Positions 1 through 36,111 of a DNA stretch of 36,111 nucleotides are shown in pieces; position 1 is the stretch's first letter; the number at the start of each line of letters is the position of its first letter. Below the pieces are notes generated by a model. That model did not search any database, had not been told where the DNA came from, and saw only the letters and a program-made list of their open reading frames with translations. A program made the position numbers and the translations under genes. Source of the DNA: Methanospirillum stamsii (GTDB taxonomy: Archaea > Halobacteriota > Methanomicrobia > Methanomicrobiales > Methanospirillaceae); the NCBI RefSeq assembly GCF_003173335.1, contig NZ_QGMZ01000031.1, positions 1 through 36,111 of the forward strand. The letters run 5' to 3'.

Positions 1-73
1 AACCAATATTACCCTGAAGGTATTCGTCGGTTCTCCATTAAAACGGCCTCTTACGTTGCTCGCAGAAACATAT

Positions 74-139
74 ATACTTTCGTATTGTTCCCCTCGAAAC
101 AACTAACCCCGGCCGCTGGCTCCTGATGTTTCAGGAAGC
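74..139 (-). ncRNA. Candidate structured RNA (three consecutive hairpins) in the 1-349 non-coding region
   Basis: Read on the minus strand, three hairpins follow one another with almost no spacing. The first (139-119) has an eight-pair stem with one bulged base and an AACA loop. The second (102-85) is TTGTTTC-GAGG-GGAACAA. The third (85-74) is ATAC-GAAA-GTAT with a GNRA tetraloop. The second stem has a U-G wobble that pairs only if the minus strand is transcribed, which supports that orientation. A reading frame here (stop at 51-53) has AGGAGG just upstream of a possible TTG start, but it has no recognisable domain and the frame is stop-interrupted further on. The rest of 1-349 is AT-rich with an A-run at 231-239, a T-run on the minus strand that could end scpA transcription. 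I do not recognise an RNA family. The end of an IS200/IS605-type element is one alternative. Confidence 0.3.
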
Positions 140-349
140 GTGTGGGATTACATAGTTGAACGACGCCCCATAAATACATACCGGCGAATTCTGTAAAATG
201 ACACAACCTCCTGAACTTGTGAAATGAGAGAAAAAAAAAGTTAATCTCAAAATGAATCTTGAACAACCCGGATATTTTTAAGAAAACCGCTCCAATATAA
301 TCAAATTTTCTAAATCTCTAGTGAACTATGATATCACAATAGCGCAGAA

Positions 350-1084
350 TCAGTTCGTGGTCAAACCCTCACAAATTCCGGAAATGGGAGATGTCGCCGT
401 AGTAGGCTCAATATAAACCTCGCCAAAGAAGGTATCCTGGTAAATAAGAACCTGCCCTTCGTGCATCAGGAATAACAGTGGAATAAATACATGAACAAGA
501 GGCCAGGTAAGTTTCTTTGCAACATCAGAAAGAGTAGTCCGACCATCTAAAGCTGAATCAAGACAACAGGATAAGACTTCCATTGCACTATCATGGTACG
601 CTTCTTCATGGGCGATAGAAACCACTTCTTCAGTATATACCAGCCCTTCGATTACCCAAGGGTCACGCTGACGCCTCCGTTCTTCCTTTTCAGCATTCCG
701 GAGAAGATTAATCAGATCATAGAGAGTAATCGGTTGCTTTCTCATATTTTTGCGTTCAAGCCGTCGCTTTATCTCATGTTCCAGAAGTGAAACCGGATCA
801 TGTGATGCGGGAACGAGTGAATCCCCTGAAGAAAAATCTTCTTCAAACCCGTAATCTCCATCACTGTCTTCAATTCCTTCCGGCTCTTTCAGATATTCGG
901 ATTTTATCCGGAGTAATGTTGCTGCATAAAGAAGTGTTCTGGCAGAAAGCCGGAGATCAAGAGTCTCCTCTTTTTCCATCTCCTCAAAAAATTTATCCGT
1001 TACTTCAATAATATCAATATTCCAGGGATCAATTTCACCCCGTTCCGCCATTTTCACCAGGATTTCAACCGGATCATGAATCAT
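350..1084 (-). CDS. scpA: ScpA, kleisin subunit of the SMC condensin complex
   Basis: The 244-residue protein has the ScpA/kleisin layout. The N-terminal part begins with DPVEILVKMAERGEIDPWNIDI and continues with a helical stretch ending LSARTLLYAATLLRIKSEYL, which in this family binds the SMC neck. An acidic, variable linker follows at about residues 70-95. The C-terminal winged-helix part ends in VFIPLLFLMHEGQVLIYQDTFFGEVYI and would contact the SMC head. ScpA bridges the two heads of an SMC dimer to form the DNA-embracing ring used in chromosome compaction and segregation. The ATG overlaps the end of smc by 11 bases, so the two are translated from one mRNA. No scpB follows within the window. 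Confidence 0.93.
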   Translation of the reverse strand: MIHDPVEILVKMAERGEIDPWNIDIIEVTDKFFEEMEKEETLDLRLSARTLLYAATLLRIKSEYLKEPEGIEDSDGDYGFEEDFSSGDSLVPASHDPVSLLEHEIKRRLERKNMRKQPITLYDLINLLRNAEKEERRRQRDPWVIEGLVYTEEVVSIAHEEAYHDSAMEVLSCCLDSALDGRTTLSDVAKKLTWPLVHVFIPLLFLMHEGQVLIYQDTFFGEVYIEPTTATSPISGICEGLTTN

Positions 1085-4000
1085 CCATGCTCACCCCGGT
1101 TACAAGAGTGGTTTTATCGGGCCGGATAGTAACACCCAGAATCCTGTCAGCAGCATCTATCATCGGTTTTCGAAGAGAGATATTGATAAATTGCGATGTA
1201 TGTGACAATTCACGAATCATTTCAGCGATCCTTACTACATTTGATCCGTCAAGATTCATATCAACTTCATCAAACGCATAAAATGGAGCAGGAATTGCTT
1301 TCTGAATCGAAAAAATAAACGCCAGAGTTGTCAGTGATTTTTCACCACCGGAAAGGGCAGTCAGATGATGAACTTTTTTGTCCCTTGGCTGAACAGCAAA
1401 AGATAATCCACCAGTAAAGGGATCCTCAGGATTTTCAAGTTTCAGCTCACCGGTGCCCATGGTAAGACGTGAAAAAATTTCCCGGAAATTTTTATCGATT
1501 TCCTGAAATGCTTCATTAAAAGCCTCAAATTTTTTCCTGGAAAAAAATTCAATTCGATCTTTTATATCAGACATCTCCCGTTCCAAAACCTCAATACGGG
1601 ACATCCGTTCAGAAACCACCGCGTGAACCTGCTCATACTCTTCAATTGCACGCATGTTCACATCCCCGAGTTTACCAATAGAAACGGAAGTAGTCTCAAT
1701 TCGTTCATCGATCTCCTGTTCAGTAAGAGAAGTGACAGAGTCTCCGGCTTCCTCTGAAAGACTTTTAATATCTGCATTAATCAGGAGTAATTTTTCATCC
1801 ATGCTTTCAATTTTCAGCAGGATCCGATCCATTTTACCAACAAATTCACGGACCTCTGCATCAAATGCATCAGCTTTTTGCGAAAGAGATGCCCGTTCGG
1901 TCCGGAGCCCTTCTATCTCCTGTGAAAATTGTGCGACGGTCTGCTCAGCATCTTTTATTTCGTTTTCTTTACTACCTATTTCCGATTTCCAGGCCTCTAT
2001 TTCATCATCATACCGTTTGATCTGCTCACGGACACGTTCCATCTGCTGGCGTTCTTCATCCACCTTCTTTTGTGCAAAGGAGAGTTCCAACCGGATTTCA
2101 GCAATTTCCTGCTCCTTATTCCGAAGTCGTCTTTGAACTTCCTCTATCTGTCTTTGCGACTCCTCACGCTGCTCATAAAGAAGAGGTATCCCGGTATCAG
2201 AAAGACGCACAGAAATTTCTTCTACCTGTTTCTGTAGTCTTGAAATTTCCTCATTTTTCTCTTCAATCGCCTTTTCTGCCGCAGCAAGTTCATCAACTCC
2301 ACAGGGTTCTCCTATCCCGGCGTTTGAACGTTGAGTCTTGAGCGAATCCATCTCTGATATGAGAGAAGTCACTGCAGATTCGGCAGATTCAATCTGACCT
2401 TTTGCACGAACGATAGCACTTTCAAGTTCTAGTCTTCTTTTTTGTGTCTCGTCCCGTTCACCCGTTTGGACAGATAATTCTCCTGCAAGAATCTGTTCCT
2501 CGGTTGTTATCATTGAGAGACGGGCGGAGAGCTCCTTCACCTCATCAACTGATGATGAACCAAATCCTCCGGATTCTTTTCTCACACTGCCACCAGTCAT
2601 TGAACCGGAAGGCTCAACCAGTGACCCGTCAGGAGTAACCATCCTGAATGTGCCAATTCTCTTCCTGGCATGTTCAAGTGAATCCACAACCAGAGTAGAG
2701 CCAAGCACCACTCGAAATGCCACATCAAATTTCGGATCATAATCCAGAAGGGAAATTGCAAATCCGATGATGTCATTGCCTGATGGAAGAGGAGGAAGTG
2801 GTTTTGACCTGATTTTATTGAGGGGAAGAAATGTTACCCGGCCAAGTTTATTTTCCTGTAGATACCGGATCGCCTCAGCAGCAATCTGGTCATTCTCCAC
2901 GACAACAAAATGGATCTTTCCACCAGCAGCAATATTCATGGCCGTTGCATGTTCAGGTCTGCAGGAAGCGAGATCTCCAATGGTCCCACATACTCCCTCC
3001 ATCCCCATAACTGCCTCCATAGCACGGCTATACCGACCCTGGACCTGCTGTTGTGCCTCTTTTTTCCCAATTTCGATCTTTAGATCACGAATCTGTCTAA
3101 GTATCCGTTCGTGTTCTTCTCGTTTGGTATAAAGAGCAGTGTCATATGTTCCCATCCGCCGGTCATACTCGCGCTTTTCTTCATTCAACCGGTCGAATGC
3201 ATTCTTAAGGGCAGCAACATCCTCATTTTTTATGACCAGTTCTTTTTCAATAGCGATAATCCTGGAAGTGAGCCGATCAGATTCGGCATTGCGCATCCGG
3301 GAACGTTCAATAAGTATATCCTGCTGGTGGAGAAGTTCTCCCCGTAAATCACGAGCATCATGGATTTTCATCCGCAATGATTCCAACTGGGTCTCATCTT
3401 CTTCAAGACCTTTTGTTTCCCGTGTTATTGTCTGTGAAATCCGATCAAACTCTTTTTGTACTACTGAAGTAGTCATAGAAAGATTGGTCCTGTCTATCAT
3501 CAGACTGCGCAATTCAGAGTCTCTTGCTCCGGCACGTTCCTCCTGTCTTTTTACACCAGCGAATAACTCAGATAATCTTTTGTTAGCCTCATCGCGGTCC
3601 CTTCCTGCCCTGTCAATAGATCGATGAAGACTATCAATAGCCGCCTTTGCCTCAGCAATCCGGGAAACAAGAGCCATATATTCACTACCGGTTTTCGCGG
3701 TAATTTTCTGGTCGATGGCCCCGATTTCTTCTTTTACAAAATCCCGTTCATGCGATTTCCAGGAAATATCTCCTTCTATCTGGGTAACCTGACTTTTTTC
3801 TTCTGATATCGCCTGAATAAGTGCATCCTGATCTTTTTTCTTGGTCGCAAGACGTGCAGCACTGAGACACCGGGTGAGATTTTTCAATTCGTCCTGTAAT
3901 GTCCGGTATTGAACAGCCTGTTCTTTCTGCTTCTCAAGCTGTTTCAGACGGAGAGTAAGTTCCTCAAGGTGAACAGATTCTTCCGAAATCCGGTCTTTTA

Positions 4001-4517
4001 CCTGGGAAAGTTCCCCAAGAGCCAAATCTTTTTTCGTATCAAACTCTGCAACACCAGCTATCTCATCTATTATCTTCCGGCGCTCCGTATCACTCATTTC
4101 GATGATTCGGTTGATATCACCCTGCATGACAACATTGTAACCATGAGGAACAATACCATGGCCGGCAAGAAAATCCAGCAGCTCTCCCTGGCGACAGGAA
4201 CGCCCGTTCAGGTAAAGATAATTGTAATAGGTATTTTCAGTTCTTTTTATTCGACGTTTGATTATTGTGCCATCTGAAAAGGTAATTTCAACTTCTGCAA
4301 TATTCCGGTCAGAATTTAGATTCAGAAGATCAGTCAGTCTCTCAGCACGCAGATGGCGGGATGAAGAAAGAGCCAGTGCAAAAAGGATACAATCAATGAT
4401 ATTGCTTTTCCCGGATCCATTTGGTCCGGAAATTATGGTGAAACCAGGTAAAAATGGGATTTTTGTTTTTCTCCCAAATGATTTGAAATTATCAATCTCA
4501 AGTTGTGTTATATGCAA
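1074..4517 (-). CDS. smc: SMC chromosome segregation ATPase
   Basis: This is a full-length SMC protein of about 1147 residues that compacts and segregates DNA by ATP-driven looping. Walker A is GPNGSGKS near residue 31. Long coiled coils flank a hinge around residues 490-640 (VCGTIGDLASCRPEH ... GSMTGGSVRKESGG). Near the C-terminus come the ABC signature LSGGEKSLTTLAF and the Walker B region PAPFYAFDEVDMNLDGSN. The frame can be extended to a TTG at 4535, but the family begins close to LHITQLEIDNFKSF. The TTG at 4517 has a GGTG ribosome binding site 9-12 bases upstream, so I chose it; the start is non-ATG either way. It follows the small coiled-coil gene at 4556-4999 and overlaps scpA. Confidence 0.95.
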   Translation of the reverse strand: MHITQLEIDNFKSFGRKTKIPFLPGFTIISGPNGSGKSNIIDCILFALALSSSRHLRAERLTDLLNLNSDRNIAEVEITFSDGTIIKRRIKRTENTYYNYLYLNGRSCRQGELLDFLAGHGIVPHGYNVVMQGDINRIIEMSDTERRKIIDEIAGVAEFDTKKDLALGELSQVKDRISEESVHLEELTLRLKQLEKQKEQAVQYRTLQDELKNLTRCLSAARLATKKKDQDALIQAISEEKSQVTQIEGDISWKSHERDFVKEEIGAIDQKITAKTGSEYMALVSRIAEAKAAIDSLHRSIDRAGRDRDEANKRLSELFAGVKRQEERAGARDSELRSLMIDRTNLSMTTSVVQKEFDRISQTITRETKGLEEDETQLESLRMKIHDARDLRGELLHQQDILIERSRMRNAESDRLTSRIIAIEKELVIKNEDVAALKNAFDRLNEEKREYDRRMGTYDTALYTKREEHERILRQIRDLKIEIGKKEAQQQVQGRYSRAMEAVMGMEGVCGTIGDLASCRPEHATAMNIAAGGKIHFVVVENDQIAAEAIRYLQENKLGRVTFLPLNKIRSKPLPPLPSGNDIIGFAISLLDYDPKFDVAFRVVLGSTLVVDSLEHARKRIGTFRMVTPDGSLVEPSGSMTGGSVRKESGGFGSSSVDEVKELSARLSMITTEEQILAGELSVQTGERDETQKRRLELESAIVRAKGQIESAESAVTSLISEMDSLKTQRSNAGIGEPCGVDELAAAEKAIEEKNEEISRLQKQVEEISVRLSDTGIPLLYEQREESQRQIEEVQRRLRNKEQEIAEIRLELSFAQKKVDEERQQMERVREQIKRYDDEIEAWKSEIGSKENEIKDAEQTVAQFSQEIEGLRTERASLSQKADAFDAEVREFVGKMDRILLKIESMDEKLLLINADIKSLSEEAGDSVTSLTEQEIDERIETTSVSIGKLGDVNMRAIEEYEQVHAVVSERMSRIEVLEREMSDIKDRIEFFSRKKFEAFNEAFQEIDKNFREIFSRLTMGTGELKLENPEDPFTGGLSFAVQPRDKKVHHLTALSGGEKSLTTLAFIFSIQKAIPAPFYAFDEVDMNLDGSNVVRIAEMIRELSHTSQFINISLRKPMIDAADRILGVTIRPDKTTLVTGVSMDDS

Positions 4518-4555
4518 ACCCTTACACCAGAGCAAGGATGGGAACGATATTCAGG

Positions 4556-4999
4556 TTACGAACCTTCTGCAGGATCCTTATCTTCTGCAATAATGAGATC
4601 ATTCTGACCTGGTCTGCCCTGATTATCTTTTGCTTTCATCCTGGCAGTACGGGCAGAGGCGACAATAATGTCATCACCCATATCTTTTTCGGGCAGTAAT
4701 GTCCCGTCTGGCTGCATCTTCAGAGTTACCTTGCCTTTTACCGGATGTGGCTGGACTTTTTCAGGATCACTCTTAATCTCGGTAATCTCACGCTCAACTT
4801 TCCCTCTTGAGATTGGCGGAGCTACAGCCTGAATTACCGGTGGGGGCCGTTGTTCCTTCTTTAGTTTCATAACAACAGCCTTCATGTCCAGCATTTCATC
4901 GGTAAGACCCTTGATAAGGGCATCCAGATCTGCTAATTTCCGCTCGAGCAGACGGACCCGTTCATCAAGATTATTCGTCCCATATCCTTCGTCACTCAT
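4556..4999 (-). CDS. Small coiled-coil protein upstream of smc, function unknown
   Basis: A 147-residue protein of no recognised family. Residues 10-55 (NNLDERVRLLERKLADLDALIKG and onward to MKKL-type repeats) show a heptad pattern typical of a coiled coil. The rest is basic, proline-rich and probably disordered, with a shorter charged C-terminal part. There is no signal peptide or membrane segment. The frame extends upstream to 5116, but the ATG at 4999 is preceded by AGGT at a suitable distance and lies about 34 bases after a predicted transcription start, so I used it. It sits first in the operon, 38 bases before smc, which suggests a role linked to SMC. That role is inferred from position only. 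Confidence 0.7.
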   Translation of the reverse strand: MSDEGYGTNNLDERVRLLERKLADLDALIKGLTDEMLDMKAVVMKLKKEQRPPPVIQAVAPPISRGKVEREITEIKSDPEKVQPHPVKGKVTLKMQPDGTLLPEKDMGDDIIVASARTARMKAKDNQGRPGQNDLIIAEDKDPAEGS

Positions 5000-5054
5000 G
5001 AATAACAGACCTGTTTGTCCGGTTCTACTATCTTTGTAACTATTTGATACTAAT

Positions 5055-5064
5055 ACATATATAT
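5055..5064 (-). promoter_or_regulatory. TATA box for the coiled-coil protein-smc-scpA operon
   Basis: On the minus strand AATATATATG is preceded by a purine-rich stretch (GAAGGGG) suitable as a BRE. The expected transcription start is near 5033, giving a leader of about 34 bases with the AGGT ribosome binding site. Confidence 0.5.
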
Positions 5065-5137
5065 TCCCCTTCTCATTTTTTCGAAATAACAATATTTCAA
5101 CATCCTGAATACCCAATTCTCACAAAGGCCACAAAGC

Positions 5138-5144
5138 CATATTA
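5138..5144 (+). promoter_or_regulatory. TATA box for the glyA operon, probably leaderless
   Basis: CATATTA centred near 5141 is preceded by AAAGCC as a possible BRE. Transcription would start near 5168, essentially at the glyA start codon. No ribosome binding site is visible before the ATGs at 5158, 5164 and 5170, which fits a leaderless mRNA. Confidence 0.4.
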
Positions 5145-5169
5145 CCTTATATGCCAGATGTGTATGCAC

Positions 5170-6414
5170 ATGTCCTATCTGGAAACGACTGATCCAGAAA
5201 TTGCAGCGATCATCGATAAAGAAACCAATCGTCAGATTAACGGTCTTGAACTCATTGCTTCAGAAAATGTCGTAAGCAGGGCAGTCCTTGAAGCTTCAGG
5301 TTCTATCATGACGAACAAGTACGCCGAAGGATATCCTGGCAAACGATACTATGGCGGCTGTGAATTTCATGATATGGCTGAAAACCTGGCACGTGACAGA
5401 GTTTGTTCCCTGTTTGGTGCAGAGCATGCAAATGTTCAGCCACATTCCGGTAGTCAGGCCAACATGGCAGTGTATTTTTCGGCAATAAAACCCGGAGATA
5501 AAATTCTGTCAATGAACCTGTCTCAGGGGGGACATCTTTCTCATGGTTCACCCGTCAACTTTTCAGGAATAATCTATGAGTCCCATCAGTATGGTGTTGA
5601 CCTGAAGACAGAACGCATGGACTATGGCAGCATTGCTGAGATGGCACGAAAGGTAAAGCCAAAAATCATCGTTTGTGGTGCTAGTGCCTACCCGAGGGAG
5701 ATCGATTTTAAGGCTTTTGCCGAAATTGCGAATGAAGTGGATGCGTACTGTATGGCAGATATTGCGCACATCGCAGGTCTTTGCGCCACCGGCATCCATC
5801 CAACCCCGGTGGGACACACCACCTTTACCACATCCACCACACATAAAACCCTCCGCGGCCCTCGTGGTGGATTTATCCTTTGTGACAAAGAATGGGCAGC
5901 TCCAATAGATAAGTCAGTATTTCCGGGAATGCAGGGTGGACCGCTCATGCATATAATCTCTGCAAAAGCGGTATGTTTCAAGGAAGCCTCAACAAAGGAA
6001 TTTGTGAAATACTCACAGCAGGTCGTAAAAAACTCACGTGTTCTTGCAGACACCCTGCAGAGTAATAATGTAAGACTGGTCTCGGGTGGAACGGATAACC
6101 ATCTCTGTCTTCTTGACCTGACCAACTTTGGAATTACCGGACTTGAAGCAGAACAGGCTCTTGGAAATGCCGGAATAACGGTCAATAAAAATACCATTCC
6201 AAACGAGACAAAAAGTCCATTTGTTACCAGCGGTCTTCGGGTAGGAACCCCCGCGGTCACCAGCAGGGGTATGAAAGAGAGTGAAATGAAACAGATTGGT
6301 GAATGGATCTCTTCAATCATCCGCGAATCCAAAAATACCACTCTCCAGGAAAAGGTCAGGGAAGAAGTCAAATCTCTTGCCAGCAAATACCCTCTTTATC
6401 CTGATTTGTCATGA
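5170..6414 (+). CDS. glyA: Serine hydroxymethyltransferase
   Basis: GlyA (414 residues, cytoplasmic) interconverts serine and glycine with a tetrahydropterin one-carbon carrier, using PLP. Diagnostic segments are [18 protein letters not shown] near residue 25, [18 protein letters not shown], the PLP region [10 protein letters not shown], and [12 protein letters not shown] with the Schiff-base lysine at about K226. The frame is open to 5044, but the family starts near [10 protein letters not shown]. ATGs at 5158, 5164 and 5170 are all possible and none has a ribosome binding site. I chose 5170 because translation from it gives the usual length and a TATA box lies about 28 bases upstream. The stop overlaps folD by four bases (ATGA), indicating translational coupling in a cofactor operon. 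Confidence 0.95.
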
Positions 6415-7250
6415 TACTCGATGGTAAAGGACTTGCAGCACGGCGACTGGAACTGTTAAAAGAAGATATCCTCGAAGAAAAGTTGTCACCCACCCTGGCA
6501 ACTGTTATTGTCGGGGATGATCCTGCCTCCCACATGTATGTCCGCATGAAACACCGTGCATGTGAACAGGTGGGCATCAATTCAGTTAATGTCACCCTTC
6601 CGGCAGATACCACTACCAAAACGGTTCTCGACCGGATAAGACAGTTAAATGAAGATCCTGATATTGATGGGATACTAGTTCAACTCCCACTCCCGGAAGG
6701 CATTGATACAGAATCGGTTATCGCATCAATTAACCCGGAAAAGGATGTTGATGGATTTCATCCTCTGAATATGGGAAGGTTGATGACCGGGCTTCCAGGT
6801 CCACGGCCGTGTACCCCAAAGGGTATCATGACTCTTCTTTCAGAATATAATATTCCGACATCAGGCAAAAGGGCCGTAATTGTCGGGAGAAGTGTTGACG
6901 TCGGACGTCCCATCGGACTCCTGCTCCTTCATGCCGATGCCACGGTCACCATCTGCCATAGTAAAACAGAAAACCTTGCTGAAATTACCAGACAGGCGGA
7001 TATTCTGGTAAGTGCTGCAGGTAGAGCAGGAATTATTACTGCAGACATGGTAAAACCCGGGGAATCAGTCATAGATGTCGGAACAAACCAGGTAAATGGA
7101 AAACTCTGTGGCGATGTCAGTTTCTCAGAAGTTGAGAAGATTGCCGGTGCAATAACCCCGGTTCCGGGAGGTGTAGGTCCGATGACTATTGCATCTCTTA
7201 TGGAAAACACCGCAGATATCGCAAGGAACCGATGCGTTCATTTCATGTGA
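6411..7250 (+). CDS. folD: FolD, methylene-tetrahydrofolate dehydrogenase/methenyl-tetrahydrofolate cyclohydrolase
   Basis: The 279-residue FolD has all the family signatures. The catalytic lysine lies in [14 protein letters not shown] (K47). [10 protein letters not shown] (Q91) and [10 protein letters not shown] (D114) form the substrate site. [17 protein letters not shown] for NADP binding, and [11 protein letters not shown] at the C-terminus complete it. FolD oxidises 5,10-methylene-H4F and hydrolyses the methenyl form to 10-formyl-H4F. Methanogens normally use tetrahydromethanopterin with other enzymes, so FolD points to a separate tetrahydrofolate pool for biosynthesis, as known in Methanosarcina barkeri. 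Its ATG overlaps glyA's stop, and its 3' end overlaps the next gene by 19 bases. Confidence 0.94.
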
Positions 7251-8041
7251 AGGGAATCCACATCGGCGGGCATCGTCCTGTACTGATGGGAATCCTGAAT
7301 TTAAGTCCGGAGTCTTTTTACTCCGGATCATTTGTTCCCTTTTCTTCTATCGAAGAGACTGCAGAACAGATGGTTTCACAGGGTGCCGATATTCTTGATA
7401 TTGGTGCAAGAAGCACTGCTCCCGGAAGCACTCCGATATCTGTGGCAGAAGAATGTCAAAGAATCGAAGAGTGCCTCTCCATTCTTGAAGGTTCTGGTTA
7501 TTGTATCAGTGTTGATACCATGCATCCGGAGGTTTTAAAAACCGCCCTTCAGTATGATATCTCCCTTGTTAATGATATATCCGGATTATTACACCCTGAA
7601 ATGGGATCTTTGGTTGCAGACTCAGACCTTCCGGCTATTTTAATGGCTACTTCAAAAATACCGGGAGATGCTCTAACATTCAATGGAACAATCGAGAATG
7701 TTAGTCATGTCATAAGGCGGGCAGCGGCTTATGATATCACAAATATCATCCTCGATCCGGCAATTGGAAAATGGATTCCGGAAAGAAACCCCCAGGAGGA
7801 TTGGGAATTGTGTAGCCGCTTTTCAGACCTTAAAGAATTTGATTTTCCCCTCCTTGCAGCAGTTTCGAGAAAATCATTTATCGGCGATCTGACCGGAAGA
7901 TCCACCGATGATCGACTGGCAGGAACCCTTGCAGTTACAACCAGCCTCATCGAAAAAGGAGCAGATGTAGTGCGAGCGCATGACATCCCTGAAACTCTCG
8001 ATGTTATCAACACAGTCATTCACCTGCAGGAATTCTCATGA
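7232..8041 (+). CDS. folP: Dihydropteroate synthase
   Basis: A single-domain, 269-residue TIM-barrel protein of the pterin-binding family. Motifs in order are [12 protein letters not shown] (residues 19-30), [54 protein letters not shown] and VVRAHDI. These match the dihydropterin pyrophosphate and aryl-amine sites of dihydropteroate synthases. Archaeal members act in folate synthesis (p-aminobenzoate) or methanopterin synthesis (ribofuranosyl-aminobenzene phosphate), and the sequence alone does not decide which. The operon with folD and a FolC2-like ligase favours folate. The ATG lies inside the end of folD, and the stop overlaps the next gene by four bases. Confidence 0.82.
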
Positions 8042-8814
8042 ACCCATCATTTCAGATTTTTGGTCTGCAGACTGAAATCATAAAGCCCAAAGACTCTCTC
8101 CTTTCTTATGTGCAAAATGCGATGAATAATCTGCATCTCACCTTCGAGGATAAGGATATTCTGGTTATCGCAGAATCAGCTGTTGCAACTGCGCAGGGAA
8201 GGATTGCAAGTCTTTCTGATCAGGTGCCTTCAGAAAGAGCAAAAGAGGTTGCTCATCAGTATGACATGGACCCTGCACTTGTAGAGATTGTACTAAGAGA
8301 ATCAGAATCTATTATCGGAGGTATACCAGGTTTTTTGCTCTGTATTAAATCCGGTCACCTGCTCCCCAATGCCGGGATAGACGGATCGAATGCTCCGGAC
8401 GGACAAGTGACACTCTTACCTGAAGATCCTGATGCAACGGCAAAAAAAATACGGACTGAGATCTTCCAAAAGTCAGGAAAACTTGTTGCAGTCCTCATTA
8501 TTGACAGCAGAACACATCCCATGCGATATGGTTGTGGGGGTGTTGCGATTGCATGTTCAGGAATACCTGCTGTTATAGATGAACGAGGGAAAAAGGATCT
8601 TTTTGGAAGGGAACTAAAGGTTACTCGGAGAGCTGTCGCAGATAATATTGCATCCGCAGCCGAGCTTATAATGGGAGAATCTGACGAGCGTATACCTGCA
8701 GTTCTTGTAAGAGGTCTTGAGGTTCCTTTTGGAGAATTCGAAGGAATTGAACTAATATCTCCTGATGAATGCCTTTTTATCGGAAGCCTTAAAAAACAAC
8801 TAAAAACAGATTAA
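8038..8814 (+). CDS. Divergent CofE-family gamma-glutamyl ligase, possibly FolC2-type dihydrofolate synthase
   Basis: The 258-residue protein belongs to the F420-0:gamma-glutamyl ligase family. It keeps PSERAKEVA, LPNAGIDGSNAP, LLPEDPDATAKKIR, IACSGIPAVIDERGKKDLFGRELKVTR and the ending AAELIMGE ... PAVLVRGL. The central motif differs from genuine CofE: where CofE has D-T-x-G-R followed by R-x-G, this protein has IIDSRTHPMRYGCGG. The metal-binding aspartate is kept but the nearby substrate-contact residues are changed. A CofE-family protein in Chlamydia (CT611) replaces FolC in folate synthesis. With glyA, folD and folP directly upstream and an ATGA overlap, glutamylation of dihydropteroate is a good candidate activity. 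CofE itself remains an alternative. Confidence 0.72.
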   Translation: MNPSFQIFGLQTEIIKPKDSLLSYVQNAMNNLHLTFEDKDILVIAESAVATAQGRIASLSDQVPSERAKEVAHQYDMDPALVEIVLRESESIIGGIPGFLLCIKSGHLLPNAGIDGSNAPDGQVTLLPEDPDATAKKIRTEIFQKSGKLVAVLIIDSRTHPMRYGCGGVAIACSGIPAVIDERGKKDLFGRELKVTRRAVADNIASAAELIMGESDERIPAVLVRGLEVPFGEFEGIELISPDECLFIGSLKKQLKTD

Positions 8815-8821
8815 ATGAAAA

Positions 8822-9004
8822 TTAATACTTTTTTAATCCATGCAGCAGAATTACAACTCCGGCCAGTATTACGATTATCGGCCAGAATGGAAAACTAACA
8901 TTCCAATAACCCATATCATTACCAAGCCATACAATACCCCAGCTAATAATGAATATTCCAAGAACTAATCCACCAATACTCATTCTGTTCATATAATTTT
9001 GCAT
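8822..9004 (-). CDS. Small two-helix membrane protein (LiaF/DUF5668-like)
   Basis: A 60-residue membrane protein starting MQNYMNRMSIGG. Two hydrophobic segments, GLVLGIFIISWGIVWLG and FPFWPIIVILAGVVILLHG, are separated by a short loop. A WP residue pair opens the second helix, the pattern of LiaI/LiaF-type transmembrane domains in cell-envelope stress proteins. The frame extends to 9085, but the ATG at 9004 has AGG at a proper distance and lies 22 bases after the stop of the zinc-ribbon gene, so the two form an operon. Function unknown; a sensor or accessory role at the membrane is only a guess. Confidence 0.6.
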   Translation of the reverse strand: MQNYMNRMSIGGLVLGIFIISWGIVWLGNDMGYWNVSFPFWPIIVILAGVVILLHGLKKY

Positions 9005-9026
9005 ATTTTTTCCTACTTCACATAAT

Positions 9027-9167
9027 TTACAAACCAAATGGCATATCCCAGGTATGACCACATGCATTACATTTACATTTGGCAATCATACTGCCTGATT
9101 CAGTAGTAACCAGATCATCAAAATCCGTATCTTTCGAATTGCACTTGGGGCAGAGTATATCTCCCAT
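9027..9167 (-). CDS. Tiny zinc-ribbon protein (46 residues)
   Basis: The frame encodes MGDILCPKCNSKDTDFDD and continues to a second metal knuckle, CKCNACGHTWDMPF, before a TAA stop. CPKC and CNAC, about 27 residues apart, form a classical zinc ribbon of the type seen in TFIIS-like or rubredoxin-like small proteins. The ATG is preceded by GGTGAT at about nine bases, a strong archaeal ribosome binding site, and a TATA-like box lies upstream. It is followed by the small membrane protein gene. Possible roles include a nucleic-acid or protein-binding adaptor; nothing more specific can be said. Confidence 0.72.
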   Translation of the reverse strand: MGDILCPKCNSKDTDFDDLVTTESGSMIAKCKCNACGHTWDMPFGL

Positions 9168-9218
9168 AGTATCAGCATCACCCGGGGGAGGGTATGATTA
9201 CATTTCTTGATTCTTATC

Positions 9219-9228
9219 TATTTTAAAC
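9219..9228 (-). promoter_or_regulatory. Probable TATA box for the zinc-ribbon/membrane protein pair
   Basis: On the minus strand GTTTAAAATA is centred about 27 bases before a start point near 9196. That gives a leader of roughly 29 bases containing the GGTGAT ribosome binding site. Confidence 0.4.
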
Positions 9229-9310
9229 CGGTGTTGCATATAATCTAATAAAACAGATAAAAAATCTGCCGTTTCTATCTGGCAAATATTAACAAATAAG
9301 GGAAGCTTCT

Positions 9311-9319
9311 TTCATATAG
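9311..9319 (+). promoter_or_regulatory. TATA box for the secreted subtilisin gene
   Basis: TTCATATAG is centred near 9316, placing the start of transcription near 9342. The short leader ends in a strong AGGGGGT ribosome binding site five bases before the ATG at 9364. Confidence 0.45.
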
Positions 9320-9363
9320 ACGTCAAATAAGAAAAATATCTGTGCTTTTCACAGGGGGTAATT

Positions 9364-11202
9364 ATGGCACCAACCAAATATATTTCTGCTGCCACTTTTC
9401 TGGTTATTTTAGTGGTAATTATCTGTGCGATTACGCAGGCGGGATCTGCTATACCTGAAAAAAAGAATCAGGAAACAGGATATCCGTCAGAAACAGGTTT
9501 AACAATCCAGTCATCTGCTGCACCTCCATCGGAGAAAGCCCTACAGGTTTCTACAGAATATGCACCTGATCGCCTGATTGTCAGGTATAAAACCGATCAA
9601 TTACGAACGGAATCGGCAATGATGTCTGTTCAGTCTGTAACCAATTCAAAAGCCGGAACCTCAGTCGTCAGTGATTTTCAATCGGAAGGTATCCCGGGTA
9701 TGCAGATAGTTCAGGTCACAAGTAATTCACTTGAAGGAGCACTGAAATCATACGAAGACAATCCTGATGTTTTGTATGTCGAACCTGATTACAAGATCTC
9801 ATTAAGTCCTGTTGAAAAGACAGGGAAAACACAGGAAATCTCAGAATTTGGAATTACCAGCGCATCGTACCCGAATGATCCCGGATATCAGTATTTATGG
9901 GGACTCGATAACACCGGACAGGCTCCGTTTTATGGAAAGTCCGATGCAGATATTGATGCACCTGAAGCCTGGAGTAGTACCACCGGTTCTTCATCGGTGA
10001 TAGTAGCAGTAGTGGACACCGGCGTTGATTACACCCATCCGGACCTTGCAGCAAACATCTGGCAAAATTCAAGAGAGACCATCAATGGTATTGATGATGA
10101 TGGAAACGGGTATATCGACGATATCAGAGGATGGAACTTCAATGCCAAAACCAATGATCCAAAAGACGATAATGGCCATGGGACTCATTGTGCGGGGACC
10201 ATTGCTGCAGTAGGAAACAATGGTGTTGGTGTTGCCGGAGTTGGATGGAATGTTAAGATAATGCCCCTCAAATTCCTCAACGCCGCAGGATCAGGGTATG
10301 TATCCGATGCAATCTCTGCAATCTTATATGCGAACAAAATGGGAGCCACAGTCATCTCAAATTCCTGGTCCGGAACAGGATACACCCAGTCTCTAAAAGA
10401 TGCTATAGATGCTTCTTCAGCAGTTGTTGTGTGTGCTGCAGGTAACAGTGGCAAAAATTCTGATGTGAACCCGCAATATCCGGCAGCGTTCCAAAGTGCC
10501 AATATCATTTCAGTAGCTGCGACTGACTATAACGATAATCTGGCTTCATTCTCTAATTATGGATCCGGATCAGTCGACCTTGCAGCACCAGGAGTCAGCA
10601 TATACAGTACAACTTCTTCTGGCAGCTACCGGTATTTGAGCGGTACATCCATGGCAACGCCACATGTATCAGGAGTTGCAGCCTTATTAAAATCAAAGAG
10701 TCCTTCACTTACCGGATCAGCGATAAAAAGTAAAATTCTGAGTAATGTAGACATTGTTTCATCATTATCCGGAAAAGTCGCAACTAGTGGCAGATTGAAT
10801 GCTGCAAAGGCCCTGGGCGCATCAACACCTACAATAGCTCCAACAGCAACTCCGACCGCGACCCCGACTTCCTATCCTACAAAGACACCAACAATTACTC
10901 CGATACCAACCAGGACAATAGCGCCAACACCTACGACAACTCAGACTCCAACAACTAAACTGGTTTCTGCATTCTACGCTTCACCGACATACGGAAAAGC
11001 TCCCTTACGTGTCCAGTTTATCGATCAGTCATACGGAAGTCCGACCAGATGGACATGGTCATTTGGAGACGGTGGATTTTCCTATCAGAAAAACCCATAT
11101 CACACCTATCTTAAAAAAGGAACATATTCCATTCGTTTAACAACGTACAGGGGTGGATTGTCAAGTTCACTCTATAAACAGCGGCTAATAACCGTAATTT
11201 AA
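9364..11202 (+). CDS. Secreted subtilisin-like serine protease (S8) with PKD domain
   Basis: A 612-residue exported protease. Residues 1-30 are a signal peptide (basic start, then a hydrophobic core FLVILVVIICAIT). A propeptide with APDRLIVRYKTDQ and YVEPDY follows. The S8 catalytic domain spans about residues 170-485, with the triad D218 (VVDTGVDYTHPDL), H272 (NGHGTHCAGT) and S429 (SGTSMATPHVSG), plus N361 in AAGNSG as oxyanion residue. DDDGNGYIDD near residue 245 is a likely calcium site. A Thr/Pro-rich linker at 487-531 resembles a glycosylated stalk. A PKD domain (WTWSFGDGG) closes the protein. No C-terminal membrane anchor is visible, so it is secreted or bound to the surface through PKD. 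Probable roles are maturation or turnover of envelope proteins, or peptide supply. Confidence 0.95.
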   Translation: MAPTKYISAATFLVILVVIICAITQAGSAIPEKKNQETGYPSETGLTIQSSAAPPSEKALQVSTEYAPDRLIVRYKTDQLRTESAMMSVQSVTNSKAGTSVVSDFQSEGIPGMQIVQVTSNSLEGALKSYEDNPDVLYVEPDYKISLSPVEKTGKTQEISEFGITSASYPNDPGYQYLWGLDNTGQAPFYGKSDADIDAPEAWSSTTGSSSVIVAVVDTGVDYTHPDLAANIWQNSRETINGIDDDGNGYIDDIRGWNFNAKTNDPKDDNGHGTHCAGTIAAVGNNGVGVAGVGWNVKIMPLKFLNAAGSGYVSDAISAILYANKMGATVISNSWSGTGYTQSLKDAIDASSAVVVCAAGNSGKNSDVNPQYPAAFQSANIISVAATDYNDNLASFSNYGSGSVDLAAPGVSIYSTTSSGSYRYLSGTSMATPHVSGVAALLKSKSPSLTGSAIKSKILSNVDIVSSLSGKVATSGRLNAAKALGASTPTIAPTATPTATPTSYPTKTPTITPIPTRTIAPTPTTTQTPTTKLVSAFYASPTYGKAPLRVQFIDQSYGSPTRWTWSFGDGGFSYQKNPYHTYLKKGTYSIRLTTYRGGLSSSLYKQRLITVI

Positions 11203-11217
11203 CCTTTTTTAAAAATT
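11203..11217. terminator. Bidirectional T-run/A-run terminator
   Basis: T6 followed by A5 lies between the convergent ends of the protease gene and the RPA-associated gene. Archaeal transcription ends at such T-runs, so this short element can serve both strands. Confidence 0.5.
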
Positions 11218-11793
11218 TTATATTTGAATTGAAGAGAGAGCATCCTTAATTTTAGGACGCCAAGAGTCCAAGGCCCGCTGATAGATCTCCGCAGCTTTCT
11301 GATGATCAGCGTCATCGGTATTCTTCTCAATACGGTCAAGAGAAAGCCTGGCAGTATCAAGAATCCAGCAATCCACAACAGACTTATCTACCGCTGTAAT
11401 TGATTCTGCCCGGACAGACACCAGATTTCTTCCATCCGGTGACTGGAAGACTCCGGGTTTGCCAATAACAACAACATGAGCCGGAGATTCAATCGTAGAG
11501 ATCTGATGAAGGGCTTCTGGCTGATAACTGCCTGCACTAACAAAAAAAGTACCAGTCGGATCCATCACCCGGATTTGATAGAAAACTGCTTCTCCTTCTG
11601 ATTTTTTCTTTTCTGTCAGTGTTCCGGCAATAAAAATACGGTTGCACCGTTCTCCGGTCGGAAGAAGGATAAAAGTCGGGCTTTTTTCATCGGTTCCTTC
11701 ACGAAAATGGTGAAAGGCTTCCCGTAACTCTGCTGCAAAAACCCTTTTTGCAGGTTCACGCTCATACCGACGGAATGCTGCATTATCACTCAT
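11218..11793 (-). CDS. RPA-associated protein (Rpa3-like OB-fold subunit)
   Basis: A 191-residue protein of the archaeal RPA-associated family (COG3390 type). It begins MSDNAAFRRYEREPAKRVFAAELREA, the conserved family start. An OB-fold core follows (RIFIAGTLTEKKKSEGEAVFYQIRVMDPTGTFFVSAGSYQPEA), and a helical C-terminal domain covers about residues 130-190. It partners archaeal RPA in binding single-stranded DNA during replication and repair. An in-frame upstream start exists at 11811, but the ATG at 11793 matches the family and overlaps the RPA stop in ATGAGTGA, so translation is coupled to the upstream RPA gene. Confidence 0.85.
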   Translation of the reverse strand: MSDNAAFRRYEREPAKRVFAAELREAFHHFREGTDEKSPTFILLPTGERCNRIFIAGTLTEKKKSEGEAVFYQIRVMDPTGTFFVSAGSYQPEALHQISTIESPAHVVVIGKPGVFQSPDGRNLVSVRAESITAVDKSVVDCWILDTARLSLDRIEKNTDDADHQKAAEIYQRALDSWRPKIKDALSSIQI

Positions 11794-13615
11794 GAGACTC
11801 TCCCTCCACACGGTTAATCAGTTCAGCCAGAAGACCGGAATCAAACTTTTGATACTCACAATTATATGCAAAAAACCGGTTGTCAAGACTGCGTCCCCTG
11901 CAGACAAGATATCTCCCCAGAATCTGTTCATTCATATGATAAAACACGGTTTCAAGACCAAGAGGATCATTTTCAGCCATCTCCTGGGCTGAAATGAGGT
12001 TCAGTCCGGTAAGTTCTTCGACACCTTCTCTCGAAATAATGGTATCATACGTTTTAACTCCGGTGTCAAGCCACCCTTTAACCCTGAGATCATACACATA
12101 ATTGGGTTGTATTTCATGCACCGGACAATAATTCTGCCTGGACAGAACTCTTCCGCATCCTTCAACCGGACAGCGTTTGATAAGCCCAGATCCCGGTGAA
12201 AGGTGAACAAATGCACCACATACCTCTTCATTGGAGGTTCTCACCTGCATCGTTACATTTTCTTCAGGAATACAGGTTGCCCCGTTTAATGTCACCGAAA
12301 GACGGGAGTTAAACTCATCAACCGAAGCATAATAGATGCTATAAACCGTATCCGGATCCAATCTGACAGAATTATCATCCTTCCAGATGGTGAACCGGAT
12401 GGTGCCGGATTCATCGCCCAGAATCCCTGCCTGGAGCAGACGATCAGACGTACTTTCATATTCCTGAACCATCTTAACCCGGAGACAGACAATACCCGGG
12501 CCTGCCTGAGTAATTGGGATAATATTTGGTCTGATGCTGGTATCTTCTTCAAGCGGCTCAGCTGATCCAGGGGGTATCTGCATACTTAAAGTCCCCCGGT
12601 ATCTGTCCACGACTGCGCCGTTTATTGTATACCACTGGTTTTCAACCAAGGGTTCTGCACCGGGATTATTCCGGATAATGAACCTTATCGCACCGGAATC
12701 ATCAGCAATTACTCCCCTCTGCAGTATTTGTTCTGAAGGTTGTTTCTCTATCGTTACAACTTTCCCATGAACCAAGGCTACACCCGGCTTTAACTGCCCG
12801 ACGGGTGTTTTTTCTATTTGAGGTAACTCATCTTTTGATACCGGAGTAATTTTCGTTCCGGCATGAACTTTTATTGAGACCTGCCCGTTAAACTCGTCTG
12901 ATTCAACAAGCTCAAGATGGTACCAGTGACCCTGTTCAAGTAAAGGTGCATTCGCTGAAGCCCAGACCGTAAAGCGTATTGTTCCGGAATTATCAGCAAG
13001 GATCCCGGACTGAGCAATCGAAGGAGACCTTGGCGGAAAAAGTGTTGTTACTTCACCTTCAACTGCTATCCATCGTTTTGGTTTTATTTCTGATACTGCA
13101 GTAATAACGGTTTCCGGAACAGATTCAGGAGAGAGTTCTGTTATCGTAGTTCCGGAATGGACTTTCAGGCTTACCTGGCCATTATATTCGTCAGCCACTG
13201 CTGATTCCAGCCGGTACCATTTTCCCTGTTCCATAACCGGAGCATTCGCTTTCGCCCAGACCGTAAAACGCATTGTCCCGCTTTGATCAGAGATTACCCC
13301 GCTCTGGGCAACTGAAGGAGAACGTGACGGAATGAGTGTTACAATCTGTCCTTCAACGGTTACCCACTGCTCTGCCTGAATCTCTGAAATAAGAGTTACT
13401 GCATCTGCGTCTTGTCTGGGTGGACTGGCAGAAGGAATTTCCATTCCAAATTGCCGGGCATAATCACCTATTATTGACCGTTCCGCTTCTGCGGGGGGAA
13501 CAGAAAACTCTTCCACAAAACGGTTGATCTTCTCCTCTAATTTAGCCCGGTCAATTATATGACCTTCTGCTGCAAATTTTTCGGAGATCCTGTCTGCAAT
13601 TTCTTTAAGTTCCAT
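11786..13615 (-). CDS. Replication factor A (RPA), four OB-folds plus zinc finger
   Basis: The 609-residue single-stranded DNA binding protein has a helical N-terminal region (1-65) and then four OB-folds near residues 70-165, 166-265, 268-360 and 362-455. Each contains the motif G-[VI]-[IL]-[SA]-D-x-S-G-[TA]-[MI]-R-F. A zinc finger follows at about 470-505 with CPVEGCGRVLSRQNYCPVH, and a C-terminal domain closes the protein. OB1 and OB2 are very similar over their whole length and look like a recent duplication. RPA coats single-stranded DNA in replication, recombination and repair. The start at 13615 has GGAGATGA directly before it and a TATA box about 37 bases upstream. The partner gene overlaps the 3' end. 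Confidence 0.93.
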   Translation of the reverse strand: MELKEIADRISEKFAAEGHIIDRAKLEEKINRFVEEFSVPPAEAERSIIGDYARQFGMEIPSASPPRQDADAVTLISEIQAEQWVTVEGQIVTLIPSRSPSVAQSGVISDQSGTMRFTVWAKANAPVMEQGKWYRLESAVADEYNGQVSLKVHSGTTITELSPESVPETVITAVSEIKPKRWIAVEGEVTTLFPPRSPSIAQSGILADNSGTIRFTVWASANAPLLEQGHWYHLELVESDEFNGQVSIKVHAGTKITPVSKDELPQIEKTPVGQLKPGVALVHGKVVTIEKQPSEQILQRGVIADDSGAIRFIIRNNPGAEPLVENQWYTINGAVVDRYRGTLSMQIPPGSAEPLEEDTSIRPNIIPITQAGPGIVCLRVKMVQEYESTSDRLLQAGILGDESGTIRFTIWKDDNSVRLDPDTVYSIYYASVDEFNSRLSVTLNGATCIPEENVTMQVRTSNEEVCGAFVHLSPGSGLIKRCPVEGCGRVLSRQNYCPVHEIQPNYVYDLRVKGWLDTGVKTYDTIISREGVEELTGLNLISAQEMAENDPLGLETVFYHMNEQILGRYLVCRGRSLDNRFFAYNCEYQKFDSGLLAELINRVEGESHE

Positions 13616-13648
13616 TTCATCTCCATTGCATAGGTCAGTTGATGGAAC

Positions 13649-13656
13649 ATATAAAA
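13649..13656 (-). promoter_or_regulatory. TATA box for the RPA operon
   Basis: On the minus strand TTTTATAT is centred at 13652, giving a start near 13626 and a leader of only about ten bases containing GGAGATGA. The 89 bases between cbiZ and RPA hold this promoter and nothing else visible. Confidence 0.5.
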
Positions 13657-13704
13657 CCGCATACCCGGAGGGTGAAAGTAATACCGGAATGATTAAAAGG
13701 AATA

Positions 13705-14607
13705 TCAGGATTTATTTAAAAAAACTGCTTTCAATTCAGAAAGAGACGCTTCCGGATTTCTCAAGAGGTGCCGGGTCACCTGCGGAGAATGATTGAGGAT
13801 ACATCTGGTACATCCCCAGATTGGTTTTTTTCCGGGTTTTTCTATCCAGTCACCAAGACTGGTATCCCCACAGGGATATAAGGGACAATAACAAAAATCA
13901 CAGCACTGACCAGGAAAATGACAGGGGTAGTACGGACAATTATTTTTCTCCCATAACATCCAGTGATTGCCTCCGATACTACTCCAGATAAAAAAGGAGG
14001 GTTTTGTATGTCCATCACTGATTATAGGCTTTTTAAGGGCTTCCTGAACCCCGAAAAAAACCGCTTCATGGATCTTTTTACCGACATCTGTTGCACTACC
14101 AGCGTACCGAACTGACCCCGGGTCTTCTGACGCAACAATTACCGCATCAGTAAGAGTTCCGGCAAAAGAGTGCCCGGACTCCCGAAGCCCCAGAACCTTC
14201 GCTTCAGTTGCAGTAATTACCGCATCAACCAGACCCTGGTCAGAAAAATCCCTCGTAACAACAATGATATTTATTGTCCCGGCCTCCGGGTTTTTATTAT
14301 CAGATAAGGAGGATCCCGGGTCAGGATGAGTGATCCCAGCGGTGATGAAGACGGTAACCGGATCAATAGAGAGAATACATAAATTATTCATCGACACCGC
14401 GGTGAGAAGACATACAGAATCCTTCTTTAAGAGGCCTAATGACATAACCAGATTTTCAATAAGGAAATCCGGACTTTCGGAAAATCCCGGTTTCACCTGG
14501 TGATTTAAAAGAGTTGTACAATTCCGGATACCACCATCATGACCGGAACTTAAAGCCCGAAATGATCCCCTGATTACCAGGGAAGAAGATTTGAGGTAAT
14601 ACCTCAT
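13705..14607 (-). CDS. cbiZ: CbiZ adenosylcobinamide amidohydrolase fused to a cysteine-rich domain
   Basis: A two-domain protein of 300 residues. Residues 1-195 match CbiZ, which removes the aminopropanol from adenosylcobinamide so that salvaged corrinoids re-enter B12 synthesis as adenosylcobyrate. Evidence includes the segment TINIIVVTRDFSDQGLVDAV, then TEAKVLGLRESG, SFAGTLTDAVIVAS and VGKKIHEAVFFGVQEAL. Residues 220-290 carry CPYYPCHFPGQCCDFCYCPLY, then WGCTRC, a cysteine-rich small domain likely to bind metal. The ATG overlaps the stop of the NrdD-like gene (ATGA), so translation is coupled. The fusion partner may load, sense or protect the corrinoid or a metal; its role is not known to me. 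Confidence 0.85.
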   Translation of the reverse strand: MRYYLKSSSLVIRGSFRALSSGHDGGIRNCTTLLNHQVKPGFSESPDFLIENLVMSLGLLKKDSVCLLTAVSMNNLCILSIDPVTVFITAGITHPDPGSSLSDNKNPEAGTINIIVVTRDFSDQGLVDAVITATEAKVLGLRESGHSFAGTLTDAVIVASEDPGSVRYAGSATDVGKKIHEAVFFGVQEALKKPIISDGHTKPSFFIWSSIGGNHWMLWEKNNCPYYPCHFPGQCCDFCYCPLYPCGDTSLGDWIEKPGKKPIWGCTRCILNHSPQVTRHLLRNPEASLSELKAVFLNKS

Positions 14608-14972
14608 GCCACACTATAACGCTGACGATCTTTTAATTCCTGTTGTTTCCCTGCATTCCATCCGGAAACATCCTGAAGATATCCCGTAACACGGCTAATC
14701 TGGACAACATCATGACAACCGCACTCCGGGCATACCGGCTCGCCACACAATGGGCAGTATTCAATAGTCCCGGTAATCTCATGAGAACAATCGCAATTAT
14801 CAAGCGGGCACATGATTTCAGGATTCACATCGCCACAGACCGGGCATGGACTCTCATCAACGATACGGTGACAGGTATGACATTTATATCTTCGTTCATT
14901 TTCAGGAATTTCATCTTTGCAGGTGTATTTATCTGCAATCCTGAGCTGTTCAGCAGTCCAGTTCATACTCAT
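14604..14972 (-). CDS. Stand-alone NrdD C-terminal (glycyl-radical/zinc) domain protein
   Basis: A 122-residue protein with two cysteine clusters: C31/C34/C43/C46, then C55, C60, C62, C73, C76, C81, C84 and C86. They are followed by ISRVTGYLQDVSGWNAGKQQ and ELKDRQRY. The latter is the C-terminal signature of anaerobic class III ribonucleotide reductase, with the glycyl-radical glycine at G97 and the preceding zinc-binding CxxC pairs. The large catalytic barrel is absent and no frameshifted remnant lies upstream, so this is a small independent protein rather than a truncated gene. A TATA box 27 bases before the ATG suggests a leaderless mRNA. Roles to consider are a spare radical domain (as GrcA provides for pyruvate formate-lyase) or a zinc-only regulatory protein. 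Confidence 0.75.
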   Translation of the reverse strand: MSMNWTAEQLRIADKYTCKDEIPENERRYKCHTCHRIVDESPCPVCGDVNPEIMCPLDNCDCSHEITGTIEYCPLCGEPVCPECGCHDVVQISRVTGYLQDVSGWNAGKQQELKDRQRYSVA

Positions 14973-14995
14973 AGGTATTCACGTTATTCCTTTTA

Positions 14996-15004
14996 GCATA
15001 TTGG
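14996..15004 (-). promoter_or_regulatory. TATA box for the NrdD-like/cbiZ pair
   Basis: On the minus strand CCAATATGC is centred at about 15000, 27 bases before the ATG at 14972. No ribosome binding site precedes that ATG, so the message is probably leaderless. Confidence 0.4.
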
Positions 15005-15022
15005 AAAACAAAAATAATTACC

Positions 15023-15664
15023 TCAAATACCAGTCCTGAAACATGAGTACTGGCGTGCTGCTGCTGCCGGATCAGATGACTCATAAATTGCCCTTCCAAC
15101 AATGATTCCATCCACAATACCGGCGATTGCATCCGGATCCCCGCCCTGGGCACCAACTCCGGGTGAGAGGATCTTTTTATTCCCGATAAGACTGCGCAAA
15201 ACTGCGGTCCTTTCAGGCCGTGTAGCTGGTGCAATAATTCCATCTGCACCCGCTTCACAGACAAGCTCTGCAATCCGTTCAGCAACCCCGCCATGGAAGA
15301 AATCAACTGCACCGGGATGACTCATCTCCGTCACCACATAGCACTCTCCCATGTTTTCATGAGCGGTCTCCACACATGCCCGGACAGAATCATGTCCGAC
15401 AAATCCATGACAAATGATAGCAGAAAACCCGCGGGAAAAGACCTCCTCTGCAATAAGGCGTGTGGTATTGGGAATATCTGCAACCTTAAAATCAGCGATC
15501 AGGGGTTTTTTGTATTCAGATAATATTTCTGCAATTCCAAGACCCTCAGCAAGTACCAGCGGATACCCGATTTTTACTTTGTCAATATAAGGCGCTGCCT
15601 TTTGAACAATTGAGACGGCCTTGTCTTTTTTCATGACATCGAGGGCGAGGATTATTTCAGTCAT
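15023..15664 (-). CDS. pyrF: Orotidine 5'-phosphate decarboxylase
   Basis: A 213-residue TIM-barrel enzyme making UMP from OMP. ILALDV (5-10) opens the barrel. The catalytic charged network is ADFKVADIPNT, with D58, K60 and D63. The phosphate-binding parts are LSPGVGAQGG and IIVGRAIY. The length matches archaeal PyrF. Its ATG overlaps the dys stop by four bases, so it is translated with dys. Confidence 0.95.
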   Translation of the reverse strand: MTEIILALDVMKKDKAVSIVQKAAPYIDKVKIGYPLVLAEGLGIAEILSEYKKPLIADFKVADIPNTTRLIAEEVFSRGFSAIICHGFVGHDSVRACVETAHENMGECYVVTEMSHPGAVDFFHGGVAERIAELVCEAGADGIIAPATRPERTAVLRSLIGNKKILSPGVGAQGGDPDAIAGIVDGIIVGRAIYESSDPAAAARQYSCFRTGI

Positions 15665-16587
15665 ACAATTCTCTCCAGTGCTGCAGAGATAATAAGAGGC
15701 AGGGTGATGGTTGCATCCCCATAGACGGTAACCGTCTTTGCATCCTCATCCACTTTACCCCATGACCTGGCTTCATCCAGGGTAGCTCCTGAAAGACCAC
15801 CGAGATCAGGTCGGTCACCGGTAAGCTGTACTGCATAAGTAAACCCTTTCGGAGTCATCAGCATACTCTGCAATATATAATTCTTCGGGACTCCCCCTCC
15901 GATGAGAAATGCTCCGGCAACTTCTGCTGAAAAACAGATGTCCATAATCCTGTTCATATCCGCGAATGCATCAACAACAATCTTGTGAGTCTGCCTGTAG
16001 AGCCAGAACTGCAGACCTATCATTGAATCCTGAACTGCCGGACAGAAGACAGGAATTTTGTTCCGGGCAGCAGTTGCAAGGATCCCGGTTTTTAAATGAG
16101 AACCAATGTGTTCTAAAAGTTCGGAAATTGAGAGAACTGAGCCATCAGGAATTTTTGAAAGGACATCCTGCATAAACTCTTCAAATTGAATAAAAGACTC
16201 ATTCGGAAGATAGACATCATATATACGGTTGATCTCATCATGCCTGAGTTCTACATCATTGCACTTTTCCGTGCCCCGGTAATGATGACACCCGATTGCC
16301 TCGATGACATCATGAGTGAGATTGGCACCGGTTGAGACGAGAGCATCAACATATCCTGCATCCATCAAATCTGAGATGATCCCTCCCATGCCTGCCGGAA
16401 CCATGGCACCAGCCAGTCCGAAAAAACGGGTCATATCTTTTCTTTCGAACATCGTACCGGTTATCTGCACAGCACGGGTCAGAGCCCCGCCATTATATGC
16501 GCCTGCCTGTTCCATCACCTGTATCAGGTTTTCAACCGTCATACCAGGTTTCAGATGCACCTGCTTTACCGGCACTTCACATTCCAT
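15661..16587 (-). CDS. dys: Deoxyhypusine synthase
   Basis: The 308-residue enzyme transfers the aminobutyl group of spermidine to a lysine of aIF5A, with NAD, the first step of hypusine formation. Motifs are FGLAGAMVPAGMGGII, STGANLTHD (NAD contacts), PVFCPAVQDSMIG, and DEARSWGKVDEDAKTVTVYGD with the catalytic lysine K278. The assigned ATG lies only ten bases downstream of a TATA-like ATTATAA (16593-16600). A GTG at residue 5 (16575) would fit a leaderless start better, so the exact start is uncertain by four residues. pyrF overlaps the 3' end; tiaS lies 47 bases upstream. Confidence 0.94.
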   Translation of the reverse strand: MECEVPVKQVHLKPGMTVENLIQVMEQAGAYNGGALTRAVQITGTMFERKDMTRFFGLAGAMVPAGMGGIISDLMDAGYVDALVSTGANLTHDVIEAIGCHHYRGTEKCNDVELRHDEINRIYDVYLPNESFIQFEEFMQDVLSKIPDGSVLSISELLEHIGSHLKTGILATAARNKIPVFCPAVQDSMIGLQFWLYRQTHKIVVDAFADMNRIMDICFSAEVAGAFLIGGGVPKNYILQSMLMTPKGFTYAVQLTGDRPDLGGLSGATLDEARSWGKVDEDAKTVTVYGDATITLPLIISAALERIV

Positions 16588-16634
16588 ACCCCTTATAATA
16601 TGCGCTCAAATACCAAGTATCTGATGTATCATAG

Positions 16635-17879
16635 TCAGAGGTCAGGCGAAACAAATCCTCGTTTCAGGGGCCTTGAAAGATGCCTCCTTGAACCAGGGGG
16701 AACTTCATACCACCCCTGACTGATTGCCCGGTCCTGATACTCATTCTCATAGGTACGTTCCCGATGACCACAGGATCGACATTTATATCCCTTCCCTGAC
16801 CCGGCACTGGTCATCCTTTTATTGCAGACCGGACAGACCGGGACTTTTTTAATCGCGTAAGGTTCTGCTGAATACAGAAAAAACTTCTCAAGGTTCAGGG
16901 TATCCCTAAGAAAACTTCCGGCTGCAAGGATTACATCTCCTTTCCTTAGCAACCGGACATAATCCCTGAACTTCTTGGTGGGCTCGAACGCCATACACAG
17001 TATTGTGGATGATTCAACCTGGAGACGGAACGATACATGACCACCTTCCTTTGTAACCGGATCTTCAAGAACCGTTCCCTTCATAAAATACGAAACACCC
17101 TCATGAAGATTGTCTCCGGTGAATAAGACCAGATGAGCATCGGTGCCCTGATTTGTCTTCCAAATATGGAATAAATCATATGGTTCTGAATTAATCACAG
17201 AAGCGGCATGAGCAACGGAGAATGGAGAATCTCCACGAATCCCATATAAAACAGGATCCGGACTGTGAGGGATACAGACCGGACGGGCTTCATCATAATC
17301 CCAGGTATCCCAGGTTTTAGGTGAAGTGAGTTCTTCGGATAAGAAAAAACTATCGGCATCAAATATTCTGGGAACTAAAAACCGATCTCTTTTTCTGTAC
17401 GCCAGGAATTCCCAGGTGAAATCAGAAAACTCACTACATATTGCTGCAGTAGCTCCGATAAGACCACGACCGAGTTTGTACTCCTGATGGTACAAAGCAT
17501 ATTCGGAGATTATTCTCTTCGCTTCCTCGATTGAACAGATATCAGTTACTGCTTTTAAATAAAAATCTGAAGGGGGTTTTCTTAACGATACCACAATTCC
17601 AGGATGAGTATTCTGACAGGACAGGACCGCATGGGAGCTTACCATCTCACATGCTACCATGAAAGCATAAGCGGGATCTCCTTTGATTTGCAGACAAATC
17701 GCAGCATTTCCGCGAGTCTTATAGGGAATTGTCGGATTGAGGCGTACCAGTCGCGACTCTAAAACCCTCATCCCGGATTTCTGCAATGTTTGTGCGAGTA
17801 AAGTACCAAGCCATGTTGTGCACATACCCTCAGGAGCATCAGTATCATCAAGACCGAGATAAAAAAGAACATCACTCAT
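16635..17879 (-). CDS. tiaS: TiaS, tRNA(Ile2) 2-agmatinylcytidine synthetase
   Basis: A 414-residue archaeal enzyme that attaches agmatine to C34 of tRNA-Ile(CAU), converting it to agmatidine so that it reads AUA codons. Signatures are GLDDTDAPEGMCTTWLG at residues 9-25, TRGNAAICL, KLGRGLIGATAAI and YGIRGDSP. An OB-like region (MKGTVLEDPVTKEGGHVSF) follows, and then a C-terminal zinc ribbon CPVCNKRM ... GYKCRSCGHRE. The length is typical. It is divergent from the HTH regulator at 18006, and the 126 bases between them hold TATA-like AT-rich stretches for both directions. Confidence 0.95.
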   Translation of the reverse strand: MSDVLFYLGLDDTDAPEGMCTTWLGTLLAQTLQKSGMRVLESRLVRLNPTIPYKTRGNAAICLQIKGDPAYAFMVACEMVSSHAVLSCQNTHPGIVVSLRKPPSDFYLKAVTDICSIEEAKRIISEYALYHQEYKLGRGLIGATAAICSEFSDFTWEFLAYRKRDRFLVPRIFDADSFFLSEELTSPKTWDTWDYDEARPVCIPHSPDPVLYGIRGDSPFSVAHAASVINSEPYDLFHIWKTNQGTDAHLVLFTGDNLHEGVSYFMKGTVLEDPVTKEGGHVSFRLQVESSTILCMAFEPTKKFRDYVRLLRKGDVILAAGSFLRDTLNLEKFFLYSAEPYAIKKVPVCPVCNKRMTSAGSGKGYKCRSCGHRERTYENEYQDRAISQGWYEVPPGSRRHLSRPLKRGFVSPDL

Positions 17880-18005
17880 AACATCGTTTTCCGAGCAGCG
17901 TTGCGTTGAATATTCATATTATTCATTCTTCAGGTTTGACCGTTTTATTCAACTGCGCACCGGATTGCTTATGTACAGGAATAATACAAGTATCATAAAC
18001 GGTAA

Positions 18006-18920
18006 ATGTCCCAGGATCGTCTGCTCCGTAATGTCATCAGTGTGATGATTATGGCCGGATACGAAGTGTCCGAGCTTTTTGCAATGAGACCTAAGAGTTT
18101 CGACATTATTGCAAGTAATGGAGATCAGATCCTTGTCCTTAAGGTTATTTCGCACATTGACAGTATCAGCGAAGAGAATGCCCGTGATCTTGACAGGATA
18201 GCACGAAATCTCTCCGGTTCACCACTCATTGTCGGTGAAAGAGCTCGTGATGCTGAACTTGAACGTGGCGCAGTTTATGTACGGTATGGTATTTTTGCAA
18301 TAAATTATCCAACCCTTCACGACTATTTTGTAGAAGGTTCACCTCCCCTGATTTATGCCTCGCCGGGTGGTTTATATGTTAATATCAGCGGGGAAAGACT
18401 TCGGGAACTCAGAGAAAACTCCAGTCTTTCACTGGGAGACCTCGGGCAGATTCTGGGTGTCTCCCGCAGAACCGTTGCTAAATACGAAGCCGGAATGGGA
18501 ACCACCATTGAGATTGCTCTTCGAATCGAGGAAACCTTTGATTCCGGCGTGGTCGAACCAATAGACCTTATCCAGTATAATTCTCATTTTGAGGAACCGG
18601 CAAAAAAACCAGATGAGATTCCTATCAGAGCTGTTATTGAGGAGATGGGAATGGATATCCAGCCGATGTATCGTGCTCCCTTTCAGGCACTGGTCAGATA
18701 TGATTCGCATACAATTCTTACCGGATATGGTTCATCCCAGAAATTGTCACGACGTGCAGGGATCATCGGCAATATTTCCCAGGTGACGCGGACACATGCC
18801 ATGTGCATTATGACCGATGATCAAAGACAACGCAGAATCGGACGTACACTTATGATCAGCGAAGATTCCCTTCTTTCTCTTGATGAACCTGATGACCTCA
18901 TCAACCTGATATTAAACTGA
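18006..18920 (+). CDS. Archaeal HTH-type transcriptional regulator (COG1395 family)
   Basis: A 304-residue cytoplasmic DNA-binding protein. Residues 1-125 look like a nuclease-like or ligand domain (MAGYEVSELFAMRPKSFDII, QILVLKVISHID). At 128-170 is an XRE-type helix-turn-helix: ERLRELRENSSLSLGDLGQI, then LGVSRRTVAKYEAG. The C-terminal part (from about 200) contains FQALVRYDSHTILTGYG. The protein is conserved among archaea as a putative regulator with no known target. It ends 53 bases before the thermosome, which has its own strong promoter. Whether it regulates the thermosome or tiaS cannot be seen from the sequence. Confidence 0.85.
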   Translation: MSQDRLLRNVISVMIMAGYEVSELFAMRPKSFDIIASNGDQILVLKVISHIDSISEENARDLDRIARNLSGSPLIVGERARDAELERGAVYVRYGIFAINYPTLHDYFVEGSPPLIYASPGGLYVNISGERLRELRENSSLSLGDLGQILGVSRRTVAKYEAGMGTTIEIALRIEETFDSGVVEPIDLIQYNSHFEEPAKKPDEIPIRAVIEEMGMDIQPMYRAPFQALVRYDSHTILTGYGSSQKLSRRAGIIGNISQVTRTHAMCIMTDDQRQRRIGRTLMISEDSLLSLDEPDDLINLILN

Positions 18921-18924
18921 TATT

Positions 18925-18932
18925 TTTATATA
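18925..18932 (+). promoter_or_regulatory. Strong TATA box for the thermosome gene
   Basis: TTTATATA centred near 18928 with AAACTGA before it as BRE. The start would be near 18955, and GGTGAT at 18963-18968 is the ribosome binding site, five bases before the ATG. This is the most canonical promoter in the window, as expected for an abundant chaperonin. Confidence 0.65.
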
Positions 18933-18973
18933 GAACCACTAAACAACCTTATCCTACAACGTGGTGATATTTT

Positions 18974-20629
18974 ATGGCGACACAACTTGGAGGACAGCCA
19001 ATTCTTATCCTTAAAGAAGGAAGTTCCCGTACACGCGGGCGCGATGCACAGGGCATGAACATCGCCGCAGCTAAGGCCGTTGCCAATGCAGTCCGGACTA
19101 CTCTCGGACCAAAGGGCATGGACAAGATGCTGGTAGATACCATTGGTGATGTTGTAATTACCAATGACGGAGTTACCATCCTCAAAGAGATGGACATTGA
19201 ACACCCGGCTGCCAAAATGATGGTGGAAGTCGCAAAGACCCAGGATGACGAGGTCGGTGACGGAACCACTACCGCTGTAGTTATTGCCGGAGAACTCCTG
19301 AAACGCTCTGAAGAACTCCTTGAACAGGATGTTCACCCGACGGTTATCGCACACGGATACCGGATGGCAGCAGAGAAGGCACAGGAACTGCTGAAGATCA
19401 TTGCAATCGACGTCAAGGCAAAAGATACAAAGATTCTGAAGAAAATCGCCGAGACCGCAATGACCGGAAAGGGCGCAGAAGCAGCAAAGGAAAGCCTTTG
19501 TGACCTTGTAGTCAAGGCAGTCACCATGGTTGCCGAGACTGATGGCTCGGTTGACACTGAGAATATCAAGATTGAAAAGAAAGTCGGTGGGTCAATCGAA
19601 GATTCCGAGATCATTCTTGGAATGGTCATCGACAAGGAACGTGTACACCCGGGTATGCCTGAAAAGGTTACCAAAGCAAAAATAATGCTCCTCAACGCAG
19701 CTATCGAGTTCAAGAAAACCGAAGTTGACGCAGAGATCAATATTACAAGCCCAGACCAGCTCCAGGCATTCCTTGACGAAGAAGAACGGATGATAAAGTC
19801 CATCGTCGACAAGGTTATCAAGAGTGGTGCAAAGGTTGTCTTCTGTCAGAAGGGTATTGACGACATTGCTCAGCACTATCTTGCAAAGGCAGGCGTTCTT
19901 GCAGTCCGCCGTGTCAAGAAATCCGACATGGAAAAACTGAACCGTGCAACCGGTGCATCCATCATCTCCAGCATCGATGCAATCCAGGGTTCAGAACTTG
20001 GATATGCAGGAATTGTTGAAGAGCGGAAGATCTCCGGCGAAGAGATGATCTTTGTCGAAGAATGCAAGAACCCAAAAGCAGTCTCCATCATCGTCCGTGG
20101 AGGAACCGAGCATGTTGTTGCAGAACTTGACAGGGCATTCGAAGATGCAATCCGTGTTGTCGGTGTTGTCCTCGAAGACAAGAAGTGTGTAGCAGGTGGA
20201 GGAGCTCCGGAGACAGAGCTGTCTTTACGCCTTCGTGAATACGCAGCAAGTGTCGGTGGACGTGCCCAGCTCGCTATCGAATCATTTGCAGCAGCACTCG
20301 AGATTATTCCCCGGACTCTTGCAGAGAATGCAGGTCTTGACCCGATCGACATGCTTGTTGAACTTCGTGCAGCCCACGAAAAAGGTCAGAAGACAGTCGG
20401 TCTGAATGTCTTTGAAGCAAAACCGGCAGACATGTACAAGGAAGGAGTTGTCGAACCACTGCGTGTAAAGACACAGGCAATTGCAAGTGCCGCAGAAGCC
20501 GCAGTTATGATCCTGCGTATCGACGACATTATCGCATCAGCCAAGTCAGCCGCTCCGGATATGCCACCAGGCGGAATGGGAGGCATGGGCGGTATGGGTG
20601 GAATGGGCGATATGGGAATGGGTATGTAA
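18974..20629 (+). CDS. thsA: Thermosome (group II chaperonin) subunit
   Basis: A 551-residue chaperonin subunit that forms double-ring ATP-driven folding chambers. ATP-binding and hydrolysis signatures are [36 protein letters not shown] and [16 protein letters not shown] near residues 40-110, with [13 protein letters not shown] in the second equatorial part. The tail is a Gly-Gly-Met repeat, as in many thermosomes. Codon use is more biased toward C-ending codons than its neighbours, consistent with high expression. The subunit letter is only nominal: other subunits may exist elsewhere in the genome. Confidence 0.96.
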
Positions 20630-20650
20630 CCCTCCCAACCACCTGATATT

Positions 20651-20677
20651 ATTAAAAAATAAAAATTATTCTTTTTG
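20651..20677. terminator. Bidirectional A/T-rich terminator between thermosome and cheW
   Basis: A-rich 20654-20665 is a T-run for the minus strand, and T5 at 20672-20676 serves the plus strand. The element overlaps the last codons of cheW. Confidence 0.4.
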
Positions 20678-21175
20678 GGATGAAGAGGACTCAATTGTCC
20701 CGGTTAAAATCTTTTTAACATCAACCCAGATAATAAGTCTTTTTTCTGATTCATGCGTCACTGATTCATCTTCTGTTTTAAGTGAATCATCTTCTCCAAG
20801 TTTAATGATACCCTGAACATAATCAGTGAGTTGTTCATCCACTCCCCTTATATTCGTATCAATATTCTTTTCATCTATGGTCAGAACACTGTGGACTTCA
20901 TCAACGATGACACCAACACTGGTATTTTCAAAAGCATCCGGAATTAATACCATTATCTTCTGTTCTTCCCGTTCCTTCGCAGGAGATATTCCCAAAAGAT
21001 GATGCAGATTGATAATTGTAGTGATTTCACCACGGAGATTTAGAAGACCGGTAACATGAGAAGGAGCACGTGGAATCGGGGTAATAGGTAGCATCTCAAC
21101 AATCTCCCTTGCGATTCCAATATCCATGGCATATGATTCTCCTCCAAGATCAAACTCAAGAATCTCAACAACCAT
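20666..21175 (-). CDS. cheW: CheW chemotaxis coupling protein
   Basis: A 169-residue CheW that links chemoreceptors to the CheA kinase. It shows EILEFDLGGESYAMDIGIAR, then the receptor-contact region PITPIPRAPSHVTGLLNLRGEI and IVDEVHSVLTI, as expected for the SH3-like double barrel. About 25 residues of acidic, low-complexity sequence (GEDDSLKTEDESVTHES) are inserted before the last strands. The frame extends to a TTG at 21193, but the ATG at 21175 fits the family. Ribosome binding is unclear, as AGGT sits directly against the ATG. It is divergent from a chemoreceptor gene. Confidence 0.9.
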   Translation of the reverse strand: MVVEILEFDLGGESYAMDIGIAREIVEMLPITPIPRAPSHVTGLLNLRGEITTIINLHHLLGISPAKEREEQKIMVLIPDAFENTSVGVIVDEVHSVLTIDEKNIDTNIRGVDEQLTDYVQGIIKLGEDDSLKTEDESVTHESEKRLIIWVDVKKILTGTIESSSSQKE

Positions 21176-21770
21176 ACCTGATGAGTAGTACAATCTTTGA
21201 AGGTTTGAACTTTTGGAATCAAAAACGATTGAAAAACAAAGGAGATAAAATAATCAGGGAATGTGGAAATGCAGGAGAATAACACCTGCCTTTATGTGCT
21301 GAACAAAACCCCCCGGAAATCTCATGCCTGATATATTCTCACAACTTCCCTGACGATATTTCTTTATTTTAAGAACAGCATATATATTTTTTGTATTCTT
21401 TTCTCGAATAAGGCACAGAACATCTGAAAATTACGATTCGTCAATGAAAATCTGAATGTATGGAAACAAACATTTTAAGAGGAAATAATCAAATCTTCAA
21501 CTCATATTATTGATTAATTACCTGTACAGAAGAGAGATTTTTAAATTTGTTGTCCGATATATGGAAAACATTATATTATCTCAAACAGCCTTATTTTTTA
21601 TAAATCAATACATATACGCGCAAAAAATTCTAGGTAAATCCAACCATCAAACTTCACCTGCGGCATACTTTACCATTCAGGTGAAAAAATCAAGAAGGAA
21701 TCCTTTTCACCTTTACCGCAAAAGGATTATTATCTGAAATTTTTGTGAATGCTCTGGACAGGGATGAAAT
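21176..21770. other. Long AT-rich intergenic region between cheW and the chemoreceptor gene
   Basis: About 595 bases without a convincing gene. A 75-residue frame at 21510-21737 has an unnatural composition and no ribosome binding site. The region must hold promoters for cheW (an ATTATTTTATC-like box near 21245 on the minus strand) and for the chemoreceptor gene (several TATA-like runs between 21500 and 21620 on the plus strand). The last 120 bases contain two strong inverted repeats listed separately. GGGATGA before 21771 is the ribosome binding site of the receptor. Confidence 0.6.
21653..21728 (+). repeat. Two consecutive inverted repeats in the chemoreceptor leader
   Basis: TTCACCTG (21653-21660) pairs with CAGGTGAA (21678-21685) across 17 bases. 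AATCCTTTT (21699-21707) pairs with AAAAGGATT (21720-21728) across 12 bases. Both are perfect. They end 42 bases before the chemoreceptor ATG. A TTCACCT motif occurs in the first arm of repeat one and again in the loop edge of repeat two, so a repeated operator is an alternative to an RNA structure. Confidence 0.5.
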
Positions 21771-24068
21771 ATGGTAGGAAAACCGCTAAAAGTGCTATTT
21801 GTTGAAGATAATGAGGATCATGCATTTCTCGTTATTCATGAATTAAAAAAAGGAGGATATGAACCTCAATTAAAACGCGTAGATACATTAGAAGAGATAC
21901 GCTCAGCTCTTGACAAGGAATCATGGGATGTATTATTATGTGACTACAGTCTTCCCGGTTTTACCGGAGTAGATGTTATTCAGGATTATCGTAAACGTAA
22001 TCTGGATTATCCTTTCATTGTTGTATCCGGAGAAATCGGAGAAGATACTGCAGTTACCCTGATGAAACTGGGTGCTCATGATTATGTGTTTAAGGGTAAC
22101 CTCCAACCCCTGCTTCCGGTAATTGAGAGAGAGATTCGTGAGGCGGAAAACAGGATAAAAAGAAGGGAAATCGAAGACCTTCAAAGAACTGAAGCCATAA
22201 AGTTCCATGCCATGATTGATTCATCATATGATGCAATTACACTTTTTGACAATGATGTGCTCATAGAGTGCAACAAAACAACCTATCAGATCTTCAGGGT
22301 TCCTGGTCAGGACACAATAATTAGCAAATCCATCTACGCTCTGGCCCCGGAAACACAACCAAACGGAACAAATTCACACACTTTCTTCAGCCGGGCTTTT
22401 TCTTCTGCATCCAAAGGGATATCACAGGATTTGGAGTGTGAATTAAACCGGTTTGATGGCTCCGGATTTGACGCGGAGATGACACTCACCTTACTGGATC
22501 TGCCTGAAGGTCCACGTATCCAGGCAACCTTCAGGGATATCACCGAACGTAAAAAAACCGAACGTGAGATGCAGGATCAGTTAGAGACGATAAAAGAACT
22601 TCAGCAGCAGGAAATGACCATGATCAATCAGAACCCGCTGCCTCTGCTCCTGATGGATCTGAAACTTAAAATTCTGAAAGTAAATGCATCTTTTCTTGAG
22701 ATGAGCGGGTATACCGAAGGTCAGTTACTCTCAATGCGGGCAAATGATTTCAAAGTCCTGGAAAAAACCGGTTCGGGATTAAAAGAAGCACTGAAAACAA
22801 AAAAAGCAGTCACCGGACAACTTATCGTTGAGTTCCCTGCAGGTGTTCATCATATTGAACAGGATATCATCCCTCTTCTGGACAAGCATCATGACGTCAT
22901 CAGTATCATGTCCACCTACAAGGACAAAACGAATGAAATCAAGAAAGAACGAGAAATAGAACGAATGATTAAGGAAGCTGAAGAACATGCCGGTTTCCTT
23001 GATGTGGCTGCCCAGGATATCGGAGATGCCTTTGCTTTGGTTTCACGGGGAGATTTGACTACGCAAATTACCAAACGGGAGAATGATCCCCTTCTTGCCG
23101 TTAAAGAAAATGCAAACAAAACGATTGAAGAGTTACGAAAAGCGCTTCTGGAAGTGAGCAGGGTTTCAGCCAGTGTATCAGAAAATATGACCGAAATCAG
23201 TAAAGGCTCTTCAGATATTGCAACAGCAACACAACAGGTAGCAAAAACCACCATGCAGTCTTCTGATATCGGGAAGAATCTGATTGAACATATGGAAGAC
23301 ATCACAAACCAGATATCCACCCTTTCAGCTTCAAATGAAGAAATAACCAGTACAAGCCAGGAAGTCCTCAGGCATGCGAGGGATGTTGCAACCCGCGGTA
23401 GTGAAGCTCAAACGCTTGGAAATGAAGCAAATAATAAAATGGGGCTTGTGATGCAGATAGCACAGGAGAGTGTTGAGGATATCGATGAACTAAATGCCCA
23501 GATCCGGGAGATCAATAAGATTGTTAAGATGATCAATGATATTGCCGGACAAATCAATCTTCTTGCCCTGAATGCTGCGATAGAAGCAGCCCGTGCCGGA
23601 GATGCCGGAAGAGGGTTTGCAGTTGTTGCAGGAGAAGTGAAAAACCTGGCTGCTGATGCAAGAAAGGCAACAGATCATATCGCTGATGTAATTACTGCCA
23701 TCCAGCATAGCAGTGAAAAAACCTCAACCGCCATCCGATCCTCTCATTCTGAAATTGCTGTCGGTGTTGAAAGCGTAAATAAAACAATCGAATCTTTAAA
23801 TATCATGGTTGACGGTGCATCTGAAGTTACAAGGGATATGGGAGAGATAGTCAGGGCTATTGAGGATCAGGCTAACATCGCAACCAATGTTGTGAATACT
23901 GCACAAGAGGGAATAAATCTCACAACCGATAATCTCTCCCAGATTGAAGAATTATCAGCTCTTACAGAATCAGTGAGTGCTTCGGTTGAAGAGATAAATA
24001 GTGCCATTCTTGAAGTTGAAGAACTCTCCGGAGAACTTCGAAGCCAGGTAAACGCATTTAAAATATAG
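21771..24068 (+). CDS. Soluble chemoreceptor with N-terminal receiver and two PAS domains
   Basis: A 765-residue methyl-accepting chemotaxis protein without a transmembrane segment. Residues 6-125 are a response-regulator receiver domain with VEDNEDH, phospho-acceptor D58 (LLCDYSLPG) and K109 (YVFKGN). PAS domains follow at about 145-265 ([19 protein letters not shown]) and 280-400 ([20 protein letters not shown]). A HAMP-like helical segment lies at 400-450. The MCP signalling domain occupies 455-765, with the hairpin tip [20 protein letters not shown] and [15 protein letters not shown]. Phosphorylation of the receiver and a ligand or redox cofactor in the PAS domains would both feed CheA through CheW, encoded divergently next door. 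Confidence 0.92.
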
Positions 24069-24083
24069 GGTTTTTAGAAAAAA
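24069..24083. terminator. Bidirectional terminator between the chemoreceptor and CAP-protein genes
   Basis: GGG followed by T5 and then A5 lies between convergent genes and overlaps the stop codon of the CAP-domain gene. Confidence 0.35.
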
Positions 24084-25006
24084 TTCTGAGTGGCATAATA
24101 ATATTCCCCGTCAAATGCCACCCCTATTCCGATTTTTTCATGAGCAGGAAGCAAGAGTGCTTCTTTATGGGGTGGACTGTCCATGAAAGATTCAACAGCA
24201 ACCCTTGCTATTTCGTCAGGATCATCATTCATGATCTCCCCAAATCCATACACATTCTTTTCAACAGGGATCTTCACGATGTTTTCCCCGATTCCATAAA
24301 ACGAGGTCCCGTCCTTCAGGTTTTTTAACTGGCGATAGTGATGGCGGTCAGCCCGGTCTGCCGGGTCTTCACCATCCGGATTGGTATGATCAAAGAAATT
24401 TCTTGCGGCCATATCTCTGCTATGTTCAAGGGCAATGACATCAAGAGCCTTATCTCTCTTTAAAAGACCTAAGGAACGAATTGTACGTTCGTCATTGGAT
24501 AAATCCAGTATGAGATCTGCAATTTTATCATTCAGCCACTCCTGTGGCCGGGAATATGTCCGGTTAATGGTAACAGTCCCACCGGTTATCACATCATTAC
24601 CCGAATTTGGGTCAGGAGTCAGAGAAAAACCCTTTCCAAGAATTGCTCCTGCATAATACGTTCCGGGTGATATATGTTCAGGAATGGACCCAAGAAGCTC
24701 ACGGTGAGCTGATTCACCCGGACGGATAAATGAAAACTCCACTGAACCAATCTCATAATCTGCAGACGTTATCTCCTCATCAGGAGAGAGGTACAATTGT
24801 ACCGATCGGCTCATTGAGATTATGTGACCATAATTTACAACCTCAACACTACTATAAAACGGACCGCCCGGTGCTGAAAATGGCTGCACTTCAATCTTGG
24901 TCAGCCCAAGATCTGCAGATTGTTCGTCTGCAAAGGAAAACCCGGGGATGATGATAAAAAAACAGGAGATGAGTAAATAAAAAATAATTATTCTGAAATT
25001 TTTCAT
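24074..25006 (-). CDS. Exported CAP-domain (SCP/PR-1-like) protein with N-terminal CARDB-like domain
   Basis: A 310-residue protein with a clear signal peptide (IIIFYLLISCFFIIIPGFSFA, cleavage near residue 26). Residues 30-150 form a beta-rich, CARDB-like domain (LGLTKIEVQPFSAPGG; SPGTYYAGAILG). Residues 165-310 form a CAP domain with ALEHSRDMAARNFFDHTNP, GIGENI and SPPHKEALLLPAHEKIGIGV, giving the conserved histidines and glutamate of the CAP cavity. CAP proteins act outside the cell; in prokaryotes their activity is mostly unknown. No anchor is visible. It lies 49 bases after the RimI-like gene and may be co-transcribed. Confidence 0.88.
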   Translation of the reverse strand: MKNFRIIIFYLLISCFFIIIPGFSFADEQSADLGLTKIEVQPFSAPGGPFYSSVEVVNYGHIISMSRSVQLYLSPDEEITSADYEIGSVEFSFIRPGESAHRELLGSIPEHISPGTYYAGAILGKGFSLTPDPNSGNDVITGGTVTINRTYSRPQEWLNDKIADLILDLSNDERTIRSLGLLKRDKALDVIALEHSRDMAARNFFDHTNPDGEDPADRADRHHYRQLKNLKDGTSFYGIGENIVKIPVEKNVYGFGEIMNDDPDEIARVAVESFMDSPPHKEALLLPAHEKIGIGVAFDGEYYYATQNFF

Positions 25007-25011
25007 AGTAT

Positions 25012-25025
25012 ACTTAAATTTAAGT
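25012..25025. promoter_or_regulatory. Perfect 14-base palindrome before the CAP-protein gene
   Basis: ACTTAAATTTAAGT is its own reverse complement and ends five bases before the ATG at 25006. It occupies the ribosome-binding position, and no AGG is present. It could be an operator, a TATA element of a start-proximal promoter, or chance in AT-rich DNA. Confidence 0.35.
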
Positions 25026-25055
25026 CTTATTCGGCAATTTAGTGTTTTTGGTGTT

Positions 25056-25520
25056 TTAATACCTGAACCATCTCATCATGACGATAGCATCTTCGGTATT
25101 GGAATAATAGCCACATATCTGAAATACGGGCTCATACCCAAGACGGGTGTAAAATGAAATCGCTGATGAGTTAGAGACTCGGACCTCCAGCTGCATGGCA
25201 GTCGCCTTCTGGATAATGGCTGCGTTTTCAGCCCTTCTGACAAGAGCTGCACCTACACCATGCTTTCTGCTCTCCGGATCTACAGCCAGACTGCAGATAT
25301 GCCCATATCGTTCTTCACCGGTGTCTTCAACGCCACATATAATATACCCGCATATTCCTTTTGCATTCTCTGCAACAAATACCGTATCTGAAAACGTTAC
25401 GAGGGCCTCCTCAAGAGTCTCGCGTGCCCAGGGGTCAGGAAAAGAGATTCTTTCAATATCCTGAACCGAATTTATATCTGCCGGACTCATCTTACGAATC
25501 CGGTGACTGTCTTCCCTCAT
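25056..25520 (-). CDS. rimI: RimI-like GNAT N-acetyltransferase
   Basis: A 154-residue GNAT enzyme. It begins MREDSHRIRKMSPADINSVQ, and ISFPDPWARETLEEAL is typical of the RimI/N-terminal acetyltransferase branch. The acetyl-CoA loop is LAVDPESRKHGVGAALVRRAE, and the C-terminal strand is LEVRVSNSSAISFYTRLGYEPV. It probably acetylates protein N-termini, such as ribosomal protein S18 or general substrates as archaeal Ard1 does. The frame continues to 25613, but that stretch does not resemble the family and the ATG at 25520 lies about 30 bases from a CTATATG box, so I used it. It is divergent from the DUF1015 gene and the promoters overlap. Confidence 0.86.
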   Translation of the reverse strand: MREDSHRIRKMSPADINSVQDIERISFPDPWARETLEEALVTFSDTVFVAENAKGICGYIICGVEDTGEERYGHICSLAVDPESRKHGVGAALVRRAENAAIIQKATAMQLEVRVSNSSAISFYTRLGYEPVFQICGYYSNTEDAIVMMRWFRY

Positions 25521-25594
25521 CAATGCCAATACAGATCTGTCAGTGTTATCATATAGAAACAAGGGCATATAGGTAAGAACACCTGGTGCCTGAC

Positions 25595-26854
25595 ATGGTT
25601 CATATCTATCCATTTAAAGCGGTAAGACCTGCCCCTGGAAAGGCAGAAGATATTGCCGCAGTACCGTATGATGTAGTAAATGCTGAAGAAGCACAAGAGA
25701 TCATCGGAAAAAAACCGTTCAGTTTTTTAAAAATCAGTCGGGCTGATGCATTACTTCCTGACAAAGATCCCTATAGCAGGGAAGTATACGATCTTTCACG
25801 GAAAATTTTTGACGATTACCGAGACAAAGGGCTCCTCATCCAGGATGAAAATCCTGCTTTGTATATCTACCGGGTTCATGACGGAGATAAAACCTACACA
25901 GGTATTGCATGTTGCGCAGATACCCGTGAATATGAGAGCGGTGAAATCAGAAGACATGAACTGACCAGATATGATAAGGAGGAAGACCGGACCAACCATA
26001 TCGATATCATAAATGCAAACACCGGCCCGGTTGTTCTCCTTCATGGAAGTCATGTTGAGATTAAAAAGATTCTGACCAGTGCAACAAACGAAAAAGAGCC
26101 GGATGTTATCATTACTGCACCAAATGGAAGCAGGCATGAAATTTTTTCCATTACCGAACCGGAAATTGTTGAGAGATTATGCCAGATTTTTGTATCAATT
26201 CCGGCTCTTTACATTGCTGATGGTCATCACCGGTGCAAATCAGCGGTAAATGTCGTTGAAAAACGCAGTAAAAACGGGATAAAATTACCAGAAGAAAGTC
26301 ATCATGTTTTGGGAGTAATTTTTGCTGAAGATGAAGTTAAAGTTCATGGATACAGCAGACTGCTCACAAATTTAGCTCCTTTAACACCTGACAGTTTCTT
26401 AAAGAAAATTTCTGACATTGCCCATGTAACACCTTATGGTGATGCAGACAAAACAGAGTTCACACTCACTCCAAAAATCGGAAGAAAAGGAGACCATATT
26501 TTCCACTTGTATCTGAAGGGAATCTGGTACGAATGTGTCATACCACATAACCCGAAGATGAATGAGATTCAGTCTCTGGATGTAAGCGTTTTCCAGGAAC
26601 AGGTGCTTATCCCCTTCCTGGGAATTACCGATCCGCGGGGAGATCCACGGCTTCAGTACCTTGGCGGAGCACGACCGATTCGTGACCTGATGACAAAAGT
26701 GGATAGTGGTGAATATGCAGTGGCAATTGCCATGCAACCAGTAGACGTCAGGACGGTTTTTTCAATTGCTGATGCCGGCGGAATTATGCCTCCGAAATCA
26801 ACATGGTTTGAACCAAAACTCCTGAGTGGACTGCTGGTTCATCTTCTCGAATAA
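25595..26854 (+). CDS. DUF1015 family protein
   Basis: A 419-residue protein of the conserved DUF1015 (COG4198) family. Signatures are YPFKAVRPAPGKAEDIAAVPYD at the start, RHELTRYDKEEDRTNHI in the middle, and ALYIADGHHRCKSA near residue 210. Distribution among archaea and bacteria suggests a conserved housekeeping or metabolic role; I know of no firmly established activity. A GTG nine bases upstream is in frame, but the ATG at 25595 has GGTG at a suitable distance, so I used the ATG. No signal peptide. The gene ends at a strong palindromic terminator. Confidence 0.85.
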   Translation: MVHIYPFKAVRPAPGKAEDIAAVPYDVVNAEEAQEIIGKKPFSFLKISRADALLPDKDPYSREVYDLSRKIFDDYRDKGLLIQDENPALYIYRVHDGDKTYTGIACCADTREYESGEIRRHELTRYDKEEDRTNHIDIINANTGPVVLLHGSHVEIKKILTSATNEKEPDVIITAPNGSRHEIFSITEPEIVERLCQIFVSIPALYIADGHHRCKSAVNVVEKRSKNGIKLPEESHHVLGVIFAEDEVKVHGYSRLLTNLAPLTPDSFLKKISDIAHVTPYGDADKTEFTLTPKIGRKGDHIFHLYLKGIWYECVIPHNPKMNEIQSLDVSVFQEQVLIPFLGITDPRGDPRLQYLGGARPIRDLMTKVDSGEYAVAIAMQPVDVRTVFSIADAGGIMPPKSTWFEPKLLSGLLVHLLE

Positions 26855-26858
26855 ACAC

Positions 26859-26874
26859 CTTTTTTTAAAAAAAG
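26859..26874. terminator. Palindromic T7A7 bidirectional terminator
   Basis: CTTTTTTTAAAAAAAG is a perfect palindrome between the convergent DUF1015 and exported-protein genes. Each strand ends in a seven-T run, so it should stop transcription in both directions. Confidence 0.6.
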
Positions 26875-26875
26875 T

Positions 26876-27838
26876 TTAGATCTCTGCTGCTTTGATGGTA
26901 TAAGCAGTCGGAGGTACCGGTATCGTAATATTTAGGTCATCCGGAGCGGTGATATTAATGTCAGACGAAATACATCCTTCAAACTTTGATGGATTGATAC
27001 CGGCAATGTTCATGTCTTCTGTAAGATAACTACGGGCAGTCAGAGTATATTGGGCACTGCCTCGTTTTCCATACACCTTTACATAATACAGATTTTCAGT
27101 GTCAGGATGGGTTATCCCTACATAGGCATTACTTCCAATACCGGTATCCGCTGCTACAGCCATACAGGGCCGGTACTTCGGATTGCATCCGGAGTAGACA
27201 TATAAATCAAAATCAGGCCCGCAATTTTTTGTAACGAAAAGATCAACGTCTGATTTACTCTGCATCAAAGGAGCGCCAATATCACAGGAACCTGAAAGAA
27301 CCCATTCAACATATGAACGGTTTCCGGTGAGACGGTATGCAAATGTCTTTGATTCTCCTGCATTTAAAAATCCGGACTGAACATTGTCACGGTACACCGC
27401 AGGTGGAACACAATCTGCCATGTTGTAACAAGGGCTTCCATAACAAGAGGTTGTCATCGGGCATTCTTTATTGATAACAAGGGTAAACTCAGAAAACCCG
27501 GTCCTTGATTCTACAACGACGAACCATTCTCCGGAATCAAGATGCATCTGTTGTGAAGATGCGGCATCCATTGAACTGACATCAGCATAATTTATCACAT
27601 GAATAGGTGAAGGAACCCAGGTACTGGATGCCTTCTTTGCATAGAGAGAAAACAGGCTTCCCATACTTCCATCAAGTTCCAGTGTTGCCGTACATGGCAC
27701 TTCAATAGTATACATTTTATTCTGTCCGGCATAGAGTGCATTGGAAAATGATTCAGATGAGGCACCACTAACCAGACAAGGCAATGAGAGTAACACAATA
27801 ACAACGAGAATAATGAAAGATTTTCTACCTTTTATCAT
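26876..27838 (-). CDS. Exported PPC-like repeat protein, member 1 of a tandem family
   Basis: A 320-residue exported protein: signal peptide SFIILVVIVLLSLPCLVSGA, then two beta-rich repeats resembling bacterial/archaeal pre-peptidase C-terminal domains. Repeat one has SLFSLYAKKAS ... SGEWFVVVESRTGFSEFTL; repeat two has GPDFDLYVYSGCNPKYRPC, NAYVGITHPDTENLYYVKVYGKRGSAQYTL. The key motif is FDLYxxKxxxP ending in V(M)VYxRxGxxxYxL. Two further cysteine clusters (CPMTTSCYGSPCYNMADC) lie between the repeats. No membrane anchor. It is more divergent than the other two family members and lacks the TPIIV motif. Function unknown; a surface or sheath component is possible. Confidence 0.8.
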   Translation of the reverse strand: MIKGRKSFIILVVIVLLSLPCLVSGASSESFSNALYAGQNKMYTIEVPCTATLELDGSMGSLFSLYAKKASSTWVPSPIHVINYADVSSMDAASSQQMHLDSGEWFVVVESRTGFSEFTLVINKECPMTTSCYGSPCYNMADCVPPAVYRDNVQSGFLNAGESKTFAYRLTGNRSYVEWVLSGSCDIGAPLMQSKSDVDLFVTKNCGPDFDLYVYSGCNPKYRPCMAVAADTGIGSNAYVGITHPDTENLYYVKVYGKRGSAQYTLTARSYLTEDMNIAGINPSKFEGCISSDINITAPDDLNITIPVPPTAYTIKAAEI

Positions 27839-27919
27839 ACGTACCCATCCAGCTCTAACTCTTTGATCAGAGAATCAGAGTAATGAATCTTACCAATTAC
27901 ACGTGAATAGAAAAAAGGA

Positions 27920-28912
27920 TTATTGAGAGGAAACGGATACAAATTCTGCTGTTGGAGCAGCAACAGAGGACGTTACTGCCGTATCAGAACCTGATCCGGT
28001 CCCTGCACTTGCATAGGTTATTGATGTTGATGAAGCATATACCGGTGCAGATGCGACAATGATCGGAGTGTCGCCATAGCACTTGTAACTGTTCATCCGC
28101 AGATTATACGTTCCACTACCGCAGCGTGCATAAACCATCACATAATAGGTTGAACCCCGCTGTGGATTGGCAACTGACACGTAAGCATTTGGTCCGTTTG
28201 CATAGTAATTCGTGTAACAGTATGAATACTGGGGATTACAGTCCTTAAAGATATAGATGTCGAAATTGGGATTATACCAGGAACCACCGGTAAAGACCTG
28301 ACTGCCCATGGATGAAACAATGATCGGAGTGTTTCCACCAGATGAACCGGTCAGAGTCCATTCAATCTGTGATCTTCCATCAGTCGGGATGTAATACCCA
28401 TATACTGCAGCCTGACCTGCATAGAGGTACCCGGAACGATCTACAGTCTTATATGGGCTGCATGGACCGGGATAGGGTGGAGGAACTACGGTCGGAGAGG
28501 GTCCGGGAAAGCAATTACTATCTGCCGTCACATATGCAGTTCCACTTCCGGATCGTGCATACACGACCACACACCAGAGCCCCTGGTCCAGATATAACGT
28601 TGCACTTCCCCCCGATCCACTGCTATATGCATACTTGTCATAATGACTCATGATATAGTCGTTAGACGGGCATGTCCCCACAGACCCGTAATTTTTCATC
28701 GCGTAAAGATCAAATGACGCTCCATACGGAGACTGAACAGTGATCTGGGTACCACAATTCCCATAGACCCCGATTTCATGCATGGCTGCAGACCCCTGCC
28801 AGAGCATGTACGACTTGGGAAAGTCAGTCGTGAATGCACTGACTGATGAGGCAATCAGGGCACAAATAACCAATACAAGACAGGCTATTCCAATATTCTG
28901 TAATTTTCGCAT
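27920..28912 (-). CDS. Exported PPC-like repeat protein, member 2
   Basis: A 330-residue exported protein. The ATG at 28912 is preceded by GGAGTGATATT and the upstream TTG is not needed. Signal peptide: IGIACLVLVICALIASSVSA. Two PPC-like repeats: FDLYAMKNYG ... LWCVVVYARSGSGTAYV and FDIYIFKDCNPQYSYC ... YYVMVYARCGSGTYNL, joined by a Pro-rich linker PGPSPTVVPPPYPGPC. The segment TPIIV occurs at residues 195-199 and 282-286, the second followed by a Ser/Ala/Thr-rich tail ending AAPTAEFVSVSSQ. Rich in Tyr, Gly, Ser and Cys. It closely resembles member 3. Confidence 0.85.
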   Translation of the reverse strand: MRKLQNIGIACLVLVICALIASSVSAFTTDFPKSYMLWQGSAAMHEIGVYGNCGTQITVQSPYGASFDLYAMKNYGSVGTCPSNDYIMSHYDKYAYSSGSGGSATLYLDQGLWCVVVYARSGSGTAYVTADSNCFPGPSPTVVPPPYPGPCSPYKTVDRSGYLYAGQAAVYGYYIPTDGRSQIEWTLTGSSGGNTPIIVSSMGSQVFTGGSWYNPNFDIYIFKDCNPQYSYCYTNYYANGPNAYVSVANPQRGSTYYVMVYARCGSGTYNLRMNSYKCYGDTPIIVASAPVYASSTSITYASAGTGSGSDTAVTSSVAAPTAEFVSVSSQ

Positions 28913-28924
28913 AATATCACTCCC

Positions 28925-28940
28925 CAAGGCCTGTGCCTTG
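28925..28940 (-). promoter_or_regulatory. Conserved 5' hairpin directly before the ribosome binding site of member 2
   Basis: On the minus strand CAAGGC-ACAG-GCCTTG is a perfect six-pair stem with a four-base loop, immediately followed by GGGGAGTGATATT and the ATG. The same arrangement occurs before member 3 (30038-30054). TATA-like AT-rich sequence lies at about 28960-28975, so the hairpin is inside the transcript leader. Confidence 0.6.
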
Positions 28941-29038
28941 TTCTGCTTGTTACTATCTTATGAAATATGATTAAAGTTTTCTACGATCATGTTCCGATAA
29001 TCCGGAACAAAAAAAAAAGGTTTCCGGAAATTAGCAGC

Positions 29039-30025
29039 TCACGATCCTTCCGAGATCACAATTTCTGCAGTTGGTGCAGAAACTTCTGATCCGGCTGCTG
29101 TGTCTTCAGATGAGACAGAAGCGGTAGACATTGCAGCATCCATCCCTGCAGATGCGACGATGATTGGTGTGCTTCCTCCACTACCAAAGCACTTGTACCC
29201 GCTATAATTCAGGTTGTATGTACCACTGCCACTTCTTGCATAAATCATGACATAGTAGTATGAACCGCTTGAAGGATTATTGACGGAAACATATGCATTC
29301 GGCCCGTAGGAATAGTACCGGGTGTTACAGTAGGAATTCTTCGGATTACAGTCCTTGAAAACATACAGGTCAAAGGAACTACTTCCGCCATAAGAGCTTG
29401 CCTCTACTGATTGACCGGCAGAAGCAACAATTATCGGAGTGCTTCCACCTGAACTCGACGATGATAATCTCCATTCCATTTTAGAACGTGGATCATCAGG
29501 CATAACATAGTATCCATATACTGCGGCTTGACCCTGAATCAGGTCACCAGTCCGGGTGTCAGACTTGTAAACACCACAGGGTGTCGGATAAGGTGTTGGA
29601 TATGGTGTTGGATATGGAGTCGGATACGGACAGTTCGAGGTTACCCGAAGTGAATACGATCCGCTTCCTGCTGCACAGTTGACAACCAGGCACCAGGTTC
29701 CGGCTTCAAGAGTCATGGATGCAGTTCCGCTGTATCCACGTGCGACCCGGTCATAATTATACAGAATTGAGTTTGCAGTGGGGCATGAACCATATCCCCA
29801 TTTCTTCTTTGCATACAGATCAAACTGTGCTCCATAACTGGAGGTAACTGTTGCAGTTCCCGGACAGTTCAGAGTGACTTCATACACCTGTGAAGTCTTA
29901 CCCTGCCACATAGAGGCCTGTTGTTCGCTAAGGACACTCACATCTTCCGCAGATGCCGGAATTGCCACCAGAGCACATACAATGAGCATCAGGCATGTAA
30001 TGCCAATTTTCCAGAAGTTTTTCAT
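29039..30025 (-). CDS. Exported PPC-like repeat protein, member 3
   Basis: A 328-residue exported protein. Of two adjacent ATGs (30028 and 30025) the second has the same spacing from GGAGTG as in member 2, so I used it. Signal peptide: IGITCLMLIVCALVAIPASA. PPC-like repeats: FDLYAKKKWG ... TWCLVVNCAAGSGSYSL and FDLYVFKDCNPKNSYC ... YYVMIYARSGSGTYNL. The linker is a run of Pro-Thr-Pro-Tyr units at residues 133-149. GGSTPIIVASAG occurs twice (194-204 and 284-294). The C-terminus SAPTAEIVISEGS resembles member 2. An exported, probably disulfide-bonded and glycosylated surface protein of unknown role. Confidence 0.85.
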   Translation of the reverse strand: MKNFWKIGITCLMLIVCALVAIPASAEDVSVLSEQQASMWQGKTSQVYEVTLNCPGTATVTSSYGAQFDLYAKKKWGYGSCPTANSILYNYDRVARGYSGTASMTLEAGTWCLVVNCAAGSGSYSLRVTSNCPYPTPYPTPYPTPYPTPCGVYKSDTRTGDLIQGQAAVYGYYVMPDDPRSKMEWRLSSSSSGGSTPIIVASAGQSVEASSYGGSSSFDLYVFKDCNPKNSYCNTRYYSYGPNAYVSVNNPSSGSYYYVMIYARSGSGTYNLNYSGYKCFGSGGSTPIIVASAGMDAAMSTASVSSEDTAAGSEVSAPTAEIVISEGS

Positions 30026-30037
30026 CATTCCACTCCT

Positions 30038-30054
30038 CAAGGCTTCATGCCTTG
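30038..30054 (-). promoter_or_regulatory. Conserved 5' hairpin directly before the ribosome binding site of member 3
   Basis: On the minus strand CAAGGC-ATGAA-GCCTTG is a perfect six-pair stem with a five-base loop, followed by AGGAGTG and the start codon. A CCTTATAAGG box near 30080-30089 is the likely TATA element. The stem sequence is identical to that of member 2 but the loop differs. Confidence 0.6.
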
Positions 30055-30126
30055 TGATGAAACATACTCTCATATGTGACCTTATAAGGCTTGTTGTCTT
30101 GAAATATCGAAAGTACAATGTTTTTT

Positions 30127-30175
30127 ACAAAAAGGAAAAGTCACTACTAACCGGCATTCTATTGGCGCCGGAGGG
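30127..30175 (-). terminator. Probable terminator after the tetrapyrrole operon
   Basis: Read on the minus strand, a GC-rich inverted repeat (CCGGC/GCCGG arms within 30151-30171) is followed by the T-rich stretch CTTTTCCTTTTTG. It lies 30-75 bases after the stop of the last operon gene. On the plus strand the same hairpin is followed by T6, so it could also work in that direction. Confidence 0.45.
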
Positions 30176-30203
30176 TTTTTTCTCATAAACTCTCATAAAA
30201 TGA

Positions 30204-30959
30204 TTATCGGGATATGATGTGCTCACCTGTATACAGGGAGACCACGCCACCAATCACGATAACCGCCGGAGGGCGCACCTCTCTTTCAAGAGAGAGAGTA
30301 TGAATGGTTCTCAGTGTTCCGATAGTCTCCCGTTGGTCAGGACGAAGACCCCGTTCAATGATTGCAACAGGTGTTTCAGGGTTCATTCCGTTTTGGACAA
30401 GGACATCTGCAATTTTTCCGAGGTTTTTAACACCCATTAAAATCACAATGGTCCCGGTGGTTTTTGCCAGCCATTCCCAGTCAATTGCGGACTCTTTCTT
30501 GGCAGGATCTTCATTTCCGGTTATTATTGTTACTTGAGATGCATGTTTTCTGTGTGTTACCGGTATTCCGACCGATGCAGGAACGGCAATCGCACTGGTG
30601 ATACCCGGAACCACCTCCACCTGAACATTATGCGCTCTGCAAATCTCAAGTTCTTCGCCGCCTCTTCCAAATAGAAAAGGATCTCCGCCTTTTAATCTGA
30701 CAACACGAAGGCCCTGTTCAGCATACCTGACCATCAGTTGTTCTATCTCATCCTGTTCCCGGACATGATGGTCACCATATTTTCCAACATCTATCTTTTC
30801 CGCATGGTCCGGAAGACTTGCGAGAATCTCTTCTCCTGGCAGCTGATCATACAGGATGACCTGTGCATTATCAATTACTTCCCTGGCTCGGTGGGTCATC
30901 AGAGATATCCCTCCAGGACCTGAACCAACCAGGTAAACTATTCCTTTTTTATTGTCCAT
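30204..30959 (-). CDS. cobA: Uroporphyrinogen-III C-methyltransferase (SUMT)
   Basis: A 251-residue SAM-dependent methyltransferase converting uroporphyrinogen III to precorrin-2. Motifs are VYLVGSGPGGISLMTHRA at the start, VVRLKGGDPFLFGRGGEE, VEVVPGITSAIAVPASVGIPVTHR and PVAIIERGLRPDQRETIGTL, all typical of SUMT. It is the last gene of the operon and its ATG overlaps hemC by 11 bases. In a methanogen the product feeds F430, cobalamin and siroheme. Confidence 0.95.
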   Translation of the reverse strand: MDNKKGIVYLVGSGPGGISLMTHRAREVIDNAQVILYDQLPGEEILASLPDHAEKIDVGKYGDHHVREQDEIEQLMVRYAEQGLRVVRLKGGDPFLFGRGGEELEICRAHNVQVEVVPGITSAIAVPASVGIPVTHRKHASQVTIITGNEDPAKKESAIDWEWLAKTTGTIVILMGVKNLGKIADVLVQNGMNPETPVAIIERGLRPDQRETIGTLRTIHTLSLEREVRPPAVIVIGGVVSLYTGEHIISR

Positions 30960-31839
30960 GTGTAATCCCCAGTCTGGAAAATGCTTCCCTGATTAGATCT
31001 CCTGCTTTTTCCCGGACTTCCTGCCCGAACATTTCGGCATCCTGTAAATCAGATACTAATCGTTCAAGCCTGAATTCCCGGTCTCCTTCAAGAGACATCA
31101 CCTCGGTTATCATGTAGCGGTCTTTGCAGTAGACCCCGAGAGGAGTAAAGCATCCTCCTCCTATCTCTTCCATCACCCGTCTTTCAAGCATGGTATCGAT
31201 TCGGGTCACCGGATCATCGAGTTTCTCCATGATTTTAGTTATTGATGGATCCATACGGGTTACCACGGCAATGGTTCCCTGGTTTGGTGAAGGGACATGA
31301 ATACGGGGATCCATCCGGTGCCCGTCAAGGGTCATGGAAAGCCGCTCAAGACCTGCTTCAGCAAGCACAATACCATCATAATCACCGTTTCGAAGTTTTG
31401 CAAGACGAGTATCTACATTTCCCCTGAGCGGACCGAGAGAGATGTGAGGAAAACCACGACGAAATTGAGCAGTTCTCCTGGTACTTGATGTCCCGATGGA
31501 GCGTATATCAGATAATTCCTTATCAGTCACAAGAAAATCAGCAGGTGAATCCCTGGGTAATATTGCGGAGGTGACAAGACCATCAGGTCGAACGGCCGGA
31601 ATATCCTTCATGGAATGAACGGCAAGGTCTATGGTTCCTGCAGTTAATGCATCATCAAGGGCCCGTACAAACACACCCTGACCACCTATCTCATGAAGTG
31701 GAACACCGGTCTTTTCATCCCCTGCCGTTGAGATAAACACTATCTCGGTCTCTTCTCCCAGATCTTCCAGCAGCCTGCAGACCTTTTCAGCCTGGGCACG
31801 TGCCAGCCTGGAGGCCCGGGTACCTACACGGAGAGGCAT
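30949..31839 (-). CDS. hemC: Hydroxymethylbilane synthase (porphobilinogen deaminase)
   Basis: A 296-residue enzyme joining four porphobilinogens into hydroxymethylbilane. It begins [17 protein letters not shown]. Catalytic aspartate is D79 in [20 protein letters not shown] and [13 protein letters not shown] bind the growing chain. The dipyrromethane cofactor cysteine is C230 in [11 protein letters not shown]. It overlaps hemL by 16 bases upstream and cobA by 11 bases downstream. Confidence 0.96.
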
Positions 31840-33071
31840 GATGCATACGCTGAAGAGAGGTATTCAACATCAGAATCCGAATGAGCCAGAGAGAGGAAGT
31901 TGGTTTCAAACTGTGACGGGGGCAAAAAGATCTTCTTTGCAAGCATCTTCTCCCAGAAAGCCCGGAATATTATGGTATCTGACTCCTTCGCCTGTGAATA
32001 GTTTTCCGGCGGGGAGGAGCGGAAGAAGAACTTGAACATGGAGCCTAGTTTCACAAATGAGCCGCCTTTATCCTGACAGGCCTCACCAATCCGGGAGGTT
32101 GCTGCATCCAGGGCACTGTACATTCCAGGCATTTCATGAATATGTGAAAGTGCAGCAACACCTGCTGCAAGACTTAACGGATTTCCGGAGAATGTTCCTG
32201 CCTGATACACCGGACCAGCAGGTGCAATAAGTTCCATTATCTCTCTTTTCCCACCAAATGCAGAGAGTGGCAGCCCTCCTCCTATTATCTTCCCAAGAGT
32301 GGTGATGTCCGGAGTTACATTATAATACTGTTGTGCTCCGCCGATACCCACCCGGTATCCGGAGATGACCTCATCAAAGATAAGGAGCACATCATGTTCG
32401 GCAGTTATCTTCCTGACTTCCTGCAGATACCCAATCTTTGGAAGGATAGGGCCGATATTACCCATGACCGGTTCCATGATCATTGCTGCAATGCTGTCCG
32501 GGTTTTTTTCTAAGACACTAACCAGAGATTCCGGATCATTATAGGGAACCTGACGGGTATGCTTTACCACATCTGCAGGTATTCCTGCCGAATCCGGCTG
32601 ACCGAGAGTTGTACACCCGGAACCTGCCTGGACAAGCACCCCGTCATGTGCCCCGTGAAAACCACCCTCAATCTTTACGATATCAGGTTTTTTCGTATAC
32701 GCTCTCGCAAGCCTGATGGCAGCCATGGTCGCTTCTGACCCGGTGGTAACAAACCGGACCATTTCAATCGATGGGAAATCTGCAATCAGGATTTCTGCAA
32801 GGTCAATTTCTGCCGGTGTCGGGGTCCCGTAAAGCCATCCATTATCCAGGGCTTTTCGGATAGCATCCTTAACAGGAGGACAGGCATGGCCCAGGATAAG
32901 CGGACCATATGCACCACAGCAATCAAGAAGACTCTCCCCGTCTGCGGTAAATAATCGCGACCCCTCACCTTTCATCGTGTAAAAGGGATATGGCTGAATT
33001 GCCCTGACCGGACTTGACACTCCCCCGGGCATTATCTCCCTGGCTTTTTTGAAATATTCACTACTGTTCAT
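31824..33071 (-). CDS. hemL: Glutamate-1-semialdehyde 2,1-aminomutase
   Basis: A 415-residue PLP enzyme turning glutamate-1-semialdehyde into 5-aminolevulinate. It begins [26 protein letters not shown] site: [29 protein letters not shown] and [11 protein letters not shown] with Schiff-base K261. The frame is open to 33098, but the ATG at 33071 has AGGTGGAT as a strong ribosome binding site and matches the family start, overlapping hemB by 11 bases. Confidence 0.96.
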
Positions 33072-34041
33072 GAATCCACCTGCATACCTCTTCGGCAAAA
33101 TACGTGATTATCAGGTCTGCACCAGCACGTTTTAGTGAGATCAGACTCTCTATCACCACTCTTTTTTCATCAAGCCATCCATTTTGTGCTGCAGCACGGA
33201 TCATGGAGTATTCTCCGGAGACCTGGTATGCTGCAACCGGAAGCCCGAGTTGTTTGATATCGGTAATAATATCCCCAAACCATCCAGCAGGTTTTACCAT
33301 GAGGATGTCTGCTCCTTCTGCAGCGTCAAGCTCAGATTCCCTGTATGCTTCCCGCCTGTTAGGTACCGGAGCCTGGTACCCGGTCCGGTCTCCAAAAGAA
33401 TATCCCGAACCTGCTGCTTCCCTGAAGGGTCCATAGAGTGACGAAGCAAATTTCGAGGAGTAGGACATTATCAAAACATCCTGGTGTCCGTAGTCATCCA
33501 GCGCCTCCCGGATTGATGAGACCATACCGTCAAGCATACAGGAGGGAGCGACAATATCTGCCCCTGCCTCTGCTTGTGACACGGCTATCCGCTGCATCAT
33601 CTCAAGTGAGGGATCATTTAAGAGACACGGGCCATCACACGACTCACCGATAACCCCGCAATGACCATGATCCGTGTATTCACAGGCACAAAGGTCGGTG
33701 ATGATAACCATATCCGGACAGATGGACTTCATCTCCCTGGTTACCTGCTGGACTACCCCGTCTGATGCAAAAGCCCCGGAACCTTCTGCGTCCTTTTCTT
33801 TTGGGATTCCAAATAATAACACTGCACGAATACCTGCATTATATAACCGGGTTACAACATCTCCGGCCTTCCTGACCGGCCATCGGAATTGTCCGGGCAT
33901 TGCCTGTATTGGCACGGCTTCTTCTGCCCCTTCGTCAAAAAACAAGGGAGCGATGAGATCATGATTCGAGATCCGGGTTTCTTCAAGAAGGGGGATTATT
34001 TTTCTTCTGCGAAGTCTTCTTAATCGAACTTGCGGGAACAT
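33061..34041 (-). CDS. hemB: Delta-aminolevulinic acid dehydratase (porphobilinogen synthase)
   Basis: A 326-residue enzyme condensing two 5-aminolevulinates. The zinc site is [16 protein letters not shown] with C118, C120 and C128, so it is the zinc-dependent type. The Schiff-base lysines are K197 (SYSSKFAS) and K250 (ILMVKPA). After the second lysine the usual YLD-type segment is replaced by [11 protein letters not shown], a small local difference. It overlaps hemA by 22 bases and hemL by 11. Confidence 0.95.
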
Positions 34042-35294
34042 ATCATTTCTCCTCTGGTTATTGCACCAACCAGTTCCTCTGCGAGTTGCATCTCTCCACG
34101 TTCTGCACAGGCACGAATACTTAAGGTTACATCGGTCAGGAGTTTCCGGGTAATTACCCTTGTCAGGTCGTCAATTACCTCATGATACCGATCATCATAT
34201 CCGGATAACCGTGAAAGAGCCTTGTCACGCTCCCTGGTCCGAATCTGTTCAGCCCAGCTGTGGAGTGTTCCAAGCACCTCATCTGCGGCCTTCCGGTTAA
34301 AAAGGCGAATAAATTGCACTAACTCTTGGTCAAGATACATCCGTACCTTCTCTGCCGCTTCCTTTCTGAACCGGGAGGTATCATCGTTTACTTTCCGGAG
34401 ATCGTCAATAGTATACAGACATACTCCCGGAATTGTCCGGACAGAATCCTCAACATCCCGTGGCTGGGCAATGTCTACAATAATAAGTGGGTGGTTTTTC
34501 CGGTCAAGTGGCCATGAACGAACCTTTAGTGCTTCGTTCAGTTCATCGGCCCTGATAACCGGATGGGGAGCAGCAGTACAGCAGATAACAACGTCAGACA
34601 AAGTCAGGTACCGGTACAGGTCAGTCATCGGAACTGCTGTCCCCTCTACTTTTTCTGCAAGGATTTGTGCACGGTCAAATGTGCGGTTTGCAACATAAAT
34701 CGCAGAGAGATCTTTTGCAGCAAGAGCCTGGGTCACCAGGACACCCATCTCACCGGTCCCAAGTACCAGGATGTGACGACCATTCAGGGATCCCAGTTGC
34801 TCTTCAGCAAGCAGAACCGCAGCAGAACCAATCGATACTGCACCCCGGTTAATACCACTCATACTCCGGGCTTCTGATCCGGCATGAATTGCTTTATTGA
34901 TACAGAGGGTGATAAGCGGGTCAGCAACCGAGCGTTCTTCAGAGATAGAAAGTGCTTTTCTGAGCTGACCAAGGATTTGGTCTTCGCCGATGACCATGGA
35001 ATCAAGTCCTGCAGCAAGGTCCAGAAGGTGAGAAAGAGCAGCGGTGTCTTCCCACACCTGCCAGCCCGACCTTCCTTCACTCTCCATGAAAGACACCAGA
35101 AGATCTGCACTTCCGTGTACAATGACCTCTATCCGGTTACAAGTCTGTAAAAGTACTACACCCTTGAACCATTCCCCGGCACGGGAGAGGAATGCCTCTT
35201 CATCCAAAAACCTGACCGCTTCCATGTCAGCTACCGAGGCGATGTGATGAGAGATTCCGGTTATGGTCAGAGGAGAAAAGAGCGCATCCTTCAT
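34020..35294 (-). CDS. hemA: Glutamyl-tRNA reductase
   Basis: A 424-residue NADPH enzyme that reduces glutamyl-tRNA(Glu) to glutamate-1-semialdehyde, the committed step of C5-pathway tetrapyrrole synthesis. It carries LLQTCNRIEVIVHG with the catalytic cysteine (C52), LDSMVIGEDQILGQLRKA, SIGSAAVLLAEEQLG, and the NADPH site ILVLGTGEMGVLVTQAL followed by YVANRTFDRA. The C-terminal helical dimerisation part is present. The ATG overlaps the stop of the preceding gene (ATGA). Confidence 0.96.
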   Translation of the reverse strand: MKDALFSPLTITGISHHIASVADMEAVRFLDEEAFLSRAGEWFKGVVLLQTCNRIEVIVHGSADLLVSFMESEGRSGWQVWEDTAALSHLLDLAAGLDSMVIGEDQILGQLRKALSISEERSVADPLITLCINKAIHAGSEARSMSGINRGAVSIGSAAVLLAEEQLGSLNGRHILVLGTGEMGVLVTQALAAKDLSAIYVANRTFDRAQILAEKVEGTAVPMTDLYRYLTLSDVVICCTAAPHPVIRADELNEALKVRSWPLDRKNHPLIIVDIAQPRDVEDSVRTIPGVCLYTIDDLRKVNDDTSRFRKEAAEKVRMYLDQELVQFIRLFNRKAADEVLGTLHSWAEQIRTRERDKALSRLSGYDDRYHEVIDDLTRVITRKLLTDVTLSIRACAERGEMQLAEELVGAITRGEMICSRKFD

Positions 35295-35911
35295 GATCCA
35301 TACCTCTCCCTGATATATTCCCTTGCGTTCATTTGTCCTTTTGAAAGGGCTTTTCGTGTTTCAGGGTCACGTAATGCAGTATAGAGAATGGATTGACCGG
35401 ATATCGGATCGGCATGGTCTGTACTGAACGATTCCCGGATCCATTCACCAAGCTCAATGAGTTCGTCCATATCCGGGAACGTTTTCTCCATTTCTTCACG
35501 TATCAATCGTGAAACTGCAGGAACAGATCCAATGGTACTGATAGCAAGAGTAAATTTTTTCCCGGTTACTTTTGCCGGGAGGAATACATCACCGGGATTA
35601 CCTGATGCAACATTACAAAATACATGCACGGACTCCGATGCCTCCCGGATGATATTGTTCAGGTCAGGATCTGATGTTGCAGCAATTACAAGAGCAGAAT
35701 CCTGTATAAGCGGGCAGATTGAATAAGCATCAGGACTCAGGTCCAGTACCTCCTGTCTGACCGGAATCGAGGAGAAATCCGGGTGAAAGGAACGACTATA
35801 TACCGTTACATCAGCTTCTTCTACAAAATAGCGGGCTTTTCTGGCACCCACAGCCCCACCCCCGAATATGATAACTTTCCTTCCGGTAAAGTCTACCATA
35901 AGGGGAATCAT
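35291..35911 (-). CDS. Precorrin-2 dehydrogenase (siroheme synthase N-terminal type)
   Basis: A 206-residue Rossmann protein of the Met8/CysG N-terminal family that oxidises precorrin-2 to sirohydrochlorin with NAD; some members also chelate iron. MIPLMVDFTGRKVIIFGGGAVGARKA is the nucleotide-binding start. VIAATSDPDLN, VFCNVASGNPGDVFLPA and TIGSVPAVSRLIREEME are family segments. It is the first gene of the operon. No ribosome binding site is visible, but a TATA box lies 26 bases before the ATG, so the message is probably leaderless. Confidence 0.92.
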   Translation of the reverse strand: MIPLMVDFTGRKVIIFGGGAVGARKARYFVEEADVTVYSRSFHPDFSSIPVRQEVLDLSPDAYSICPLIQDSALVIAATSDPDLNNIIREASESVHVFCNVASGNPGDVFLPAKVTGKKFTLAISTIGSVPAVSRLIREEMEKTFPDMDELIELGEWIRESFSTDHADPISGQSILYTALRDPETRKALSKGQMNAREYIRERYGS

Positions 35912-35932
35912 CGTATGAGGTTAGTGGCATGG

Positions 35933-35940
35933 AAATATCA
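35933..35940 (-). promoter_or_regulatory. TATA box of the tetrapyrrole operon
   Basis: On the minus strand TGATATTT centred at about 35937 predicts a start at 35910-35911, exactly on the ATG. The upstream sequence CAGAT may be part of the BRE. Confidence 0.45.
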
Positions 35941-36000
35941 ATCTGTCCAATTATTCTGATGATTATTCATACTTATACGAGACATATCATTTCGACATTA

Positions 36001-36008
36001 TTATATAT
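36001..36008 (+). promoter_or_regulatory. TATA box of tRNA-Gly
   Basis: TTATATAT centred at about 36005 lies 34 bases before the mature tRNA start, giving a short 5' leader removed by RNase P. Confidence 0.55.
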
Positions 36009-36038
36009 CCAAAAAGCTCACGTTATAGAGCACTTCAT

Positions 36039-36110
36039 GCGTTGATAGTGTAGTGGTCATCACTAGGCGTTGCCAACGCCTAAACCCGGGTTCGAGTCCC
36101 GGTCAGCGCA
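36039..36110 (+). tRNA. tRNA-Gly, anticodon GCC
   Basis: A 72-base tRNA. The seven-pair acceptor stem is GCGTTGA/TCAGCGC. The anticodon stem is AGGCG/CGCCT with loop TTGCCAA, giving anticodon GCC. The T-arm is CCGGG-TTCGAGT-CCCGG. The discriminator base is A and no CCA follows within the window, so CCA is added after transcription. No intron. Confidence 0.97.
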
Positions 36111-36111
36111 T

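What the first reader, a model, noticed from the sequence alone, without database searches (positions are those of the whole stretch)
14604..14972. Stand-alone NrdD C-terminal domain with the glycyl-radical motif
A 122-residue protein contains the zinc cysteines and the RVTGY glycyl-radical signature of class III ribonucleotide reductase but no catalytic barrel. It may be a spare radical domain that repairs a damaged NrdD, analogous to GrcA for pyruvate formate-lyase, or a split subunit. The extra N-terminal cysteine cluster (C31-C46) is not part of a normal NrdD tail as I know it.
Basis: partly seen in the sequence, partly recalled or inferred. Interest (0 to 1): 0.65.

Follow-up and report, generated by a model that had tools for sequence, protein, structure and literature searches.

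The report
Split anaerobic ribonucleotide reductase radical subunit
This small archaeal gene encodes the radical-carrying end of the oxygen-free DNA-building-block enzyme as a separate protein, because in the whole order Methanomicrobiales the main enzyme has lost that end, and head-tailed viruses carry the small subunit too.

Summary
ORF 14604-14972 (minus strand, 122 aa) is a stand-alone glycyl-radical domain (GRD) of class III ribonucleotide reductase (NrdD), with Gly97 in RVTGY. "Spare part" is not supported in this genome, because there is no complete NrdD to repair.

The genome's only other NrdD is a 734-aa catalytic protein ending exactly where the GRD should begin. No class I or II RNR was found. 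The same split occurs across Methanomicrobiales: among genomes at least 90% complete, 121 of the 123 with NrdD have the separate GRD. Methanocorpusculum-like genomes lack catalytic chain, GRD and NrdG together, and keep a class I/II-type RNR.

Three findings go beyond the claim. (1) Some Methanosarcinia carry a related stand-alone GRD beside an intact NrdD, a spare-part arrangement that may be ancestral. (2) Five viral contigs encode only the GRD. (3) One 135-kb viral contig encodes GRD, NrdH and tailless NrdD as overlapping genes, tying the pieces together.

A zinc ribbon (C31-C46) occurs in every obligate-split GRD examined and in no spare-part one. No description of this system was found in the literature I could search.

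The parts
14604..14972 (-). Stand-alone NrdD glycyl-radical domain protein (122 aa), proposed radical subunit of a split class III RNR
   Evidence: Pfam NRDD 503-562, E=1e-13; orthologue in 121 of 123 NrdD-bearing Methanomicrobiales genomes at least 90% complete
14682..14684 (-). Codon of Gly97 (GGA), the glycine of SRVTGY, proposed radical site
   Evidence: Aligned with the RITGY glycine of PDB 8p23; invariant in 81 orthologues
14721..14756 (-). Compact double knuckle C73-x2-C76-x4-C81-x2-C84 just before the radical loop, probable metal site of the GRD
   Evidence: Invariant cysteines; compact spacing shared by all stand-alone GRDs and not by fused ones
14835..14882 (-). Extra zinc-ribbon-like cluster C31-x2-C34-x8-C43-x2-C46, proposed docking module
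   Evidence: 81 of 81 Methanomicrobiales and 6 of 6 viral stand-alone GRDs; 0 of 8 Methanosarcinia stand-alone GRDs
13705..14607 (-). Downstream gene: CbiZ adenosylcobinamide amidohydrolase plus Cys-rich domain; overlaps the GRD gene by 4 nt (ATGA)
   Evidence: Pfam CbiZ E=4.8e-37, zf-like E=1.1e-26; in 96 of 100 GRD loci
15023..15664 (-). Upstream gene PyrF (orotidine-5'-phosphate decarboxylase), 50 nt before the GRD start; likely same transcript
   Evidence: NCBIfam PRK13813 over cut-off; in 97 of 100 GRD loci
15661..16587 (-). Deoxyhypusine synthase, start of the conserved DHS-PyrF-GRD-CbiZ-RPA order
   Evidence: NCBIfam PRK02301 over cut-off; in 95 of 100 loci

Best explanation
The protein is the radical subunit of an obligately two-part class III ribonucleotide reductase. 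The catalytic chain (734 aa, elsewhere in the genome) keeps its N-terminal region, the barrel and its active-site cysteines but ends where the GRD normally begins. The 122-aa protein supplies the GRD in trans. Proposed cycle (inferred): NrdG, a radical-SAM enzyme, forms a glycyl radical on Gly97 of the small subunit; the Gly loop inserts into the barrel next to the finger-loop cysteine (ISCYQCC) and makes the thiyl radical; NTPs are reduced with electrons from the NrdH-type glutaredoxin encoded just before the barrel gene. The extra zinc ribbon probably docks the small subunit and replaces the lost covalent link. Shown here: gene content, domain boundaries, co-occurrence and co-loss, conservation, and a virus with the parts in one gene cluster. 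Inferred: complex formation, radical installation and docking.
For: (1) The genome has exactly two NRDD matches, barrel 1-513 and tail 503-562. The barrel ORF ends ...GYFAFTRDLTVCLHQFSEW...SSIQV* with no GRD downstream, at the barrel/GRD boundary of the P. copri structure (GRD = 676-739 in PMC11226230). (2) No PF02867 (class I/II) RNR in this 99.9%-complete genome, nor in 24 of 135 near-complete genomes of the order, including single-contig Methanospirillum G198, so the split enzyme must work there. (3) Order-wide: listed barrels end at profile position 524 or before, tails are stand-alone frames. Near-complete genomes outside the NrdD-negative genus: 123/123 NRDD, 121/123 tail. (4) Co-loss: genus g25 (25 genomes) lacks barrel, tail and NrdG and has PF02867 in 24/25. 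(5) Outside the order NrdD is fused, 1-562; the split barrel is 65-72% identical to the Methanosarcinia form and keeps NrdH upstream; split barrels form one clade, 99/100. (6) A 135-kb viral contig encodes GRD 2349-2780, NrdH 2777-2998 and tailless barrel 2992-5007, overlapping, on one strand. (7) The GRD is the most constrained part (dN/dS 0.084); the split barrel lost the TVC cysteine in 24 of 31 loci, as expected if the tail has its own metal site.
Against: No experiment shows binding or a radical on the small protein. The two genes are never neighbours in the cellular loci examined. The structure model of the tail alone is poor in the radical loop (pLDDT 40-49) and Foldseek found no relative at E<0.6. 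No complex could be modelled. Two near-complete draft genomes (G018, G188) have a barrel and no detected tail.
Confidence: 0.9

Rival explanations
1. Spare part: the small protein repairs oxygen-cleaved NrdD, as YfiD/GrcA repairs pyruvate formate-lyase.
For: Same logic and size class as YfiD/Y06I (PMC8683613). In several Methanosarcinia a homologous stand-alone GRD coexists with intact fused NrdD.
Against: In this genome and order there is no NrdD with its own GRD, so nothing intact exists to be repaired. In near-complete genomes lacking class I/II RNR the protein must be constitutive.
Confidence: 0.04
2. The protein is a zinc-ribbon regulator that re-used a GRD fold and no longer carries a radical.
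For: Extra zinc ribbon; the gene lies among pyrimidine, cobamide and RPA genes rather than with nrdD.
Against: The whole radical loop SRVTGY and the C-terminal WNxGKxxELKDR stretch are the most conserved parts. The barrel would then have no GRD at all. NrdG is retained with the pair and lost with it.
Confidence: 0.03
3. The two halves are rejoined into one chain, for example by a split intein or trans-splicing.
For: Some barrels in the order carry inteins.
Against: The 734-aa barrel and 122-aa tail here contain no intein segment. The barrel's C-terminus after the last strand is a short variable stretch of about 30 aa, and the tail's N-terminus is a conserved zinc ribbon rather than an intein half.
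Confidence: 0.01
4. Sequencing or assembly artefact, or a pseudogenised NrdD.
For: Only the general possibility with draft genomes.
Against: Present in single-contig genomes (G198, G202, G052, G106 and others) and in over 190 species with the same boundary and gene order; purifying selection.
Confidence: 0.01

Closest known systems
Class III ribonucleotide reductase NrdD, archaeal NrdH-linked type (Methanosarcina barkeri enzyme, Wei et al. 2015, known to me from memory; not held in the library)
   Same: Catalytic chain 65-72% identical to Methanosarcinia fused NrdD, same finger-loop cysteines, NrdH upstream, NrdG in the genome
   Different: The GRD is a separate protein encoded far away, has a compact Cys arrangement and an added zinc ribbon; the catalytic chain has none
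GrcA/YfiD and phage T4 Y06I, spare GRDs of pyruvate formate-lyase (PMC8683613)
   Same: A small free GRD acting in trans on a glycyl radical enzyme barrel; also virus-borne
   Different: Belongs to NrdD, not PFL; here it is the only GRD and so a permanent subunit. The Methanosarcinia homologues do have the spare-part arrangement
Split class II RNR NrdJa/NrdJb (PMC9669993)
   Same: An RNR divided into a catalytic chain and a small chain with a C-terminal zinc-finger domain
   Different: Class II needs no protein radical; here the separated part is the radical carrier
Class I RNR alpha/beta
   Same: Radical carrier and catalytic chain are different proteins
   Different: Beta is a ferritin-like metal protein working by long-range transfer; here it is a glycyl radical acting by direct contact

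Membership tests
Class III RNR (NrdD) | Ten-stranded barrel with active-site and finger-loop cysteines | tested here: met
   By sequence only: L001 ORF matches NRDD 1-513, E=1.7e-133; ISCYQCC and FCQDWDL segments identical or near-identical to fused archaeal NrdD
Class III RNR (NrdD) | GRD with RVTGY-type glycine and Cys metal site | tested here: met
   Present, but on a separate protein
Class III RNR (NrdD) | GRD at the C-terminus of the same polypeptide as the barrel | tested here: not met
   Barrel ends at profile position 513; the tail is on another contig; order-wide
Class III RNR (NrdD) | NrdG radical-SAM activase in the genome | tested here: met
   NrdG2 TIGR02495, 153 bits, over cut-off; present and lost together with the pair
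Class III RNR (NrdD) | Glycyl radical by EPR and NTP reduction | not testable with these tools
   Needs purified proteins
GrcA/YfiD-type spare part | Free GRD homologous to the C-terminus of its target enzyme | tested here: met
GrcA/YfiD-type spare part | Coexists with an intact target enzyme that has its own GRD | tested here: not met
   No fused NrdD in this genome or in listed genomes of the order; met only in some Methanosarcinia
GrcA/YfiD-type spare part | Restores activity to oxygen-cleaved enzyme | not testable with these tools
   Biochemical test

The most novel reading that the evidence does not exclude
A spare-part GRD became an obligate, exchangeable radical subunit. The stand-alone GRD arose as a repair protein for NrdD in the ancestor of Methanomicrobiales and Methanosarcinia, then took over when NrdD lost its own GRD. 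Viruses of these archaea now carry only the small radical subunit (or the whole split set) to supply fresh radical carriers to the host's catalytic chain and raise dNTP output, so the glycyl radical behaves as a dosable, replaceable protein cofactor.
Probability: 0.4. Interest if true: 0.88.

Novelty: new variant of a known kind. Interest (0 to 1): 0.77.

Why it matters
All class III RNRs described in the sources I could read keep the radical on the same chain as the active site. A natural two-protein form, in an order with cultivable members and sometimes as the only RNR detected, makes several questions directly testable: whether the GRD can be activated while free, how it docks, how often it exchanges, and whether oxygen-damaged radical domains are simply replaced. 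It bears on the published suggestion that spare parts may exist for glycyl radical enzymes other than PFL (PMC8683613), shows a possible route from spare part to subunit, and identifies a small virus-borne gene that could act on host dNTP supply.

Tried and rejected
Spare-part role in this genome: rejected, no intact NrdD. A hidden GRD downstream of the barrel or in another frame: whole-genome NRDD search gives only two hits. Another RNR doing the work: none here. A second-copy explanation: one tail per genome in nearly all cases. Split intein: rejected. Structure route: AlphaFold of the tail alone was poor in the radical loop and Foldseek was uninformative. The GRD tree rests on only 50 columns, so stand-alone versus fused is resolved (96/86) but not the order of events among Methanosarcinia, viruses and Methanomicrobiales. 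Named phages gave only fused NrdD or weak matches. Literature: no split class III RNR found; the archaeal fission survey PMC11237513 contains no NrdD in its main text. The library lacks most subscription papers, including Wei et al. 2015, so prior notice there cannot be excluded.

Full report
Observation. The ORF at 14604-14972 on the minus strand encodes 122 aa and matches only the last 60 positions of the NrdD family (Pfam NRDD 503-562, E=1e-13; NCBIfam TIGR02487 526-581 of 581). Gly97 lies in SRVTGY and aligns with the RITGY glycine of the P. copri NrdD structure 8p23. In 81 orthologues the glycine and ten cysteines are invariant. The gene starts 50 nt after PyrF and overlaps CbiZ by 4 nt, so it is probably co-transcribed with them.

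Where is the rest of NrdD? The genome (3.74 Mb, 99.9% complete) has one other NRDD match, a 734-aa ORF on contig C78 that matches 1-513 of 562 and then stops. Aligned with fused relatives it ends after the last barrel strand...GYFAFTRDLTV, plus about 30 variable residues. This is the barrel/GRD border in the P. copri enzyme (PMC11226230). An 87-aa glutaredoxin-like NrdH precedes it. A NrdG2-type activase over the curated cut-off lies on C33. No class I or II RNR was found.

Is this a property of the lineage? The genome belongs with Methanospirillum in Methanomicrobiales. Over 232 species of the order the listed barrels all end at profile position 524 or before, and the stand-alone tail is found in 194. 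Among genomes at least 90% complete, 123 of 135 have NRDD and 121 have the tail. The 12 without NRDD are all one genus, g25 (Methanocorpusculum-like by placement and genome size; the name is my inference). All 25 genomes of g25 lack NRDD. None has a convincing tail; one (G042) gives a marginal E=6.6e-4 match. All lack the NrdG orthologue (best hits around 1e-4 to 1e-5, against 1e-50 or better in most others), and 24 of 25 have PF02867, a class I/II-type RNR. So the three parts are lost together when another RNR is present. Conversely, 24 near-complete genomes, including this one and single-contig Methanospirillum genomes, have no PF02867 RNR; there the split enzyme has to supply deoxynucleotides.

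Where does it come from? Outside the order, NrdD in the same phylum is fused (1-562). The split barrel is 65-72% identical to the Methanosarcinia fused enzyme, which has NrdH upstream and often NrdG downstream. Split barrels form one clade (99/100). The first cysteine of the fused tail (TVC) has decayed to Ser or Ala in 24 of the 31 split barrels inspected, as expected if the detached tail has a complete metal site of its own. The tail locus keeps the order DHS-PyrF-GRD-CbiZ-RPA across the order (95-97 of 100 loci for the nearest genes) and in the deeper families.

Related stand-alone GRDs elsewhere. A profile search of the phylum found stand-alone GRDs of about 88-131 aa in some Methanosarcinia that also have an intact fused NrdD. 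One (G285, L267) looks degenerate. One (L265) overlaps the frame of a Prim-Pol gene and may belong to a mobile element. On 50 aligned columns all stand-alone GRDs (order, viruses, Methanosarcinia) form one group against all fused GRDs (96/86). They share the compact CPxC-x4-CPxC-xxHxV arrangement. The simplest reading is that a free GRD, first a spare part, existed before the split, and that in Methanomicrobiales it became the only GRD. Horizontal transfer through viruses is an open alternative.

Viruses. Five IMG/VR contigs encode a GRD 53-60% identical to this one. They carry terminase, tail fibre, tape-measure, baseplate or recombination/replication genes, and an NRDD search found only the tail in each record. 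These records may be fragments, so absence of a barrel in them is not proven. A sixth contig (L309, 135 kb) encodes GRD 2349-2780, NrdH 2777-2998 and a tailless barrel 2992-5007 (NRDD 1-513 plus ATP-cone), overlapping on one strand. This is the clearest sign that the free GRD and the tailless barrel work together. Other viral NrdDs found with the barrel query are fused. The hosts of these viruses were not determined.

The extra cysteine cluster. The CxxC-x(6-16)-CxxC ribbon ahead of the GRD is in 81 of 81 order proteins and in 6 of 6 viral ones, and in none of 8 Methanosarcinia stand-alone GRDs. Since the ribbon follows obligate splitting, a docking role is my best inference. The structure model gives reasonable confidence for the ribbon part (84-89) and low confidence for the radical loop (40-49), which would be expected to order only inside the barrel.

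Mechanism (inferred). NrdG installs a radical on Gly97 of the small subunit, free or barrel-bound. The Gly loop then sits beside the finger-loop cysteine to make the thiyl radical, and NrdH-type reductant re-reduces the active site. In fused enzymes the GRD must flip out for activation (PMC12662201), and oxygen-cleaved PFL is restored by YfiD in trans (PMC8683613), so a GRD in trans is chemically plausible.

Novelty. I found no description of a split class III RNR. PMC9669993 describes split class II RNRs and places the class III GRD at the C-terminus. PMC8683613 says only PFL spare parts have been validated. Subscription papers, including the M. barkeri class III work, could not be read. I file it as a new variant of a known kind.

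Noticed in passing
L309 (IMGVR_UViG_3300044712_001062), 2349-5007: A 135-kb viral contig encodes stand-alone GRD, NrdH and tailless NrdD as overlapping genes, followed by S-adenosylmethionine decarboxylase and dCMP deaminase genes.
   Followed up: partly
L274, L275, L276, L277, L278: Five viral contigs carry only the small GRD gene, next to terminase (L277), tail fibre genes (L278) or Sak4/SSB/Cas4-exonuclease/helicase genes (L274); a parallel to phage T4 Y06I.
   Followed up: partly
L256-L266 (Methanosarcinia): Stand-alone GRDs without the zinc ribbon coexist with intact fused NrdD: candidate NrdD spare parts.
   Followed up: partly
L267:3917-4258: A stand-alone GRD in a genome with fused NrdD has changed the S before RVTGY and lost the WN motif; it looks degenerate.
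   Followed up: no
L298:1087-5043 (G048) and other 1170-1320-aa NrdD frames: Several split NrdD barrels of the order are interrupted by an intein; the one checked (G048) has intein splicing and LAGLIDADG domains.
   Followed up: partly
L001 about 3-1121, and window 13705-14607: A CbiZ-like gene lies downstream of the barrel gene and another downstream of the GRD gene, in otherwise unrelated neighbourhoods.
   Followed up: no
L265:4219-7098: The Methanosarcinia stand-alone GRD of G504 overlaps the frame of a Prim-Pol-type primase gene, possibly an integrated mobile element.
   Followed up: no
window 9364-11202: Subtilisin-like serine protease sequence with a C-terminal PKD-like stretch (by eye), near the replication protein A genes at 11218-13615.
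   Followed up: no
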